Shown here: positions 1 through 64,000 of the stretch, one piece after another
How the letters are laid out: every line of letters starts with the position of its first letter
How positions within the stretch are numbered: the first letter of the stretch is position 1
Assembly (NCBI GenBank): GCA_016935665.1
Contig: JAFGQN010000134.1
Location: forward strand, 1 to 64,000
Reading direction: 5' to 3'
Source: Deltaproteobacteria bacterium
GTDB taxonomy: Bacteria; Myxococcota_A; Polyangia; JAAYKL01
DNA: 64,000 nt
The notes under the pieces: model-generated
Told to the model about the DNA's origin: nothing
The model's database searches: none
What the model saw: only the letters and a program-made list of their open reading frames with translations
Position numbers and translations under genes: made by a program

Positions 1-2
1 AC

Positions 3-2087
3 GAGTGCGCAGCGAATACCAACAACTGCGCGCAAAACTGCACCGATACCCCAGGCGGCTATGTGTGCAGTTGCAATGACGGATATGTGTTGAACCTGGA
101 TGGATTCAGCTGCGATGACATCGACGAATGCGCCAGCGGGGACCATCGCTGTGAGCAGATCTGCGAAAATACGGACGGTGGCTACACCTGCAGCTGCAAC
201 TCGTATTATTTCCTGAAAAACGATGGCGAAAACTGCTTTTTTTATCCATTTGAAAGCACTGTAATGGTGGGACGTCCCACTGATGTTTCCATTACAGTTC
301 AGGCAGTTTCCGCCACGGGAATTGAAGTGGCGGTGGAGTGGGGAACCGCTCCGAATACATACGACGCCACAACAATCCCGCAAACGTTTAACGATGGTCT
401 GGCAGAACTGGTTCTGGATGGGTTGTCTCCGGATACAGGCTACTATTATCAGATGAAGTATCGGGAACCAGGACAAGCGGTATGGGAATCGCTGGGCGAG
501 TTTACATTTCATACACAGCGTTCATGGGGCAGTCCGTTTACGTTTGTAGTGCAGAGTGACTCTCACATGACCATGCCCTCTCAACCCGGAACATCCAGCG
601 GTTCCGATACGTATGGCAACAAATTCTATGTGGATGATTTATACAGAATTGCGCTCGCCAATCAGGCAGCGGCATTGCCGGATTTCCAGTTCGATTTGGG
701 AGACACATTCATGCTGGATGAAATATGGAGATGGGAAGTACCGAATACATGCGCGGAAACCGAAGAAACCGTCCGCGCGAAATATATGCGTCAACGGACC
801 TTCCTTGATGATATTGGCCACTCCATTCCGCTGTATCTGGTATCGGGGAATCATGAGAACGAAGAATACTGGAATATTGATGATTACGAAGATGTTGCAG
901 ACTCTCTGCCCGTCCAAAGTACCAATGCGCGAAAGCGATATTTTATGAATCCGATTCCCAATGATTTTTACAGCGGCAATCTGGATGATACCCAACTTGA
1001 AATCGACGATGACCATTTAAAGGAAGACTATTTTGCGTTTGAGTGGGGCAATGCATTGTTTGTGGCGCTGGATCCATTCTGGTACACCACGAACAAACCA
1101 TTCACGGGAACCATGGGAGGCGAACTCAATGACGAGGTCGTGGGGAATAGATGGGATTGGACTTTGGGTCAGGAACAGTACCAGTGGTTGAAAGATACCC
1201 TCGAATACAGTGATGCGACGTTTAAATTTGTTTTTGCGCATCACAACACCGGTGGAAAAGCCGACTATTCCCGCGGTGGCGTGATGGGAGCACCGTTTTG
1301 TGAGTGGGGCGGTTATGATCCCGTGTTTGGCGCAAATCTCCTGACTGGCGACTGGCTGTTTGATGTGGAGCGACCGAACTTTGAGTTGCCCGTGCACAAA
1401 CTGCTGGCGGAAAACGGCGTAACGATCTTTTTCCACGGTCACGATCACATCTTTGCCAGGGAAGAACTGGATGGCGTAAAATATTTCGAAGTTCCGCATC
1501 CGGCGAGCCCACGTTATACGGACCAGTTCAGGCAATACAATGACAATCCGGATGCTATTGTTATCGACAACTCCGGACACGTTCAGGTGCAGGTAAAGGC
1601 GGATTCCATTACGGTGGACTACATTCGATCTTTCCTGCCGGAAGACGAAGATACGAATGGATGTGAACCTGGATACGAGACATTTAAAACGTGTTATGTA
1701 AATGGCGCATCCTATTACACCGAAGTTATTGACGCGCCACCGGCGGATATCAAACCCTACGCAACCGATGATAACGTGACGGTGCTCATGAACTCTGCAG
1801 CAAACTTCATTGATGTGGTGGCCAATGATTTTGACTTTGATGGTGATGAGCTGATGGTCGTGGGAACAACACAACCAACCCATGGGTATGTTGTCCCCAT
1901 CGAAACAGAGTCGCCTTATGTGATGTATACGCCAAATCCGGACTACTGCGATGAAACCGGCGCCTTCCCGGATACCTTCCACTACATTGTAAGCGATGGC
2001 AGCGGACGAACCGCTTCCGCAACCGTGGCGATAACCGTCTCCTGTATCCTCGACGATACTGAAAGTGATTCCGAATCGCCGGATTAA
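3..2087 (+). CDS. EGF-like / metallophosphatase surface protein (5' partial)
   Basis: The frame is open back to the window edge and already encodes an EGF-like module from base 3, so the N terminus lies outside; the GTG at 63 is internal. Numbering from base 63: calcium-binding EGF-like modules (DIDEC, paired Cys) to about 60; an FN3-like purple-acid-phosphatase N-domain about 65-155; then a calcineurin-like metallophosphatase with SDSH (165), GD (213), GNHE (262), HH (393) and HGHDH (458), the full set of metal ligands. A Tandem-95/cadherin-like module (VANDFDFDGDE) follows, then an S/D/E-rich tail. It is probably a secreted or surface phosphomonoesterase or phosphodiesterase; the substrate is unknown. 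Metal ligands are seen; location is inferred from the EGF and Ig-like modules. The in-frame sequence after the TAA stays S/T/E-rich for 29 codons, so the C terminus may have been shortened. Confidence 0.85.
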   Translation, partial: ECAANTNNCAQNCTDTPGGYVCSCNDGYVLNLDGFSCDDIDECASGDHRCEQICENTDGGYTCSCNSYYFLKNDGENCFFYPFESTVMVGRPTDVSITVQAVSATGIEVAVEWGTAPNTYDATTIPQTFNDGLAELVLDGLSPDTGYYYQMKYREPGQAVWESLGEFTFHTQRSWGSPFTFVVQSDSHMTMPSQPGTSSGSDTYGNKFYVDDLYRIALANQAAALPDFQFDLGDTFMLDEIWRWEVPNTCAETEETVRAKYMRQRTFLDDIGHSIPLYLVSGNHENEEYWNIDDYEDVADSLPVQSTNARKRYFMNPIPNDFYSGNLDDTQLEIDDDHLKEDYFAFEWGNALFVALDPFWYTTNKPFTGTMGGELNDEVVGNRWDWTLGQEQYQWLKDTLEYSDATFKFVFAHHNTGGKADYSRGGVMGAPFCEWGGYDPVFGANLLTGDWLFDVERPNFELPVHKLLAENGVTIFFHGHDHIFAREELDGVKYFEVPHPASPRYTDQFRQYNDNPDAIVIDNSGHVQVQVKADSITVDYIRSFLPEDEDTNGCEPGYETFKTCYVNGASYYTEVIDAPPADIKPYATDDNVTVLMNSAANFIDVVANDFDFDGDELMVVGTTQPTHGYVVPIETESPYVMYTPNPDYCDETGAFPDTFHYIVSDGSGRTASATVAITVSCILDDTESDSESPD

Positions 2088-2216
2088 AGGGATATTGAAG
2101 TGATGAGTACAGAAGACAGCGAAGCGACTGGCACAGAAAACTCAGTCATAGAGGATACCAGAAATTTTTCAAAGTAATGGCGCCAAAGCTCAATGGCACA
2201 CATGAAAAGCGCTACA

Positions 2217-2566
2217 TCACATTGGGAGATCCCGTTCATTTCGAGCGCGTCTGTTAATGGCAATGCCAATGGTCACCTTGCCAAATACGCAGCCTTTCTC
2301 GCACAAATCCTGTGCTGCGGCAATTTCTTCCAACTTAAACCGTTTGTTGCAATCGATTGGTCACCAATGTTTGATAGGCGGCAAGCGCGCACAGCGAAAC
2401 GACAGAAGCGTCTTCGGGTATCAGATTATTTAAATATTGCCGCCAGAGTATCTTCCCTTGTCGCTCCGTATTCGGCGTATGCTCCCGGTATGAAGAAACC
2501 AAAGTTTAAGCGCGTCTTTTATGTTATCCGACATACCATCGGCAGAAGTTGGAAGCCGGGAAAAAC
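2217..2566 (-). pseudogene. Decayed zinc-type quinone oxidoreductase / alcohol dehydrogenase
   Basis: No intact frame is present, but minus-strand fragments in shifting frames line up in the order of an NADPH:quinone oxidoreductase. Near 2470-2500 there is PGAYAEYGATREDTLA, matching the conserved GAYAEY strand. One frame over there is NNLIPEDASVV...LCALAAYQTL, matching the AALTAYQAL helix. Then, after a missing segment, comes KLEEIAAAQDLCEKGCVFGK, matching the family C terminus, which ends in TGA at 2217-2219. The Rossmann nucleotide-binding core that should lie between the second and third blocks is absent, so a deletion plus at least two frameshifts is implied. It abuts the stop of the downstream-facing lipoprotein gene. 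Family motifs are recalled from knowledge of MDR proteins; the order and strand of the fragments are seen. Confidence 0.7.
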
Positions 2567-5149
2567 TCACTCGACGATAATCACCATGTCACATCCGGCG
2601 TTCGCCTCTGCCGCGTTATCATCTTCGTTGCACTCATTCACTTTCATCTGAGCCGATTCCCCATCAACGCGAACCTCGAATGCATACTGGGCCTTCACCT
2701 CAATATCGGTTATTTCCGTTGACAACCGCAAAACGCCCCCCGGCAGGATGGACTGGTCTGTTACAATGGAATAAATTATTTTCCTGTCACCAGGTGCGGT
2801 CTGATAAAATTCAACCAGTACCCCTGCCGGTACGCCCCTCGCACCAATATTGGTCACCGCAGCCTGCAACTGGATGTAGTTGTTTCCGCATTGCGCCGAT
2901 GCATTCAGGTCAACGGTCAGATTGGGAGCATTCCTTACCCGTCCCCCCTGAACATTGGTTCGATAATTATTGAGCCCGGTTTCGGTCCAATTCCTTTTTT
3001 CAATGGCTGGGACGGCGCCTGAAGACTGGATATTGGTAATATGATAGCCGTAATCACTCCACACAGGACGCGTGCCCACCCATTCATCCTTCGTATCCCC
3101 AAGAACCCATATGCCGCCAGTTCCGGCCTGAAGCCATTCGGGAAGCGCATCGATGGAAGAGACATTGTAATGCGCCTGCCAGAATTCAAAACACTTATCT
3201 CTATTGACCTGATCTCGATTTGCGGCGACAACAATCTCGGAATTGCCGTCGTAATCCACATCCACGACCAGCGGATATTCGTGACGGGTTCTTGACGAAT
3301 TCGGACGGGGACCGCCAGCCAAAAGCTCGCTGCCTGTTGCGCCGTCAAAAATATGCAGGAAGCACTCATCGTTATAAACCACCTCTGAAATGCCATCGCC
3401 CTGGAAATCAAACACACTGGACCCGGTGGCACTGGAACTCACATCGCGCGTCGCCGTCGTCCAAAGCACAAAGTCAGTACCTGTTCGAAGCGTATTGCAA
3501 GTGCCACCAACCCTTGGCGGTGTCGGCAGGCAATCGGGATCATACACACTATAGAATCCGCGCCCGGCCGCGGAAACCTCCGGAAATCCATCATTGTCAA
3601 AATCGGAAACCGTAGGCGCGCCTCCCACACCACCACCTTCCAGCAAAAATTCACCATTCACCCATGTTCCCCCAACACCTATTAAAACCGCCCCGCTTGC
3701 GCCTTCAAGAACCTCAATAAGGCCATTTCGAATAACAATAACTTCTGGAAGGGTGTCCACATTCAGGTCGGCAACAGCGGTAAATCCAGCATACGACTGG
3801 CTGCCGCGATTCCATAGCGTCTTTGGCAATCCACTGCTGTCAATACCGTGCGCCTGTTCGCCATTGGTAACATCCAAAAATCCGTCACCATCGAGGTCCG
3901 CCACGGACACAACGGAGAGAGACGCACTATGAATCTGGCAGCTGCCAAAACGGAACAAATCAGCGTCGGGATTATCGAGTTGGCTCCCATTGAGCGCATT
4001 GCACCCCGCAATGAGATCCGGCGCGCCGTCCTGATTCAAATCTGCAACAGCAGGGGTGAACCTGGCCGGATCAACATCACTGCGTTCAAATTTGACAACT
4101 GGTGGTGATACGTCGCCATCGAGCACAATCAATCCGCGATTTGGAGCGTGATACACAATTTCCATTGCCGGATCGTCATCGATTTGAGCCAACGCAACCA
4201 TTTCATCAATGGGTTTGGGATCATCCACAATCCAGAGGACTTCCCCGTTTTCCGGATCGGCATCCGCCGGTCGACCGTTTAATGCAACAAGAATCACCTG
4301 AGTATCTGCCCAGTTTGATATGTCACCATTATAGACAGGAACGACTACATCGGGAATGCCGTCGCCAGTGATGTCTCCAACCGCCGGCGTGGTCATCACA
4401 TCCTGATAAAATACACCGTTGTGCATAACCCCCGGCCAATGCCATTCCGGTGTGATGTCAATTTCGTTGAACGCCAGGGTCGTCTCACAGTCTATTCCTT
4501 TGGGAATGGGCATACATTGATTCACGCTTGGCTCACAATATGAACCGGCGTCAAAACAATCAAAATCGTCCGCGCAACTGTTACCAGGCAACACACATTC
4601 GCCATTCAGGCACAGTTGTCCCTGCGCGCAGCATACCTCAAAATTGCTGCCACACACAGATTGGTTTTCAGGGCAGTTCGCCGCACAAACGATGTCATCG
4701 AGACAAACCTGACCCGCTGCGCAACAAACAGATTTGTTTTCGCCACATCGCTCCTGTTCGGCGGGGCATATGGGCAGACACAGCAGCCGCTCGACACATT
4801 CCTCATCTGCGCCACAACAAACCGTATTGTTGGCACAGGTCTTTTCAAACGAACACCCCGCGAGATTGGAATCTGTCCCCGCATCGCTGTCTGTCGAGTT
4901 CTCAGGTGACGAATCCATACCACTGTCACTGTCGCCGGCCCCGCTGCAAATTGCGCGATTGGCACACTCCGGATCGGCACAGTCAACCAACTTGTCTCCA
5001 TCATTGTCCAATCCATCCAGACATGTGCCGGCAGTGGCGCCTTCTTTGCCGTTCCCCTTCCCGTCCGAACTTTCATTGGAACTACACCCCACCATTCCCC
5101 CCAGCAACACTGCAACAACAATAAACATTTTCTTAAAACCAATAATCAA
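2567..5149 (-). CDS. VCBS/FG-GAP beta-propeller lipoprotein
   Basis: An 860-residue secreted lipoprotein. The signal peptide ends in the lipobox GMVGC (Cys22). A MopE/Stc-type segment (CLDGLDNDGDKLVDCADPEC) is followed by an S/D linker and a Cys-rich region with repeated C-C-A-x-G-Q-x-C units (about 95-200). Residues about 240-690 hold at least seven D-x-x-x-D-G-x-x-D/E blades (DITGDGIPDV, DLNQDGAPDL, DLDGDGFLDV, DFDNDGFPEV, DVDYDGNSEI), i.e. calcium-binding FG-GAP/VCBS propeller repeats. A CARDB-like Ig domain (VTNIGARGVPAGV) closes the protein. The TTG start is chosen because AAAGGAG sits 7 nt upstream; the next ATG is 7 codons in and lacks that spacing. Role: probably cell-surface adhesion or ligand binding; no enzyme motif is visible. 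Confidence 0.88.
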   Translation of the reverse strand: MIIGFKKMFIVVAVLLGGMVGCSSNESSDGKGNGKEGATAGTCLDGLDNDGDKLVDCADPECANRAICSGAGDSDSGMDSSPENSTDSDAGTDSNLAGCSFEKTCANNTVCCGADEECVERLLCLPICPAEQERCGENKSVCCAAGQVCLDDIVCAANCPENQSVCGSNFEVCCAQGQLCLNGECVLPGNSCADDFDCFDAGSYCEPSVNQCMPIPKGIDCETTLAFNEIDITPEWHWPGVMHNGVFYQDVMTTPAVGDITGDGIPDVVVPVYNGDISNWADTQVILVALNGRPADADPENGEVLWIVDDPKPIDEMVALAQIDDDPAMEIVYHAPNRGLIVLDGDVSPPVVKFERSDVDPARFTPAVADLNQDGAPDLIAGCNALNGSQLDNPDADLFRFGSCQIHSASLSVVSVADLDGDGFLDVTNGEQAHGIDSSGLPKTLWNRGSQSYAGFTAVADLNVDTLPEVIVIRNGLIEVLEGASGAVLIGVGGTWVNGEFLLEGGGVGGAPTVSDFDNDGFPEVSAAGRGFYSVYDPDCLPTPPRVGGTCNTLRTGTDFVLWTTATRDVSSSATGSSVFDFQGDGISEVVYNDECFLHIFDGATGSELLAGGPRPNSSRTRHEYPLVVDVDYDGNSEIVVAANRDQVNRDKCFEFWQAHYNVSSIDALPEWLQAGTGGIWVLGDTKDEWVGTRPVWSDYGYHITNIQSSGAVPAIEKRNWTETGLNNYRTNVQGGRVRNAPNLTVDLNASAQCGNNYIQLQAAVTNIGARGVPAGVLVEFYQTAPGDRKIIYSIVTDQSILPGGVLRLSTEITDIEVKAQYAFEVRVDGESAQMKVNECNEDDNAAEANAGCDMVIIVE

Positions 5150-5353
5150 GCAGAAACTCCTTTAATTCGAAATGACGTCAATTACATCAACAGAAACCCA
5201 CCTGGACGTATTCGGGCGTTATCGAATTGTGAAAATTGCACCGACTCCGTGTTATGGTTCCCGATTCACATAGTCACCGATTTTAACAGGAAAAAAATGC
5301 CGCTGCATCTAAAAACAATTGGACGCGATCGATACGGAGAAACGAGCTGGCCA

Positions 5354-6316
5354 TCATTTCTCTAAAAGTGACGCCACAAACTGAATCACGCGCGATTTGT
5401 CAAACGCTCCATGACCGCCATTTATCTCATCGTATGTCACATCATACCCGGCGGCCTTTGCTTTTTGGGACAGCATCAGATTCCCCCTGTATAATCCCAG
5501 CGAATCCCATTTGCCTATGCTGATATACACCGGTTGTCGCTTGTCTGCCTTCTTCATCGTATTAAAAATAAAGACGTTTTCCCAATCACTCTCACTACCG
5601 AAAAAACGCTTCTGCACCGACAGCACACTCTTGATGCCCTTCAATCTCGGGGTTACCCCCACCAAGCGCCCCAGCTGTTCCCGCAGGGTGAATGTCTCAT
5701 TCTCTTTAATAAATTTTTCCAGTTCCACATCTTTGGCAAACACCGAAAAAGGATAATGTCCCGCAGAAATTATCACAGCCCCATGAAAGTACTGGGGATG
5801 ATTAAAAAAGACATACGACAGACTGGTTCCCCCCATGGACGTACCGATCAATATTTTTTTTGAAGCGGAAAAGTGATGTGTCTGGTCCAGCTTCATCAAG
5901 ACATCGTTTATGAATGCAGCGACCAATCCGCTGGACTGCGCACTGTTTTTGGGAATAAGCATTGCTTCGGGGCCTGCCGAAAATGAAACCACAACACTCG
6001 AAGGCGCCTTGTCCCTGATATACTCATGCAGAAAGAGCATGGCGCGTTCGTAGGACGACTCATCCCCACCCTGACCATGAAAATAGTAAAACACGGTTTC
6101 CGGCGGCGCATCGGTCGTTGTACGGTAATCATAAATATTCAGCCGAAATGGTCCTGTTTGCATTTTTGTTCTAATGGCGTCATACTCAATACCGCCTTTA
6201 ACGCCATGTTTATCTGACATCTCCCCTCCTTTGGAGCATCCCTGAATTAGCACCAAAATAGTCGATGCGCCCACCAAACACAAAATCAACTTGAAAACCG
6301 CTTTAAAAAAAACCAT
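5354..6316 (-). CDS. Alpha/beta-hydrolase (esterase-like) lipoprotein
   Basis: 320 residues from the ATG at 6316, chosen over a start 15 codons upstream because GAGAGG lies about 7 nt before it and the signal sequence begins there. The signal peptide ends in LIQGC (Cys27). The fold is the alpha/beta-hydrolase family: oxyanion strand YYFHGQGGDE (about 77-86), nucleophile elbow GTSMGG (Ser159) and a C-terminal GGHGAF with the likely catalytic His (about 302). Spacing resembles the esterase D / feruloyl-esterase group. It is expected to sit in the outer or inner membrane leaflet facing the periplasm. Substrate unknown. Catalytic residues are seen; the esterase label is family inference. Confidence 0.85.
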   Translation of the reverse strand: MVFFKAVFKLILCLVGASTILVLIQGCSKGGEMSDKHGVKGGIEYDAIRTKMQTGPFRLNIYDYRTTTDAPPETVFYYFHGQGGDESSYERAMLFLHEYIRDKAPSSVVVSFSAGPEAMLIPKNSAQSSGLVAAFINDVLMKLDQTHHFSASKKILIGTSMGGTSLSYVFFNHPQYFHGAVIISAGHYPFSVFAKDVELEKFIKENETFTLREQLGRLVGVTPRLKGIKSVLSVQKRFFGSESDWENVFIFNTMKKADKRQPVYISIGKWDSLGLYRGNLMLSQKAKAAGYDVTYDEINGGHGAFDKSRVIQFVASLLEK

Positions 6317-6419
6317 CTTATCGCCTCTCACAATTTTAATCGCATTATGCCCAGAGACCATGCCCAGTATGCTCGGGCAAAAAGTTTCGACAATGATAGC
6401 AGGAAAAGACTTGTCCTAT

Positions 6420-6698
6420 TCCATGTCAACGATAAATTTTTTTTCGGTAGTCATTTTTTGCGCAATCTCGGCATATCGTTCACCCGCCGACAACTGTATC
6501 TCACCATTTACCCGGCACCAATGCAACGCTGGGATTTGTACATGGCCACTGCCGGCACAAGGCGGTAAATAAACTGCTCCCCTGTATTCTTCTCTTCAAA
6601 ATCTGGCAATTCGTTGCTTTTTTAATTGCGGGCAAACCCATAGAGGGCGCCTGTGTTTGCCTGAAATGGCATATGAAAGGGTGTATCAAAGTTGCGAT
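6420..6698 (-). pseudogene. Broken minus-strand coding remnant, unknown
   Basis: No complete gene here. On the minus strand, protein-like sequence switches frames: one frame reads FDTPFHMPFQANTGALYGFARN, then a stop, then ELPDFEEKNTGEQFIYRLVP. A neighbouring frame continues with GSGHVQIPALHWCRVNG and GERYAEIAQKMTTEKKFIVDM and ends in TAG near 6418-6420. The shared protein-like composition of these successive pieces suggests one gene broken by a nonsense mutation and at least one frameshift. I do not recognise the family. It follows directly on the small frame at 6699-6881, so that frame may be its N-terminal part. Confidence 0.35.
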
Positions 6699-6881
6699 TC
6701 AAAGAAACCGTTTCGATTTGTTTCGAACCGTGCGCCCAACCCGCCATCGACGCCCGTTGACGCGTTCAAAAAACGTAATGGAGATTTCCAGCTGCTCCAT
6801 ATGACTGATGCAATTTGCGACAATGTCAACCTGGATATAGCCGTTTGTTACCAATGCGCTGCTATAAAAAAATTCAACCAT
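6699..6881 (-). CDS. Small hypothetical protein
   Basis: A 60-residue frame whose ATG overlaps the 3' end of the zinc-ribbon gene by 8 nt, an arrangement typical of translational coupling. It is predicted to be strand-rich at the N terminus (FFYSSALVTNGYIQVDIVA) and ends in a basic stretch (RVGRTVRNKSKRFL). No known domain is recognised. The sequence downstream contains further protein-like fragments in other frames, so this may be the 5' part of a longer gene that has been disrupted. Confidence 0.4.
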   Translation of the reverse strand: MVEFFYSSALVTNGYIQVDIVANCISHMEQLEISITFFERVNGRRWRVGRTVRNKSKRFL

Positions 6882-7074
6882 GCATTTGACTTAGAAGATA
6901 CTGTCCACAATCGCTGCAATAGAAATCCTGACGTTTGCACTTTTCTGCATGGCCTGCACCACTGCAAACGTTTTCGGGAATGAGGCAGTTGAGTGTTTCA
7001 CCGCACTCGGGACAAAACCGAACTGGTGAAAAGGCATGTTTGTGGCTCACATTGGTACATTTTTTTTTACGCAT
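6874..7074 (-). CDS. Small double-zinc-ribbon protein
   Basis: 66 residues starting at the ATG at 7074, preceded by AGGA with 8 nt spacing (an in-frame codon further upstream lacks a ribosome site). Two Cys pairs, CPEC (about 22-25) and CSDC (about 57-60), with further Cys/His residues between them (NVCSGAGHAEKC), make one or two treble-clef/zinc-ribbon sites likely. The protein is Lys/Arg-rich at its N terminus. A nucleic-acid or protein adaptor role is possible but not shown. It lies in AT-rich DNA with other small minus-strand frames and may belong to an acquired patch. Confidence 0.6.
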   Translation of the reverse strand: MRKKKCTNVSHKHAFSPVRFCPECGETLNCLIPENVCSGAGHAEKCKRQDFYCSDCGQYLLSQMHG

Positions 7075-7107
7075 ATTGATAATCCTGTTGCGTTTCTGCT
7101 TCCACAC

Positions 7108-7554
7108 ACCACGCTCAATATGTATTTACCGCGGCCCCCATGGTTAAAGGCGTGATATGTGGAAGCGCATCCATTTTCAAATTGCCAATCGCCCTAAACA
7201 GGCAACAAATGCAAAGTGGTCTGCCATTCATGTCCGCCACTGCCAGAACGTTACAGTCGGTGCGCTTTACGGGCAGAAACGGAACGTTTCTTTTTTTTGA
7301 TGTCTTCAATCTGATTCAAAAGAATCGATTTTTACGTTTTTTCGTTTGTACCGTCGTGGTATTTCATCCGATCGCAGAAGGACGATGCAATCTGATTTGT
7401 TGTGGGTCCAGTAACCTCCCGCAAACGAATGAATGGCAGGCACAGTTTCAAATGAACAAAGTCCGTCCAGATACAAAATCGCGTCCTGTTCAACGGTCGC
7501 TCCACATTTTTTCGTCGCAGCGCCGCTCCGGTGTGCGTATTCATATTTTGCGTT
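7108..7554 (-). other. AT-rich stretch with two protein-like frames lacking good starts
   Basis: Two minus-strand frames look protein-like but neither can be called a gene with confidence. The first is open from 7554 to a TGA at 7306 and reads GATVEQDAILYLDGLCSFET and PAIHSFAGGYWTHNKSDCIV; it follows a TAG and has no ATG/GTG/TTG near its beginning. The second begins with a TTG near 7312 or an ATG at 7309 and ends at 7115, containing KRTDCNVLAVADMNGRPLC and a CxxC-like ICCLF. They overlap by only a few bases, so they may be pieces of one frameshifted gene. No family is recognised. Confidence 0.3.
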
Positions 7555-7834
7555 CTACTTTCTCAAATAATGTGAAACGAGAAGAAATGCGAAAATGAGA
7601 TGCTGAATCAACACGCTACATTCGTTGCATTGCCCAATTATAAAATTGGATTGACTGCTACAAAAAACATTAATTGTCTTCTTGCTATCTGTTTTTTTGC
7701 CATCAATACAAAAAAGATGCGCCAACAGGTTATGCAAAAACAGAACCATAATCATAAAAATCCCCAAAATGCTTTTTTTCAGGAATTTACCAGAAAAATA
7801 CAAGGCCATCTGCAAATAAACAAATAGCAATGGC
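7555..7834. other. AT-rich region without a supported gene
   Basis: Strongly AT-rich, with homopolymer A and T runs. A hydrophobic minus-strand frame (7555-7863) exists, but it has no ribosome-binding site, begins inside the tandem repeat at 7835 and is Phe/Leu/Ile-rich, as expected by chance in such DNA. I see no promoter or RNA gene that I can support. Confidence 0.4.
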
Positions 7835-7898
7835 CCATCAAAATGATAGACCATTGCCATCAAAATGATAGACCATTGCCATCAAAATGATGTGATTG
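7835..7898. repeat. 22-bp direct repeat, 2.9 copies, each with a dyad
   Basis: Two exact 22-bp copies (7835-7856 and 7857-7878) and a third, 20-nt diverged copy (7879-7898). Each contains the small dyad ATCA-AAA-TGAT, and copies 1 and 2 end in CCATTG, the inverse of CAATGG found just before the array (7828-7833). The 22-bp period places the dyads two helical turns apart on one face of the DNA. About 200 bp upstream of a sigma-54 activator gene, this is a good candidate for cooperative regulator binding. Confidence 0.7.
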
Positions 7899-8062
7899 TC
7901 AAAACCGTGGTTAAGTTAATATAGTCCGATAGAATCCAGTGATTTTACTGTTTAGCCCCGAACAACCGTTTCACGACAAATTCACAGCACAGTAGGATGA
8001 TTGCTTTTAACGACTTCCAGCAACTGAAGCGATACGTGTTTTCTGGATAAATGACTGGTCGC

Positions 8063-8084
8063 AACTTGAATTCAAATTCAAGTT
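8063..8084. promoter_or_regulatory. Perfect 22-bp palindrome upstream of the activator gene
   Basis: Arms AACTTGAATT and AATTCAAGTT are exact inverse complements separated by CA. It ends 19 nt before the ATG at 8104, so bound protein or a folded RNA leader would block transcription or translation. With the first gene downstream being a DNA-binding regulator, autoregulation is the simplest inference. The palindrome is seen; the function is inferred. Confidence 0.65.
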
Positions 8085-8103
8085 AAAATTGAATGGGACA
8101 AAC

Positions 8104-9126
8104 ATGAACATACGAAATCCATCAAAAAAAAACATCGCTCAAAAAAAACATAAGGAGGGAAAGTCCAAAGATGGCTCATCTATCGTTGCACACAGTCTCG
8201 CCATGCAAACTTTGACCAATATGGCCAGACGAGTTGCCAATGTGGATGCCACCGTATTAATCACTGGAGAAAGCGGAGTGGGAAAGGAGCGAATCGCGAC
8301 ATTGCTGCATAGGGCTTCGTCACGAGTCAAGCGTCCTTTTGTGTCGGTGAATTGCGCGGCAATTTCCGAAACATTGCTGGAAAGTGAGCTGTTCGGTCAT
8401 GCCCGTGGCGCGTTTACCGGAGCCGTGGCCACTCGCCCCGGATTGTTTGAAGCTGCCCATCGGGGCACCATCCTGCTCGATGAAATTGGTGAAATATCTC
8501 CAGGTATGCAGGTCAAACTTTTAAGGGTGCTGCAGGAGAGAGAGATACGAAGAATTGGCGAAAATGTTAGCCGCGCCATCGATGTACGCATCATCGCTGC
8601 TACCAATCGGGATCTTGCAGCTGCAGTTGCCGATGGTTTGTTTCGAGAGGATTTGTACTATCGGCTAAATGTAATTGAGTTGCACGTACCGCCGCTGAGA
8701 CAGCGGCCAGAAGACATTCTGCCGTTGGCCCATGAGCTTCTGATGGCCGCTTCAAAAAAAAATAATCGCGATGTTTCCGGATTCCATGAGGATGCTGTCA
8801 GTCTCCTGCTTCAATATCATTGGCCAGGCAATGTTCGGGAACTTGAAAACACGATGGAACGAGCCGTTTTATTCTCTCAACACCGCTGCGTAATTGCCGC
8901 TGATTTGCCTGAAGCAATTCATCTATCTTCCACATCCGCCTCTTTCGCGTCAGCTCCTGCTGATGCCCCGGTGGAAAGTCTGTACGAAGTGGAACGGAAA
9001 CACATTCTTACAGTCCTTAAAGCCAATAACGGCAATCAGTCCCGTACGGCCAAACAGCTGGGCATTGGCACCGCCACACTATATCGGAAATTGCGACAAT
9101 ACGATCATTCATCATCTAATGATTAG
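8104..9126 (+). CDS. Sigma-54-dependent activator, PspF-like (no sensor domain)
   Basis: 340 residues from ATG 8104 (a TTG at 8089 is an alternative; GGGA lies 5 nt before the ATG). After a basic N terminus of about 30 residues comes a complete AAA+ enhancer-binding domain: Walker A GESGVGKE, sigma-54 loop GAFTGA, Walker B TILLDEIGE and the WPGNVRELEN sensor region. The C terminus carries a Fis-type helix-turn-helix (NGNQSRTAKQLGIGTATLYR). There is no receiver, GAF or PAS domain, as in PspF, so activity must be controlled by a partner protein, by abundance or by autoregulation. The 22-bp palindrome and the direct repeats upstream are possible binding sites. Target genes are not evident; the nearest neighbour points the opposite way. 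Confidence 0.9.
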   Translation: MNIRNPSKKNIAQKKHKEGKSKDGSSIVAHSLAMQTLTNMARRVANVDATVLITGESGVGKERIATLLHRASSRVKRPFVSVNCAAISETLLESELFGHARGAFTGAVATRPGLFEAAHRGTILLDEIGEISPGMQVKLLRVLQEREIRRIGENVSRAIDVRIIAATNRDLAAAVADGLFREDLYYRLNVIELHVPPLRQRPEDILPLAHELLMAASKKNNRDVSGFHEDAVSLLLQYHWPGNVRELENTMERAVLFSQHRCVIAADLPEAIHLSSTSASFASAPADAPVESLYEVERKHILTVLKANNGNQSRTAKQLGIGTATLYRKLRQYDHSSSND

Positions 9127-9247
9127 CGACAAGACAAAACACATCCGTGAGTTTTTCTTCAACATCAACAAATTCAATTTATATTCTCTTGAACAACAAT
9201 TTTCACAACAGATATGGCGGGGGATTCAGCCTGCAGGCTGTGGCGGG

Positions 9248-9538
9248 TCAGTATCGGCCGCGTCCGGGTCCTCGACCACGTCCACCGTCGCCGCGATTGG
9301 GGCGAGCCTGAGCTTCATTCACTTTCAATGCACGTCCATCAATCTCTTTTTCATGAAGGGCTGCTATCGCTTTTTTGGCATCCCCATCCTGCATTTCCAC
9401 AAACGCAAACCCGCGTGGACGTCCCGTCTCACGGTCAGTAATGACGTTTATCGAATCCACTTCGCCAAATTCTCCAAAAAGAGCGCTGAGTTGTGACTCA
9501 TTCAAACTGAATGGCATATTGCCTACATACATTTTCAT
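9248..9538 (-). CDS. RRM-type RNA-binding protein with Gly/Arg tail
   Basis: 96 residues from the ATG at 9538, which has AGGA 8 nt upstream; the longer in-frame extension lacks a ribosome site. A single RNA recognition motif: RNP2 (MYVGNM) at the N terminus and RNP1 (RGFAFVEM) near residue 42, with the typical beta-alpha-beta spacing. The C-terminal tail is Gly/Arg-rich (RGDGGRGRGPGRGRY). Single-RRM proteins of this layout occur in cyanobacteria and many proteobacteria and are often cold-induced RNA chaperones; that role is inferred. The gene has about 150 nt of upstream sequence before the next signals, room for a structured leader. Confidence 0.9.
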   Translation of the reverse strand: MKMYVGNMPFSLNESQLSALFGEFGEVDSINVITDRETGRPRGFAFVEMQDGDAKKAIAALHEKEIDGRALKVNEAQARPNRGDGGRGRGPGRGRY

Positions 9539-9794
9539 TCTATTCATCCTAAAATCCCGAGCCTCGAAAAAAAGCAACTGCCGCAAACGCTCGGCGATTT
9601 TATATGGCAGCTGCAGCCATTTCACGGAACACCCGAAAAACGAAAGCCTACTTTACTCGCATTGTGCAAATTAAGCACGATTAAAATGAAATACTGTCAT
9701 TAAAGTTACGTTTTTTTGGCAAATCGCTGCGTTAGCAGGGATAATTACGTCTTCAAATGACAATTCCATTCAACAATCCAGGTTTGAGAGAGGG

Positions 9795-10205
9795 CTATTT
9801 TTCAGGCTCGCCTTTCCACCGGCCAAAGCCGCCCCAATTGTATATCCGGGAATATCCGGCCGGCGCCAATTTCTTTTTTGCTGCAGACTGGGCGCGTCCA
9901 CCGGTTTCGCAATACAGAATAATTTTTTTGTCTTTGGGCAAATCTTCGCCAGAAGCCGCCACATCCCCGTTGGGAATGTTGATGGCTGTTGGGATATGCC
10001 CTTTTTTGTATTTTCGATTCGGACGCACATCCACAATGCGGTATTCCCCCTCGCCCACAGTGGCGCCGGAATCAATCAGCGCCTTCAACGATTCTGAATC
10101 GTCGATGCCTTTGGACTCGCCTGTTGGAAATGTGTCATAGCCAGTGCATGCCGCCATGACAAACACCACAAACGTTAACATACCCAAAGCTTTGAATTTT
10201 CTCAT
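9795..10205 (-). CDS. Rhodanese-like lipoprotein
   Basis: 136 residues. The ATG has GGGAGG about 6 nt upstream. The signal peptide ends in lipobox VMAAC (Cys19). The rest is a single rhodanese domain: IVDVRP strand, KKGHIPTAINIP motif, and active-site loop YCETGGRAQ with Cys and Arg in the CxxxxR arrangement. It probably acts in the periplasm as a sulfurtransferase or persulfide carrier; the donor and acceptor are unknown. It is monocistronic, with no redox partner adjacent. Confidence 0.9.
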   Translation of the reverse strand: MRKFKALGMLTFVVFVMAACTGYDTFPTGESKGIDDSESLKALIDSGATVGEGEYRIVDVRPNRKYKKGHIPTAINIPNGDVAASGEDLPKDKKIILYCETGGRAQSAAKKKLAPAGYSRIYNWGGFGRWKGEPEK

Positions 10206-10301
10206 TCTTGTCCTCCCGTTTATCGATACATAACTATCTTGCGTTTTGTTGTGTTGCGTTTTCTCTGATTTTCTTCATCATTGGTTGTACCAATGTCAAA
10301 C

Positions 10302-10481
10302 AGAGAAACAGCACCTGATGCGATACTACCTGGCAAACTGCGCTTATTCTCTACTGCCGAACAGACAGTGCGTCAATGTGTACGTCGTGCAACCCAACAC
10401 TTCTCAATTTCCAGCGAACGATACGGACAAATCAAACAGACACAGTCCACATTTCCGGATGGCGCCTGACATTTGTTGAAA
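10302..10481 (+). pseudogene. Possible ComM/YifB C-terminal remnant
   Basis: A short plus-strand frame between the rhodanese gene and lnt. It reads ILPGKLRLFSTAEQ then about 15 residues on FSISSERYGQIKQTQSTFPD, then a stop. The pattern resembles the C-terminal segment of Mg-chelatase-like ComM/YifB proteins (LPG-L-x-C-x-L ... LSARAYxRILKVARTIADL), but degraded and without any upstream AAA+ part. The following codons stay open for only 20 more residues. The call rests on motif resemblance only; chance is possible. Confidence 0.3.
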
Positions 10482-10555
10482 CTTTCCAATGCCGGCGGTG
10501 TCCCCTGGGAAAACGCCGCTGCATCTGGAGTAATGTAAAAACAGAGGAGGACCTT

Positions 10556-12016
10556 GTGCTTCAACGGGAAACAATTATTCAATTGGGATTTCTGGTATTG
10601 GGCGTCGTCCTGACCGCCCTGAGTCAGGTTCGCTTTGGCGTGGGCATGCTGGGATGGATTGCACCCGTGCCATTCTTGCTATATCTGCTGCGAACCAAAG
10701 GCGTTTGGTCGAGGGTATTGCTCTGTATTGCTCTGTGTATCGCCTGGACACTGGCGACGGCGAAATTCATAACTGCACCGTTTCCACCCACGCTGATTGC
10801 ATTGAATGGAATGACCTTTGGGGTGCTCAGCGCTATCGCATTTCTCAGCTGGCAAAGGTTGCAGCAAAACCTGCCTTTGTGGATGAGTCATCTGACATTC
10901 CCCGCCATCATGTTGTCCCTTGAATGGGTGCAATCCGAATTTACTCCCCTTGCCTCCAATGGCTCAGCGGCATACACCCAGCTTGAGAATCTGCCATTTC
11001 TGCAATGGGCGTCGCTGTTTGGCATCGCTGGTATCGGCTTTTTAATGTACTGGTTTGCCGCGGTGGTTGCCGGGTCGCTGCATCATCGTCGTTTCTACGT
11101 CCGGCAATCCGCGACAGTGACCGCACTCATTGTGGGCGCGCACATTTTTGGCAGTTTTCGCATTGGCGCACCGCTGGATAGCAACATGGTAAAAGTAGCT
11201 ACAATAGGAACCGACTCCGCCTGGTTTGGTGAAGCGATTCCTTCGCAAAAGGAGCGAGCGCGCATTAACGACACGCTATTCAACCGCACTGAAGCCGCGG
11301 CAACAGCCGGTGCAAAGCTGATAGTCTGGAATGAAGTGTCCAACATCGTTTTTCCAACAGAAGAAAAAACCATGGTGGAGCGTGCCGGCGCTATCGCAAA
11401 ACGCTTCAACACCCATGTGGTGATGTCTGCGCTCGTGGCGCTGGAAACCAACCCCCTCCGGGTGGAAAACAAGCTCATTCGGGTGTCACCCAACGGCAAC
11501 GTGAAAGACACTTATCTCAAACAAAAACGGGTGCCCGGGGAACCTTCTGTGCCCGGGCAAACGCCCAGTCAAGTGAGCGATTCCGACATCGGCAGGCTTG
11601 GCGGGGCTATCTGCTATGATTTCGACTTTCCGCAAGTGGCCAGACAACTGGCCATCCAACACGCAGACATTGTCTATCTGCCATCGTCAGACACCGTGGG
11701 CGTCGATCCGTTTCACAGCCAAATAGCCGCTATCCGCGCCATAGAAGGCGGATACTCCATTGTTCGCTCCACCCGCATGGGACTTTCGGCGGCGATTGAT
11801 TATCACGGCCGCATCCGGGGCTGGCAAAGCGCCAACGAAGAAAATGACCGTATCCTGCTGGCCACCATCCCCTCCGAATCCATCTGTACTCTCTACGCAT
11901 TGACGGGCGATATTGTCAGCTATCTCGCCACCCTGTTTGTGCTGTTTTGCATTGGATACCGGTTCTATCGACGCCAACTACCGCCTCCCGATTCGTCGAA
12001 AAGAGTACCGGAGTAA
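10556..12016 (+). CDS. lnt: Apolipoprotein N-acyltransferase
   Basis: 486 residues from GTG 10556, chosen because GAGGAGG lies 5 nt upstream; the open frame extends further but without membrane sequence. N-terminal half: about six membrane segments (FLVLGVVLTALSQVRFG...). C-terminal half: a nitrilase-like domain in the periplasm with the Glu-Lys-Cys triad in VWNEVSN, YLKQKRVPGE and GAICYDFDFP. A final membrane helix (YLATLFVLFCIGYRF) follows, as in E. coli Lnt. It transfers an acyl chain from phospholipid to the N-terminal Cys of lipoproteins in the inner membrane. It would act on the many lipoproteins encoded in this window. Slightly shorter than E. coli Lnt (about 512). Confidence 0.93.
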   Translation: MLQRETIIQLGFLVLGVVLTALSQVRFGVGMLGWIAPVPFLLYLLRTKGVWSRVLLCIALCIAWTLATAKFITAPFPPTLIALNGMTFGVLSAIAFLSWQRLQQNLPLWMSHLTFPAIMLSLEWVQSEFTPLASNGSAAYTQLENLPFLQWASLFGIAGIGFLMYWFAAVVAGSLHHRRFYVRQSATVTALIVGAHIFGSFRIGAPLDSNMVKVATIGTDSAWFGEAIPSQKERARINDTLFNRTEAAATAGAKLIVWNEVSNIVFPTEEKTMVERAGAIAKRFNTHVVMSALVALETNPLRVENKLIRVSPNGNVKDTYLKQKRVPGEPSVPGQTPSQVSDSDIGRLGGAICYDFDFPQVARQLAIQHADIVYLPSSDTVGVDPFHSQIAAIRAIEGGYSIVRSTRMGLSAAIDYHGRIRGWQSANEENDRILLATIPSESICTLYALTGDIVSYLATLFVLFCIGYRFYRRQLPPPDSSKRVPE

Positions 12017-12135
12017 ACGAAGAAGACCGCGCCAACAAATCCAATCAGCCAATCCAGATGCCCAATACTCACCTTTAAAAAATGGAATATCCGTATAGTG
12101 CAAAAAAAAGTCACCTGATTTAAGATTTTGAACAT
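11965..12135 (-). CDS. Possible 56-residue membrane protein antisense to lnt 3' end
   Basis: A short frame with an ATG at 12135 overlapping the last 52 nt of lnt on the other strand. It reads as one hydrophobic segment (DWLIGFVGAVFFVYSGTLF) with a polar end (DESGGGSWRR). No convincing ribosome site is visible, so this may be chance. Recorded because the hydrophobic segment is unusually regular and the frame fills an otherwise empty gap. Confidence 0.25.
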   Translation of the reverse strand: MFKILNQVTFFCTIRIFHFLKVSIGHLDWLIGFVGAVFFVYSGTLFDESGGGSWRR

Positions 12136-12181
12136 ACATCATCAATATCTTTAACGAACAAAGCATCCAGGGAGGAAATTT

Positions 12182-13333
12182 ATGAAATGCGCATCACACC
12201 CAGCAGGGTGGTTATTTATGGCCTGTTGTCTACTGGCGACATTCGCAGCTGTGAGCTGCAACGATTCCCCTTCCGAATCAAATACCGACACCGAAACGCA
12301 AACCGATTCAGATGCAGATTCTGATTCGGATGGAGACTCCGATTCGGATGGGGACTCCGACACCGATGGAGACTCCGATTCGGATGGAGACTCCGACTCG
12401 GATGGAGACTCCGATTCGGATGGAGACTCCGACTCGGATGGAGACTCCGATTCGGATGGGGACTCCGACACCGATGGAGACTCCGATTCGGATGGGGACT
12501 CCGACTCGGATGGAGACTCCGATTCGGACGGGGACACGGATTCGGATACTGACTCCGACAGCGACAGTGACAACACACTATCGCCCGGGTGCGGAAAACC
12601 TATTACCATTCCCAACAGAAAAACCCAGCAAACGATGGAACATGAGGGCGACACGCGCTACTACCTTCTCCACGTGCCGGACAACGCCGATAATCAGACC
12701 CCGCTCATGCTCATTTTTGGTTTGCATGGCTACGACATGAACAACGTGGCCGTGCAGGATTTGTACAACTTTACGCAAAGATCCAACGGAAAAGCCATTA
12801 CCGTGCTGCCCCAGGGCGAAGGTCCGCCCCCCGGAGATGTATCCCACTGGGGCGACCACGTTCTTGAATCCACCTGGATGGCTGGTGAAACCAACTACGG
12901 ATATATTCAAAAACTGATTACCACCATCGGCGAAAATTACTGTATCGATACCAGCAAAATCTTCATTGCGGGGTTCAGTATGGGCGGTTTTTTCACCAAC
13001 TCCATTGCCTGTGATCACAGCGACTGGTTCCTTGGATTTGCCCCCATTGCAGGTGGCGGTCCCCAGGCGTGCGGTGCTGATGCAAAGCCCGCCATTATGG
13101 TCCAGCATGGCACTACGGACGACATTGTGGAATTCAGCAGTGGTGAGGGCAGTCGGGACTTCTGGGTGAAGCAAAACGGCTGCAGTGATCAGACTACGCA
13201 GTCATTTTCCGGATGCAAGAGCTACACTGGTTGCCCCGACGATGCCCCCGTACACTGGTGCACCGGCAACTACAACCACTACATCGATTCCACCGCAGTG
13301 GGCAACATCTGGGAATTCTTTAACGGCCTCTAA
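12182..13333 (+). CDS. PHB-depolymerase/feruloyl-esterase-type lipoprotein with GDSDSD spacer
   Basis: 383 residues, GGGAGGAAATTT just before the ATG. The signal peptide ends in AAVSC (Cys26). Residues about 35-130 are an almost pure Asp/Ser/Gly/Thr spacer with period GDSDSD. The catalytic part begins at about 135 (GCGKP...) and is a polyhydroxybutyrate-depolymerase/LpqC-type esterase: oxyanion FGLHGYD, nucleophile GFSMGG, acid HGTTDD and a C-terminal NYNHYI with the probable His. Two further Cys pairs (GCSDQ, SGCKS, TGCP, HWCTG) suggest disulfides. The spacer probably holds the enzyme away from the outer membrane and may bind calcium. Substrate could be a polyester or an aryl ester of plant polymer; not determinable here. 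Confidence 0.85.
12334..12535 (+). repeat. 18-bp coding tandem repeat (GDSDSD)
   Basis: About eleven near-identical copies of an 18-nt unit (GACTCCGATTCGGATGGA) inside the esterase lipoprotein. Variation is almost only in third positions and GGA/GGG, with occasional ACC for TCG (D-T instead of D-S). The unit is a multiple of three, so copy-number change alters spacer length without breaking the frame. Confidence 0.9.
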
Positions 13334-13565
13334 CAATATCCACATATCCTGTCCATTCTGAAGCAACGCAATCTGTCTCGATGTTTTGTGAGTACTGGAA
13401 ATTTTCCCTTTCCCGAACTGTCAATACAGGATGCCATGTGCTCTCGACAGGCATTCGGCGTCTATTTTTGCGATCATCGCAGATGATGACTACTATCCTG
13501 TTGGTGTGTCAGTTTCTAACCGGATATATCTGTAATGGATTTCTATTTCGGAACAGGACGCGGGT
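13334..13565. other. Intergenic, no feature supported
   Basis: 232 bases between the esterase gene and the PpiC-like gene. A 62-codon plus-strand frame at 13381 lacks a ribosome site and a recognisable domain. The promoter for the PpiC-HupE-gal block presumably lies here, but I cannot point to clear hexamers. Confidence 0.5.
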
Positions 13566-14429
13566 ATGATTCAAATCTTCAAGCAACCGTTTATTCACTT
13601 TTTACTGATCGGTACCGCGGTGTTTTTCATAAAATGGCTCTGGGCAGATCCCGAACCTCCCCTGGAGGCGACGGTGGATACAAAAATAGTTATCACTTCC
13701 AACGTGACAAAATCGCTGGAATCACAGTTTCCCGAAGATATTCGCAACGGCAAATCGAACGCACCCGAATATCAACAAAGACTCAGGGACGCTCTGGAGA
13801 ACTACACGCAAGAAGAAATGTTATACCGGGAAGCGCTCAATCGGCGCCTCGACAAAAACGATCTGACAGTGCGCGCACATGTCGTCGGCAAACTGAAAAC
13901 ACTGGCAGTGGAACAGGCGAGCACCGAACCATTCCCACAATCTCAGATCGAAGAATATTACAGGCAACACCTTAAGGATTTTACATTTGAAGCCCAGGTG
14001 AATATTGCGCTACTGTTTTTTGACAAATCACGACGGCGCTCTGCAGCTAAAGCCGATTGTGAAGCCGTGTGGAAGCGGATTCAGAATGAAGCGGATGTAT
14101 CCCCTGAATCGCTGGAGAATGTCGCTGATCGGCAGCACGGATATCGACTAATCATGACGGCTCTCAATCGAGAGCGTCTGATTTCGTTGTTTAACGAATC
14201 CATTGCGGATACCGTCCTCGCAGCCAAACTGCCCGGGTGGTTGCCCCCCCTGGAGAGTTCAAAGGGATGGCAACTCATTAAAGTAACCGAAATAAAAAAG
14301 GCGAAGGTTGAGCCACTTGACAATGTGCGCCCGCAAATCATTTACCAGTTCGAACAGATAAGAAACGCGCAGGCGGTGGATCATCTGCTGCAGCAGTTGA
14401 AAAAGAAATACGAGGTCATAAAAAAATGA
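13566..14429 (+). CDS. Membrane-anchored PpiC-type peptidyl-prolyl isomerase-like protein
   Basis: 287 residues. One N-terminal membrane anchor (FIHFLLIGTAVFFIKWLWA, about 9-27), then a SurA-N-like helical part (residues about 45-115, with ENYTQEEMLYREA) and a parvulin-like segment (about 125-265). The usual parvulin active-site motifs (H...A.., FSxxxS) are weak: there is no clear GxLGW/F loop, so isomerase activity is doubtful and a holdase role is possible. Stop overlaps the start of the HupE/UreJ-like gene by 4 nt (ATGA), so they are translationally coupled. This pairing of a short PpiC protein and a HupE/UreJ-like membrane protein recurs in proteobacteria (from memory). Confidence 0.75.
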   Translation: MIQIFKQPFIHFLLIGTAVFFIKWLWADPEPPLEATVDTKIVITSNVTKSLESQFPEDIRNGKSNAPEYQQRLRDALENYTQEEMLYREALNRRLDKNDLTVRAHVVGKLKTLAVEQASTEPFPQSQIEEYYRQHLKDFTFEAQVNIALLFFDKSRRRSAAKADCEAVWKRIQNEADVSPESLENVADRQHGYRLIMTALNRERLISLFNESIADTVLAAKLPGWLPPLESSKGWQLIKVTEIKKAKVEPLDNVRPQIIYQFEQIRNAQAVDHLLQQLKKKYEVIKK

Positions 14430-15424
14430 CCGTCATTTCGAATACGCCTGCATCTGTGCGACTGGTGGTCCGCATATTGCTATGGACAATACCGATCATT
14501 GGCGTCATCCGGGTTACACCCACTGGTGCGCATCAGGTTGAAGCCATACAGAATCGCCTGGACATACTGAATCGAGGCGCTGGACAGACCACAGTATCAT
14601 GGACCAGCTCTCGAAACGATATTCGCCCATTGTTGCCGAATAACTGCGAACAGGAAGCATTACCCGAAGGCGCCTCGCGCCGGTGGCAATGTACCTTGCC
14701 GCTCAGCGGCCAGGAGATAGAAATTAAAAATCTTACCTGGAGCGATGCAGAGGTCATCGTGCGCGTCGACAACGGTGATGAACAGATACAGGTGGCATTG
14801 CTGTCGGGACAAAATAATAAACTGACCGTGGCGCATCCGCGTGACACATCTGGATGGCAGGTTGCCGGAACATATTTCGCACTCGGTGTCGAACACATTT
14901 TAAAGGGATTCGACCACTTGTTTTTCGTCCTTTGTCTGCTGCTGATAGTGTCTGGCGGTAAGCGTTTGGCACTGGCGATTACTGCATTCACTCTTGCACA
15001 CAGCATTACGCTGGCACTTTCGGTATTGGGCGTGGTAAGCGTTCCTGTGGCACAGGTGGAGGCGGTAATCGCTCTTTCCGTGGTGTTGCTGGCAGTGGAA
15101 TACGCCCGACAAATACAGGGAGAAACAGGATGGACGTCTCAAAAGCCGTGGCTCATCTCCTTTTTGGTGGGCCTGCTTCATGGATTGGGATTCGCCAGTG
15201 CACTGCGAGAGACCGGTTTACCTCAAGGCGAAATTCCAACAGCCCTGGTGATGTTCAACGTTGGTGTCGAAGCAGGGCAATTGCTGTTTGTGGTGGTCGT
15301 ATTGGCAATAATGTGGTTTGGTTCATTGAAGCTGAGAAAAGAGCGACACTGGCCACGCTTCGCCACCGCGTATATCATTGGCAGCATCTCTGCCTATTGG
15401 TTCATCCAGCGTGCAATCGGGTAG
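14426..15424 (+). CDS. HupE/UreJ-like membrane protein
   Basis: 332 residues. A signal-like helix at the N terminus, a beta-rich extracytoplasmic domain (about 35-145), then six membrane segments. Conserved polar motifs inside the membrane part match HupE/UreJ family proteins: GVEHILKGFDHLFF, FTLAHSITL, GLLHGLGFAS and FNVGVEAGQ, rich in His and acidic residues that could bind nickel, cobalt or another metal. The family includes HupE and UreJ, nickel permeases of hydrogenase and urease operons; neither enzyme is in the window, so metal uptake is inference. Co-translated with the PpiC-like gene upstream. Confidence 0.82.
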   Translation: MTVISNTPASVRLVVRILLWTIPIIGVIRVTPTGAHQVEAIQNRLDILNRGAGQTTVSWTSSRNDIRPLLPNNCEQEALPEGASRRWQCTLPLSGQEIEIKNLTWSDAEVIVRVDNGDEQIQVALLSGQNNKLTVAHPRDTSGWQVAGTYFALGVEHILKGFDHLFFVLCLLLIVSGGKRLALAITAFTLAHSITLALSVLGVVSVPVAQVEAVIALSVVLLAVEYARQIQGETGWTSQKPWLISFLVGLLHGLGFASALRETGLPQGEIPTALVMFNVGVEAGQLLFVVVVLAIMWFGSLKLRKERHWPRFATAYIIGSISAYWFIQRAIG

Positions 15425-15430
15425 TCCTGA

Positions 15431-16582
<1,152 letters not shown>

Positions 16583-16585
16583 CCC

Positions 16586-17752
16586 ATGGCGCTGGAACTG
16601 CAGACAAAAGTGACCAAAGCGTTTATCGACCGGTTTGATCACGCGCCCACCTGGGTGGTACGTGCTCCTGGCAGGGTAAACCTGATAGGGGAACACACCG
16701 ATTACAACGACGGATACGTGATGCCACTGGCCATCGACCGACAGATTCTCATTGCGCTGTGTAAACGGACCGACCAGAAGGTGTTGGTTCATTCCCTCGA
16801 TTACGATGAAACATTGGAAATTTTGCCGTCGTCATTGATTTCACGCGGGAATACCGGCTGGGGTGAATATGTAAGCGCCATTGCATTTGTAATGACACGG
16901 GCGGGTTATGGGTTGCAGGGATGGGATGGCGTTGTGGCCGGGGATATTCCCAAAGGCGCCGGTTTGTCGTCATCCGCGGCACTGGAACTGGCTGTAGCAA
17001 ACGCATTCACGCTCGCCAGCGACATTCCATGGGAACCGCTGAAGATGGCGCAATTGAGCCAGCAGGCCGAAAATGAATGGGTGGGAATGCAGTGTGGCAT
17101 CATGGATCAGATGATTTCCGCCTGCGGTATTGCCGGTCATGCACTGATGATTGATTGTCGCTCCCTGGAGCACACGCCGGTGGCCCTTCCCCACGGCACC
17201 GCAGTGGTGGTCATGGACACCGGTACCCGAAGAGGCCTTTTGGACTCCGCCTACAATGAACGGCGACGCCAATGTCAGGAGGCTGCCCAAATGTTCGGCA
17301 AAACGGTATTGCGGGATGTGGACCGCAACACATTCGAAAAAGGCGCTTTTAAGCTGACGGATTTACAACGTCGTCGCGCAAGGCATGTCATCGCCGAGAA
17401 CAATCGAGTGCTGTTGGCCATGCAAGCCATGCAGTCGCAGGATGCACACGCGCTCGGGCGTCTCATGGTGGCCAGTCACACCAGCTTGCGTGATGATTTT
17501 GAGGTCTCCAGCCGGGAGTTGAATATCATGGTCGAGTGCGCACTCAAAGCGCCAGGATGTTTGGGCGCCCGCATGACCGGTGCGGGATTTGGGGGCTGTG
17601 CGGTGGCACTTATAACGGCAGAGGCGAGAACACCATTTACGGATATAGTTACCCAAAAATATGTCGACGCAACCGGGATTCAACCATCCATGTATGTTTG
17701 CCAGGCGAAAGGTGGAGTGGACATTCTCCCTGACGGTTCGTTTTCACAGTGA
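16586..17752 (+). CDS. galK: Galactokinase
   Basis: 388 residues, typical length. GHMP-kinase signatures in order: galactokinase signature RAPGRVNLIGEHTDYNDGYV (about 26-45), phosphate loop PKGAGLSSSAALELA (about 122-136), base-region MDTGTRRGLLDSAYNERR and motif 3 MTGAGFGGCAVAL near the C terminus. It phosphorylates alpha-D-galactose with ATP to galactose-1-phosphate, the substrate of the galT product encoded 3 nt upstream. Cytosolic. No oddities; the catalytic Asp (GIMDQ) and Arg (RAPGR) are present. Confidence 0.96.
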   Translation: MALELQTKVTKAFIDRFDHAPTWVVRAPGRVNLIGEHTDYNDGYVMPLAIDRQILIALCKRTDQKVLVHSLDYDETLEILPSSLISRGNTGWGEYVSAIAFVMTRAGYGLQGWDGVVAGDIPKGAGLSSSAALELAVANAFTLASDIPWEPLKMAQLSQQAENEWVGMQCGIMDQMISACGIAGHALMIDCRSLEHTPVALPHGTAVVVMDTGTRRGLLDSAYNERRRQCQEAAQMFGKTVLRDVDRNTFEKGAFKLTDLQRRRARHVIAENNRVLLAMQAMQSQDAHALGRLMVASHTSLRDDFEVSSRELNIMVECALKAPGCLGARMTGAGFGGCAVALITAEARTPFTDIVTQKYVDATGIQPSMYVCQAKGGVDILPDGSFSQ

Positions 17753-17871
17753 TCCCCTTTGCAACAAAGCCGCTGACAAATTCGTTATTCAACAATTAAG
17801 ACGGTGAAAAGTAATCCCAGACGGCCTGAGGTTGTGTCGATGAACGAGCGTGCCGGTTGAATTTACCTGGA

Positions 17872-20601
17872 CTATCTGTATTCCAGTGCGCCCATATCAA
17901 CGGTTGTGCCAACGATGCGTGACAAGCCGTCGTAATCGTAAGGCAGGACATCGGTGAGCGCGCCATTGCCATTTAGATCAAACACATCCAATGGCAACGC
18001 TGTATTATCTCCTTTATTGAGACATGGGGAGGTTGCCGACAGGGAAAAGCCGGCGCCAATCTCCGGGTCCACTGCAATATTGCCATTCAAATTGTTGCCG
18101 CCAGTAACGCAGGAGTGAGAGATGGAAACGCTGGCGCCGGAAACCTCATCGCCTGTTCCGGTGCCATCCTCTGTCACTGTTTCCCACAAAATGGAATTGA
18201 CCACCGAAACAATCCCCCCCGAAGCCACCGATATATTCGCAGGCAACGCCGGGGAATCCACCTTTGCCCCCACTCGATTGTGAAAAAATGTACTATTCGC
18301 AATATCAACAGATGTCTCGTCACCCATCGCAAATATGGACGCGCCCGTTCCGGCATAATCATCACCGGAATAGACCTGGTTCAGATTAAAAATACAATTG
18401 ACGATATTTATTGAAACATCTGTGAGCGCCAACGCACCACCGCTCATGCCTGTGCCTGGCTCAAAAGAATTGGTCGTGGGTTTGACACCGGTTTTGTTCC
18501 CATGAAAAATCACATTCCACAACTCAACAACCTGGCTACCCGTTCCAACGATATTGGCTGCGCCGCCAGCGCCGGTGCATTTATCGTCTTCGCCTGTATG
18601 ATTGGCGCCAAACTCTCCCCCAATAACCGACAATGCATTTGTATTCACGCTCCATACAGCACCGCCGTCACCACCCGCCGACTGATTTCTGTTGTCTGTA
18701 AAATTCGCAACAAATTCAACGTTGTACAACGACAACTCCGCCAAACTGTTTGCATACACCGCACCGCCACCACCACCAGTGCCCAGCCCACAGGTCACCG
18801 TTGTGGAATCGCCGGACACATCGCTCGTTCCCGATGAATTGTCGTAAAATCTCGAATTCTGAATCCCTATTGAAGACTCTGAACCGTCGGCCGCAATTCC
18901 ACCACCATGCCCACCCACACCGGCTCCGGGACAGGTATGGCTGCGCAACGGGCTGGCGCCGGCCCCTCCCCGACCGGCACGGTTGCTGGCCACATAGCAG
19001 TCATCCATTTTCAGGGAAGAAATTCCCAGACTGTAGATGCCACCACCACGGCCGCCATTGCCTCCCACTCCCGAAACGATGGTGTTCGAATTTCCATCGC
19101 CCCCATCTCCGGTAATATTTTTCAGTAGTTCGCATGTGGTCAGCGTCACATCCGAACTGATCATGTAAATTGCGCCCCCATCTCCTCCATTGCCCCCATT
19201 GGGCACAGGCCCCCCACTGGCGGCATCGGGATCCTCAATCCCCTGCCCACCGTCACCGCCATTGCCCGTGGAATTCTCGCTGAAAACAGTGTGACGAATG
19301 TCGACCTGACTATCATATGCATAAATGGCCCCACCGCCTCCAGCGTTCTCCCCTGCCCTGCCGTTTGAATCCGTTGCCGACCCATCTGCCCCGGCGGCCC
19401 CTGGTCCGGTATGATTGTTTTCAAATACACAGTTACCAATCCCAACCAATGCCGATTCCATGATCATTCCCGCCCCGTAGGCGTCCAGTCCATCTCCATC
19501 GGCGTATCCATCTGAAATAATAAACCCGTCGATGATACTATTGTCACCCGCACGTACCACATGAACCGAGTTATCCGTCTGCAGACCCGATCCGATTTCA
19601 CCGCTCAATATTGATGACGGTGTGGTGTATGATTCCACGGGCGACTGAAGCGGACGATCATCCAGAGACGCTTCGCCTCCGGCAAAACTGCCATACAGGC
19701 GCACCCCCTGGGCCACAACAAAACTGGCATTTCGGTCGTTGTCATCGGGATAGTATGTGCCATCGGCAACGTATACATCGCATCGTCCATATGATTCGGC
19801 CATGCCTTTTGCTTTTTGCAATGCCAAACTTAAAGATCTGTATGCCGTGGTCCAGCTCTTGCCATCCGGCACAGGCACCGTTACAGACCCGTCCACGTAA
19901 ACCACCAGTTGCTCACACGACGTGTCCGTTACCTTGACAAATCCAGGCAGACACGCTTCACAATCCGCCTCCTCATCAAAGTCTCCGGTGCAGCTGTTGC
20001 AATTGCTCTCAACATCCCAATTACCGACACACTGATCACAGTTTTCGCCTCCCCAGTGTGGCATACACTCACATATTGCTGTCGTCGTTGACACATCCGT
20101 ACAACTCATATTCTCGTCACATGCCGTTGCCATTTCCTGCTGAACGTTGCACGAATCGAACCAGTAAACATTACCGGAGACACACTGCGTGTACGCATGA
20201 GAAGAACAAGCCGGCGTTGTGTCTTCCGTGTCTTCCGTGTCTTCCGTGTCTTCCGTGTCTTCCGTGTCTTCCGTGTCTTCCGTGTCTTCAGAATCTTCGG
20301 TTCCGGAATCCGCATCAGACCCGCTGGCGCTGTCTGACGATGAATCCGAAACGCCACTGGCGCTATCCGATGTGTCAGCACCAATCGCTGTCATCGAGTC
20401 CGACCCGTCTGGATTCACCGAATCCACTCCCGAGTCCGACCCATTTTTTAACTTCAAGTCATCAGAAGATACATTCGTATCCTCCGAATCGCGAACGGAC
20501 GTCACACTAAAGTCATCGGTCAACAAACCGCATCCCGTAAAAGTAAAAAATATTAAACTCCATAAAACGGTAAGTCTTGATTTCACATGCATGATCATCA
20601 C
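17872..20601 (-). CDS. Right-handed beta-helix surface lipoprotein with EDT spacer
   Basis: 909 residues. The signal peptide ends in FTFTGC; an internal ATG three codons in (MHVKSR) has AGGTG at better spacing and may be the true start. Residues about 30-130 are an acidic spacer ending in seven perfect EDT tripeptides. Then a Cys-rich EGF/laminin-like part (CECMPHWGGENCDQC), and from about 225 a long beta-helix with Gly-rich turns (GGGGAIYAYDSQVDI, GGAVYA, GGDGGAV). The C terminus VDMGALEYR is the D-[IM]-G-A-[LV]-E tail shared with the two other beta-helix lipoproteins here. Likely surface adhesin or polysaccharide-binding protein; no catalytic residues can be assigned. It lies 41 nt downstream of the TPR protein gene and is probably cotranscribed. 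Confidence 0.85.
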   Translation of the reverse strand: MMIMHVKSRLTVLWSLIFFTFTGCGLLTDDFSVTSVRDSEDTNVSSDDLKLKNGSDSGVDSVNPDGSDSMTAIGADTSDSASGVSDSSSDSASGSDADSGTEDSEDTEDTEDTEDTEDTEDTEDTEDTTPACSSHAYTQCVSGNVYWFDSCNVQQEMATACDENMSCTDVSTTTAICECMPHWGGENCDQCVGNWDVESNCNSCTGDFDEEADCEACLPGFVKVTDTSCEQLVVYVDGSVTVPVPDGKSWTTAYRSLSLALQKAKGMAESYGRCDVYVADGTYYPDDNDRNASFVVAQGVRLYGSFAGGEASLDDRPLQSPVESYTTPSSILSGEIGSGLQTDNSVHVVRAGDNSIIDGFIISDGYADGDGLDAYGAGMIMESALVGIGNCVFENNHTGPGAAGADGSATDSNGRAGENAGGGGAIYAYDSQVDIRHTVFSENSTGNGGDGGQGIEDPDAASGGPVPNGGNGGDGGAIYMISSDVTLTTCELLKNITGDGGDGNSNTIVSGVGGNGGRGGGIYSLGISSLKMDDCYVASNRAGRGGAGASPLRSHTCPGAGVGGHGGGIAADGSESSIGIQNSRFYDNSSGTSDVSGDSTTVTCGLGTGGGGGAVYANSLAELSLYNVEFVANFTDNRNQSAGGDGGAVWSVNTNALSVIGGEFGANHTGEDDKCTGAGGAANIVGTGSQVVELWNVIFHGNKTGVKPTTNSFEPGTGMSGGALALTDVSINIVNCIFNLNQVYSGDDYAGTGASIFAMGDETSVDIANSTFFHNRVGAKVDSPALPANISVASGGIVSVVNSILWETVTEDGTGTGDEVSGASVSISHSCVTGGNNLNGNIAVDPEIGAGFSLSATSPCLNKGDNTALPLDVFDLNGNGALTDVLPYDYDGLSRIVGTTVDMGALEYR
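20222..20284 (-). repeat. 9-bp coding tandem repeat (EDT)
   Basis: Seven perfect contiguous copies of TCTTCCGTG on the plus strand, encoding Glu-Asp-Thr on the minus strand. Perfect identity, including third positions, points to recent slippage expansion. The unit keeps the frame, so this is length variation of a spacer rather than on/off switching. Confidence 0.92.
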
Positions 20602-20642
20602 CTATATCTTTAAATATTCGTGCGGATTGACATCCAAACGCT

Positions 20643-21746
20643 TTAAAACTGAGCCGACAGCACCACACCACCGGAACCAATGCCCACCACCGGCATAACT
20701 GTCGCTGACGATTGCGTTGATTCCCTATGCCGTCGAAGATATACCCATACTCCCACGCCCACAGCCGCTGCAGCGGCCCCGGCGGTCAACAACACAGTGG
20801 ACACCACTTCGCGCCGCTCCAATTTATCGACATCATGTCTATATTTTTCGTCACACGCGGTTCCGTCGCAATTCTTTTTCAAGTCAGAATTCAGCTTCAA
20901 CGCCAGGCCGCCAACAATTGAGCCCGAAATCAACATTCCGGCTCCAGCGCCCAAAGCGGACCAACCCAGAATTTTCAACTTTTTTTGTCGATTCACAGGA
21001 GACGCAGCATCATTTCTCGAGACAGCGTTCAAGCGCACGTCGGCTTCCTGAGCGTTCCCATCATCGGATTCGGTGGTCTCGCCAACATTACCCGCGTCCT
21101 GAACATCCCCAACAACAGGATTTGTCCCTGTTGTACCGTTGTTTCTGTACGCCACAGCAACTTCCTCGCCCCGGCTGATTTTTAACGTTTTATCTATCAA
21201 AACCGCGCCGTCCAACGTAACCAAAACACGGTGCGACAGCCCCGCGCTGATTTTTACGTTTCCAGGGACAGGAGCGACCGCGCGCACGATGTGATCGATT
21301 TCCACAACGCTTCGCTCGGGAACATTGAACTTCAACTGGCCCACCATGCGGTACAGGCGATCCAGTTCCTCCATGACCCAGTCCCGGCGTTCATTTGGCA
21401 CTTCATCTCCACCTTTGGCCAAATACTCCTCAAAAGCCTCATACGCGATACCGTATCGTTTTGTCGCCGCAGCGCACTGACCAATATTGAATAGCAGTTT
21501 CCAATTTGGTTTAAGGCGATTCGCTTCCATGAACTGCTGCAACGCCAGCTCAAAATTCTCAACGTTGAAATTCTCAGTGCCCTGCTGGAAAAGCACCTTG
21601 TGCCGCGGTTCGCCCTCATTATTTCCGCCGGCTCCAGCGTTGACTGCCATGACGGGAACTGCTGTCAACAGCATGCACGCTACAAAAATGCGCAATGAAT
21701 TACCCCGCTTATTTTCGTTTGGATTGAACTCTTTTCTGGGCAGCAT
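20643..21746 (-). CDS. TPR and PEGA-like membrane protein (myxobacterial type)
   Basis: 367 residues. N-terminal signal/anchor helix (FVACMLLTAVPVMA), a short TPR-like helical repeat (LFQQGTENFNVENFELALQQF, FNIGQCAAATKRYGIAYEAF, about 50-110), a PEGA-like beta domain (about 125-200, VKISAGLSHRVLVTLDG), a low-complexity acidic linker, and two C-terminal hydrophobic helices flanking a small loop with C-DGTAC-D. The order TPR / PEGA / two helices with a short Cys loop is frequent in Myxococcota proteins of unknown function. It lies between two beta-helix lipoprotein genes on the same strand. GAGG sits 4 nt before the ATG. Confidence 0.75.
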   Translation of the reverse strand: MLPRKEFNPNENKRGNSLRIFVACMLLTAVPVMAVNAGAGGNNEGEPRHKVLFQQGTENFNVENFELALQQFMEANRLKPNWKLLFNIGQCAAATKRYGIAYEAFEEYLAKGGDEVPNERRDWVMEELDRLYRMVGQLKFNVPERSVVEIDHIVRAVAPVPGNVKISAGLSHRVLVTLDGAVLIDKTLKISRGEEVAVAYRNNGTTGTNPVVGDVQDAGNVGETTESDDGNAQEADVRLNAVSRNDAASPVNRQKKLKILGWSALGAGAGMLISGSIVGGLALKLNSDLKKNCDGTACDEKYRHDVDKLERREVVSTVLLTAGAAAAAVGVGVWVYLRRHRESTQSSATVMPVVGIGSGGVVLSAQF

Positions 21747-21974
21747 TTAACCTCACCTAGTAAAACCGATTTGTATCCTGCCAATGAAACCCCGCTTGTC
21801 ACGAGGGCATTGCTGTCGGATGAAATACATCGCATTATCATATTGCAACCGCAATATCATATTCTTTTTGCGCGAAATATCACAGATTAAAGTGTGGGTT
21901 TCAATTAATACGGCGAACTGTACTTTCTCGGAACGCGGATGTTTTTGAAATGACAGGAAAATCAATACCGTGAA
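21747..21974. other. Intergenic, no feature supported
   Basis: 228 AT-rich bases upstream of the TPR gene. A promoter for the minus-strand pair 21746-17872 is likely here, but I cannot identify convincing hexamers or a terminator for the beta-helix gene that ends at 21975. Confidence 0.5.
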
Positions 21975-23558
21975 CTAAATGAAAGACAACGCCTCCACGG
22001 CGCCGATATCCGTGTAATTGATAACGCCTGCGCCCGTATTGGGGATTTCGGATATATCGATTCGGGGATTGCCAACCAGATCGGATTGAGGCGCAACGTC
22101 GCCATTACCCGCATCAATGCAGGGAGAATTTTCATCCAACACATACAATAAGGTTTTCATAGCCAGCGTATCGGCCAGAGACACCGGCTCCAACAGCGGA
22201 TCCGCACTCGTGTTTGAATCCACGCCGATCCAATTCTTTATGACACTGCTGAAAATCTCTGCTTCTTCCACCAGTGGAAACGCGGTTTCCGTATCGGTCC
22301 AGACAATGCTGTTGGTTATCCGACCATCAGCAAGTGAAAGAGTTGCGCTCAGATAGGTATCCATATTGTTGTAAAACGTACAATTGACAATCGTCTGCGT
22401 CATGGTAACGCCCTCAAACCCTTTTGCCTCGATGCTGCTGCCGCCCTTCGCCAGATTGCCAACAAAGAAAGAACTGACGACGTCCAAAGACTGGTTGGCA
22501 GGTGAATACGGTTGACCCGGCCGCACATTCCAACTATCGATTTTTACTGCTCCGCCATACGCGTCAGCACGATTGCTGGACAATATGGAATTATGAATCA
22601 CCAAACCGGCAGCGTCCCTTTTAAGAATAGCGCCCCCATCCATCCAAGCCGAATTGTCGTGAAAAATGCAATGGTCAATGGTCGTCGTCCCCCCGGTCAG
22701 GGCCACCGCACCACCCAGTTTTGCATGATTGTCCTCAAATACAGAGTATGAGATCTCCGCGTTTCCCCCTTCCACATACACGGCACCGCCCATGAGGGAA
22801 CTCCTGCCGCCATTGGAAACAAAGTAACAGTTTGAAATCGCAACTCCCGCGCCATGAGCCCAGATGGCGGCGCCCCCCGCAGGCATTGCCCCTTCGTTTA
22901 CTATCACGTGGTTGCCAGCGAAAAGGAATCCATCAATCCGGGCATTCCCTTCGACTTCAATCGATCGCTGATTATCAATTCTATCCAGTCTCGAAAGCGA
23001 TGCAAATGCGGCCTCTCGACTCATCCCTATGGCAGGACGCTCCTTAACAAACCAGCGTTCGTCCGGAGATGCTTCCGTTCCGGCAAATCCACCAAAAAGG
23101 TTCACTTTGTTTCGAAGCCGAATGGTCGGTAAATTGCCCCTGTTGTCGGCCGTTGAGACGTAATCCTGAGGTGGAAGAGGTGGAGTTGTCGGCACGCCGC
23201 CGACCTCTATTGCCGAGTCAGAATATGGGAGGCGCCCCGCAACCCACACGTCACACTGAGTAATGGACTCGCAGGCGGCCATGGTGCAGTGGGCCTTGTT
23301 GATTGCCGGTTGAATATGACGCAGTGCCGTTTTCCAGCTGCGACCATTGGCCCTGTCGGTGCCGGTGTCATTTACATAATATCGGCACACCTGAGGGCAG
23401 GATGGCTCTGACTCACAGGTCATCGCATCAGTTGAACCACTGTAATTGGGATCGGTATTTATAATATCTTCTCCATCCACGCAGCCGGCGCCGGTAAAGA
23501 CGACTGCCATGGACAATATCATGACCACGAGTGCTTTGCAGATTGTTATCCTTATCAT
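21975..23558 (-). CDS. Right-handed beta-helix lipoprotein
   Basis: 527 residues. The signal peptide ends in FTGAGC. After a Cys-rich linker the segment YYVNDTGTDRANGRSWKTALRHIQPAI is the usual entry strand of pectate-lyase-like beta-helix proteins. Helical coils follow from about 150 to 450 with repeating short strands (GAGVAISNCYF, GGAVYVEGG, GGAVALTGGTTTIDHCIFHDN, GGAILKRDAAGLVIHNSILS). The C terminus NYTDIGAVEAL carries the same D-I-G-A-V-E tail as its neighbours. AAGGTGG precedes the ATG. No lyase Asp/Arg catalytic set is clear, so binding or adhesion is as likely as enzyme activity. It is divergent from the ECF sigma gene (187 bp between them). Confidence 0.85.
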   Translation of the reverse strand: MIRITICKALVVMILSMAVVFTGAGCVDGEDIINTDPNYSGSTDAMTCESEPSCPQVCRYYVNDTGTDRANGRSWKTALRHIQPAINKAHCTMAACESITQCDVWVAGRLPYSDSAIEVGGVPTTPPLPPQDYVSTADNRGNLPTIRLRNKVNLFGGFAGTEASPDERWFVKERPAIGMSREAAFASLSRLDRIDNQRSIEVEGNARIDGFLFAGNHVIVNEGAMPAGGAAIWAHGAGVAISNCYFVSNGGRSSLMGGAVYVEGGNAEISYSVFEDNHAKLGGAVALTGGTTTIDHCIFHDNSAWMDGGAILKRDAAGLVIHNSILSSNRADAYGGAVKIDSWNVRPGQPYSPANQSLDVVSSFFVGNLAKGGSSIEAKGFEGVTMTQTIVNCTFYNNMDTYLSATLSLADGRITNSIVWTDTETAFPLVEEAEIFSSVIKNWIGVDSNTSADPLLEPVSLADTLAMKTLLYVLDENSPCIDAGNGDVAPQSDLVGNPRIDISEIPNTGAGVINYTDIGAVEALSFI

Positions 23559-23745
23559 TTTCCACCTTCTATTTCTTTAAGGAACAATGTATCCAGGTTT
23601 TCCTTTGTTGGTTACTTGTTCGATTTAGCAGTTACAGGCGCGCCAGGTTCGTTCACCTGGAAGTGCGCAGTTTTGGCCCCAATTAGCTCATTAAAAAAAA
23701 TAAAAAAAATTTGAGCTCATTTGCCCCGCAAAATGGCACCAATGA

Positions 23746-24300
23746 ATGAATATGCAGCATGCAACGCAACATACGCCATGTGAGAATGGTGACAGGGAAA
23801 TAGTCCGTCGAATTCGCATGGGAGACGAATTCGCTGTTTCAGAAATGTACCGCAAGTATGCGCGATACGTGGCGGCAATCGCATATCGTCTGATGGGAAA
23901 CGACACGGATTTAGACGACATTGTCCAGGACACTTTTGTGTCCGCAGTGCAAAGCATCGGCGGTATCAAGGATTCCACAGTATTGAAAACCTGGATTGGC
24001 ACAATTGCATTTCGAAACACCAGTCGTTACGTAATGATGCGTCAAAAACAAAAACGCCTCGCCGAAGAAAAGATGCATACATGGGCCGATTTCACAGCAC
24101 CCGGCCATTCAGTCAGCATTGAGGTTGAGGAACTGATGTCCCGGATTCCATATAAATACAGGGCTCCATGGATTCTCTCAAGGGTAATGGATATGAATCT
24201 GGCTGAAACCAGTGAAGTATGCAATTGTTCAGTGGCCACCACCAAACGACGCATTGGCAAGGCCGACACGCTGATTCGGAGGATGCGCGATGATTTCTGA
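23746..24300 (+). CDS. ECF-type RNA polymerase sigma factor
   Basis: 184 residues. Region 2 (YRKYARYVAAIAYRLMGN, then DLDDIVQDTFVSAVQSI) and region 4 (SRIPYKYRAPWILSRVMDMN, then VATTKRRIGKADTLIRRMR) are present with a short linker and no region 3, defining an ECF sigma. The start is uncertain: the ATG at 23746 lacks a good ribosome site and lies in a cluster of ATGs. The next gene overlaps by 11 nt and encodes a FecR-like protein, so this is a sigma/anti-sigma pair. The 187-bp divergent interval towards the beta-helix lipoprotein is a natural place for its own target promoter. Confidence 0.9.
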   Translation: MNMQHATQHTPCENGDREIVRRIRMGDEFAVSEMYRKYARYVAAIAYRLMGNDTDLDDIVQDTFVSAVQSIGGIKDSTVLKTWIGTIAFRNTSRYVMMRQKQKRLAEEKMHTWADFTAPGHSVSIEVEELMSRIPYKYRAPWILSRVMDMNLAETSEVCNCSVATTKRRIGKADTLIRRMRDDF

Positions 24301-25501
24301 AAATCGACAACAACAGCTGTCCGAGATACTTCGTAGCGATCCGGTCCCCTGGGATGACCTTCGGGAACGTCGTGTTCTGGGTGAAATTCAGCAGCAACTT
24401 ATCCAGTGCAATGTTCGCCCAACGTCCCGTTTTGACACGCGTTTATTGCCTTTCCCGGCACTGGCCGCAGTGGCTGCGTTTCTGTTGCTGGGGCTTGGTG
24501 CGCTTTTGGGCGCCTATTTTTTCTCAGCAAAGCCCTCTCATCCCGTACCGGCCAATCAAACCACGCACAGTACCTCTCAAAACGCCACGCCAGACACCTC
24601 CGTCGTTGAGATAGAAGATATAGGAGAAGCGACCTTGTCAAAGGGAGCTAAAATCGCATTTGAAAAGAAATTTAAAAACGAAATTCGTTTCAGACAGAGC
24701 GCCGGTCGGATTCATTACAGCATTGTGCCCCAGCACAACAGAACGCTTGTTGTTCATGTTCAACAAATTGAAGTAAGGGTGGTGGGTACCGCGTTTGACA
24801 TTGAAATCACGCGGGATTCCGTGTCGGTCGATGTTGTTCATGGCACTGTACTTGTAACAGCCGAAAATAAACGCCTGCGTCTGAATGCCGGTGAACGATT
24901 TGACTCCAAATCATTTTCAAAAAACATGCACACCCCAAACAGCGATAATCATCGAATGGAGAAAATGCTGTCCCAACAGGTGGTCGACGATGCAGCGACA
25001 GCTCCCAGCAAGGGAGGACCTAAAAAGCCCGCTTCGGTGAGCCACGAATTTAATCAGGATGCGTCTAAAAATATCAAAAACGCATATCCGCAGACAACCA
25101 CCGCTGATATATCCCCCCCCACAACACCCGACGAATCTGATGTGACCCGCATTTTAAAAGAAGTGGATAAAGCGCGCCGAATTGGCAATTTGAACGACGC
25201 GGGGGCGTTGCTGCGACAGTTGATTCGAACACACCCGAGACATGCCGATATTCCAATCTGGTACTTTACTCTGGGAAATGTAACCTTTGCTTCCGGGCAA
25301 TATCGGGCGGCAACCCAGGCATATCATACGTACCTGCAAAAAGCGCCAGGAGGCGTTCTGGCCGAAGATGCCATCGCTGCCATCGCAGATGCCTTTTCAC
25401 ATCAGGGCGATGGAAACGCCGCGTCGAAAGCAGCGAAGGATTATTTGGAAAAATATCCTGTTGGAGTTCACGCCGCGAGAATGAAAGCAATTTCCAAATG
25501 A
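24290..25501 (+). CDS. FecR-like regulator with C-terminal TPRs
   Basis: 403 residues. Cytoplasmic N-terminal part (1-55), one membrane helix (FPALAAVAAFLLLGLGALLGAYFF, about 55-78), then a periplasmic FecR domain (about 110-205: LSKGAKIAF, RTLVVHVQQIEVRVVGTAFDIEI, VHGTVLV, LNAGERF). The Pro/Ser-rich linker leads to TPR repeats (about 285-400) resembling YbgF/BamD-type periplasmic TPRs (WYFTLGNVTFASGQYRAATQAY). It probably senses an envelope signal and controls the ECF sigma encoded 11 nt overlapping upstream. The 3' end overlaps the next gene by 4 nt (ATGA). Confidence 0.88.
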   Translation: MISENRQQQLSEILRSDPVPWDDLRERRVLGEIQQQLIQCNVRPTSRFDTRLLPFPALAAVAAFLLLGLGALLGAYFFSAKPSHPVPANQTTHSTSQNATPDTSVVEIEDIGEATLSKGAKIAFEKKFKNEIRFRQSAGRIHYSIVPQHNRTLVVHVQQIEVRVVGTAFDIEITRDSVSVDVVHGTVLVTAENKRLRLNAGERFDSKSFSKNMHTPNSDNHRMEKMLSQQVVDDAATAPSKGGPKKPASVSHEFNQDASKNIKNAYPQTTTADISPPTTPDESDVTRILKEVDKARRIGNLNDAGALLRQLIRTHPRHADIPIWYFTLGNVTFASGQYRAATQAYHTYLQKAPGGVLAEDAIAAIADAFSHQGDGNAASKAAKDYLEKYPVGVHAARMKAISK

Positions 25502-26481
25502 ACCGATACGGCTGTAATTTTTTTTTTCTCAGTTTGGTGTGGACCGTGCTGCTATCCACTGCTTTTTCAATTCCTGCTCACGCGTTCGTGCACTCCGATA
25601 GCTGCACGCAGCTGAATACGGAGCTTATCCGCCAGCTAGCCACTATCGAATTGCAGGCGCCAGAGGAACCGCCGCTGCAAATGGAAGGGATGCGCGTGGA
25701 GCTGATGTGCGATGCGGATACAGATGATGTGCGCATATCAGTGTGGGATCCCGTTACTCAAAAACAAATGCAGCGAACTGTTAAAATTGCTGCGGCTCAG
25801 GCAACTGAACGAGCCATCGCCCTGGTCATCTCCCAACTGTACAAAGCGTCGTGGTCGGAGTTACTGATTTCATCAGAGGAAACCGCCCCGGTTTCTGCGG
25901 CGTCTCCCACAGACGTGGTCACCGCAACGACGGTCGCCCGGCGGACGTTCCTGGACAAACCGAATACGTGGAATGTTTCCATTGGTGCGGGGATGCGTCG
26001 GCGATTCGCGGGTATTGAAAAAAATGGACTTCATACTCAACTGGGACTTGGACGCATCCTGAAAGAACGCTGGATTCCAGGCATCTATGTTCAATTCGAC
26101 ATGGGGGAGCCCGAAGTCCAATTGGGCGCGGTACAATTTTTCAACTGGGCTGTTGGGGCTGAATGTGCCATTCAGTTTCGTCCTTTATCACGACTGGCCA
26201 TCAATGCAGGTATCGCCGCAGCTGCCACGTGGTCTATTCTGGCTGGGCGAGTGGACAGAGATGGGTTGGTCAACTCCACCACGTCCGGGATTTCTGGCGA
26301 AGGCATTCTTTTTGCTGGTCCCGCACTTCGATTAGGGGATCTGTTTTTCCGTTTGCAGATCGACGCCGGATACGCCATTAAAAACCCCATTGCCCATGTC
26401 GGCAACGGCGAAACGTTTACGCTGGGCGGCTTTTTTTTGGGAATTTCTCTCCGGATCTTCTACGGATTTTCCAAAGACTAG
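25498..26481 (+). CDS. Outer-membrane-like protein of the ECF/FecR operon
   Basis: 327 residues with a signal peptide cleaved near AHA-FVHS. The N-terminal half is a soluble alpha/beta-like domain (VELMCDADTDDVRISVWDP). The C-terminal half (about 155-327) has alternating amphipathic strands with Gly/aromatic ends (WNVSIGAGMRRRF, WIPGIYVQFDMGEP, FFRLQIDAGYAI, LGGFFLGISLRIFYGF), consistent with a small beta barrel. It ends in FSKD rather than the usual aromatic. Third gene of the sigma/FecR operon, overlapping its predecessor by 4 nt, so it is a likely signal input or output component. Confidence 0.7.
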   Translation: MNRYGCNFFFLSLVWTVLLSTAFSIPAHAFVHSDSCTQLNTELIRQLATIELQAPEEPPLQMEGMRVELMCDADTDDVRISVWDPVTQKQMQRTVKIAAAQATERAIALVISQLYKASWSELLISSEETAPVSAASPTDVVTATTVARRTFLDKPNTWNVSIGAGMRRRFAGIEKNGLHTQLGLGRILKERWIPGIYVQFDMGEPEVQLGAVQFFNWAVGAECAIQFRPLSRLAINAGIAAAATWSILAGRVDRDGLVNSTTSGISGEGILFAGPALRLGDLFFRLQIDAGYAIKNPIAHVGNGETFTLGGFFLGISLRIFYGFSKD

Positions 26482-26732
26482 AGTTCATCTCCAAACCTGA
26501 CCATTCCCCTTTTCGACATTTAGTTATTGAATATCGGAATTTGGTAATTTCACTCAGTTGCATCAGACGACTGATACGTTTGAACCCTGCCGCGCTCTCA
26601 GATGCTCACCGGGTATGTAAAAAATTTCTATTATTGAGCTTTTCGCCAATTTAAGGTACTTAATGTAAACGGGAGCTAAAACGTTTTACCTGTGTTATAG
26701 ATATATTTTTTAGTTCTTCAAGAGGTGATCAA
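26482..26732. other. Intergenic, GH5 leader
   Basis: 251 bases, AT-rich in the last 130. AGAGGTGATCAA immediately precedes the ATG of the GH5 gene and is a good ribosome site. TATAGATAT at about 26697-26705 could be part of a -10 element, but no matching -35 at 17 bp is convincing. No terminator is seen after the ECF operon. Confidence 0.4.
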
Positions 26733-28565
26733 ATGAAACAAATAATACTGATTTTTATTTTATTTTTAGCAACTTCGCTACTTTGGGGGTGTTCTTCCGG
26801 CAGCAATGGCGACGACGACAAGTCGGATAGCGATAACAAAGACGTTGAATCGGGCGATGACGACGATGATGATGATGATGGGGGCGCTCCGGCGATTCAA
26901 GTCGCCGACGGCGGCTATGTGACTTTTGGCCCATGGCAAGGTTATGCCTGGATTAGCACGCCTGTCACAGGCACTATCTCGCCATCAGACTTTGAAGATG
27001 CGGAAGCCGGAGACAGATTATGCGCAAGCGGAACCACAGAAGAGGACTATATGTCCAACCCCTGGCTGGCCCTGAATGTGAATCAGGAAGAGGGAGACCG
27101 GGATAAGACGGATTCTGTTGTCCCCAAAACCAACGGCCTGTACGTCAACGTGGACAACGTTGGCGATACCCCGTTGCGGGTTCAATTGACCACGGATGAT
27201 GGCACACAGTATTGCGCCCAGCTGGGTGTTTTTGGCGGCACAACCATCGCGTTTGACTCTTTTAACACCCAATGCTGGAGCGGAGAAGGTGAGTACTACG
27301 CCAACGAACCGCTGGAATCGATTGCCATTTTGGTTCCCGGAGATGAAGCTCAAAAATTTGATTTCGAATTCTGCCTGGATGAACTGGCGCCCAAAAATAT
27401 CAGCTCGGATTGTGTGGACGAACCGATTCCGGGAGATGAGTACACATGCGCGCAGCAGGCGGGCTGGGGTAAATGTGACGAATCATGGATGGAGGGATAT
27501 TGTCTGCTGAGCTGCGGCAAGTGCGATGAGGGCGGCGCCGTTGATACGGACGCTGTCGAAATCGACGAAGCGTTCACAGAAGATGTGGATACACATCCCG
27601 ACAATCATCCGGGATTCCGGGTGGAAGGACGCCACCTTTATGATCGATGCGGCGAGCAGGTTATCCTGCGGGGTGTCAACAAAATGATCGTATGGACCGA
27701 TAAGGACGGCGACTCCCTTCCGGAAATCGAAAAAACCGGCGCCAACGTGGTGCGCATCGTGTGGACAACCGACGGTTCACCGGATGACCTGGATGCGGTT
27801 ATCGGTCGCACGCTGGAAAACCAGATGATACCAATGATTGAACTCCATGACGCCACCGGCAGCTGGAACAAAGGCGACCAGAAGGACATGCTGGGCCTCA
27901 GGGACCTTGTGGACTGGTGGGTGAAATCAGATGTGGTTGACGTGATTCAAAAATACGAGACCGATTTGCTGATAAACATTGGCAACGAAGTGGGCACAGC
28001 GGTCAAAGATCAGGATTTCCTCAAAGGGTATATCTCTGCGGTCACCCGCATGCGCGACGCGGGCATCAAAACGCCGCTCATTATCGACGCCACCAATTGG
28101 GGACAGAACATCAACATTCTGCAAAAACTGGGGCCAACGGTATTCAACCACGATCCGTACAACAACGTTTTGTTTTCCATTCACATGTGGTGGCCCAGTG
28201 AATATCACGACAGTTCCGAATGGGAAACAGTGGAAGACCGCGTCATTGGCGAAATCAAGGAATCCGTTGAGATGAATCTGCCGCTGATTGTGGGTGAATT
28301 CGCTCATGTGGGCGCCAGTTGCGTGGAAGCCATTCCGTACCTGACCATCATTGAGGAATGTCAAGCCAACGATATTGGATGGCTGGCGTGGAGCTGGGGG
28401 CCTGGCAACGCGGACTGCGACGAAATGGACATCACCAGCGACAACACCTTCGATGGCATCCAGGAAGGCTGGGGCGAAGAAGTGCTGATTAGCGATACCA
28501 ACAGCGTTTCCAACACGTCAGTGCGCCCCTACTCCATCGTCAACGGCGAGTGTGAATCCAAATAA
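26733..28565 (+). CDS. GH5 (mannanase-like) glycoside hydrolase lipoprotein
   Basis: 610 residues. Lipobox LLWGC (Cys20), acidic spacer with a run of eight Asp (about 42-49), a beta-rich N-terminal module of about 165 residues (VADGGYVTFGPWQGYAWIS), a six-Cys module (238-264, YTCAQQAGWGKCDESW then GYCLLSCGKC) and a GH5 TIM barrel from about 293. The barrel has the GH5_8-like motifs MIPMIELHDATG, acid/base NIGNE (Glu419), FSIHMWWP, nucleophile VGEF (Glu522) and WLAWSWGPGN. Endo-acting hydrolysis of mannan or related beta-1,4-glycan at the cell surface is the best guess. The six-Cys module looks like a carbohydrate- or protein-binding accessory domain; I cannot name it. Confidence 0.9.
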   Translation: MKQIILIFILFLATSLLWGCSSGSNGDDDKSDSDNKDVESGDDDDDDDDGGAPAIQVADGGYVTFGPWQGYAWISTPVTGTISPSDFEDAEAGDRLCASGTTEEDYMSNPWLALNVNQEEGDRDKTDSVVPKTNGLYVNVDNVGDTPLRVQLTTDDGTQYCAQLGVFGGTTIAFDSFNTQCWSGEGEYYANEPLESIAILVPGDEAQKFDFEFCLDELAPKNISSDCVDEPIPGDEYTCAQQAGWGKCDESWMEGYCLLSCGKCDEGGAVDTDAVEIDEAFTEDVDTHPDNHPGFRVEGRHLYDRCGEQVILRGVNKMIVWTDKDGDSLPEIEKTGANVVRIVWTTDGSPDDLDAVIGRTLENQMIPMIELHDATGSWNKGDQKDMLGLRDLVDWWVKSDVVDVIQKYETDLLINIGNEVGTAVKDQDFLKGYISAVTRMRDAGIKTPLIIDATNWGQNINILQKLGPTVFNHDPYNNVLFSIHMWWPSEYHDSSEWETVEDRVIGEIKESVEMNLPLIVGEFAHVGASCVEAIPYLTIIEECQANDIGWLAWSWGPGNADCDEMDITSDNTFDGIQEGWGEEVLISDTNSVSNTSVRPYSIVNGECESK

Positions 28566-28630
28566 CGTCACGCCTGCTTTCCAAACCTATCTCCAATCCA
28601 ATTGACCGACCAGCAACTGTAAACACGGCT

Positions 28631-31348
28631 TCAGCGATGCGTCGTCGCAAACAGTTTCTTTTCGAGTTCGGCGAAGATAAGAATCGTGCCGCCCGCGCCG
28701 AAGCTCACGGCGAGTTCCATGCCCGAGATGGCAGTGGTTCCAAGGAATTTCTGCATGGGAGGCAGATAAATACCACAGACCTGAAGGATGATGACCAGTG
28801 CCACAATGGCGGCCATTGACGGATTGGAAAGAAAACCAATGGCAAAAATCGATTCAGACGTGCTCCGTGTACCAATGGCCTGGAATATCTGAGCAAACGC
28901 CAGGGTGGAAAAGAGCACTGTCTGCCATCCGGCCCCACCCTGGTGCCAGAACCACATGCCTGTGACCATGGAAACCACACCAATGACAATGCCCATGCGC
29001 ACAATCTGACCAATTGCCCCGCCGCTGAACACACCCGCTGCTTTGGGAATGGGCCCTCGCTTCATCACACCGGACTCCCCAGGCTCCACACCCAGTCCCA
29101 CCCCCAGCAGGCCATCGGTGAGCAAATTGAGCCAGAGCAGCTGCAAAGGCGCCAGCGCCACCGAGAATGCGGTGCCGGCGCTGGTGGTAAACGCCGTTAA
29201 AAACATCGACAGGAACGGCGCAATGCTCACCGCCAGAATTTTTCCCAGATTGCCTGCAATGGAAAATTTGATGAACTTGCGAATGTTGTCGTATATGACG
29301 CGCCCTTCTTCCACCGCCGCCACAATGGTGGTGAAATTATCGTCCTGCAGCACCATATCCGAGGCCTCTTTGGAGACATCAGTGCCTGTAATCCCCATGG
29401 CCACGCCAATATCTGCTTTTTTTAACGCCGGTGCGTCGTTGACTCCGTCCCCGGTCATCGAGACGACGGCGCCATTTGCCTGCAGGGCGGTAACAATTCG
29501 AATCTTGTGTTCCGGAGACACTCGGGCAAACACCCGCACATGCTGCAGCCGCTCCCCAAGGGTGGCGTCATCGAGTTCTTCGAGTTCACGGCCAGTCACC
29601 GCCTCTTCTCCCGCGTCCAGAGTTAACTCTCTGGAAATGGCGCGGGCGGTGGCAGGATGATCGCCGGTAATCATAAATGCCTGAATGCCGGCGTTACGGC
29701 ATACCGCAATGGCATCACGCACTTCACTGCGGGGCGGATCAATCAAGGCAAACAACCCAATCAGCTGCAGCTCTGCCTCCATTTCATGGACCGTATCCAA
29801 CTCGCTGCGCCAATTGTCGGGCAGTGGCCTCAACGCTGCGGCCAGCACCCGCTTGCCCTGATTGGCCAGGGTGTCGTTCACCTGCAGCGTTTTTGACTTC
29901 CATGTATCATCCAGTACCTTTGCACCATCGTTCAACAGCACATGTGTCGCGGCCTCCAGCAGCCCATCGGGCGATCCTTTTACAAACGCCACCTCACGAC
30001 ATCCGTCAAGATAACGGGCAAGTTCCAAAAATCGCTGTCGCGCGGCATCTGTCACGGTATGAATGGTGGTCATTCGTTTGCGATCACTGTCAAACGCAAA
30101 TTCCCCCACCCTTGGAAACCAATCCATCAATGCGTCATGGGTCAGCCCAAATTTATCGGCCGCCACCACCAGCGCCCCTTCGGTGGGATCGCCAATCATC
30201 TGATATTCGCCGCGTTCGTCTTTGGCGATGCGGGAGTCATTGCACAGAGCGCCGCAAACGAGCAGCGGGTCAATTTTGTCGGCAGCCTCAAGGTCCACCA
30301 GTTCATCTGCTGCGGCAGGCACATACGTCGCCACCACCGTCATGCGGTTTTCGGTCAGCGTACCGGTTTTGTCGGAACAGATATGGGTCACACTGCCCAG
30401 CGTTTCCACCGCGGGCAACCGTCGAATAAGGGCATGGCGCTTAAACATGCGGCGCGCACCAATGGCCAGAGTAATGGTCACCACAGCGGGCAATCCCTCG
30501 GGAATCACTGCCACCGCAATACTGATTGCCAAAAGAAACATGTCCGCGATGCTCTCCCCCCGTAAAATTCCCGTACCGGCGATGATGACCGCCACCACGC
30601 CCCCAATGGCTGCCAGCAGTTTTCCCGCCTTGTCCAACCGAGTCTGTAACGGCGTTTTGGTCTGCGCCACCGAGGTGAGCATGGCGGCGATTTTCCCCAG
30701 CTCCGTATTCATCCCTGTGCCCGTGACCACCAGTGCGCCGCGGCCGCTGGAAACGATGGTTCCCATGAACACCATATTCTTCCTGTCACCGGGACCGGCC
30801 GTTTCGTCATCAATCACGTCAAGGTGCTTTTGCACACTCTCTGATTCACCGGTCAATATGGATTCCTGTACCTGTAAAGAGGCACACTCCACCAGGCGAC
30901 CGTCTGCGGGAGCGATATTGCCGTTCTCAATTACGACAATATCCCCGGGAACCAGATCAGCGGCCTCGATTTCCATCACCGCGCCATCCCGGCGTACCCT
31001 CACTTTGGGTTTGGCCATTTTCTTCAAGGCCGCCATCGCCTTTTCCGCGCGATAGTCCTGAAAGAAACCCAGCAGGCCAAACATGATGACAATAATAAAA
31101 ATGGACGCCGCCTCCAGCTGCTTTCCAATGAAAAGCGATACAATGGCGGCAATCAGCAAAATGACCACCATGGTGGCCGAAAACTGCTCCAACAGCATGG
31201 CCGCCACGGATCGCCGACCACTCTCCATAAGCTCATTTGGGCCAACCGTATGGAACCGCGAGGCGGCCTCTGCACCCGAAAGCCCATTCGCAATGTCTGT
31301 CTTCTGCTCCAATACCACCGTATCGACGGATTGAGTCCACGGTTTCAT
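28631..31348 (-). CDS. Cation-transporting P-type ATPase, Ca2+ type (P2)
   Basis: 905 residues from the ATG at 31348 (MKPWTQSVDTVV, a typical P2 N terminus; the extension upstream is not family-like). All hallmarks are present: TGES actuator loop (about 166), membrane motif AVIPEGLPAVV (about 280), phosphorylation site CSDKTGTLTEN (Asp about 326), TGDHPATA, and hinge MTGDGVNDAPALKKADIGVAMG. Ten membrane segments are expected; the C-terminal part has the LWLNLLTDGLLGVGLGVEP and DGL motifs of Ca2+ ATPases. It exports Ca2+ (or another divalent cation) using ATP. Calcium efflux fits the many calcium-binding surface proteins in the window, but this is inference. No regulatory partner is adjacent. 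Confidence 0.93.
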   Translation of the reverse strand: MKPWTQSVDTVVLEQKTDIANGLSGAEAASRFHTVGPNELMESGRRSVAAMLLEQFSATMVVILLIAAIVSLFIGKQLEAASIFIIVIMFGLLGFFQDYRAEKAMAALKKMAKPKVRVRRDGAVMEIEAADLVPGDIVVIENGNIAPADGRLVECASLQVQESILTGESESVQKHLDVIDDETAGPGDRKNMVFMGTIVSSGRGALVVTGTGMNTELGKIAAMLTSVAQTKTPLQTRLDKAGKLLAAIGGVVAVIIAGTGILRGESIADMFLLAISIAVAVIPEGLPAVVTITLAIGARRMFKRHALIRRLPAVETLGSVTHICSDKTGTLTENRMTVVATYVPAAADELVDLEAADKIDPLLVCGALCNDSRIAKDERGEYQMIGDPTEGALVVAADKFGLTHDALMDWFPRVGEFAFDSDRKRMTTIHTVTDAARQRFLELARYLDGCREVAFVKGSPDGLLEAATHVLLNDGAKVLDDTWKSKTLQVNDTLANQGKRVLAAALRPLPDNWRSELDTVHEMEAELQLIGLFALIDPPRSEVRDAIAVCRNAGIQAFMITGDHPATARAISRELTLDAGEEAVTGRELEELDDATLGERLQHVRVFARVSPEHKIRIVTALQANGAVVSMTGDGVNDAPALKKADIGVAMGITGTDVSKEASDMVLQDDNFTTIVAAVEEGRVIYDNIRKFIKFSIAGNLGKILAVSIAPFLSMFLTAFTTSAGTAFSVALAPLQLLWLNLLTDGLLGVGLGVEPGESGVMKRGPIPKAAGVFSGGAIGQIVRMGIVIGVVSMVTGMWFWHQGGAGWQTVLFSTLAFAQIFQAIGTRSTSESIFAIGFLSNPSMAAIVALVIILQVCGIYLPPMQKFLGTTAISGMELAVSFGAGGTILIFAELEKKLFATTHR

Positions 31349-31579
31349 AATGCGCCACACTCCCTGTAAATTGTTGCGTTGCGCGATTTTTGACTGAACT
31401 GAACAATTAATCAATGTGAAAAAAAACAATACACTTTGAATTCACGCAACGAAACCCAGCATTACCCATACCAATCTGCTGGAAGCCACACATAGGTCGC
31501 ACAGCGAACGTTTCAACCAATAAAAATAATTTTTTTCATTCGATGAAACTTCTGTCAGGCTGATGCGTCACGTTCTCCC

Positions 31580-32680
31580 ATGCGCGTTTTTTCACACATT
31601 ATTCTGTCTCTAAGTTGTCTTTTGACTCCATTTGCGTCTACTGCCGACACAACAGTCGTTGCCGTTTCTGCTGCCACCAGCAGTGACTATTCGGTGGAAA
31701 CGTTCAATGAATCCAATGCGCAAAGAACAATGCGGCCTATCCTCAAGATTGCCCACCGACTCGATGACGGCCCCTGGCGGGTTAAAAACGCCGCATATCC
31801 TGTAAACGGACAAGCCATCCGCCTTGGCGTGCACAACCCCAAAGTCACCGAAATCCGCTGGTACCTGGTGTTTGCCGATATTACGCGCATCTATAAAAAC
31901 GCCAATCCTCCAGGGGAGCCCAATGCCTACCAGTGGACCGGACTCGATCCCATTGCGTACCATCGCATTGAAATTGATGATGTGCGTGGAAAACGAGAAA
32001 TCAATCCCATGGCGCACCTCCAGGCACTCACCGCACACATCGCCAGATGGGCGTCAGAAAACGGAGCGCCGTCCTGGGCAGCGGATTTTTACCACAGCCA
32101 GACAGGGACGTTCTGGTTTCAGGTGGAAGGGAAAATCAACGGCAAACCGGTGCGTTCCCTGGGATTGGATGACATCACGGAACGAGGCATCTCCGTTGGC
32201 GCCTTTCGCATGTCCGTGCGTCAATCCGACGATTTTGCCGGATGGATTACATCATTTTACAATGTGCCCGGGGTGTTCGGTTCCATTATCTATCAAAGCA
32301 ACCACTACCTTGGGGCCGATTGTGCCGATGTGATGATGACGGCGTGGTCCAGGTGGAAACGCAGGCCGCTTACTAAAAATTTCAATGTGCAGATGCTGCT
32401 TTCAAAGTTTCCAACGTTAGTCGCCACTGTCATCAGCGATGGCACGCCGGACCAACTAGTGCAATGGCGCACTCAGGTAAAAGAAGGCGATCTCATTGCC
32501 GTGCGATACGGCGATACCGGCAAAAAGTTTCATCACGTGGGGGCACTGCTTAACGACGCCAACGGCAATGGTGTGCTCGATGCCGATGATCAAATTATTC
32601 ACGCCGGTCCGTATCCACTCCATGTGACCACCCTCGCCGAAGGCGCGTTTGATGGCCACGTGGTAATTCTGAGGCCATAG
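31580..32680 (+). CDS. Secreted NlpC/P60-like cysteine hydrolase (tentative)
   Basis: 366 residues with a signal peptide (MRVFSHIILSLSCLLTPFAS). The C-terminal third has the hallmarks of a papain-like amidase: HYLGADCADVM with a Cys at the start of a helix, then EGDLIAVRY and FHHVGALLNDANGNGVLDAD with a His in the second strand, then IIHAGP. The N-terminal 200 residues are a beta-rich domain with no motif I recognise. An EF-hand-like loop (DANGNGVLDADD) lies beside the putative active His. A peptidoglycan or protein amidase is plausible; alternatives include a transglutaminase-like or inactive member. Confidence 0.55.
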   Translation: MRVFSHIILSLSCLLTPFASTADTTVVAVSAATSSDYSVETFNESNAQRTMRPILKIAHRLDDGPWRVKNAAYPVNGQAIRLGVHNPKVTEIRWYLVFADITRIYKNANPPGEPNAYQWTGLDPIAYHRIEIDDVRGKREINPMAHLQALTAHIARWASENGAPSWAADFYHSQTGTFWFQVEGKINGKPVRSLGLDDITERGISVGAFRMSVRQSDDFAGWITSFYNVPGVFGSIIYQSNHYLGADCADVMMTAWSRWKRRPLTKNFNVQMLLSKFPTLVATVISDGTPDQLVQWRTQVKEGDLIAVRYGDTGKKFHHVGALLNDANGNGVLDADDQIIHAGPYPLHVTTLAEGAFDGHVVILRP

Positions 32681-32744
32681 TGCTAATCATTACATATTCA
32701 TTAACTACATCACAACGTTGCAGAATTGACTGCAAGGAGAGATC

Positions 32745-33048
32745 ATGAGAATTTATTCCACCTTCGGTGAGAGCGGGACGCATTAAGGTCAACCGCGCAT
32801 TGGGTAAAAATTTCACCTGGCGCCAAACCCGACAACAAGGGGTTGATGTGTTGGGATTTAAAACTGAAACCCGGGGAGAAGCGGTCGTTCCACATTCAGC
32901 ACACCGTGGAATACCCCCCACCCTCATTCTGGAAACCCGCCAAAAGCGCATGATGAACCGCAGCAATGCACCGGCAAAGATAATGGCGCCATCTTTCCAA
33001 AATCAACAAATAGAAAAACAGTTACTGGATTTGGAAGAGATGTTTTAA
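32745..33048 (+). pseudogene. Small gene with apparent frameshift
   Basis: AAGGAGAG at 32735-32742 is a strong ribosome site, and the ATG at 32745 follows, but that frame ends after 13 codons (MRIYSTFGESGTH). A shift to the next frame at about 32766 gives a continuous 93-codon frame (VRAGRIKVNRALGKNF ... QIEKQLLDLEEMF) with no ribosome site of its own. The simplest reading is one gene of about 100 codons with a single-base indel; a GTG start at 32767 without a ribosome site is the alternative. The function is unknown; the tail is predicted helical. Confidence 0.45.
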
Positions 33049-33128
33049 CAGCAATCTTAAAAAGTAGCGCACCCCTTTTTTTCTGCTACACTTCTTTCAT
33101 TAGTATCAAAAAGAAACGGGATTGAATC

Positions 33129-33944
33129 ATGACACACACTATTGTTGTTGCCAGTGTCAAAGGCGGATCAGGAAAGACTACCAGTACGCTGAATCTGGCG
33201 GTTGCCCTGGCCGAAAAAGGACGATCTGTGCTGATTATGGATTTGGATCCACAGGGCAGCATTGGTCTTTCACTGGCACAAAAAGACACCGAATGGACCG
33301 GTCTGGCAGAATATATGATGAAGGCCGTGTCTCTCGAAGAGGCCGTTCTGGAGACCAAAATGAACGGACTTTCCATTATTCCCAGAGGTCGATTGAACGC
33401 CGTGGATATTTGCGAGTACGAAAAGACCATTTACGATACCGATGTTCTTGTTGACGTGACAAGGGCCTTATCGTCCAGGTTCGACTATATCATCATAGAT
33501 ACCCCATCGGGACTGGGAATGATCACCCGCGCCGCCATGCGGGCAGGCGACTTTGTTCTAACCACTTTGCAATCGGAGCCATTGGCGCTCCGGTCGGTAT
33601 CCCAGGTGTTGCGAGTGGTGGAACACGTCCAGCAAAATGAAAATCCAAATCTCAAACTGCTGGGTATTCTCCCAACCATGGTCAACCTGGAAAACGACGC
33701 TTCCATGGAGGTGATGAACACTGTGTGGTCTGGATTTGGGGGAATCCTCGACACGTACATTCCCAGAGCCGAAGTGTTTGGCGCTGCCAGCGAAGCAGGC
33801 GTCCCCGTTGATTTTCTACCGGGAAAAAAGGCGCCCGAAGCCAGACGGTTTGAAAAACTATCCATGGAAATTGAACTACTAATAGCCCAGATGGGTGACG
33901 AAACAGAGGAAGCCAATGAACGAGTCCAAAGACGGCTTGTATAA
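33129..33944 (+). CDS. ParA/MinD-family ATPase
   Basis: 271 residues. Deviant Walker A KGGSGKTT (about 11-18) with the signature Lys, Walker A' DLDPQGS (about 39-45) and Walker B YIIIDTPSGLG (about 119-129). There is no N-terminal HTH as in large plasmid ParA and no C-terminal amphipathic MinD helix. The final 20 codons (DETEEANERVQRRLV) overlap the next gene. No parB or parS-like repeats are adjacent, so a classical chromosome-partition role is unlikely; positioning of a cellular cargo is the general function of orphan ParA proteins. The overlapping partner is a roadblock-type protein. Confidence 0.92.
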   Translation: MTHTIVVASVKGGSGKTTSTLNLAVALAEKGRSVLIMDLDPQGSIGLSLAQKDTEWTGLAEYMMKAVSLEEAVLETKMNGLSIIPRGRLNAVDICEYEKTIYDTDVLVDVTRALSSRFDYIIIDTPSGLGMITRAAMRAGDFVLTTLQSEPLALRSVSQVLRVVEHVQQNENPNLKLLGILPTMVNLENDASMEVMNTVWSGFGGILDTYIPRAEVFGAASEAGVPVDFLPGKKAPEARRFEKLSMEIELLIAQMGDETEEANERVQRRLV

Positions 33945-34497
33945 TGTTAATGACGCCAAAGTGTTGTCCATGCGTCTTTCAGGCGCCAGGAAACCAACAG
34001 ATTCCGAAAGAGAGTCCCCTTATATTCGTTTCGCATCGGGAACCACTGCCGCACCGCGAGTCGTCCCGATGGAACAGAAGGCTTCGGATGTCACCGTACC
34101 CAAACCCACCATAACACAGCCGGAAGACCCATTTGAAAACTGGGAGGCCATGACAAAATGGTGCATGGAAACCGCAAAGGCCAAAGCGTGCTTTGTGGTG
34201 GATCCCCAGGGATTCATTCTGATGCGAGAAGGCGGAGAAGCGCCGGAAGACGGATACGAAGGCGCCGGCGCCAATCTGCTGTCCGCGATGGATCAGCTGC
34301 GGCACATGGAGCTGGACAGTGACGATATTCAGGTCATGGAACTCACCTATCGACGAAAGGGCGTACTGGTGATTCGCGCACGCGACACGGACAACGACTT
34401 TTTCACTCTGTGCCTCATCGACTCCTCCGGTGTTACCGAAGCGCACAAAAAGATGATATATCAGCAAATCCAAAAAAATCTATTGCTGCTCACCTGA
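33916..34497 (+). CDS. Roadblock/LC7-domain protein
   Basis: 193 residues from ATG 33916, with GAGGA 5 nt upstream, overlapping the ParA gene by 29 nt. The N-terminal 80 residues are a low-complexity, possibly disordered tail (Pro/Lys/Ser). Residues about 85-190 have the roadblock/LC7 pattern: a long first helix, strand CFVVDPQGFILMREGG, a central helix (AGANLLSAMDQLRHM), strands IQVMELTYRRKGVLVIRARD and FFTLCLIDSS, and a C-terminal helix (AHKKMIYQQIQKNLLLL). Roadblock proteins are dimeric scaffolds and, as MglB, GTPase-activating proteins for MglA. Here the co-encoded NTPase is ParA-like rather than a Ras-like GTPase. Confidence 0.8.
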   Translation: MNESKDGLYNVNDAKVLSMRLSGARKPTDSERESPYIRFASGTTAAPRVVPMEQKASDVTVPKPTITQPEDPFENWEAMTKWCMETAKAKACFVVDPQGFILMREGGEAPEDGYEGAGANLLSAMDQLRHMELDSDDIQVMELTYRRKGVLVIRARDTDNDFFTLCLIDSSGVTEAHKKMIYQQIQKNLLLLT

Positions 34498-34618
34498 TTT
34501 TCCCCTCCCCCCAAAAAAACATTGGTCATTGAATTTTATTTGCATCTTTTTGTCCAATTCCTCACTTTTTATCGACAGTGGAACACTGACAAAGTCAGAC
34601 CCACAGAAAGGATGCGTT

Positions 34619-34990
34619 ATGAAACTGTCATTCCATTTAATTTTCATTATGCTCTTAACCATCGTGGCATTTGCCGGGTGCAGGGAGGACTCGGACGACA
34701 ACAACAGCGACGACGCCTCACAGAAAAAAAGCGGAGGATGCACCGAAGAGGAAAATGGCGAAACCTACTGCTGGGAAGTGCAAAAGGGCGATGTCAATAT
34801 TCAGGCCGAATGCCTGGACTGGGGTGGCGAGTGGTCGGATTCCGGTTGCGATACCAGCCTGTATGCCACCAAATGTGTTGAGGAAGCGGTTGTACAAATA
34901 AACGACAACCCGGCTGAAGAGCGCACCGAAGTTTACTACTACATTGAAAATTCCACGATTGAGTGCTGGGGCGACGAATCAAATCTGTAG
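34619..34990 (+). CDS. Small Cys-containing lipoprotein
   Basis: 123 residues from ATG 34619 with AAAGGA 7 nt upstream. The signal peptide ends in AFAGC. The mature part begins with an Asp/Asn-rich spacer, then about 80 residues with six Cys (GGCTEE, YCWEV, AECLDW, GCDTS, KCVEEA, ECWGDE), suggesting three disulfides and a compact domain. No family is recognised. Downstream of the ParA-roadblock pair by about 120 nt, probably its own unit. Confidence 0.75.
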   Translation: MKLSFHLIFIMLLTIVAFAGCREDSDDNNSDDASQKKSGGCTEEENGETYCWEVQKGDVNIQAECLDWGGEWSDSGCDTSLYATKCVEEAVVQINDNPAEERTEVYYYIENSTIECWGDESNL

Positions 34991-35057
34991 CCCCTCTCTC
35001 CTCAACCTCACCCAACGCGCCCCATGAATAAGTGGCCTCCATCAAAAAAAACGCAAT

Positions 35058-36281
35058 CTATTCCACTTCCACCACGATGGTGTCACAACCAAATGTCGCA
35101 CCTATGACCTGGCATTCGCCTTTTTTAATGCGCTCGCACGCACCGGGACACATATGAATGGCGGAGGCGTCCGCGTTGGCAAAGGTCCAGCCGGCGTCGC
35201 CGTTTTCGCAGTCCTCATTTTTGGGAAGCACATTGCCTGTAGCGGGGTCATTGTCACTGGGCTCGTCCTTTGACTGTTTGCAGTACAGGTTGACTTTGTC
35301 GGGATCCTGGGCGGTGCCGTCGGTCAGGGTAGACCAGTCCAAATCAAAGTCGCATGAGATGACGCCACCCACGATGTCCATCAATACATCGGTAAAATCT
35401 TCGGAATCCGCCGGAATAAACTGATTTGTTCCCCCGGCGTTGGCAATGGTATTCATCACGTCCCCCCACCCCATACCGTCGCCCATCCCCAGCACGTACA
35501 CCGGATATCCGTAGCCTGCATCGAACAGCGCCCCGGCCGCTTCCGCCGACGCAGCGTCATCGAGACACCACCAGTTCTGCTGACATCGGGGCTGATCCAC
35601 GCTGCATTCGCAGGTCTGAGCGTCCAGCGATTCGTTGCAGTTGGGCGCTCCATCGGTGGCCAGCAGCACAAACTTTGCCAGCCCATCATCCAGTGAATCC
35701 AAATACTCACGCGCCTTGTTCAATGTAACGGCTGTTGGCGTTCCCAGTGCGGTGCCCACATCCTGCAGGCCGCCGCCCACCCTGTTGGAAATGGCCGCCG
35801 CGTTCCTGGTTGCCACCTCCAGCAAAATATCCCCGGGACCACATTGCTCATTGGTAAACGGAAATGTCATCAACCCAAAATTCACGCTGTCTTCGGTGTT
35901 GGTCATCACTTCGGTCAATGCCGCGCCAATGGGCAGCCACAGGTTGCTGGTGGTCATGCTTTCCGATCGGTCGAGTACAATCAGCACATCCACAATCCGA
36001 CCGGTGATCTCGAAATTGCGTTCATCACACACCTGTTCACTGTCCGTATCCCCATCCGAATCCGTATCCCCATCCGAATCCCCGTCGCTGTCCGAATCCC
36101 CGTCGCTGTCCGAATCCCCATCCGCATCCCCGTCGCTGTCCGAATCCCCATCCGAATCCGTATCCCCATCCACATCCGACGAATTCCAGGCGCCTCCGGA
36201 CCCTTCATCCGATTTGCCACACCCTGGCAACAAACAGACCAACAGACATATCCCCAATGCGAGCTTCACTATGTGTTCCAT
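35058..36281 (-). CDS. VWA-domain lipoprotein with GDSDSD spacer
   Basis: 407 residues from ATG 36281 (GTG two codons earlier is possible; GGAG lies 9 nt before the ATG). Lipobox LLPGC, acidic GDSDSD spacer (about 35-80), then a von Willebrand A domain (about 95-310) with MIDAS motif DRSES, the second-site threonine (GTALGTPTA) and the third-site Asp (LLATDGAPN). Two Cys-rich inserts (CNESLDAQTCECSVDQPRC) and a C-terminal Cys module (about 310-405). VWA proteins bind metal-dependent ligands; many myxobacterial surface proteins have this architecture. It probably mediates adhesion. Related in layout to the esterase lipoprotein at 12182, including the same spacer DNA repeat. Confidence 0.85.
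   Translation of the reverse strand: MEHIVKLALGICLLVCLLPGCGKSDEGSGGAWNSSDVDGDTDSDGDSDSDGDADGDSDSDGDSDSDGDSDGDTDSDGDTDSEQVCDERNFEITGRIVDVLIVLDRSESMTTSNLWLPIGAALTEVMTNTEDSVNFGLMTFPFTNEQCGPGDILLEVATRNAAAISNRVGGGLQDVGTALGTPTAVTLNKAREYLDSLDDGLAKFVLLATDGAPNCNESLDAQTCECSVDQPRCQQNWWCLDDAASAEAAGALFDAGYGYPVYVLGMGDGMGWGDVMNTIANAGGTNQFIPADSEDFTDVLMDIVGGVISCDFDLDWSTLTDGTAQDPDKVNLYCKQSKDEPSDNDPATGNVLPKNEDCENGDAGWTFANADASAIHMCPGACERIKKGECQVIGATFGCDTIVVEVE
36043..36176 (-). repeat. 18-bp/6-bp coding repeat (GDSDSD)
   Basis: Imperfect repeats of ATCCCCATCCGA and CCCGTCGCTGTC on the plus strand, encoding D/G/S spacer in the VWA lipoprotein. Less regular than the array in the esterase gene at 12334; synonymous codons vary more, so this copy is older or expanded independently. 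Confidence 0.8.
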
Positions 36282-36585
36282 GTTCACTTACTCCAAATAA
36301 TGGTTTAGGTTGTCCTCCGTTGCAGGCGACTGCCCCTTTGCTCCGGGAAAATCATTTCGATTTTCTTGCCTCTTCCAATTAGTGTGTCTTTGGACAGAGA
36401 ATTATAACGACCGTTGGTGAATGTTTCAGAAATGTTACCCGAGACGCGTGCCCCTATCAAATTGTACTCCAGATACCCAGAGTAATATCGACATAGATGC
36501 GTATAATCTTATTTTTTAACGATGTGGTTCTACCGTATCCACCAGAGTCGGGCACGACCATAGGGCAGGAATAAAAAAATATGAC
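36282..36585. other. Intergenic, no feature supported
   Basis: About 300 AT-rich bases between the VWA lipoprotein gene and the end of the next minus-strand gene. No frame longer than chance, no hairpin with a T run and no repeat that I can support. The promoter of the VWA gene must lie near 36290-36400. Confidence 0.5.
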
Positions 36586-36930
36586 TTACGCCCCAACCCC
36601 CTCGTCCACCGTGCGCCCTCTGCGTTTATGTTCGGAGCTGCGGGTGCCGCCGACGCGTTCGTATTCGAGGGAGTCGTCGCCAAATGCGGATTTGGTGCCG
36701 AAGCGCACGCGCTTCATGAATTCGTTGAGTTGCTTTAATGTGTCGCGTTTTTCGTCGACCAACGCAGCGGTTTGGGAGCGGAGCTTTTTAAGGGCAACGA
36801 CTTCGTCGTCGGCTTTGGCAATGAGTTCTCCCAGATGTTGTGCGGTGAGATCGTCGGGAAGGCTGCTTTCCAGCTCCCCAAGAATGGCCTGCATTTTCCG
36901 GGCTTCGGACAATGTAATGGATTCATTCAT
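36586..36930 (-). CDS. Small coiled-coil protein
   Basis: 114 residues, AGGAGG at about 9 nt upstream of the ATG. The body (about 5-75) is predicted as two long amphipathic helices (ARKMQAILGELESSL, ADDEVVALKKLRSQTAALVDEK) and the tail (SSEHKRRGRTVDEG) is charged. No catalytic motif. It resembles small helical structural proteins of unknown function. The adjacent 41-bp repeat array lies just upstream of its promoter region. Confidence 0.7.
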   Translation of the reverse strand: MNESITLSEARKMQAILGELESSLPDDLTAQHLGELIAKADDEVVALKKLRSQTAALVDEKRDTLKQLNEFMKRVRFGTKSAFGDDSLEYERVGGTRSSEHKRRGRTVDEGVGA

Positions 36931-37077
36931 TTTGGTTCTCCTCCTGTGAACTGTGTTTATGCCAGGTCAGACCAGACTCACTGGCCGGTTATTCAGAGGA
37001 TCGCCGTTTTTTTTGTTTTTTCATCAGCATGTTTGCAACACGCACGCAAACGCATGTCACTCACGACCGAAACGTTC
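36931..37077. other. Intergenic upstream of the repeat array
   Basis: No supported gene. The last 40 bases show weak similarity to the 41-bp repeat that begins at 37078, so a degenerate copy may be present. Confidence 0.4.
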
Positions 37078-37282
37078 CAACTGGACGGAGCCGTTTGTAA
37101 TGCTCGTCTGGATGCTTCCAACTTGAACGGGAAGTTTGCAACGCAAGACCCGAAGCTCCTAACTTGAGCGGGAAGTTTGTAACGCGCGACCCAAAGCCCC
37201 CAACCGGATCGGGAAGTTTGTAACGCCCGACCCAACGCTTCCAACTTGAGCGGGAAGTTTGTAATGCGCGGCCCAACGCTTC
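37078..37282. repeat. 41-bp tandem repeat array, five copies
   Basis: Five contiguous units of exactly 41 bp (37078, 37119, 37160, 37201, 37242), diverged to different degrees, with a core CGGGAAGTTTGTAACGC and a following CCAACGCTTC. Many units contain AACTT-N7-AAGTT, a small dyad able to form a hairpin. Because 41 is not a multiple of three, the array cannot encode a uniform repeat protein. All three minus-strand frames are open through it, and frames around 36993-37456 are artefacts of this. There are no unique spacers, so it is not CRISPR. Confidence 0.85.
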
Positions 37283-37461
37283 AAACTCACGCATGGATGC
37301 ATCATTGGCACAAATGAAGGTTGCTGCCGGCCCAACGCAGGCCGTCATCCACCTGAAACGTGAGTTATTGAAAAAAAGAACGTTGCAACGCATCCATAAA
37401 ATCCGATGCGTCGGGCATAAAAATGGGAGCGAACCGTTGCGCAGGGACAGGCGCATAGGGG
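37283..37461. other. Intergenic downstream of repeat array
   Basis: About 180 bases between the 41-bp array and the stop of the fibro-slime lipoprotein gene. A plus-strand frame (37293) has no ribosome site or domain. No terminator recognised. Confidence 0.4.
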
Positions 37462-39222
37462 CTACTGGACAGGGGAACAGGAACTCGGTGCGAGACGGAG
37501 CACGGAAAAACCGGTCATTTCCAGTTTAAAGGTGGAAAACGCCAGTCGGCGCTCGGCATGGAACAGTTGTATGGGGTACACCTTTTTATCCTGCATGCCA
37601 AAGTTGTTGAGCGCATCGATGGTCACTTCGCCCACGACAGGTGCGTGAACGCCCCCCAAATCAATGGCCAGCCGGCCGTTTATAAATACAAACACATCGT
37701 CATCGCCGGTGAATTTCAACACAGCCGTTTTGCCGGCGTCGTAGGTCATCCAGGATATCATCTCGGTGGTAAAAAAGAAATTGTGCAGCACCGTCTGACC
37801 GGTAATCTCTGATTCCTGTTGCCATTGCGATCCGTATTCCGGTGGAATTACTGCCCTGGAATCACTGTCCAACCCGTCGAGCGGGAAGAAAAGTGGATTG
37901 CCGTCGTAATACTCGCTCGCAGCGCCAAATTCGCACACATCCCAATTGCCCCATCCCGATGAAGGACTGCTTTGCGAACACGGATTGCGGCACTCATAGC
38001 CTGCCACGCCGGCAGCAAAATTGGGGCAGTCATCGCAGGTGCCTCTTTCCGGGGACGTCAGGCACGTTCGATTGGAGTAATCATGCGGACATGGTGATGT
38101 ACAAATATAATCGGGATACTGCTGCACCACCTGCGGACATGCCTGCCAGCAATCGGCATCCTCCACATAGGTGCAGTCCACCACTTCGGGGCCAAAGGCA
38201 CAAAATGAAATCCTTTTATCATTTGTATAAATCCACTGCTCACCGCTATCCCCATATCGATTTACAAATCCACCCTGACCGTCGGCAAAAAGTGTCATCG
38301 TCCCCGCCTTTGCAGGGGAACCACTGAACCATTTTGCAAACGACACCCTGGACGCAATACAGGCGTCGGTGTCGCCATCGTCCGCGAGCGAAGGCTTTCC
38401 ATTTGTGCCAATTTGATTTTCCACAAGATGCAAGATGGGGTCTGCCGATTCACAGTTCACATCAAAATCGGTATCGGTGCTTAAAAAGTCACGGTATAGC
38501 GCATCGATGGTCACGGTACAATCCGCTCCTGCACAGCTCTCGCCATTGTCGCACTGGTATCCGTTTTCTATTTTACACGTTGCTGAACAGCCATCGCCGT
38601 TTTGCACGTTGCCATCATCACATTCCTCATTCAACACCAGTCCATCGCCGCAGACAGAAACGCAGGCGCCAGAAGAACAGTCGGGTTCTTTTTGGCAGTC
38701 AACGCTGCATCCATCAAATGGCATTTGGTTACCATCGTCACACCCCTCCCCCTTTTCAATCGTGCTGTTGCCACACACCGCGGCCGGTACTGTCTCTGTA
38801 TCCATCCCACTGTCCGAGTCGTCCCCACTTTCGCTTGCGCTGTCACTCTCACTTGCGCTCCCGGTATCATTTGTATCTGCCGCCGTGTCCGAATCTGCCG
38901 CTGTACCGATGGACGTCTCCGAGTCAAACTGCGTTGCCGAGTCCTGTACCAATACCGTATCCGCTGTGGTGTCCCCACTGGAGTCCGACAGGGGTTCCGT
39001 GTCAACGGTTGTGTCTGTCCCAGTATCTTCAACCAAAGAGGTATCCGAACTGGATGCCGTGTCGATTGCCAACAGCCCTGTATCACTTTCGGCGCCGGAA
39101 TCCACAGGTTGCTGTGAACCGGAGTCAACCGGCGGGGTGGTGTTGTTCACAGTGACGTGTGTATCACAACCCAAAAATACAAACATGCAGGCCAACAGTA
39201 ATTTGCGAGTCAATGAATTCAT
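37462..39222 (-). CDS. Fibro-slime/PA14-like lipoprotein with myxobacterial Cys repeats
   Basis: 586 residues from ATG 39222, with AAAGGA 6 nt upstream; the longer frame has no ribosome site and a non-signal N terminus. Lipobox VFLGC, long Ser/Asp/Thr-rich spacer (about 30-145), two myxobacterial disulfide repeats (CGNSTIEKGEGCDDGN, CGDGLVLNEECDDGN), more Cys-rich sequence, and a C-terminal fibro-slime domain (KFTGDDDVFVFINGRLAIDLGGVH, about 515-540). Fibro-slime modules are PA14-like beta domains found in bacterial and social-amoeba carbohydrate-binding proteins. A surface adhesin or matrix protein is likely. The spacer is the same class as in the other lipoproteins here. Confidence 0.85.
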   Translation of the reverse strand: MNSLTRKLLLACMFVFLGCDTHVTVNNTTPPVDSGSQQPVDSGAESDTGLLAIDTASSSDTSLVEDTGTDTTVDTEPLSDSSGDTTADTVLVQDSATQFDSETSIGTAADSDTAADTNDTGSASESDSASESGDDSDSGMDTETVPAAVCGNSTIEKGEGCDDGNQMPFDGCSVDCQKEPDCSSGACVSVCGDGLVLNEECDDGNVQNGDGCSATCKIENGYQCDNGESCAGADCTVTIDALYRDFLSTDTDFDVNCESADPILHLVENQIGTNGKPSLADDGDTDACIASRVSFAKWFSGSPAKAGTMTLFADGQGGFVNRYGDSGEQWIYTNDKRISFCAFGPEVVDCTYVEDADCWQACPQVVQQYPDYICTSPCPHDYSNRTCLTSPERGTCDDCPNFAAGVAGYECRNPCSQSSPSSGWGNWDVCEFGAASEYYDGNPLFFPLDGLDSDSRAVIPPEYGSQWQQESEITGQTVLHNFFFTTEMISWMTYDAGKTAVLKFTGDDDVFVFINGRLAIDLGGVHAPVVGEVTIDALNNFGMQDKKVYPIQLFHAERRLAFSTFKLEMTGFSVLRLAPSSCSPVQ

Positions 39223-39450
39223 CGGCAGTCCTTTGGTGAATTGTGAAAGCAGCAGTATCCCATAATATCGGAAACCCGCCAAAAACAAAAGAGTAAACCT
39301 GATCATCTGAATCCGTCATTCCGGCGAGGCGGGGAACCTGCGAACGTTCAAAGCGTTCCCGTCTTTACAGGAGAGGCGCATCTTTTCTTCCAGTAACCCA
39401 AATTGTCCTGAATATCGGCTCCTTTATTGAACATCAGAAGTGATCATTCT

Positions 39451-39492
39451 ATTGGTCGGCAATGACTTTCTATTGGTCGGCAATGACTTTCT
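39451..39492. repeat. 21-bp tandem duplication across a stop codon
   Basis: Two exact copies of ATTGGTCGGCAATGACTTTC-T (39451-39471 and 39472-39492). On the minus strand each encodes KVIADQ followed by the TAG stop, so the inner copy is the real C terminus of the OPT-partner gene and the outer copy repeats it, stop included, immediately downstream in frame. Confidence 0.85.
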
Positions 39493-40009
39493 TTGACTGC
39501 ATAAAAAATGTTTGCGCTTTATCGAGGTAGGTGTTCGATTCGTCGGGATAGCCGTCCACGGCGGCGGACCAGGCGCGGGATAAAAAGCGTTCGGCCACGG
39601 CGAAGTCGGACATGAAGTGGGCGTAAAAGGAAAAGCCTTTGGCGGCAATAAGTCTTTGTTTGGCATCCGCAATCTGAAAAATCTGATCTTCCTGCAGCGA
39701 TGAAATAACTGAAACGCGCCTCTCCAAATCGTCGTCAGCGCCATGTTTGCTTAAGCGGGCGAGTATCTCGTCCAACCCGTCTGCAATCTGAGTTGTGACA
39801 TTGATTTGGGTTTCGGTCTGCGCATCCCCTTTGTGGCGCTGCCCGCTGCGATTGACCAGAATTGCCAGCACCACAGCGCCCATGCCTATCCAGAAGGGGG
39901 CATCAACAAACAGTTGCGCCACCGTTGCATCTTTGCCCAGTCGGGCGGCGGCCAGAGCGGCAGCGGACATGCCGGCCATCAGAAGTGTCCACGCGATGAC
40001 TTTTTTCAT
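39470..40009 (-). CDS. Membrane protein partner of OPT transporter
   Basis: 179 residues from ATG 40009, which overlaps the stop of the OPT gene by 4 nt (CAATGA), so translation is coupled. Two N-terminal membrane helices (AWTLLMAGMSAAALAAA; PFWIGMGAVVLAILVNR) are followed by a cytosolic helical domain (about 65-179) with Gln/Asp/Glu-rich heptads (ITDQIADGLDEILARLSKH-like pattern). No known domain recognised. Its 3' end carries the 21-bp duplication described separately. Tight coupling implies a role in the transporter's assembly or regulation. Confidence 0.75.
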   Translation of the reverse strand: MKKVIAWTLLMAGMSAAALAAARLGKDATVAQLFVDAPFWIGMGAVVLAILVNRSGQRHKGDAQTETQINVTTQIADGLDEILARLSKHGADDDLERRVSVISSLQEDQIFQIADAKQRLIAAKGFSFYAHFMSDFAVAERFLSRAWSAAVDGYPDESNTYLDKAQTFFMQSKKVIADQ

Positions 40010-41703
40010 TGGGCGCCTCCCAGCACTTTGGCCATGGATATGACAACCGACACCAGCGCTTCGCCCACGATGAAACCGGCGGCCACGGGCAGTCCCTTTT
40101 CCTCTGCCCATTTGCCTCCTTTGAAGTGAACCACCCCCATGTTGATGAGACATCCCAATCCATATGTCAAAACATATTCCATGGGCAGGTACATGGACAA
40201 ACCGATAAGCACTCCCAGCCCCGGCACACCAAAAATCGACACCGCGCCGCCGATCATCAAACCACTCAAATATTTCACGATGGGCATCTCACCACCGGAT
40301 ATGGCCGTGATGGTGGAACTGAGCGCAGTGGCCTGAGGCGCCGGCAGCGCCTTTGTGCCGAAATCCTGGGATTGGGCAAGCACATACACCACCGCCATGG
40401 CAACGATGGGCCCTATCCAGGTGACCGCCAGCTGGGCCGCCTGTTGCCGAACCGGTTTAGCGCCTACCAGAAATCCGGTTTTCAAATCCTGCATAATGTC
40501 GGAGCACTGGCTGAGCGACATGCAAATGGCAGCGCCCAGAGTTACCGAAAGCACTACGTTTTCCCCACTCAGCCACATGACGATGGCCACGCCCATCATG
40601 GAAATGCCCGAGATGGGCGACCAGTCGGTCATGCCGGTGCATTGGGATATCACCACACCGGCCAGCGCCAGCCACACAGTCCCCACAGTGGCGATGAGCA
40701 GCGCGCGCAAAAACGAAATATCGGAAGTGAGCATGGCGGTGGCCAGCAGTACTGCAAACGAAGCGGCGGCGCCAATCCCCACCAGCACCGCCGGCATCTC
40801 CTCAGTGCCTCCTTTTACTTTGGCGCGCAGCAATCCGGCGAAGGCCGCGCGAATGGCGGGTAAACTCACCAGTATTCCCGAAACAGCGCCACCCACCAGC
40901 ATGCCGATGCCCATGGGACGTGTAATCTCTTTGTGGGCGGCGTCAATCATCTCCGTGGCCGACCCATGGGGGCCCAAAGGCAGCCAATCCATGTAAATGG
41001 CAGCAGGTGTGATAATCCAATACGACAATATGCCGCCCACCAGCACCAGAATGCCGTTGCGTCCCGTGAGATATCCCGCACCCACGCACATCAGCGAAAG
41101 CGCCCAGGTATTGGTGAACTCTTTGGGAATGAACACGAGCCAGCGGTTCAAATCCACCACTTCGGTGTCCATGGCCTGTGTGATGACAGTGATCAGCGCC
41201 GCTGCCCCAATGCCCGCGCCCAGCAATGCCAGTTTGCCAAGTCCCGCTCCGGGGCTGCGCAAAATAGTGGCCACCGCCACCCCCGACGGAAAGCGCAGGC
41301 GCTCCAAATCGATCATCTGCTTTCGCAGGGGAATGATGAAAAAGAAGCCGAGAAATGACCCGGAAATACACGCGATGACCATAGTGGGCAGACTGAACGG
41401 CTCGCCGCGCAGATAAAGAACGGGGACCGTAAAAATCACGCCCGCGCTGGCTACATTCAGGCTGGACGCCACAGTCTGCACAATATTATTCTCAACAATG
41501 GTGCCTCTGCGTAAAATGCCACGCAGAATCCCAAAGCCTGCAATGGCGGCAATGGAAGAACCCACAATAGTAAACCCCACCACCAGTCCCGAATAGGTAA
41601 TGGACGCCACCATCACCACGCCAATGGCAATCCCGGTTAGCAGCGATGCAATGGTCACCTCGCGATAAGGCCCCGTATGCATTTTCCTGGTCTTTGATTT
41701 CAT
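40006..41703 (-). CDS. OPT-family transporter
   Basis: 565 residues from ATG 41703, GAGAGG 9 nt upstream; the 75-codon upstream extension of the frame is not membrane protein and lacks a ribosome site. About 14 hydrophobic segments. Family features: N-terminal HTGPYREVTIASLLTGIAIGVV, motif SLNVASAGVIFTVPVLYL, GFFFIIPLRKQMI, and C-terminal GLMIGGAVSIFGVPGLGVLIGLSMYLPMEYVL. The oligopeptide/YSL transporter superfamily imports peptides or metal-chelates, driven by the proton gradient. Substrate cannot be told. It is followed by an overlapping small membrane protein gene. Confidence 0.9.
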   Translation of the reverse strand: MKSKTRKMHTGPYREVTIASLLTGIAIGVVMVASITYSGLVVGFTIVGSSIAAIAGFGILRGILRRGTIVENNIVQTVASSLNVASAGVIFTVPVLYLRGEPFSLPTMVIACISGSFLGFFFIIPLRKQMIDLERLRFPSGVAVATILRSPGAGLGKLALLGAGIGAAALITVITQAMDTEVVDLNRWLVFIPKEFTNTWALSLMCVGAGYLTGRNGILVLVGGILSYWIITPAAIYMDWLPLGPHGSATEMIDAAHKEITRPMGIGMLVGGAVSGILVSLPAIRAAFAGLLRAKVKGGTEEMPAVLVGIGAAASFAVLLATAMLTSDISFLRALLIATVGTVWLALAGVVISQCTGMTDWSPISGISMMGVAIVMWLSGENVVLSVTLGAAICMSLSQCSDIMQDLKTGFLVGAKPVRQQAAQLAVTWIGPIVAMAVVYVLAQSQDFGTKALPAPQATALSSTITAISGGEMPIVKYLSGLMIGGAVSIFGVPGLGVLIGLSMYLPMEYVLTYGLGCLINMGVVHFKGGKWAEEKGLPVAAGFIVGEALVSVVISMAKVLGGAQ

Positions 41704-42060
41704 ATTCAAACGCCTCTCCTTAAAAAACGCTGTCCCAAAACGATTGCAGATAAATTGTGCGTGAACAGTAACATCCCACACGACGAAAGACATCATAAAA
41801 CAACGTGGTCGATTTCGGCCACTGGTTATCCCCAGCATGGTCGACTTCGACTGATTTGGTCTTTCGGATTTCCTTGTATTCTCAATCCACACGCTGGAAA
41901 TGACGCTAAAGTCACAATATTTTGACATTCATCAAATCTCATCCTCATTGGCACGAATTGTGAATATATGAACCCTCAATGTAATAGCGAACGATTCACA
42001 GAATGTGAAATATCCCGTGTTTTTGTCGACGACGGGGAGATATGGCAAAGGAGCAGACCA

Positions 42061-42468
42061 ATGCAGGAAGACGCATTACAACTGGATCTCCACCCCATCA
42101 GCGGTGTCGCAGGAAACGAATCGGTGCCGGGCTCGCCACTGTTGCACTTGAATCTCCAGGTGGATCCGCCCACGGGCTGGATTTCCGGGGATGGACTTCA
42201 GATTCAAGTCACGGCGCCCCCCTTTAATGAGATTAAAATCAGCAATATCACCGGAAATATCAGGCGAACCAGTCTTGGGAATTATACCCGGATTGTGTCA
42301 CTCAAAGGCGAGGCCGAAGTGCCGTTTTTGGGCAGTACCATTGGAAACACAGTGACTTTTTTCACTGCGCAGTTTGCCATTAACGATAGCTGGACCGGAG
42401 ATGGTGGCTGGACACTGGGGGCGCACTCCGTTGACAATGTGCCATTTCGTTCGGAGTCACAAAGCTAG
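42061..42468 (+). CDS. DUF1842-like small beta protein
   Basis: 135 residues from ATG 42061 with AAGGAG 7 nt upstream; the earlier ATG at 41968 is in frame but has no ribosome site. The sequence is beta-rich (SPLLHLNLQVDPPTGWISG, VTAPPFNEIKISNITGNIR, TVTFFTAQFAIND) and resembles the DUF1842 pattern (GSPVLHLSLxV...VSGxAxITQAxNPP). No signal peptide. Convergent with the DUF917 gene, whose stop is 8 nt away. Function unknown. Confidence 0.6.
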   Translation: MQEDALQLDLHPISGVAGNESVPGSPLLHLNLQVDPPTGWISGDGLQIQVTAPPFNEIKISNITGNIRRTSLGNYTRIVSLKGEAEVPFLGSTIGNTVTFFTAQFAINDSWTGDGGWTLGAHSVDNVPFRSESQS

Positions 42469-42476
42469 ACAATGGT

Positions 42477-43835
42477 TCAGGCCGTGACAATGGGGGCTTC
42501 GGTGGTATTGATGGCGTGAATCTGTTTACTGCGCTCCCATATTTTTTCCAGTGGAATATACTCCCCCCGATACCCCATCTGATTCACAATGTCCTTAAAG
42601 CTGCTGGACATTTCCTTGCTGTTGAACGCGCTTCGCGTTTCGGTATCCACTGTTGCTGTTTTGGGATCATGGCCCCGCAGCAACGGATTGGCCACAATGC
42701 CGATAAGCGACACCGCCTTGTTTTCCAGCGATGGGACAAGGTTATTGTTTCTATCCACCAGGTCGCCATTGGCATACACCTTTTGCGAATCGTGAACATA
42801 GTATGCAATGGAATCCGGCGCCATGGCAATGGGGGTGGGACGATCGGACAGCCATGCCAGAAGTGATTCATTCTGGTACATGATGGTGGCTTCGATGAGT
42901 GTATCCGGATTAATGATGTTCACCTGCCCCACATCAAATCCGCCACCGGTACTGATGCTGACACATCCTTTTTCAAAAATGCCAAAGAACATGTGATACG
43001 CCTGCAGTCCCTGGCTGTTTAAAAAATCGATAACCGCCTGTATATTGCCGTTGGGTTCTGCCAGATGCCGTCCCACCAGTCGACTCAATTCCAGTGTGCC
43101 CTCGATGCGAATGGCATTCTTCATCTGATTGTGATCCATTGCCCAGATGCCGAGCCCCGCAGCCTCCTGGAAGGCGGCGAGTCCCAATATGGGTCTGGCC
43201 AGTTTTTCAATGGCTTTGGCCATGTAATCCTGCTTTTTCCACCAGTGCTGGGTGCCGGATTGATGGAGCAGATTCAAATCAATGACAAACCCGTCGGCAT
43301 TGGCGAGGATGGTGGGATCAGTGGACGTATTGGCCGCGGCATATGTAAGCATGGTCAATTCGGGCACCGCACGCTGTGCGCCATCGGCATCAATGACTTT
43401 CAATCCCAGTTTGCTGGCCACTAAACAGGGCACAATGGAACTGATGGCGCCGATTTCAACGGGCAGCAGATACGTAAGGGTCTTGCCCTGAGCGTACAAA
43501 TCCCGCTGCATCGCCCGGGTGGCATTTACTGCCGCCTCCGGATATTTCAGTTCCCCCACCGCTTCCGGCGCCCCGATATAGGCCACCACGGCGGCAACTT
43601 CTTCCGAGTCTTTGCGGAGCGCCTCTTTCAATGTGACCACTTCCACCTGCGCGTTATCATAGTATTCACCGGTCTTGAAATGATGAAGCATCTTTTGAAC
43701 AGAACTCCAGTTTCCACCTCCGCCGCTGGCAAGCAACGTGGCTCCCCTGACGATGTCGTACAAATCACTGGCATGCAGTGTCTGATTTCGAGGTTGAAAT
43801 CTGTTTTTGTTTCTTCTGGATTTAGTTGATGACAT
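42477..43835 (-). CDS. DUF917 / S-methylthiohydantoin desulfurase-like protein
   Basis: 452 residues from ATG 43835, preceded by AGGGGGGACAA. Sequence hallmarks: LASGGGGNWSSVQKM near the N terminus, AYIGAPEAVGELKYP, LLPVEIGAISSIVP, KVIDADGAQRAVPEL and GGGFDVGQVNI. These match the DUF917 family (hydantoinase-like two-domain proteins, some annotated S-methylthiohydantoin desulfurase). The basic N terminus (SSTKSRRNKNRFQPRNQ) is longer than I expect. Its start overlaps the stop of the sigma-54/TPR activator by 14 nt, so it is translated with its likely regulator. The substrate is unknown. Confidence 0.82.
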   Translation of the reverse strand: MSSTKSRRNKNRFQPRNQTLHASDLYDIVRGATLLASGGGGNWSSVQKMLHHFKTGEYYDNAQVEVVTLKEALRKDSEEVAAVVAYIGAPEAVGELKYPEAAVNATRAMQRDLYAQGKTLTYLLPVEIGAISSIVPCLVASKLGLKVIDADGAQRAVPELTMLTYAAANTSTDPTILANADGFVIDLNLLHQSGTQHWWKKQDYMAKAIEKLARPILGLAAFQEAAGLGIWAMDHNQMKNAIRIEGTLELSRLVGRHLAEPNGNIQAVIDFLNSQGLQAYHMFFGIFEKGCVSISTGGGFDVGQVNIINPDTLIEATIMYQNESLLAWLSDRPTPIAMAPDSIAYYVHDSQKVYANGDLVDRNNNLVPSLENKAVSLIGIVANPLLRGHDPKTATVDTETRSAFNSKEMSSSFKDIVNQMGYRGEYIPLEKIWERSKQIHAINTTEAPIVTA

Positions 43836-46134
43836 TTGTCCCCCCTGAAAGAAAGTTGGCGGCAACTTTCGAGTTGATCATCTGCAGATAATTTCCCGCG
43901 CGGCTCACCTCGCTGCATCTGCCGTCGTGCTCGATACGATACGCAATCTGCGGCAGCAGTTGAAGGGCCTGATGAATGTTTCCATTATGCATATGCAGTT
44001 CAGTCAGATAGTTGGCACACATTAATTCGGCAAACAGAGCTCCGGTTTGTCTCGACAATGCCAGCGCCGTTTCAAAGGAATTCATGGCGTTGTCCGGCTG
44101 TGCCAGCGCCAGTTCGATTTTTCCCCGAATGCAGTACAATTCCGGCAAATAGGGCCGTTCCGAATGTGTCAGGGCAATGTCCAGCCCACAATTGACAATA
44201 TCAAAGGCCTCATCCAGCCGATTGTTGCCAAGTTCGATATTGGAAAGGACACACCGCACCAGGGACTGGAACCCCAACTCTCCATTGCGCGCCATATGAT
44301 TGAAAAATCCATCTCGCACCATTTTTGCGCCCGCTTCCGGGTCACCGCTTTTCGCAATGGCGTTGCCCTTGAAAATCATGCCCACACCTTCGTAAAAGAC
44401 AAACTGGTGATTCCTGGAAACGTCGATGAGCCTGTCCGCATAATCGGCGGACTTCTCAATATCACCGAAGAGGTACTCCAGCCAGGCGCCGGTTTGAAAG
44501 GAGATGGCAATGCTGAAGGGATGATGTAAATCCCTGGCATACGTATCCAGCTGTTCGAAGCTGCGTCTGGCGTCCTGCAGTCGTCCGGTATGAAACAGAC
44601 AGAGCGACTGACACATCATATAAAACACATAGGGATCCTGACCGTGATGCTCCAGCAGCTCATTGTCGAAGTGATAGCGAAAAATAAACTGATTCAAATG
44701 GTTGAAACAACCATTGAAATTGCCCATCCAGAAATGGGTATTGGCCAAAGCAATATGCGCCTGAAGCACAATCTGCTCATTGTTCATCTCGGTGCCCTGT
44801 TGCAGGTACTCTCCGGCAAAGGTCAACGCTTCATCGAGCTGCAGACTCAACAGCAAAGTGGACCACAATCCGAACGCCGCCGGAGAAATCTGTCCCTCTT
44901 TATGGTGTTTCAGGTTTTGCGATATGGCTTCACGATACACCTTTACCGCCTCGTTGTCTGCCCATCCGGCCACGCTGCGCAGGCAAATACACTGTTTAAG
45001 CAGAATCCGGGATTTCAGCTCCGCCAGCTCGTCGGATTGACTTGCTGTATCTATCAGATAGAGCGCACGCCGGAACAGTTGAGCGGCCGCCGAATAGTTG
45101 GATTTTGCCATTTCCTCTATTCCACCGGTAAAAAGCAAATGAACCTGCTCCGTACTCTGCGCCAGATGCTGCAGTTTTCGCTCGATGACTTTGCGATGAA
45201 CGCCAAGCAATCGGGCGGCAGCGCTTTTATTATCGCTGCTGTGGGCCAACGCCTTTTGAACAAGTCCCAATTCCACTTTTTCCAGCCTGTTGTTCAGGGG
45301 CAATTCCAGAATCTGGTCCAGCAGAGATGCCAGCTGAGAGTTGGCATCTGGCAGCACTGTGGGGGCCGCGTGAATCTGCACCTGTTTTAACGAAATATTC
45401 TTTCCTTCATTCAGTGTAACGATGCGTTCGACCACATTGCGAAGCTGACGAATATTTCCCGGCCACCTGGACGCACACAGATACGCCATGGCATCTGTGT
45501 CAAACAGAACATCCCGATGGGCCAGATGCAAAAAAAACTGAACCAACCCAGGAATATCTTCCCGATGTTTTTCCAGTGCGGGAATGTGAACATGAAACAC
45601 ATTCAGTCGATGGAACAAATCTTTGCGGAAACGGCCCTCTTTGACCATCGTCTCCAGATTTGCATGGGTGGCCGCGACCACGCGACCGGTGAATTGCTGA
45701 TGGCGTGTGCTGCCCACAGGTCTGAACGTACGGGTATCCAGTACTCGCAGCAGCCGCGTTTGCAGTAAAAGGGGAAGCTCGCCAATCTCATCCAGAAACA
45801 GTGTCCCCTCCGCCACCTGCGATAAAAGCCCGATATGGTTGGCCACCGCACCGGTAAATGCGCCTTTTTCATGGCCAAACAACTGGGACTCAATCAGGTT
45901 TTCCGGAATGGCCCCACAGTTTAAATCAATGAGCGGCGCGCTGCTTCGGTTTCCCCATTTGTGAATCAGTCGAACAATATGCTCCTTGCCCGCACCGGTT
46001 TGCCCCGTCACCAGCACCGCATTGGGAGTACTGCTGATCTTTCGAACAAATTGGTAAATTTCCTGCATAATGCCGGATTCACACAAATGAAAGACGGGTT
46101 TGAATTCCGGCGTGCTCGCCACTGACTGCTTCAT
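43822..46134 (-). CDS. Sigma-54 activator with C-terminal TPR array
   Basis: 770 residues from ATG 46134, preceded by GGGGGGACGC, a ribosome site almost identical to that of the DUF917 gene it overlaps. Layout: short N terminus with no receiver or GAF, AAA+ domain with Walker A TGQTGAGKE (about 43-51), loop GAFTGA (about 91-96), Walker B TLFLDEIGE, then a Fis-type HTH (SAAARLLGVHRKVIERKLQHL, about 305-325) and about 400 residues of helical TPR-like repeats to the C terminus. The TPR region in this position replaces the usual N-terminal sensor, as in some MalT/STAND-like regulators. It presumably activates sigma-54 promoters and probably the DUF917 operon it belongs to. Confidence 0.88.
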   Translation of the reverse strand: MKQSVASTPEFKPVFHLCESGIMQEIYQFVRKISSTPNAVLVTGQTGAGKEHIVRLIHKWGNRSSAPLIDLNCGAIPENLIESQLFGHEKGAFTGAVANHIGLLSQVAEGTLFLDEIGELPLLLQTRLLRVLDTRTFRPVGSTRHQQFTGRVVAATHANLETMVKEGRFRKDLFHRLNVFHVHIPALEKHREDIPGLVQFFLHLAHRDVLFDTDAMAYLCASRWPGNIRQLRNVVERIVTLNEGKNISLKQVQIHAAPTVLPDANSQLASLLDQILELPLNNRLEKVELGLVQKALAHSSDNKSAAARLLGVHRKVIERKLQHLAQSTEQVHLLFTGGIEEMAKSNYSAAAQLFRRALYLIDTASQSDELAELKSRILLKQCICLRSVAGWADNEAVKVYREAISQNLKHHKEGQISPAAFGLWSTLLLSLQLDEALTFAGEYLQQGTEMNNEQIVLQAHIALANTHFWMGNFNGCFNHLNQFIFRYHFDNELLEHHGQDPYVFYMMCQSLCLFHTGRLQDARRSFEQLDTYARDLHHPFSIAISFQTGAWLEYLFGDIEKSADYADRLIDVSRNHQFVFYEGVGMIFKGNAIAKSGDPEAGAKMVRDGFFNHMARNGELGFQSLVRCVLSNIELGNNRLDEAFDIVNCGLDIALTHSERPYLPELYCIRGKIELALAQPDNAMNSFETALALSRQTGALFAELMCANYLTELHMHNGNIHQALQLLPQIAYRIEHDGRCSEVSRAGNYLQMINSKVAANFLSGGTNVIN

Positions 46135-46188
46135 GCGTCCCCCCACAACGAATTGCGCGTGACCCAGGCTGTTTAAATAAACGCTTTG

Positions 46189-46620
46189 TCAACAAATTCG
46201 CTGGACACGTAATATATATATCGAAAACAACACTATTGTAGCATTGGATTGGCCCACGTCGATGAATGAATGCAAAAATTGCATGGGCTCACGTGAAATG
46301 GCCACGCGCCATTGGGCAGGTGCTCGCCACATCGCCCCACATTTTTTGCAGTGCCAATTGTATTTAACAGGCGGCGCCGCACGAAAGGTGAGCCAATACC
46401 CGATACGAAAAAGCAACGCCCCCACCAGAGACAGCCCGATATTAAACCGACCAATTCCATCGGAAGAGCATATGGGACATTTATTTTAAACCACATCAAA
46501 ATCGGTTCCGTCGTCATCCTCGTCTTCGTCGCCCCAATGGTCGTCCCCCGGAAGTTCCATATCCGTGGCAGCCCGCAACAACTCATGAGCCTGTGCCGCC
46601 AGTTCACTTCGCACCTGCAC
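46189..46620 (-). pseudogene. Zinc-ribbon membrane protein interrupted by in-frame stop
   Basis: GTG at 46618-46620 with GGGGG just upstream opens a 44-codon frame (VQVRSELAAQAHELLRAATD, then an acidic tail DDHWGDEDEDDDGTD, then DVV) that stops at TAA 46486-46488. The same frame continues past the stop with NKCPICSS, a hydrophobic segment (IGLSLVGALLFRIGYWLTF), and a second pair HCKKCGAMW: a two-CxxC zinc ribbon split by a membrane helix. There is no ATG, GTG or TTG before the first Cys pair after the stop, so the two halves probably formed one gene broken by a nonsense mutation. Whether it is expressed as two proteins is open. Confidence 0.5.
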
Positions 46621-46656
46621 ACGAACCCCCGCTGTACAGATTTGGTTTAAATATCA

Positions 46657-47100
46657 TTAATCTTTTTGCAGGAGTTGGGGGACAGGGGGAGTGGATTTTT
46701 TTTGACCGGTGACGCGATTGAACAAATCCAGTACGGCGCGCCGCACATTTCCAAACAGGGTATCATCCAGTTTCGCCACCGCTGTCATTGTGCGAGCAAA
46801 GGAGGCCTCGTCTCCTGGCCAAAGTTCCACTGCCACTTTGGGTTCGGTCTCCGCAATCAGGCATTTTACACCATGGACCACAAGAATGACATCATCCACC
46901 AGGCCAAGTCCAGGTATCAGACGACTGGCCCCATCGGCAATAATATCGCCCTCGATCCAGGCGTACAGACCGCTGCCAAGCAGCTTCAGTTTGGCACTTT
47001 TGGGAACCCGTTCGTCTCCCAGCAACCGGACCAGATACCGGGCGAGCCGGGCCGGGTCCCCCACAGGTGATCTATATATGGATTGCAGTTTCTCTTTCAT
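46657..47100 (-). CDS. DUF1232 (YkvA-like) protein
   Basis: 147 residues from ATG 47100, GAGGTG 5 nt upstream; the 28-codon extension lacks a ribosome site. The core GDIIADGASRLIPGLGLVDD then VILVVHGVKCLIAE matches the DUF1232 pattern (DLIPDFIPVLGxxDD). A C-terminal Lys/Pro tail follows. Family members are small, often membrane-associated, of unknown function. Same strand as the prenyltransferase-like genes downstream on the minus strand, 56 nt from the small membrane protein gene, so the four may be one operon. Confidence 0.8.
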   Translation of the reverse strand: MKEKLQSIYRSPVGDPARLARYLVRLLGDERVPKSAKLKLLGSGLYAWIEGDIIADGASRLIPGLGLVDDVILVVHGVKCLIAETEPKVAVELWPGDEASFARTMTAVAKLDDTLFGNVRRAVLDLFNRVTGQKKSTPPVPQLLQKD

Positions 47101-47155
47101 GGTGCACCTCGCCTCAAGATAGAATTGGTCATACGACGCTCCAGCGCAAGTTATT

Positions 47156-47407
47156 TCAACTTTTTCGCAGCTGATTTCTCTCATGCCGCAGCGTGTTACG
47201 TATCGACTTCACCCGGCGCGTGACCACAACAGCAATCAAAATGGAAAACAGTACAGCAACAGATGTAATTACAACGGTGAGCCTCTCCAGCACCCGCTTG
47301 CGTTCCTTTGCCTGCGGCCGAAATCCCGTCGCCCTTTTTCGTGCATATCTGGTGAGTTTCAGCATCTTGCTTTCAAGCGCCACCACATATCGCACGTAAA
47401 TCGGCAT
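47156..47407 (-). CDS. Small single-helix membrane protein
   Basis: 83 residues (or 69 from an ATG at 47365; neither start has a good ribosome site). Basic N-terminal part (RYARKRATGFRPQAKERKR), one membrane helix (LTVVITSVAVLFSILIAVVV) and a short charged C terminus (RRVKSIRNTLRHERNQ). No family recognised. Between the DUF1232 gene and the first prenyltransferase-like gene on the same strand. Confidence 0.5.
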   Translation of the reverse strand: MPIYVRYVVALESKMLKLTRYARKRATGFRPQAKERKRVLERLTVVITSVAVLFSILIAVVVTRRVKSIRNTLRHERNQLRKS

Positions 47408-47434
47408 TGAATGCCACAGATAAATGCGACGCGT

Positions 47435-48592
47435 TCACACTCCGCCCGCTGAGGCATTTTTGAATTCATCGATGAGACTGCCTTCGTAATCGTTGCCAAT
47501 CCCAAAATAAATGTCCTCTTTTGAAATAACCGTATCTACGAGAAACGTATTCTGACCATTGAGAAACACCGGATTTTCAACACATTGCTTTATCAACGGA
47601 TGAAGCTGTGTAGGCATCGTGTCGCGATTTTGGTGAAAACGGGTGAACCCCACATGCAAAACAGCATCGCTGCGCCACGAAAAAGTGAACCGTACCATCC
47701 CTGCACCGGCACATTGGGTGCTGAGTCTGGGAGACACCGTTTCAAACGCCAAATCATTGAGTAAATCGTCGTACTTGTCCGGTGCAACACACGCAGGTTC
47801 ACGAATCATTACATACAAATCCAACGTACCATTTTTCAAATCGAACCCGATGAGCGATATTCGGGACAGTCCCGCTTTTCTCAGGTAGCGCAGGTTCTTC
47901 TTCACGGCCAACGGCAGGTGAGATAGCCCGGGGAAAGACGCAATCGGTTCGGGAGAAAGAATATACCAGACCTTGAAAATGCCCGCTGCCGTATCCAGGC
48001 CAATGCCATATCCCAACAGCTCAAATGCTTGCCGCACCTCGTCATTCAGCGAAACCATTGCCTGTTCGACGGGGGCCACGGCACAGGCTTTCAATGCCCA
48101 GCTGAATGGATCGTCGCTGTGGTCGCGCATCAGCTCAAGAAAGTTAACACTTAAAAACCGGCTTGAATTCAGGTTCGTTGTGGTTTGGATAGAGATGACC
48201 GGACTGCCGAAAAAATCAATCACGGCGCCAAGCGCCCGCACGGTGCTGTTGCGGTTTACCGTGGCATCCAAATCGCGGCCCAGACGCACCAGAGTGTTCA
48301 TCAACGCCTCAGGATCTGATTTTTGCTTTTGCACATAAACGCTGTCGTTGTACCCGCTGATATCCACCCCCATGGACGACAGACTGGAGGCAATTCGATG
48401 GCGATACGCCGTTGGCACCGTTTTGAAAATACCCTCCACAATATCCGTACTGGAGATTTCAGATTTGCCTTTGCCCATGCCGCTTTTTTCCGCCGCCCGA
48501 CTAATGGCTCTGGCGGCCACCAGCTGCATCGGCAAGGGGATGCTGCGAACAATATTCTGGTACAGCCGCCTGGCACGAGCTTCCCATTTCAT
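47435..48592 (-). CDS. ABBA aromatic-prenyltransferase-like protein, copy 1
   Basis: 385 residues from ATG 48592, GGGAGG about 10 nt upstream. The first 60 residues (MKWEARARRLYQNIVRSIP then AARAISRAAEKSG) match the C-terminal helical domain of protochlorophyllide reductase (PCP_red type). The rest resembles the NphB/CloQ aromatic prenyltransferases: DLDATVNRNSTVRALGAV, SRFLSVNFLEL, a central GIGLDTAAGIFKVWY, then GFDLKNGTLDLYVMIR, VRFTFSWRSDAVLHVGF, HPLIKQCVENPVFL and a C-terminal YFGIGNDYEG. The alternation of strand pairs fits the ten-stranded PT barrel. If correct, it would attach a prenyl chain to an aromatic acceptor. A paralogue follows immediately. Confidence 0.6.
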   Translation of the reverse strand: MKWEARARRLYQNIVRSIPLPMQLVAARAISRAAEKSGMGKGKSEISSTDIVEGIFKTVPTAYRHRIASSLSSMGVDISGYNDSVYVQKQKSDPEALMNTLVRLGRDLDATVNRNSTVRALGAVIDFFGSPVISIQTTTNLNSSRFLSVNFLELMRDHSDDPFSWALKACAVAPVEQAMVSLNDEVRQAFELLGYGIGLDTAAGIFKVWYILSPEPIASFPGLSHLPLAVKKNLRYLRKAGLSRISLIGFDLKNGTLDLYVMIREPACVAPDKYDDLLNDLAFETVSPRLSTQCAGAGMVRFTFSWRSDAVLHVGFTRFHQNRDTMPTQLHPLIKQCVENPVFLNGQNTFLVDTVISKEDIYFGIGNDYEGSLIDEFKNASAGGV

Positions 48593-48785
48593 CTGACATT
48601 TCCTCCCGGCACAATTAATTTTGCATTGGTTTGATCTATCACCGAACAATAGAAAAATGCAAAAAAAAAGAGTCCTTCTGCAAACAGTAAGCGTGGTGCG
48701 CGACGCGCTTGAACCTTTGAACAAGCGATATGGAGCAGTTGTTTTGCAATTCTAAAACGGAGACTCTCGTGAAGATGAGAAACGG
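48593..48785. other. Interval between paralogues
   Basis: 193 bases, AT-rich in the middle (a run of nine A at 48661). Too short for a gene. No clear terminator; the second paralogue may have its own promoter here or be cotranscribed. Confidence 0.4.
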
Positions 48786-49946
48786 TCAGATACCCGCCCG
48801 ACAGGCTCTTAAAATCACTTCCTGCATGTCACCACTATAGTCATTCTCAAGCACAAAATAATGATTTTCCCTCTCAACCGCTGTAGTTAGAATGTATTTT
48901 GGGGAACAGGGGGAGAATTCAGGCATCCGGATGCACTTGTCCAAAAAAGCGTCAAATTCAACCGGCACGGTGTTTGGGGCGGAATGAATGGTAGTGAAGC
49001 ACACCTTTTCAATCGCATCATTTTGCCAGGAAAATGTAAAATGCACCACTCGGGATAAAGCACAATGGGTCAGCAGCGAATCAGATATATTACTCAAATG
49101 GAGTTCGTTCAAAAGGTCACTGTATTTTCCGCTCAACTCTGAAGACGGGCAGCGAATCAGCGCAAACAGACTGACGGTGCATTCGCGCAGGTCGAAGCCA
49201 AGCATTGAAAACCGGTCCATGTCAAAACGATTCAACACCGAGCGATTTCGTTTGACCGCCGCGGGCAAATGCTGCAATTGCAATAAGGCGTCCATTTGTA
49301 CAGGCGGCAGGGCGACACGGAGTATGCTCACGCCGGTGGTCACGTCCAGTGTTGTGCCGTATCCCACTATTTCCAGATTCATTTTCATTTCTTCAAACAG
49401 GGACAGCAGAGGTGTGTCGTCCTCCGGGAGGAATCCTTTTAAAACGGCTTTGGTAACGGGATCCGGTGTCTGATGTTGAACGGTGTCCAGATACCGGACA
49501 AAAAGTGTTTTGGGCATTCGGTCATTGGATGCCGCACCAATGGCGATAGGAGCACGGGTAAAGTAGTTACTGTATGCTTCGAGAATGGCTCGGGTTTTCA
49601 CTTCATCCACCGCCACGCCCAGTTGGTTTCCAAGAGTTATCAGTGTTTTCCACAACTGTTTCAAATCTGTCTGAATCACCGACAACCGCTGACTTCCGTG
49701 CAGATATGGCTTACAGTCCACACCAAGCGCAGTCAGATTGGCCACCGTCCTTGCCTGAAACGATTGCGGCACCACCTCAAAAATCCCAGACAGTACATCG
49801 GCCAGGCTCACCCGCATGGCGCTGCGACTGGCAGCGGTTTTTTCTGCGGCCCAGCTGATGGAGGGCGTCGCTATCAGCTTTTGTGGCAGGGGAATATTTT
49901 TAATCACATTTTTATAAAGCGCCCTGGCATCGGGGTCCCATTTCAT
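48786..49946 (-). CDS. ABBA aromatic-prenyltransferase-like protein, copy 2
   Basis: 386 residues from ATG 49946, AAGGA 8 nt upstream. Clear paralogue of copy 1 in the same order: PCP_red-like N terminus (MKWDPDARALYKNVIKNIP), then GVAVDEVKTRAILEAY, KTLFVRYLDTV, GYGTTLDVTTGVSILRV, GFDLRECTVSLFALIR, VHFTFSWQNDAIEKVCF and ENDYSGDM. Differences in substrate-pocket positions between the copies (for example the Arg/Lys-rich strand ends) suggest different acceptors. Prenyltransferase activity and acceptor are inferred from family resemblance only. Confidence 0.6.
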   Translation of the reverse strand: MKWDPDARALYKNVIKNIPLPQKLIATPSISWAAEKTAASRSAMRVSLADVLSGIFEVVPQSFQARTVANLTALGVDCKPYLHGSQRLSVIQTDLKQLWKTLITLGNQLGVAVDEVKTRAILEAYSNYFTRAPIAIGAASNDRMPKTLFVRYLDTVQHQTPDPVTKAVLKGFLPEDDTPLLSLFEEMKMNLEIVGYGTTLDVTTGVSILRVALPPVQMDALLQLQHLPAAVKRNRSVLNRFDMDRFSMLGFDLRECTVSLFALIRCPSSELSGKYSDLLNELHLSNISDSLLTHCALSRVVHFTFSWQNDAIEKVCFTTIHSAPNTVPVEFDAFLDKCIRMPEFSPCSPKYILTTAVERENHYFVLENDYSGDMQEVILRACRAGI

Positions 49947-50279
49947 ATTGGCGTCCTTATTCGGTGAAGCGAGCAACGATAACAGTCCAGATTCTGCTCT
50001 CCTGGTATATCTGATATCCAGGTATCGCCTCGGCAGCCCAGGAAAGGTAGTATACGTTCCTGTTTCGCAGCTGCAAAATGTACTTTAGTCATAAATTTTT
50101 TGTTGGGAGCGCATATAGCAGCAAGTGGATAAAATTGCGCCGTTTTTTTATTCATGACAAAAAATTCATTGGTGCAAATCGAAAATGTTAAAACACTGTA
50201 ATAATCGGTAACCGCATCTCAACACCGCTGGACGCCTGTAACTGTTGGGGTGCGTCATTCAATTTATGGGAGGTACTCA
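49947..50279. other. Divergent intergenic region
   Basis: 333 bases between copy 2 (minus) and the ceramidase-like gene (plus). AT-rich around 50140-50200 with no frame of note. It should hold both promoters. GGGAGG immediately precedes the ceramidase-like start. An inverted repeat GATATCTGATATC-like stretch is visible near 50008-50023 (ATATCTGATATC), a possible operator. Confidence 0.45.
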
Positions 50280-51332
50280 GTGAAAAAACATCCGGTTGTT
50301 CGTTCCCAAACAAAGCCGAACCAACCCAAACCACCCGTTCCCCGGCAGCAAGTCCCGCTGGCCGCATCTGGCCAATTCGCCGCCGCCATCATCCGCCGGA
50401 TGATACACATTGTCCTATTGACGGGGTTGGTGATGGCATTGTTTTGCGCCTGCAGCACCGTTCCGTGCACGTCCGAAAAAGAGGCGGCGGTTCAAAGCAA
50501 AGAACCGCTCACATGGTATCGATTTGACGCCGCTCAACCTATGCATGGTTTTTGTGAAGAACAGGTCTTTGGCAAAAAACAGTGGGTCGCCGAACCGTCC
50601 AATTTTCTGTTTTCGCTCACCACTCTCTTTTTGGGGCTGTTTGCAGTATTGCGTGCCCGGCGCACCACCATGGCGTTTCAATTTGTATTCAGTTTTCTGG
50701 CAGCATATGGCGCATTTTCCGCAGTCTACCATGTGACCATCTACAACGGTATTTACCGAATGATGGACGTGGCTCTCACCTTTGTGCAATCGTTTACTAT
50801 CGTGATGCTTATACACTCACTGTATCTGTATCGACTGAAAGTGAGCGATACCGACGAAGAGAAAAAGCGTTACCGCTACCTCACCAATCTGTGCACCGTG
50901 CTGTTTACGCTGTACCCGGGTATCGTCCACGTCACCGGCGAAAGCAGCGCCAATCCCTGGGTGGCCTGGCTCACCTTTGATTTACTGTGGATTCTCATCG
51001 CCACACTGCTCATTCTCATTTGGAAAAGACGAAAAAAATGGCCCGGCGCCACTGGTGATGAAACAGCGTTCAAATTGGTATGGTCCATAATTGCCACCTG
51101 CGTCATCGCCTACACCGGCTGGTGCCTCGACAAGTTCCTGTGCTCCTGCCAAACCCCGTGGCCCGCCTGGCTCCACCTCCACGGCATCTGGCATCTTTTT
51201 ATGGGCTTATGCTTTTATCTGATGATCAACCTGAGCCGCTTCCTCAACGCCCACGAATACGGCTACCGCCCGGTACTGCAACATTTCCCGCAGAAGGGAA
51301 AAATACGCATTCCGTTTGTAGAGTGGGAGTAG
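50280..51332 (+). CDS. Ceramidase-like (CREST family) membrane protein
   Basis: 350 residues from GTG 50280 (GGGAGG 6 nt upstream; an earlier in-frame GTG lacks one). After a cytosolic basic tail, a hydrophobic segment with Cys residues (ALFCACSTVPC), then about seven membrane helices. Alkaline-ceramidase signatures are in place: FCEEQ...WVAEPSNFLFSLTT, YGAFSAVYHVTIYNG (His about 160), the Asp of MMDVALTFV, and the C-terminal WCLDKFLC with HLHGIWHLFMG (two His). These form the Zn site of ACER-type hydrolases and PAQR/Per1 relatives. It could hydrolyse a ceramide-like N-acyl lipid or be a related membrane hydrolase. Divergent from the prenyltransferase-like pair. Confidence 0.75.
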   Translation: MKKHPVVRSQTKPNQPKPPVPRQQVPLAASGQFAAAIIRRMIHIVLLTGLVMALFCACSTVPCTSEKEAAVQSKEPLTWYRFDAAQPMHGFCEEQVFGKKQWVAEPSNFLFSLTTLFLGLFAVLRARRTTMAFQFVFSFLAAYGAFSAVYHVTIYNGIYRMMDVALTFVQSFTIVMLIHSLYLYRLKVSDTDEEKKRYRYLTNLCTVLFTLYPGIVHVTGESSANPWVAWLTFDLLWILIATLLILIWKRRKKWPGATGDETAFKLVWSIIATCVIAYTGWCLDKFLCSCQTPWPAWLHLHGIWHLFMGLCFYLMINLSRFLNAHEYGYRPVLQHFPQKGKIRIPFVEWE

Positions 51333-51368
51333 AGGCATCAGGGACAGGCGGACCTGCAACGACTGTCT

Positions 51369-53255
51369 CTATTTTCCACTCTCCACCGCTCCAATATCCG
51401 GGGCTGCCCCCGCAAATCCATCTGTTACTCCCGCAATCACCATGCCCGCATCAATGGCGGGGCTGCCGGCCTGTGGAGTGAAATTGTCGGTCAATGGGGA
51501 TGTCAACAACGGATTGGCCGGCGCGGGGCTGCCTGTATCAAAGCCGGTTTCAGTTTGATACCTGGTCCAGTCCGCCATCTGGTAGCTGCCCAATGAATTG
51601 ATGGTGGCGATGCGTTGGGTGGCCACTTCGTGGAAGTAGAGGTTGTGGTTCATGGTGACACCGTTTTGGGAGCTGCCGGAGAAGGTGACGCATGACAACG
51701 TGAGCGCATTGGCCGGAACGCTGCTGTAAAACAGATTGTTCACTATCTGCAGATTCATTGGTTCGCCCGACACCGTAATCATGCCGCGATAGTCGCCCCC
51801 GGCACGTTCATTCATGTCGTAAAAGGTGTTGTTGGCTACCAGACTGTTGGAAACATCGTTTAGAATGAGCCCTTTTTGCTTGGTGAATTTGAGAATATTG
51901 TGATGCACTTTAAAGTCGGTGAACGTGGCCATCTCGCCGGCCAGATAGATGCCCATGCTGGTAAAATCATTGGGACTGTTTTGGGGGTCGTCGGAAGGGG
52001 TGTCCCATATAAAATTGTTGCTGATTTCAAAGTTTCTAAACGTATCTTCATAACCGGCGGATATATCGACGCCGGTGGTGTGATAGCCGTTGTGCAGGGT
52101 GTTGCCATGGAACACCACATTTTCAAATACCAGCGCGCCATCGCGAACATCCCCATAAACGTTATACGAAATGTTTCGACGGCCGCAGTCGTGGATGTCG
52201 TTGTTGGTGACGCGCATATCGGAATGCCAGATTTGAAGGCCAATGGCCGATGCAGCGCCTTTAGTGCCCATGTAGCCGATATGACAGTTGGATATATTGA
52301 GACCGCGCACCTGTACATTCATGGGCCAGCCGTCGTCGTAACCGTACTTGAGGGCAAACAACAGCTCCAGACCATCAATGGCGATATACTGTGCCGGTGG
52401 ATGATTGGCAGCCTCAATGGTGGCGGACCGCTGGGGCACTTCCACAAAGGCGTAGCGGACTTGCGGATTTTCGGGGGCATACACAAAGATGCTTCCTTCC
52501 TGCCAGCACCAGTCATATTCTTCGTTGAGCAGCGAAAATCGCGCGCCGGATTCATCGCACTGATAAATATCGGTGGGCGCCCCCTCGCTGTTCAAATGCA
52601 GCGCTTCCATGTTGCCAAAGGTAATACTGCCATCTGCCGCGCCAAAAAAGATGCTGGCGGGATGATTGGTGGTGCTGTTTCCTTCCCGCTCCCGGGGGGC
52701 TAAAAGCGACGTGGCCGACTGCCAGACATTGGGCGCGCCAGATACCGGAGTCCACCCTTCGGCCTGCGCCGATCCCAGAATACGCGGTTTATCGCCTTCG
52801 CCATAGGCGCCAAAGGTGATGTACGCACTGGCGGCGCCCGACGAATGGATAAGCAGTTGTTCACGCCACGTATCGCCCCGACGAAATAAAATCGCATCAC
52901 CGGGGACAAAGGACTGCGCGTTGACATGGGCGATGGTGCGCCATGCGTGGTCCGCGCCCTCCCCCAGTCCATCGTTGGCATCGTTGCCCTCGGCGGATAC
53001 ATGGTACACATTTCCAACAAAGCACACCGCACACGTTCCACCGCAGTCCACACCTGTTTCGTCACCGTTCATCACCCCATCATCGCACGCAGGCAGCGAG
53101 GTATCCACGGGGCTGTCCGACGACGTTCCATTGTCAATCGTATCACTGTCCGTCCACGTGGCGCTATCGCCTGAATCACCGCCGCCATTATCATCACTGC
53201 AGGAAAGCTGAAACAAAACGAAAGACCAAATCAGTATCCAAAAACATATTCGCAT
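51369..53255 (-). CDS. Right-handed beta-helix lipoprotein, third copy
   Basis: 628 residues from ATG 53255, GGAG 6 nt upstream. Lipobox LFQLSC, acidic spacer (DSGDSATWTDSDTIDNG), a Cys cluster (CDDGVMNGDETGVDCGGTCAVC), then YHVSAEGNDANDGLGEG as entry to a beta helix with coil repeats (NVQVRGLNISNCHIGYMGTK, NNDIHDCGRRNISYNV, NNFIWDTPS, NNTFYDMNER, NNLFYSSVP). Asn/His-rich turns resemble the alginate-lyase and polysaccharide-lyase beta-helix group. Ends in APDIGAVESGK, the shared D-I-G-A-V-E tail. A secreted polysaccharide-active or -binding protein is likely. Confidence 0.85.
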   Translation of the reverse strand: MRICFWILIWSFVLFQLSCSDDNGGGDSGDSATWTDSDTIDNGTSSDSPVDTSLPACDDGVMNGDETGVDCGGTCAVCFVGNVYHVSAEGNDANDGLGEGADHAWRTIAHVNAQSFVPGDAILFRRGDTWREQLLIHSSGAASAYITFGAYGEGDKPRILGSAQAEGWTPVSGAPNVWQSATSLLAPREREGNSTTNHPASIFFGAADGSITFGNMEALHLNSEGAPTDIYQCDESGARFSLLNEEYDWCWQEGSIFVYAPENPQVRYAFVEVPQRSATIEAANHPPAQYIAIDGLELLFALKYGYDDGWPMNVQVRGLNISNCHIGYMGTKGAASAIGLQIWHSDMRVTNNDIHDCGRRNISYNVYGDVRDGALVFENVVFHGNTLHNGYHTTGVDISAGYEDTFRNFEISNNFIWDTPSDDPQNSPNDFTSMGIYLAGEMATFTDFKVHHNILKFTKQKGLILNDVSNSLVANNTFYDMNERAGGDYRGMITVSGEPMNLQIVNNLFYSSVPANALTLSCVTFSGSSQNGVTMNHNLYFHEVATQRIATINSLGSYQMADWTRYQTETGFDTGSPAPANPLLTSPLTDNFTPQAGSPAIDAGMVIAGVTDGFAGAAPDIGAVESGK

Positions 53256-53603
53256 AGTGGACTCCATTGAGTGATGTGTCAAAATTGAAGTATACAATCA
53301 GTCTGAACGCGAACAACTCCGGACCGAAATCAAAAAACAGGGAAGAGCCCGTTTATATGTTTATTCACCGTGGCTGGGGGAATTCATTTCGGCGGAAATG
53401 CGATTTACCTTACAATAACCTGCGAATAGCTCATATGGTCGTGCAACCGTCGGCCATCATTGATAAACATGTTTATCCAAAAGGTGCTTTTAAACATCTC
53501 CAAAACCGCCAAAAACACAACCAACCGCATGATGACATGAAAAATTTTGTTGTTTTTCCTTCTGTAAATTGACGCCTGTGCAAGGGACAGGTAGCTTTCA
53601 TGT
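53256..53603. other. Intergenic, no feature supported
   Basis: 348 bases, moderately AT-rich, between the beta-helix lipoprotein and the zinc-ribbon cluster. A plus-strand frame (53267-53572) lacks a ribosome site, a signal sequence and any known domain, and is rejected. Promoters for both directions are expected, but none is identifiable. AGGTAG lies shortly before the first zinc-ribbon ATG at 53604. Confidence 0.45.
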
Positions 53604-54356
53604 ATGCATATTCGCTGTACAAATTGCGGAGCCGATGTTGCGGTGGGAGATACCACGCGGGAGGTGGTGTGTTCATGGTGCCAAACGCTTTTGTTTGTGG
53701 GTAAACACACGGGAATTCCACACGTGGTGATGTCGGACTATGTATCTTTGGACGATGCACAGCTTCGGCTGGGTCGTTTTTTGTCCAAAAAGGAAGTGGC
53801 CATTGCGCCGCGGGTGATACAGCGCAGTTTGGTGTATCTGCCTTACTGGCATTTAAATTTAAAAAAGCCGGCCAGTTCGCCCACATGGGTGGCCGCATCG
53901 TTTTCGCCAATTGAAGAATTGATGACCATAACGGCGGCGGGGGGGGATACCATGCAGAAAACCACTGATGACGTGCCCGCCCACCTGATGGTGGAGGCGG
54001 AATTGCTGCTGGAAGATGCGGTGCTCACCTCACAGTGCGACATGGATGAATTGCACCAGGACAAACCCGCCACACTGATTCATGTGCCGTTCGTTAAAAT
54101 AGAATACGTTGCAGCGGGAGAAGCCTTTCGTGCATATGTGGATTTGGTCGGCGGAAATGTCTATACCGATAACACGCCGCCGTCGCCCCAACGCCAGAAA
54201 AGTCTGGTGCTGGGACTGGTGGCGGCAGCGGCTCTGCTGCTGGTGATTGGTGTGGTCACATTTACGCCCGCAACGTTTCAGTTTGTGCTGTTGCCGCTAT
54301 TGCTGTGGGGGATGTACATGGCCATGATGAAACTGCTGTCCCACCTGGGATGGTAA
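53604..54356 (+). CDS. Zinc-ribbon membrane protein A of three-gene cluster
   Basis: 250 residues. Zinc ribbon CTNC (5-8) and CSWC (23-26), then a beta-rich core with two similar segments, SLVYLPYWHL (about 75-85) and IHVPFVKIEY (about 155-165), each ending in an aromatic strand, and two C-terminal membrane helices (KSLVLGLVAAAALLLVIGVV; FVLLPLLLWGMYMAMMKLL). The ribbon resembles the rubredoxin-like/TFIIB-type knuckle. No enzymatic motif. First of three consecutive paralogous genes on one strand; likely one operon with protein B about 150 nt downstream. Confidence 0.7.
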   Translation: MHIRCTNCGADVAVGDTTREVVCSWCQTLLFVGKHTGIPHVVMSDYVSLDDAQLRLGRFLSKKEVAIAPRVIQRSLVYLPYWHLNLKKPASSPTWVAASFSPIEELMTITAAGGDTMQKTTDDVPAHLMVEAELLLEDAVLTSQCDMDELHQDKPATLIHVPFVKIEYVAAGEAFRAYVDLVGGNVYTDNTPPSPQRQKSLVLGLVAAAALLLVIGVVTFTPATFQFVLLPLLLWGMYMAMMKLLSHLGW

Positions 54357-54505
54357 TAGGACAGGCAGGGCAATCGAGGTTTCCAAATGTAGGGACCGGA
54401 GTTTACCCCCGGCCTTTACAGAGCAGGGCAGCAGATAAACTACTGTCCTACATTTTTTATTTCCTGGAAAGAACTCGACTGCCCTCATGAGACAGGAGCT
54501 GCCCG

Positions 54506-55630
54506 TTGACAAATCCGGTGAGTCATATCAGTTGTCCCGCATGCAAAGGCGCCGTGGGCGTGACCAACGTGGACAGGTTTGTCCGCTGCGCGTTTTGCGA
54601 CGTGCAGTTGCTGGTGGAACATCCCCACTACGTACCCCAGTACATGGTGTCCCCGGTGCTCGACGGAATTGCGGCCCGACGATCGCTGCAAAAATTTTTA
54701 ACCAGTAAATTTTTACCCAATGGTCTGCTTCGACACGCGCGCTTTTTATCGGGCACCCTGTGTTATGTGCCATTTTACGATTTTCGCACCAGGCGTCTGG
54801 GCACCATGGAAACCACGGTTCAAAAAAAAGCTCGCACCGGTATGGTTCCTAAGCCCAACCTGGACACATCGTTGGCAACAGTGTATATGAGCCGTCGAGA
54901 GACGGTCCCCGCCAGGGAAACACAACTGATCATCAGCGACATTCACCGCATCGAACCGGCCTGCACACTTGAACGCTTTGGGCTGTCACACTGCAGCGTA
55001 TTCGAATATCTGAAAGGGAAGCCCCGTTTACAGCCGTTTGACCACGGAGAAAATTTACGAGATGCCAGGGTATATCCCCCCACTCTTCCTGCCGAATCCA
55101 TCGCCGATCAGTTGCAGATTCGCGGATTCACCACATCGGTGCAGGACGATACCGAATATGTGGAGTCGCGCACGAAAGTGGTCTATTTTCCCCTGTGGCG
55201 CCTCAAGTATCGTTTTGCGGGCCGCCTGTATTCGGCAGTGCTGGATGCCGTGTCCGGAGAACTCCTTCACGCCACCGCCCCCGAAGGCGATCAGATGCGC
55301 GTGATGACGTTGCTGCTGGGTGTGTCGATTATGGGAATTTTGCTGGGGATGTTTCTTCGAGATATTTCTCTCGACCAAATTGAAAAAGGGATTTGGCTGA
55401 TGTCTCATACATCGGTGGGGATACCGCTGGTGGGCGTACTTGCGCTGCTGCTGTCAATGACGGCCGGGTGCTGGCTCATGGTATGGAATCAGTTTCGCTG
55501 GCCTGGAGAAGTGTGCAAATCCGGCAAAGAATACCATGTGGAAAAATACAACAGTCTGCTGAAAAAGCGCATCCGTTTGCCGCTGCTGACACCGGCCACA
55601 CTGCTTAAAATGCTGTTTCAAAAAGGATGA
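54506..55630 (+). CDS. Zinc-ribbon membrane protein B of three-gene cluster
   Basis: 374 residues from TTG 54506, which has AGGAG 7 nt upstream. Zinc ribbon CPAC (10-13) and CAFC (28-31), followed by TLCYVPFYDF (about 85-95), a long middle beta/alpha segment, the second core VVYFPLWRLKYRF (about 225-235) with SAVLDAVSGELLHA, and two C-terminal membrane helices (MTLLLGVSIMGILLGMF; VGIPLVGVLALLLSMTAGCWLM). Same order as protein A but 120 residues longer. Gene C follows after 10 nt, so at least B and C are cotranscribed. Confidence 0.7.
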   Translation: MTNPVSHISCPACKGAVGVTNVDRFVRCAFCDVQLLVEHPHYVPQYMVSPVLDGIAARRSLQKFLTSKFLPNGLLRHARFLSGTLCYVPFYDFRTRRLGTMETTVQKKARTGMVPKPNLDTSLATVYMSRRETVPARETQLIISDIHRIEPACTLERFGLSHCSVFEYLKGKPRLQPFDHGENLRDARVYPPTLPAESIADQLQIRGFTTSVQDDTEYVESRTKVVYFPLWRLKYRFAGRLYSAVLDAVSGELLHATAPEGDQMRVMTLLLGVSIMGILLGMFLRDISLDQIEKGIWLMSHTSVGIPLVGVLALLLSMTAGCWLMVWNQFRWPGEVCKSGKEYHVEKYNSLLKKRIRLPLLTPATLLKMLFQKG

Positions 55631-55640
55631 AAAACGACTC

Positions 55641-56309
55641 ATGACCATGTCGCTGCGTATATATGAACTTCGTTGTCCCGGCTGTTTAAACGACTTGTCC
55701 GGAATTACCAGCGACAAAGTGTTTATATGCGGCAACTGCCAAAAGGCCTTTGGCGCCCACAACGGAAAACTGACTGAGGAACAGCTGTTTTTTGGCGCGT
55801 CACAGCATTCGTTAGACAAAAACGATATTACTATTTTTTTACCGTTCTGGCGTTTTCATATTGCGCCGACTGTCCTGGACCCGCAGCAAAACAACATCAC
55901 AGCAACGACGGCCGCTGCAACGCTGGACACCATCTGGATACCGGCATTTTACGACGTGCGCCCCACGGTGTTTGGCAATGTGGGGATGAACCTGACATTG
56001 GCCAGAATACAGCCCCAGCTGTTGCCCCTCTCAAACAATCGAATTATACAGCTGCCAGGGGTCGCCAGACGTCGGGAGGATGCGACCCTTTATGTGCAGC
56101 CGTTTGTCGCGGGTATTGTGGACAGGCAAAAGGATATTTCGGGCCTTTCGATCAACGTGCGTATTGGGGATGCAAAGTTGTGGGGATTGCCGTTTGGATA
56201 CGATTTACAAACCACCACGTTAACCGACGGCCTGTTGGGGATGCAGTATCCGACTGCCATGGTGGAATACTTTGAAGAACTTGCGTTCGCTTACGGAATC
56301 GGAAAATAA
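55641..56309 (+). CDS. Zinc-ribbon protein C of three-gene cluster
   Basis: 222 residues (a start two codons in is also possible). Zinc ribbon CPGC (12-15) and CGNC (30-33), then ITIFLPFWRF (about 63-72), the same aromatic-Pro-aromatic motif as in A and B, a mixed beta segment, and KLWGLPFGYDLQT at about 175-190. Unlike A and B it has no membrane helix, so it may be the cytosolic member. The tail is short and unstructured. Function unknown; its partners are A and B. Confidence 0.7.
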   Translation: MTMSLRIYELRCPGCLNDLSGITSDKVFICGNCQKAFGAHNGKLTEEQLFFGASQHSLDKNDITIFLPFWRFHIAPTVLDPQQNNITATTAAATLDTIWIPAFYDVRPTVFGNVGMNLTLARIQPQLLPLSNNRIIQLPGVARRREDATLYVQPFVAGIVDRQKDISGLSINVRIGDAKLWGLPFGYDLQTTTLTDGLLGMQYPTAMVEYFEELAFAYGIGK

Positions 56310-56424
56310 AGTCCGACCAGACCCCATCGGGCTGCATTGGTCAATATTCCCCGTTTTTTTATTCGCCAGGAAATGGGTTTCTGATTATATTTACCCCTCA
56401 TGAAACAAACAATTGGGGGAATAC

Positions 56425-57597
56425 ATGGAAACCTTTTTCGCATCGCCGAAAAGACGCTCACGGGAAGAAGTGGCTATTCAAAATGAGGTGATTGTTCATC
56501 ATCCCGTGGTCAGCGGCATGATGAAGCTGGTCAGTGGCATGCTGGCAGTGCTCAACGAAGACAGACAAGTGGTGGCGCTGAATGAGGAGCTGGCCGAATA
56601 TCTGGGCATCGATGATTTGCCCGTCGCCCTGGGCTTAAGACCCGGGGAGGCCATTCACTGTGTGCATGCCCATGACATACCCGGCGGCTGCGGAACTGGC
56701 AAGTACTGCAGTACCTGTGGCGCCGCCATGGCCATCGTTGCCAGTCAACAGGAGAACAAACCTGTCACCAAAAAGTGCGCCATCGAGGTAAAAAAAGGGG
56801 ACAAAAAGCAGGATATTTTTCTGCAGATTCAGTCCGTTCCCATCGAGGTGGAACACCAGCCATTTTTGTTGCTGTTTGTGCAGGATATCAGCGCACAGCA
56901 AAAATGGGCGGCCATGGAGCAGGTGTTTTTTCACGACATCAACAACATTCTTGCCGGTGTGGTATCGGTCTCCAACCTGCTACTCATGGAAGCCAGCTCC
57001 GAAAACCGGGACATGGTTCAACAACTCTCCCAAAGTTCCAAACGAATTACGCAGGAAGTGGCCATCCAGCGCTGTTTGCTGAGCAGTGAAACGCATGCCT
57101 ACCAACCGGTGTGGAGCAGCGTGAAACTGCAAGCGATATTTGATGAGCTGGTCAACGTATTTGACACGCATCCGGCGGCCAAAGGAAAAAAACTCAGTTG
57201 CCCCAAACCTGAGGCCAACAGCGTCTTTAAAACAGACTATTCGCTTCTTATCCGAGTGCTGAGCAACATGCTGGTTAACGCATTCGAGGCCACCGCACCG
57301 GGCGGCACCGTCTCCCTCACCTGCGACGACAACAATGGAGAAGTACGCTTTGCAGTGTGGAACGAGGGCGAAATTCCCAAAGAGCTGCAACCCCGACTGT
57401 TTCAACGCAATGTGAGTACCAAGGGCGGGCTGGGTCGAGGGATTGGCACGTATTCCATGAAGCTGTTTGGAGAGGAAATTCTGGGCGGCAAGGTGGATTT
57501 TGTATCCACCCTTGAGACGGGCACCACATTTCAGTTTGTGCTGGACAAAAATATGAGCGGATCGGTGGTGGCGGATTCACCGCTTCGAATGGTGTAA
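56425..57597 (+). CDS. Histidine kinase with Cys-cluster PAS domain
   Basis: 390 residues from ATG 56425 (GGGGG 5 nt upstream). One PAS-like sensor domain (about 25-160) with four Cys in CVHAHDIPGGCGTGKYCSTC, a conserved cluster known from many deltaproteobacterial PAS kinases and likely to bind a metal or Fe-S centre. Then a DHp helix with phospho-acceptor FFHDINN (His about 170) and a HATPase with N box (LVNAFEA), G1 and G2 (GRGIGTYSMK). No membrane segment, so a cytosolic sensor. It converges on the NtrC-type regulator gene; the two stops are 8 nt apart, suggesting a cognate pair. Confidence 0.9.
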   Translation: METFFASPKRRSREEVAIQNEVIVHHPVVSGMMKLVSGMLAVLNEDRQVVALNEELAEYLGIDDLPVALGLRPGEAIHCVHAHDIPGGCGTGKYCSTCGAAMAIVASQQENKPVTKKCAIEVKKGDKKQDIFLQIQSVPIEVEHQPFLLLFVQDISAQQKWAAMEQVFFHDINNILAGVVSVSNLLLMEASSENRDMVQQLSQSSKRITQEVAIQRCLLSSETHAYQPVWSSVKLQAIFDELVNVFDTHPAAKGKKLSCPKPEANSVFKTDYSLLIRVLSNMLVNAFEATAPGGTVSLTCDDNNGEVRFAVWNEGEIPKELQPRLFQRNVSTKGGLGRGIGTYSMKLFGEEILGGKVDFVSTLETGTTFQFVLDKNMSGSVVADSPLRMV

Positions 57598-57605
57598 CCG
57601 GCATT

Positions 57606-58958
57606 TCATTCATTCAGTGCATCGAGTTTTCGGTAAATGGTGCGTGTGGCAATGCCCAGCAGTTGCGCCGCCAGTTTTTTATCGCCTTTGGTGTGGCGCA
57701 GCGTTTCCCGAATGACGCGCAGTTCAATCTCTTCAAGGGGAGTGCCAATACTGATATTGAGTTGCCCCTGATAGCGCTCCTCGGTAGCGATGCGCGTTGG
57801 CAAATCCGCCACATCCAGCATGGGATGACGCGACAACACTACCGCTCTTTCAATTACGTTTTCCAGTTCCCGCACATTGCCCGGCCAATAATATCCCGAC
57901 AAAATATCCAGTGCTTCCTTGGAAACGCTCTCTATCGGTTTACTGTTTTTTATGGCGTATCGATTGACAAACAAATCCACCAGCAACGGTACATCGTCGA
58001 GACGCTGTCGCAAGGGAGGCAGATTCACAATGATCACGTTTAGCCGGTAGTACAAATCCTCACGAAAATTTCCCCGTTCCACCTCGGCTTCCAAATCCCG
58101 GTTGGTGGCCGCCAGCACCCGCACATCCACTTTTCGCGCGGTTCCACCGAGCGGTTCAATTTCGCGTTCCTGCAACACGCGCAAAAGCTTAACCTGCACC
58201 GAGCCACTCATTTCGGCCACTTCATCCAGAAAGATGGTCCCTTCGTGGGCCATGGAAAATCGACCATCGCGACGTTTGACCGCTCCGGTAAACGCCCCCT
58301 CCTCGTAACCAAACAATTCTGCCTCAAGAATGGATTCCGGAAGTGCCGCGCAGTTAACCGCCACAAACGGTTTATCGCTGCGAGTGGAGTTTTCGTGAAT
58401 AAAACGCGCCAGAACCTCCTTGCCGGTTCCCGATTCGCCTGTAATCAATATGGTTGCCACAGATGGTGCGGCCTGCTGGGCCACTTCCAACGTCCTGCGA
58501 AACACGGGACTGTTCCCCACCACCTGGCGCACTTCCACTTTTTTAAGCAGTTGCTTCAAGTTGCGGTTTTCCACCACCAGAAAGTGCTTCTCCAGCGCCT
58601 TCTTTACCGTTTTTACAATCGCAGTCCGCTTAATGGGCTTTTCCACAAAATCGTATGCGCCGTTTTTAATGGCTTCAACAGCACTTTCCACGGTGCCATA
58701 GGCGGTCATGACAACCACTTCGCTATCCGGTGAAATGGTGCGCAAAGTGTCCAGCAACTGCAACCCATCCATTCCTGGCATACGCATATCTGTGAGAACC
58801 ACATCCACGGTCTGCCGGCGGCACACGTCCAGCGCATCTCGACCACTCCCCGCGCTAAAGACCCGCAGGTTCTCTTTTTTAAAAACCTTTTCCAACGCCA
58901 AAACATTGTTTCGGTCGTCATCCACAATAAGTATTGTCGGCTGTTGATGTGTCTCCAT
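57606..58958 (-). CDS. NtrC-type sigma-54 response regulator
   Basis: 450 residues. Receiver domain (1-120) with acidic pocket DDD at 13-15, phospho-acceptor VVLTDMRMPGMDG (Asp about 56), switch Thr in MTAYGT and Lys in EKPIKR. AAA+ domain with Walker A GESGTGKE, sigma-54 loop GAFTGA and Walker B TIFLDEVAE, and a Fis-type HTH at the C terminus (KLAAQLLGIATRTIYRKLDAL). It should be phosphorylated by the neighbouring histidine kinase and activate sigma-54 promoters. No obvious target operon is adjacent; the candidates are the zinc-ribbon cluster upstream or distant genes. Confidence 0.93.
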   Translation of the reverse strand: METHQQPTILIVDDDRNNVLALEKVFKKENLRVFSAGSGRDALDVCRRQTVDVVLTDMRMPGMDGLQLLDTLRTISPDSEVVVMTAYGTVESAVEAIKNGAYDFVEKPIKRTAIVKTVKKALEKHFLVVENRNLKQLLKKVEVRQVVGNSPVFRRTLEVAQQAAPSVATILITGESGTGKEVLARFIHENSTRSDKPFVAVNCAALPESILEAELFGYEEGAFTGAVKRRDGRFSMAHEGTIFLDEVAEMSGSVQVKLLRVLQEREIEPLGGTARKVDVRVLAATNRDLEAEVERGNFREDLYYRLNVIIVNLPPLRQRLDDVPLLVDLFVNRYAIKNSKPIESVSKEALDILSGYYWPGNVRELENVIERAVVLSRHPMLDVADLPTRIATEERYQGQLNISIGTPLEEIELRVIRETLRHTKGDKKLAAQLLGIATRTIYRKLDALNE

Positions 58959-59172
58959 GTTGCCATCCTGTCATTGTCGTGTCATTTTGTCAAACATCGG
59001 GCGCACAGATTCTATTCCCGGATGAATGGGCGTGAACCGGCAACTGGGCGCTTCGTCAGACAACAACATGGTTATCTCAACCCAACCTCAAATATATAAA
59101 GTTGAAAAGCGCGATTGATAGTGATAGGTCTAGCAGCGGTCACGGTTCATCTGTTCAGGAGACGAAACAACT

Positions 59173-61014
59173 ATGGCAAAGAAGCAAGCGGAATACAACG
59201 AAAGTGCAGTTCAAACGCTGGACGCACTGCAACATATACGAAAACGAACCGGTATGTACATCGGTCGTATCGGCAGCGGTTCCAACCCGATGGACGGCAT
59301 CTATGTCATGATAAAGGAAGTCATCGACAATAGTATTGACGAATTTATCATGGGAAACGGGAAACGCATCGACGTAACTCTTAATGAAAACACCGTCTCC
59401 GTTCGCGATTTTGGTCGCGGCATCCCCCTTGGCAAAGTGGTGGAATGCGTCAGCGAAATCAATACGGGCGCCAAGTACAACGACGACGTATTTCAGTTCT
59501 CGGTGGGGCTCAACGGCGTGGGCACCAAAGCGGTCAATGCCCTCTCCAGTCGTTTCGAGGTCATCAGCTATCGCGACGGGAAATTTAAACGCGCGGTATT
59601 CTCACAGGGCGAAAAACGCGAAGAAACGTCGGGGACCAACGCAAAAGAGAAAAACGGCACGTTCATCTCGTTCACGCCGGACCCTGAGATTTTCAATTCA
59701 TATACATGGCGGGAAGATTTTATCGAGCATCGCCTGCGTTACTATGCCTATCTGAATCGCGGCCTCACCATCGTTTACAACGGCAAGAAGTTTTACAGTC
59801 AAAATGGGCTTATAGATCTCCTGAACAAAGAAATTGGTGACGAGCGCACGCTTTACGACTCCGTCTCGTTCTCTGGCAGTCGAATTGAATTTACCTTTAC
59901 CCATACCCATGCCTATGGCGAAAACTATTTCAGCTTTGTAAACGGGCAACATACCAGCGATGGCGGCACTCACGAAAGCGCATTTCGCGAAGGCATATTA
60001 AAAGGCGTAAATGAATTTGCCAGAAAGAATTTTTCCGGCGGGGATGTGCGGGACGGAATCATTGGCGCCATTGCGGTAAAAGTGCAGGACCCGGTATTTG
60101 AAAGTCAAACCAAAAACAAACTGGGATCCACCGACGTACGCAGCTGGATATTGAAGGAAGTAAAAGAACAGGTGGTTATCTGGCTGCATAAGAATCCCAA
60201 AGATGCGGAAAAACTGATTGAAAAAGTGGCGCAGAACGAAAAACTGCGCAAGGAACTTTCCTCAATTAAAAAGCAGGCCAAGGAACGCGCACGGAAAGTG
60301 GCCATTCGCATTCCCAAACTCACCGACTGCAAAATTCACTTCAACGACGAAAAACCCAAAGGGAAAAAGGTGGCGGATCGACGCGATGAAACCCTCATCT
60401 TTTTGACAGAGGGAGACTCCGCCGGTGGCGCCATGGTGCAATCCCGGGATGTCTACACACAGGCTATTTTTTCCCTGAAGGGAAAACCGCTCAACTGCTT
60501 CGATCTGAAGCGCGATGCACTGTACAAAAACGAAGAGTTGTACAACATCATGCGCGCACTGGGGATTGAGAACGACATGGAAGGCCTGCGCTACAACAAA
60601 ATTGTCATCGCCACCGACGCGGACGTGGACGGCATGCATATTCGCAATCTGCTCATCACATTCTTTTTACGTTACTTTGAAGAACTGGTGGTGAAAGGTC
60701 ACGTATATATCCTGGAAACGCCCTTATTCCGGGTGCGCAACAAGCAGGAAACCATTTACTGTTATTCAGAAACGGAACGGGACAAAGCCTTAAAGAAATT
60801 GAAAAATCCCGAAGTTACCCGCTTTAAGGGACTTGGTGAAATCAGTCCCAAAGAGTTCAATCTGTTCATTGGCGACAAAATCAAACTGGTGCCGGTGACA
60901 GTGGAATCGCTGAGCGAAATTTCCCATACGCTGGAATTTTTCATGGGTAAAAATACACCCCAACGCCGGGAATTTATCGAGAACAATCTCATTTCAGATA
61001 TTGCCATTGGTTAA
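59173..61014 (+). CDS. parE: DNA topoisomerase IV subunit B
   Basis: 613 residues. GHKL ATPase motifs: EVIDNSIDEF, RDFGRGIPLGKV, GAKYNDDVFQFSVGLNGVGTK. The transducer and Toprim part has TEGDSAGG (about 417) and ATDADVDG (about 480) and the C-terminal KGLGEISPKEF region. Length and the absence of the GyrB insert indicate the short type-II topoisomerase B form. It decatenates daughter chromosomes and, together with the subunit A gene 42 nt downstream, forms topoisomerase IV. ATG 59173 is chosen for the conserved MAKKQAEYNES start. Confidence 0.93.
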   Translation: MAKKQAEYNESAVQTLDALQHIRKRTGMYIGRIGSGSNPMDGIYVMIKEVIDNSIDEFIMGNGKRIDVTLNENTVSVRDFGRGIPLGKVVECVSEINTGAKYNDDVFQFSVGLNGVGTKAVNALSSRFEVISYRDGKFKRAVFSQGEKREETSGTNAKEKNGTFISFTPDPEIFNSYTWREDFIEHRLRYYAYLNRGLTIVYNGKKFYSQNGLIDLLNKEIGDERTLYDSVSFSGSRIEFTFTHTHAYGENYFSFVNGQHTSDGGTHESAFREGILKGVNEFARKNFSGGDVRDGIIGAIAVKVQDPVFESQTKNKLGSTDVRSWILKEVKEQVVIWLHKNPKDAEKLIEKVAQNEKLRKELSSIKKQAKERARKVAIRIPKLTDCKIHFNDEKPKGKKVADRRDETLIFLTEGDSAGGAMVQSRDVYTQAIFSLKGKPLNCFDLKRDALYKNEELYNIMRALGIENDMEGLRYNKIVIATDADVDGMHIRNLLITFFLRYFEELVVKGHVYILETPLFRVRNKQETIYCYSETERDKALKKLKNPEVTRFKGLGEISPKEFNLFIGDKIKLVPVTVESLSEISHTLEFFMGKNTPQRREFIENNLISDIAIG

Positions 61015-61056
61015 AGGAAGCCAATCTCTTTGACCGTTATTTAGGACGCGACGCAT

Positions 61057-63102
61057 ATGTCTACACTTGAACCATTGATGGAACGAAATTTTCTGGAGTA
61101 CGCGAGCTATGTGATTATGGATCGCGCCATTCCGGACTTGAGAGACGGCTGCAAACCGGTGCAGCGTCGTATTTTGCAAACCCTGTACAATATGGACGAT
61201 GGCAAATTCCACAAAGTGGCCAACGTCATCGGTGAAACCATGAAGCTGCATCCCCATGGCGACGCTTCCATTGGCGATGCCCTGGTGGTCATGGCCAACA
61301 AGGACTACTTCATCGAAAAGCAGGGAAACTTTGGAAATATTATTACGGGACACCCCGCAGCTGCCGCCAGGTATATTGAGTGTCGACTCACTCCTCTGGC
61401 CAAGGAAACGCTTTTTAATAAGGAATTGACCCAGTTTCAGGACAGCTACGACGGTCGAAAAAAAGAGCCCATCTTTTTGCCGGTAAAACTGCCGGTGCTG
61501 CTGATGCTGGGGATTGAGGGTATCGCAGTGGGCATGAGCACCAAAATTCTGCCCCACAATATGATTGAGCTGCTTCAGGCGCAAATCAATATCCTCAACT
61601 ATGAGCCCATTCAGATATTTCCCGATTTTCCAACGGGCGGAATGGTGGATATTTCTGAATATTCCGAAGGCAAAGGAAAAGTCCGAATTCGCGCAAAACT
61701 GGAATCCGATGGGGATAAGCGCATTGTTATTACCGAGATTCCATTTTCGACAACAACGGAAAGTGTGATTGCATCCATTGAAAGCGCGTCGCAAAAGAAA
61801 AAGATTAAAATTGCCAGTATCAGTGATTACACCACCGACAAAGTGGAAATCGAGATATTGTTGCCCCGCGGTGTGCACACCAATGAGGTGATCCCACAGT
61901 TGTATGCGTATACCAACTGCGAAGTATCGCTCACGTCCAACATAGTCACCATCAAGGACGGTCGTCCCATCAATGCCAGCGTCAATGAGATATTGCGCGT
62001 CTTGACCGATCGGCTGCGGGATCAGATTTGCGCGGAGCTGGAGCTGGAGCTCAAAAAGCTGCAAAACAAACAGCACTGGCTGACCCTGGAGCAGATTTTT
62101 ATTGAAAAGCGTGTGTATAAACGCATTGAAGAAGCTTCCACCGAAGCCCAGGTGGTTAGCGAGGTTTACGAAGGTATGAAGCCTTTCAGCAAGTATTTCG
62201 TGCGCGCCCTTGTGGATGATGACATTGAAAAACTGCTGGAAATCCGCATTCGCCGTATCTCTAAATACGATATCAACAAAAACCGCAAGCAGCTCAAGGA
62301 AGTGCAGGCGGGCATTGAGGAAGTGAATGCAAAACTGTCGTCACTGACCCAGACCACCATTGGCTATCTGAAGGATTTGATTTCCAAATATAAAGATGAG
62401 TATCCACGCAGAACCGAAATTCAAGCCTTCGACACCATCGAAAAGAAAGATGTGGCCAGACAGAATATTCGCGTGGGATACGATGCCAACACCGGGTTCT
62501 TTGGCAGTGAAATCAAAGAGTCTGAATACATTATTACCATGAGCGAGTACGACAGGGTGCTGTTCATCTGCAAAGACGGCAGTTATCGCATTGTGGGCCC
62601 CGAAGAAAAGATACTCATTCCCGGCAAGGTGATTTACTGGGAGCCTTTCGATGCCGAAAACGGGGTGAAGTTTACAGTGGTGTATCGCGATCAGAGCCGT
62701 ATCGCCTTTGCGAAAAAGGTTCACATTCACAAGTTTATCAAGGACAGAGAGTACGAACTCATTAAAGATAAAGCCGGTAAAATCGATTTGCTGCTTCCCG
62801 GAGATGCGCAAAACAAAATCAAAGTGCATTTTACGCCGGCCAAACGGCAGCGCGTCAGAGAAGCGGAATTTGATTTGGCGGAGCTGGAATTCATCGGTCC
62901 CCTGTCCAAAGGTCGCCGCGTCAATCCCAAGCCCATCAATCGCATTCAAAAGATGCGACTGGATACAGATCCGCCGGAAGAAGGCGACGAGGAGACAGAA
63001 ACCGTATCTGTCAAAACACCGGACCCTTCTAAAGGTGGTGGTTCCGGCTCCGGCAACTCCGGCGGCCCCATTGACAGCGGCGGGCAGCGAACGTTGTTTT
63101 AA
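61057..63102 (+). CDS. parC: DNA topoisomerase IV subunit A
   Basis: 681 residues. GyrA/ParC motifs: FLEYASYVIMDRAIPDLRDG, the HPHGDASIGDALV helix, catalytic Tyr in AAARYIECRL (about 107), and GIAVGMSTKILPHN. The C-terminal domain is a short beta-rich part plus a Ser/Gly-rich tail (SKGGGSGSGNSGGP) rather than six full GyrA blades. This family version, with Ala at the GyrA Ser83 position, is typical of Bacteroidetes and Chlamydia-type ParC. It forms the DNA-cleaving half of topoisomerase IV with the parE product encoded upstream. Confidence 0.93.
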   Translation: MSTLEPLMERNFLEYASYVIMDRAIPDLRDGCKPVQRRILQTLYNMDDGKFHKVANVIGETMKLHPHGDASIGDALVVMANKDYFIEKQGNFGNIITGHPAAAARYIECRLTPLAKETLFNKELTQFQDSYDGRKKEPIFLPVKLPVLLMLGIEGIAVGMSTKILPHNMIELLQAQINILNYEPIQIFPDFPTGGMVDISEYSEGKGKVRIRAKLESDGDKRIVITEIPFSTTTESVIASIESASQKKKIKIASISDYTTDKVEIEILLPRGVHTNEVIPQLYAYTNCEVSLTSNIVTIKDGRPINASVNEILRVLTDRLRDQICAELELELKKLQNKQHWLTLEQIFIEKRVYKRIEEASTEAQVVSEVYEGMKPFSKYFVRALVDDDIEKLLEIRIRRISKYDINKNRKQLKEVQAGIEEVNAKLSSLTQTTIGYLKDLISKYKDEYPRRTEIQAFDTIEKKDVARQNIRVGYDANTGFFGSEIKESEYIITMSEYDRVLFICKDGSYRIVGPEEKILIPGKVIYWEPFDAENGVKFTVVYRDQSRIAFAKKVHIHKFIKDREYELIKDKAGKIDLLLPGDAQNKIKVHFTPAKRQRVREAEFDLAELEFIGPLSKGRRVNPKPINRIQKMRLDTDPPEEGDEETETVSVKTPDPSKGGGSGSGNSGGPIDSGGQRTLF

Positions 63103-63112
63103 AATTCCGCCC

Positions 63113-63496
63113 TTATTTTGATTCGTCTATGATGGCGATCAATGTTTTCTCGACTTCTTCGGCGGCGGTGCGCAGTTCGCGGGAGTCGTTGAGACTGCTG
63201 AGCAGGGCCGTGGGTAAAATGGTGCCCAGCTTGACCTGTCCTTTTTCTTCCCACACCGAGATGCGGCAGGGCAGCACCATGTTCAAACTCATATCTGCAT
63301 TCAGCACCGCGGATGCTTTTTGAGGGTTGCACACTTCGAAAACACTCACCTCGTTTTCAAATGGGACCCCTTTGGTGTTGAGGGTTTCCTTAACGTCGTG
63401 GACGTGCAGAATCCCAAATTTATGTGTGGGGATAATATTGTACAGCGCGCTCACGGCGTCCTTAAACGATTTATTGGAATCGACGATATACTTCAT
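63113..63496 (-). CDS. DUF302-family protein
   Basis: 127 residues, GGAAGGTGAACC before the ATG. The sequence SFKDAVSALYNIIPTHKFGILHVHDVKETL, then VFEVCNPQKASAVL and LPCRISVWEEKGQVKLG, matches the DUF302 domain, a small alpha/beta protein implicated in sulfur or stress metabolism but with no assigned reaction. Cytosolic, no signal peptide. Convergent with parC; stops are 10 nt apart. Confidence 0.88.
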   Translation of the reverse strand: MKYIVDSNKSFKDAVSALYNIIPTHKFGILHVHDVKETLNTKGVPFENEVSVFEVCNPQKASAVLNADMSLNMVLPCRISVWEEKGQVKLGTILPTALLSSLNDSRELRTAAEEVEKTLIAIIDESK

Positions 63497-63576
63497 GGTT
63501 CACCTTCCCAATGTTTTTGAAAGTTGTCTGTTATCATTACTATGAGTCCCCTGCCGGCGCCAGGGTGTCGCAACAT

Positions 63577-64000
63577 TCAACCGGATGGTGACGATGGCGC
63601 ATCCAGCAGCTGGAAATACTCCCGGGTGAGCCGCAGAGCGGTCTGCAGATTGCGGCAGGCCCACGAACGACTCTTGCCAAAATTCTCCGCTACCTGGTCC
63701 AGCGTCAAATCTTCGTAAAAATACTGTTGAATCAACAGTTGCTGTCGCTCGGATAACGTAGCGATGGCATCGTTGAGCTTTGAGTAGTACTGCTTCTTTT
63801 CCACCACAGCTTCCGGTTCCAGGATGGATTCCGACGCCATTTGCTGGTCGGCTTCTGTACTGCAGGAGGTAATATAAATTCCCGCCAGTTCCTTTAACCG
63901 GTTGGACAGGCGGTGCACCGCTTCAACTTTATCTTTTGGCGGAGGAACTTGCTGTTCACAGCGCATCATCTCCTGAGATTTTTTTATAAAGGCAATCTGA
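63577..64000 (-). CDS. Sigma-70 family factor, FliA-like (5' partial)
   Basis: The frame is open past the window end (codons reading IAFIKKSQE before the Met at 63969), so the N-terminal regions lie outside. The visible part has region 4: LNDAIATLSERQQLLIQQYFYEDLTLDQVAENFGKSRSW and the recognition helix CRNLQTALRL, in the spacing typical of FliA/WhiG or other group-3 sigma factors. It may direct flagellar or another specialised regulon; class cannot be fixed from this part alone. Confidence 0.75.
   Translation of the reverse strand, partial: QIAFIKKSQEMMRCEQQVPPPKDKVEAVHRLSNRLKELAGIYITSCSTEADQQMASESILEPEAVVEKKQYYSKLNDAIATLSERQQLLIQQYFYEDLTLDQVAENFGKSRSWACRNLQTALRLTREYFQLLDAPSSPSG

Follow-up and report, generated by a model that had tools for sequence, protein, structure and literature searches.

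Organization of the locus

In the window, which is the whole 64-kb stretch of DNA analyzed, a gene encoding a sigma-54 activator lay on the plus strand at positions 8104–9126, and the region upstream of it contained a 22-bp tandem repeat and, closer to the gene, an inverted repeat. On the minus strand to the left of the repeats, translated comparison revealed protein-level conservation in three successive frames (ORFs A, B, and C), which was common to the window, contig C107 of the window's own genome (G000), and the congeneric genomes G001 and G002. The divergent A-B-C operon and a sigma-54-like promoter in front of it had been missed in the preliminary description of this region. The gene for an RRM RNA-binding protein was located at 9248–9625 on the minus strand, convergent with the activator gene.

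Sensorless activator and its homologues

The activator contained an AAA+ domain with GAFTGA (PF00158, residues 27–193 of 340, E 3.5e-70), an AAA lid, and a Fis-type HTH_8 domain (residues 294–333, E 5.9e-14). GAFTGA and GESGVGK were both present in the translation, and we take them to be the sigma-54 interaction and Walker A motifs, respectively. There was an in-frame TTG at 8089 as an alternative start to the ATG at 8104. The stop-to-stop frames of the activator and its two orthologues were only 371, 353, and 377 codons, and since the frame in the window is limited to 371 codons, the absence of a sensor is not the result of a start-codon error. As had been described previously, the activator is, by domain prediction, a protein without a sensor domain.

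The closest activators were those of G002:C247 (77% identity) and G001:C59 (72% identity). Homologous activators of the same class (e.g., G033:C12 and G009:C355) showed 61–65% identity over the AAA+ and HTH regions and had an HTH helix near-identical to that of the window activator; however, most of them had stop-to-stop frames of 554–630 codons, leaving room for an N-terminal sensor, as compared with 371 codons in the window. One homologue, at G006:C36 (63% identity, 342 codons), was sensorless like the window protein. No tandem dyad was found in its genome, there was no match to ORF B in the 19.5 kb around the activator, and the opposite strand gave a sigma-54 score of 4.4 at best. This activator gene (L096) follows a short gene that may encode a phasin-like protein and is itself preceded by a sigma-54-like site with a score of 12.6. 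The HTH helix was the same in all three orthologues and nearly the same in distant homologues (L005, L006, and L011), and therefore the helix does not by itself single out the dyad. Two further sigma-54 activator genes were present in the window, both on the minus strand, at 45154–46077 and 57621–58529, with frames of 788 and 454 codons, respectively.

Tandem repeats

The earlier report of nearly three copies of a 22-bp unit, each with an ATCA-AAA-TGAT dyad, was confirmed. Unit 1 (7835–7856, dyad 7837–7847) and unit 2 (7857–7878, dyad 7859–7869) were identical 22-mers, and a partial third unit (7879–7891, dyad 7881–7891) contained 13 of the 22 bases, the dyad included; no strand was assigned to any of them. 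Units 1 and 2 are putative upstream activating sequence (UAS) sites, unit 1 being the promoter-proximal one. The two linkers between the window dyads were identical, and there were two units each in G001, G002, and C107; the comparison suggests that the third unit in the window is a recent extra copy.

Among 14 genomes of the family, the tandem dyad occurred in four places, each 5' of the window activator or an orthologue, so that it was found at the activator locus in all three genomes of the genus and in none of the 11 remaining family genomes. The leaders of the activator orthologues had two tandem dyads, 22 bp apart in G002 and 20 bp apart in G001. When the three congeneric genomes were searched with the 22-mer, allowing up to three mismatches, only the two window copies were found. 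A search for the dyad pair with up to three mismatches and a spacing of 22 bp, which misses G001 with its spacing of 20 bp, gave four places in the three genomes, all at A-B-C loci, and zero control hits; the sole added place was C107 of the window's own genome. Thus, of the two motifs for which a genome search had been proposed, the repeats were found again, at C107, and the inverted repeat was found nowhere else with up to three mismatches. Judged from these comparisons, which draw on four dyad-bearing loci of common descent and not on independent cases, the 22-bp tandem repeat is a conserved cis-element and in all likelihood a genuine regulatory element.

Unit 1 together with the sequence to its left formed a further inverted repeat (GCAATGG/CCATTGC, 7823–7861). 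This structure was marked as resembling a minus-strand terminator and was located in the interval from the UAS to the leftward promoter.

Leftward sigma-54-like promoter

A putative sigma-54 -24/-12 element, TGGTTCTGTTTTTGCA (GG-N10-GC), was located at 7733–7748 on the minus strand, upstream of ORF A and directed left. A GG-N10-GC element between the repeats and ORF A, on the strand of ORF A, was present in all four dyad-bearing loci, and the genome of the window encodes rpoN. Scores were calculated with a manually entered matrix (TGGCACG-N4-TTGCW), with which the consensus TTGGCATNNNNNTTGCT printed in the available text of PMC6615313 is compatible. The scores were 9.9 for the window, 12.6 for G002, 12.5 for C107, and 6.8 for G001; the last is weak, since scores of this size arise in the background roughly once per kb of strand, and the G001 element lined up with those of the other loci in two of five alignments.

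The distances from the dyad centers to the T of TGG were 94, 116, and 138 bp in the window, 94 and 116 bp in G002, 95 and 117 bp in C107, and 84 and 104 bp in G001, the last being shorter than the others by about one helical turn. Dyad sites 84–138 bp upstream of TGG, with units 20–22 bp apart and conserved phasing, correspond to the layout expected for a UAS. On the activator strand, the best sigma-54 scores between the repeats and the activator gene were only 2.6, 3.9, and 4.3. The sequence MATCAAAATGAT occurred at 23 places in the three genomes, seven of them in A-B-C loci and 16 elsewhere (12 of the 16 inside mechanical ORFs of at least 110 aa). A sigma-54 score of at least 9 was found within 300 bp of five of the seven copies in A-B-C loci versus one of the 16 others, and the two copies in A-B-C loci that fell short were both from G001.

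Divergent ORFs A, B, and C

ORF A (7332–7544, minus strand, 70 aa) had a conserved TRF..WTD...LC.PF....NQI core. ORF B (7115–7309, minus strand, 64 aa, TTG start) belonged to a zinc-finger-like CxxC...LCxxCL family, and ORF C (6874–7107, minus strand), with a likely start at 7074 (66 aa), had a zinc-ribbon-like sequence, CPECGE...CSDCG...QMHG. In pairwise comparisons of A, B, and C based on protein-guided alignments, changes were most frequent at the third codon position in every one of the 26 pairs; the pairs overlap one another, and the margin was small for some that involve A. By this pattern of substitution, all three ORFs look coding.

A Pfam search gave no match up to E 1 for the A and B of the window, and zinc-ribbon matches below threshold only for C; the outcome was the same for the C107 copies. 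Relatives of B were found in 11 of 59 genomes searched, every one in the same taxonomic family, and relatives of C in three of 14 family genomes searched, all belonging to the genus of the window. When a named genome collection, which may leave out records of the window's own genome, was scanned with B, three loci were found, on contigs of the two congeners already identified. The predicted structure of B was a modest model (pLDDT 74.8, pTM 0.53); its best Foldseek match had an E of 2.3, with several B-box fingers among the matches, and a comparison of B with PDB sequences gave nothing better than E 0.46. The predicted model of C was unusable (pLDDT 57.0). No match was found between a phage collection and window positions 7400–8110, and among the titles and abstracts listed in searches of an open-access library, none dealt with the dyad motif or the A-B-C operon. 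Because the B of the window has Arg at the nearly invariant first Cys and ORF C of G002 has an in-frame stop, the A-B-C operon may be decaying in places.

Inverted repeat and other elements near the activator gene

The inverted repeat AACTTGAATT-CA-AATTCAAGTT (8063–8084, no strand assigned) had been described as a perfect palindrome. It does have 10-bp arms and ends 19 nt before the activator ATG, but the 2-nt CA spacer is not self-complementary, and the palindrome is an interrupted one. It was the sole inverted repeat in the window with arms of at least 10 and a loop of at most 6, while a mean of 0.4 per window was expected by chance (20 Markov simulations); when the local 711 bp were simulated 1000 times, such a repeat arose in 1.1% of the runs. 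The inverted repeat is thus only marginally unexpected by chance. No further copy with up to three mismatches was found in the genome, and neither orthologous leader had arms of at least 7 with a loop of at most 8, so that both were without a counterpart. A dispersed operator was accordingly rejected, the repeat being single-copy and absent from the orthologous leaders, and for the same reasons nothing ties it to the tandem repeats. As an RNA hairpin, a 56-nt piece gave -10.7 kcal/mol (z -2.27), whereas the fold of the 126-nt leader was not unusual (z -0.37); an mRNA hairpin is possible.

A conserved block, CACAGTAGGATGATTG, was located on the activator side at 7988–8003 on the plus strand. 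Exact CACAGTARGATGATTG was found only at the activator locus in the three congeneric genomes; with one mismatch, it was found at two other places in G000, together with one control hit in G001. The block may be part of the activator's own promoter. A weak sigma-70-like site, TTGTCA-18-TATAGT (7896–7925, plus strand), abutted the last repeat and is a candidate activator promoter, one such site being found against a shuffle mean of 1.8, which is not above chance. A search of positions 5000–10300 against Rfam (E<=1) gave two matches far below the gathering score (24.2 vs 80 and 15.8 vs 120 bits).

Other loci with ORFs A, B, and C

At C107, the gene on the right-hand side was an RRM gene in place of the activator gene, and the repeats, the sigma-54 element, and A-B-C were all kept. 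A fifth A-B-C locus, G002:C57, kept the sigma-54 element (score 12.3) and showed no tandem dyads, which indicated that A-B-C do not strictly require the UAS. At both C107 and C57, the nearest activator found was an NtrC protein of the receiver type whose HTH was a different one, and the C107 dyads would therefore need service in trans. RRM genes as the target were first suggested by the single site before the C107 RRM gene, but an RRM regulon was rejected, as that site shows the same geometry to the A-B-C on its other side. Elsewhere, an RRM gene was located directly 3' of the activator gene in G002:C247 (L003/L091) and in the position of the activator gene at C107 (L043/L093). A long Ser-Asp-Gly-Asp low-complexity repeat was encoded at approximately 12260–12570 on the plus strand of the window; the protein concerned had weak prolyl-oligopeptidase/esterase matches, and similar repeats occurred near C107.

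Discussion

The preliminary description had combined the 22-bp repeats and the palindrome into one ordered leader of the activator gene. This combination was not borne out: the inverted repeat had neither an orthologous counterpart nor a second copy, and the repeats lie at a conserved distance from the A-B-C promoter. We consider it likely, from the conserved sequence and geometry, that the tandem repeats are a UAS for the divergent sigma-54 promoter of A-B-C, bound by the adjacent sensorless activator. Dimers of this activator would bind the ATCA-N3-TGAT dyads, which at a spacing of 22 bp would share about the same helix face, and would assemble into a hexamer on the UAS. With the DNA looped over approximately 94 bp, the activator would open the sigma-54 promoter at 7733–7748, which would drive A-B-C leftward, and the same sites may also allow the activator to repress its own rightward transcription in the manner of PspF. 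In this scheme, we infer the identity of the binder, the looping, and the autorepression.

The activator gene itself is probably not the main customer of the repeats. If it were, the repeats would be primarily an operator that sets the activator level, bound by the activator itself or another regulator, and A-B-C would be bystanders. The presence of the repeats upstream of the activator in all three congeneric genomes, the sigma-70-like site abutting the last copy, and the second conserved block between the repeats and the gene (3/3) agree with such an operator, as does the report, in the available text of PMC3709507, that PspF, acting from the psp enhancer, represses its own gene, which is driven by sigma-70. 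However, the repeats at C107 have no adjoining activator, their distance is fixed relative to the leftward sigma-54 element, and the sigma-70-like site was not above chance, and we regard a primary operator for the activator gene as unlikely. The preliminary proposal that the amount of the activator is controlled may still hold, but a level-setting leader found no support, as the repeats keep their distance to the leftward promoter at four loci.

The repeats could, with rather low probability, be an enhancer of A-B-C bound by another enhancer-binding protein (EBP), the adjacent activator acting elsewhere. The window's genome contained 38 matches to the activator at E<=1e-20, and both the receiver-type NtrC proteins near C107 and C57, with their different HTH, and the near-identical HTH helices of distant homologues are in favor of another binder. 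On the other hand, the dyads and an activator of at least 72% identity co-occurred in the same three genomes, and C57, linked to a receiver-type activator, is without dyads. Lastly, part of the IHF consensus, WATCAANNNNTTR, is similar to ATCAA, but the repeat unit is a dyad without a TTR end and the consensus is not a dyad. It is very improbable that the repeats serve IHF or another nucleoid protein as tandem sites for bending the intergenic DNA and do not bind an activator; PspF is helped by IHF at the psp enhancer (available text of PMC3709507), but sites for general bending should be present at many promoters, and the tandem was found only at A-B-C loci.

PspF is not known to carry a sensor domain, and the window activator, whose AAA+ domain starts at residue 27, resembles it in this respect. 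In E. coli, PspF is encoded divergently from the sigma-54 operon pspABCDE (PMC6003685, available text), and the arrangement here is likewise divergent; pspA has two UAS sites (PMC3709507, available text), as compared with three dyads in the window. The window activator was nevertheless below the NCBIfam pspF cut-offs (TIGR02974, 263.9 vs 443.55 bits; PRK11608, 213.6 vs 529 bits), and the A, B, and C of the window gave no PspA match in Pfam; on these scores, the window activator is not PspF. The proposed target operon also differs, encoding three small proteins that are orphans or rich in Cys, and autorepression here is something that we infer. In the available texts of PMC6615313 and PMC4641369, the usual case is an EBP gene next to its target operon with the UAS approximately 100–250 bp upstream, and in Clostridiales, 170 of 263 EBPs control one operon (PMC6615313). 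The EBP regulons of Desulfovibrio vulgaris (PMC4641369) and Clostridiales (PMC6615313), identified by the same comparative logic as used here, likewise have a sigma-54 operon that adjoins or diverges from the EBP gene with the UAS upstream; the window dyad differs from the TGT-N10/12-ACA type that those texts give for fifteen EBP groups.

The B family extends beyond the A-B-C loci. A sigma-54 score of at least 11 within 260 bp upstream was found for seven of 29 B-family matches, which were all those outside A-B-C loci below 1e-3 in the stretches fetched and whose windows ended at the profile match and not at a mapped start codon, versus nine of 251 control ORFs, which were mechanical (at least 200 aa, all frames) (Fisher p 0.0004). 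This difference depended on the threshold: at a score of 8, the counts were 11/29 vs 42/251; at 9, 7 vs 30; at 10, 7/29 vs 20/251 (p 0.013); and at 12, 6 vs 7 (p 0.0008). The comparison suggests a lineage-wide link between the B family and sigma-54. The CxxC...LCxxCL proteins L132, L145, L141, L136, L156, L144, and L134 had strong sigma-54-like sites 74–147 bp upstream, examples of which are TGGCACGGCTGTTGCT and TGGCACACTTGTTGCT. Four further relatives of C, none with tandem dyads like those of the window, gave mixed results: G000:C210 scored 10.9 (155 bp upstream) and G002:C57:10662 scored 12.4 (118 bp), G000:C119 scored 13.4 at 519 bp upstream with another short ORF between, and G002:C57:17239 had no score above 4.2.

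The UAS reading describes an ordinary kind of bacterial enhancer, and the unfamiliar part is the uncharacterized target operon. What had been called an ordered leader becomes a regulatory unit that can be tested and for which a target, a three-gene operon, can be named. Repeats that precede an activator gene can thus be part of the control region of a gene on the opposite strand. It is conceivable, though we would not expect it, that A-B-C also supplies the missing sensor, one of its products, e.g., B or C, keeping the activator in check and releasing it in response to metal, redox, or sulfide stress. If true, the result would be a feedback circuit of the PspA/PspF kind, based on a lineage-specific and undescribed family of zinc fingers, other members of which would also be under sigma-54 control.

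Follow-up and report, generated by a model that had tools for sequence, protein, structure and literature searches.

The locus examined here raises the question of whether two tandem genes, whose products resemble aromatic prenyltransferases of the NphB/CloQ type and carry an additional helical domain at the N-terminus, still encode prenyltransferases. The PT barrel, the fold of these enzymes, has been described as exclusive to the aromatic prenyltransferases of secondary metabolism (PMC3227686, 2011). The two genes lie in a window of 64,000 nucleotides, the whole stretch of DNA that was analyzed, from an uncultured deltaproteobacterium, and are organized as follows:

48786..49946, minus strand: P0002, the upstream gene, 386 aa, with an N-terminal DUF2621-C/PCP_red-like domain and a PT barrel
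49698..49946, minus strand: residues 1-83 of P0002, helical DUF2621-C-like domain
48789..49676, minus strand: residues 91-386 of P0002, predicted ten-stranded PT barrel in which the diphosphate residues are replaced
48593..48785, no strand: intergenic gap between P0001 and P0002, 193 bp
47435..48592, minus strand: P0001, the downstream gene, 385 aa, with the same two-domain architecture as P0002
48344..48592, minus strand: residues 1-83 of P0001, helical DUF2621-C-like domain

Both open reading frames of the originally predicted tandem pair are thus present, each with the N-terminal helical block, and their MKWE/MKWD starts are preceded by AGGA/GGAGG-type ribosome sites. The two proteins are paralogues, 33% identical end to end with a single gap, and no third copy was found in their own genome (G000, 8.16 Mb in 249 contigs). 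The 193-bp gap contains no promoter-like match, and the terminator-like scan of the region was weak (9 found vs 4.5 expected).

PF11468, the Pfam family of the barrel, has a match in 4 of the 318 genomes of the class, three of them belonging to this genus and the fourth being G043. A search with the fused alignment in 379 evenly drawn genomes of the phylum retrieved nothing beyond the own genome and the G043 protein, which is unfused; a scan of contigs from 84,980 species, which reaches close relatives only, returned the G002 record alone, and a plasmid search gave matches to the barrel part only. The fusion was found in one genus only and may exist elsewhere. One sister species, G002, has one intact copy (L014), and the other, G001, has one gene in two halves at contig ends, which are separated by an insertion sequence that duplicated its CTAG target and has AGCGGCGAYCRGTTTRAA as inverted ends (L004 1-130 and L006 1-90, contigs C72 and C411). 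The end of this insertion sequence is also present where contigs C9 and C493 start, and joining the flanks of the insertion yields an open frame that reads through. We therefore rejected a tandem pair in G001, the two fragments being a single broken gene, and the pair is seen only in the genome of the window. Neither the pair nor its neighbors were conserved in the related genomes: the sister species carry single copies and share no neighbors. The three intact open reading frames (P0001, P0002 and the G002 copy) are 385-389 aa long and 33-39% identical, and have in common their starts, W3, IP18-19 and the AAE, GYG, FTFSW and NDY motifs.

The claim of an NphB/CloQ-type barrel was confirmed by both family and predicted fold. 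PF11468 (PTase_Orf2) matches the pair over residues ~102-378 with 69.2 and 81.5 bits, well above the cut-off of 22, and sequence searches of solved structures match FamD1, AmbP3, EpzP, AmbP1 and NphB. The AlphaFold2 model of P0002, ligand-free and with a mean pLDDT of 76, was built from an alignment of three sequences. Its ten strands follow the expected order, so that the ten-stranded barrel of alpha-beta-beta-alpha repeats, whose lack would have spoken against the original prediction, is present in the model; it spans residues ~91-384. Compared with AmbP3 by Foldseek and VIA-align, the model gave a Z of 33.6 over 290 residues at 2.5 Å, and the top of the structure search was occupied by AmbP3, FamD1, AmbP1, NphB, EpzP and CloQ (Z 27.5-33.6, aligned length ~273-292 residues, rmsd 2.4-3.0 Å). 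Judged from its sequence, P0001 also has a PT barrel. Absence of the aspartate-rich NDxxD motif is a criterion for aromatic prenyltransferases of the PT-barrel kind (PMC3227686), and direct reading found the motif in neither P0001 nor P0002.

Among known systems, the cyanobacterial hapalindole prenyltransferases AmbP3/FamD1 and AmbP1, also of PF11468, share the PT-barrel fold with residues 91-384 (Z 31-34) and the DYxG motif at the last strand with the genus proteins, but they are ~310-335 aa long without the helical N-domain, have a full diphosphate site and take indole metabolites as substrates. The Streptomyces ABBA prenyltransferases NphB, CloQ and EpzP have fold and Pfam family in common with the pair; unlike the pair, they usually stand in natural-product gene clusters, and EpzP and NphB retain the basic residues that bind diphosphate. 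A plain aromatic-prenyltransferase homologue is encoded in another family of the same class (genome G043, L005 1399-2373, minus strand). Its product belongs to PF11468 like the pair, with which it is ~18-24% identical, and its best PDB match is AmbP1; it lacks the N-domain and, in contrast to the pair, has a complete site.

The residues that bind diphosphate in EpzP are R49, K117, R232, K283, N172, Y174 and Y220, and this site is only moderately conserved between EpzP, NphB and CloQ (PMC3485228). We scored six of these positions, leaving out Y220, which is variable among active enzymes. The positions were mapped with two MAFFT sequence alignments, and misalignment is unlikely because the columns lie within strands, with little or no gapping nearby. 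At R49/K117/N172/Y174/R232/K283, in this order, the residues are:

P0001: Q K D Y H G (Q136, K207, D258, Y260, H313, G364)
P0002: G I S F K V (G137, I208, S259, F261, K314, V365)
G002 protein: G Q S H Q L
G001 protein (two fragments): R R H F H A
G043 protein, FamD1, AmbP1 and EpzP: R K N Y R K
NphB: S K N Y R K

R232, K283 and N172 are gone from all four gene copies in the genus, and the equivalents of K117 and Y174 are kept in P0001 alone; no copy keeps more than two of the six residues, and P0002 and the G002 protein keep none. The basic diphosphate-binding pocket that characterizes PF11468 and the NphB/CloQ aromatic prenyltransferases is thus not found in this genus. Among the comparators outside the genus, K117, R232 and Y174 occur in 17 of 17, N172 in 15 and K283 in 14. 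As a counterpoint to the loss of the site, the alignments place in P0001 a retained K207, W209 (the equivalent of W119) and Y260, and in P0002 a lysine, K314, at the position of R232, which leaves some positive charge.

Three PF11468 homologues on Streptomyces plasmids (L058, L063 and L068) carry N or E at K283, and two of them also S at N172, with K117, R232 and Y174 kept in all three. They possibly form a subgroup of their own in which the diphosphate site is altered. Given these homologues, partial loss of the site may be tolerated.

The pattern of conservation within the barrel was compared at strand positions assigned as inward or outward by strand parity. In seven comparators, identity was higher at lumen-facing than at outward positions (0.44 vs 0.29), whereas the genus showed the opposite (0.29 vs 0.43). 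The inward minus outward difference was -0.13 in the genus and +0.14 in the comparators, with a permutation p of 0.003 for sequences that are non-independent; when the six site positions were left out, the p of the same test, on the same non-independent sequences, was 0.04. Inward strand positions bear 2-3 K/R in the genus and 3-7 in the comparators, and identity within the genus is 33-65% in the N-domain vs 20-47% in the first half of the barrel. The lower inward than outward identity suggests that much of the common constraint on the barrel interior is gone, whereas the scaffold and the N-domain have retained their own.

Residues 1-83 of P0002 form four helices in the model. This block had been taken to be PCP_red-like; its helical nature and the resemblance to PCP_red stood, but it is most closely related to the C-terminal domain of DUF2621, and PCP_red is one step removed. 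All four copies of the genus align without gaps to positions 56-136 of PF11084 (DUF2621), always in the C-terminal half of the model, with 14.2-23.4 bits, below the cut-off of 27.7. When a profile was made from the DUF2621-C proteins of this class and scored against 2000 shuffles, it gave 25-33 bits on the four N-domains vs 7.9 for the best shuffle, and profile-profile comparison with hhalign related the N-domain to DUF2621-C with a P of 1.8e-11 over 80 columns. DUF2621-C is in turn related to PCP_red (profile-profile P 5.9e-9). PCP_red (PF08369), the C-terminal domain of BchB/ChlB, has the same W-x-x-x-A...IP...E layout as the N-domain, and its Pfam model gave 12.4-18.6 bits in three copies and none for P0001 (cut-off 32.5). 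Direct membership in PCP_red found no support, as a profile from sequences of the phylum scored no better than shuffles.

The Foldseek search with the N-domain returned no significant structure match; of the solved PCP_red domains (2kru and 2l09), 2l09 appeared at rank 24 with an E of 0.72. VIA ranked AAA+ lid-type helices best (Z ≤8.5), which are a common arrangement, and we did not retain a named fold. DUF2621 matches above the Pfam cut-off are found in 16 of 308 class genomes, where other proteins end in this domain, whereas in the pair it precedes a PT barrel at the N-terminus. In the DUF2621-C proteins L039-L054, a conserved stretch, W-R-x-L-(S/T)-E-D-E-(Y/F)...P-x-L-P-K, precedes that domain. 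A literature search on DUF2621, on PCP_red as a domain and on PT-barrel pseudoenzymes found nothing relevant in the collection searched.

The genes around the pair include the following:

42477-43865, minus strand: S-Me-THD-like ORF (PF06032/PF20906), which overlaps with the sigma-54 activator ORF at the end of the latter
43822-46146: ORF of a sigma-54 activator with TPRs
50250-51332, plus strand: ceramidase-like gene (PF05875, 76 bits), divergent

A further small neighbor, which has no Pfam match, is in our reading a YkvA-like protein. No natural-product biosynthetic genes were recognized beside the pair in the window, and none of the window neighbors (YkvA-like, sigma-54 activator, S-Me-THD-like and ceramidase-like) is found beside the G002 copy, which by our reading adjoins an HD-domain-like gene and small heat-shock-like genes. 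The ceramidase-like gene of the original prediction does exist, but its link to the pair did not hold: we rejected it as a conserved partner because in G002 the gene is on a different contig and in G001 none was found. With the diphosphate-binding residues lost and no biosynthetic genes recognized beside the pair, the proposed pathway for a prenylated metabolite or lipid found no support.

We nevertheless considered whether the proteins are still aromatic prenyltransferases, which would bind diphosphate through other residues or a metal, or of which one paralogue would be active and the other accessory, the product being a prenylated metabolite. The retention of a whole PT barrel in the P0002 model, the K117, W119 and Y174 equivalents of P0001, the moderate conservation of the site between EpzP, NphB and CloQ (PMC3485228) and the existence of homologues without K283 are all consistent with this, and the chief rival is that P0001, given its K207, W209 and Y260, may still work as an enzyme. 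However, none of the four copies retains R232, their residues at K283 are G, V, L or A, none of the six residues is left in P0002 or the G002 protein, and a biosynthetic neighborhood was not recognized; we consider continued prenyltransferase activity rather unlikely, and prenylation of a metabolite possible but not favored.

The eroded active-site residues, the poorly conserved lumen positions and the G001 copy, into which an insertion sequence has inserted with duplication of CTAG, would also fit genes in decay, descended from an ancestral fused prenyltransferase and drifting without function under relaxed selection. This appears improbable, since neutral frames are not expected to remain open at 33-39% identity and yet three intact ones of 385-389 aa persist with conserved starts and motifs, and since conservation is higher in the N-domain than in the first barrel half. 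PCP_red, to which the helical domain is related, is part of a tetrapyrrole enzyme, protochlorophyllide reductase, and a new type of enzyme could be envisaged in which the helical domain would help to bind a donor other than a diphosphate, or a cofactor. In line with this, H226, R245 and H321 (P0002 numbering) are conserved in the genus and not in the comparators, and D252 and D369 are retained at inward-parity positions, as is H302 in two of the four copies. On the other hand, not one genus-specific inward position is both polar and invariant across the four copies, and H321 is outward by strand parity, which makes a new enzyme very unlikely.

On balance, and with modest confidence, we favor the explanation that the pair are genus-specific paralogues whose PT barrel, of the AmbP/NphB type and fused to a DUF2621-C/PCP_red-like domain, has lost the prenyl-diphosphate site and has been reused. 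This reading builds on what was observed: the sequence family and the predicted fold, the identity of the domains, the lost residues and an inward/outward conservation that is reversed. As the fold is kept and the donor site lost, we infer that ordinary prenyl transfer has been lost as well: the barrel would no longer bind DMAPP or GPP canonically, and the pair, as far as its residues indicate, probably no longer attaches isoprene units to aromatics. The barrel might then bind a small molecule of hydrophobic or aromatic nature, or serve another protein as a partner, and the N-terminal helical domain could form a lid or offer a surface for docking. With the gene duplicated in tandem, the two products could pair as a heteromer or have different ligand specificities. 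More tentatively, and with somewhat less than even confidence, we propose a PT-barrel family without prenyl transfer that was recruited, together with a chlorophyll-reductase-related helical domain, for ligand binding or regulation.

Annotated automatically by PF11468, the pair would be labeled as aromatic prenyltransferases, which would prompt the search for a product that may not exist. A fold that is kept, a donor site that is lost and a fused domain that is gained would together represent a natural case of a repurposed PT barrel and, if true, the reuse of this barrel for ligand binding or regulation would contradict the description of the fold as exclusive to the aromatic prenyltransferases of secondary metabolism (PMC3227686).
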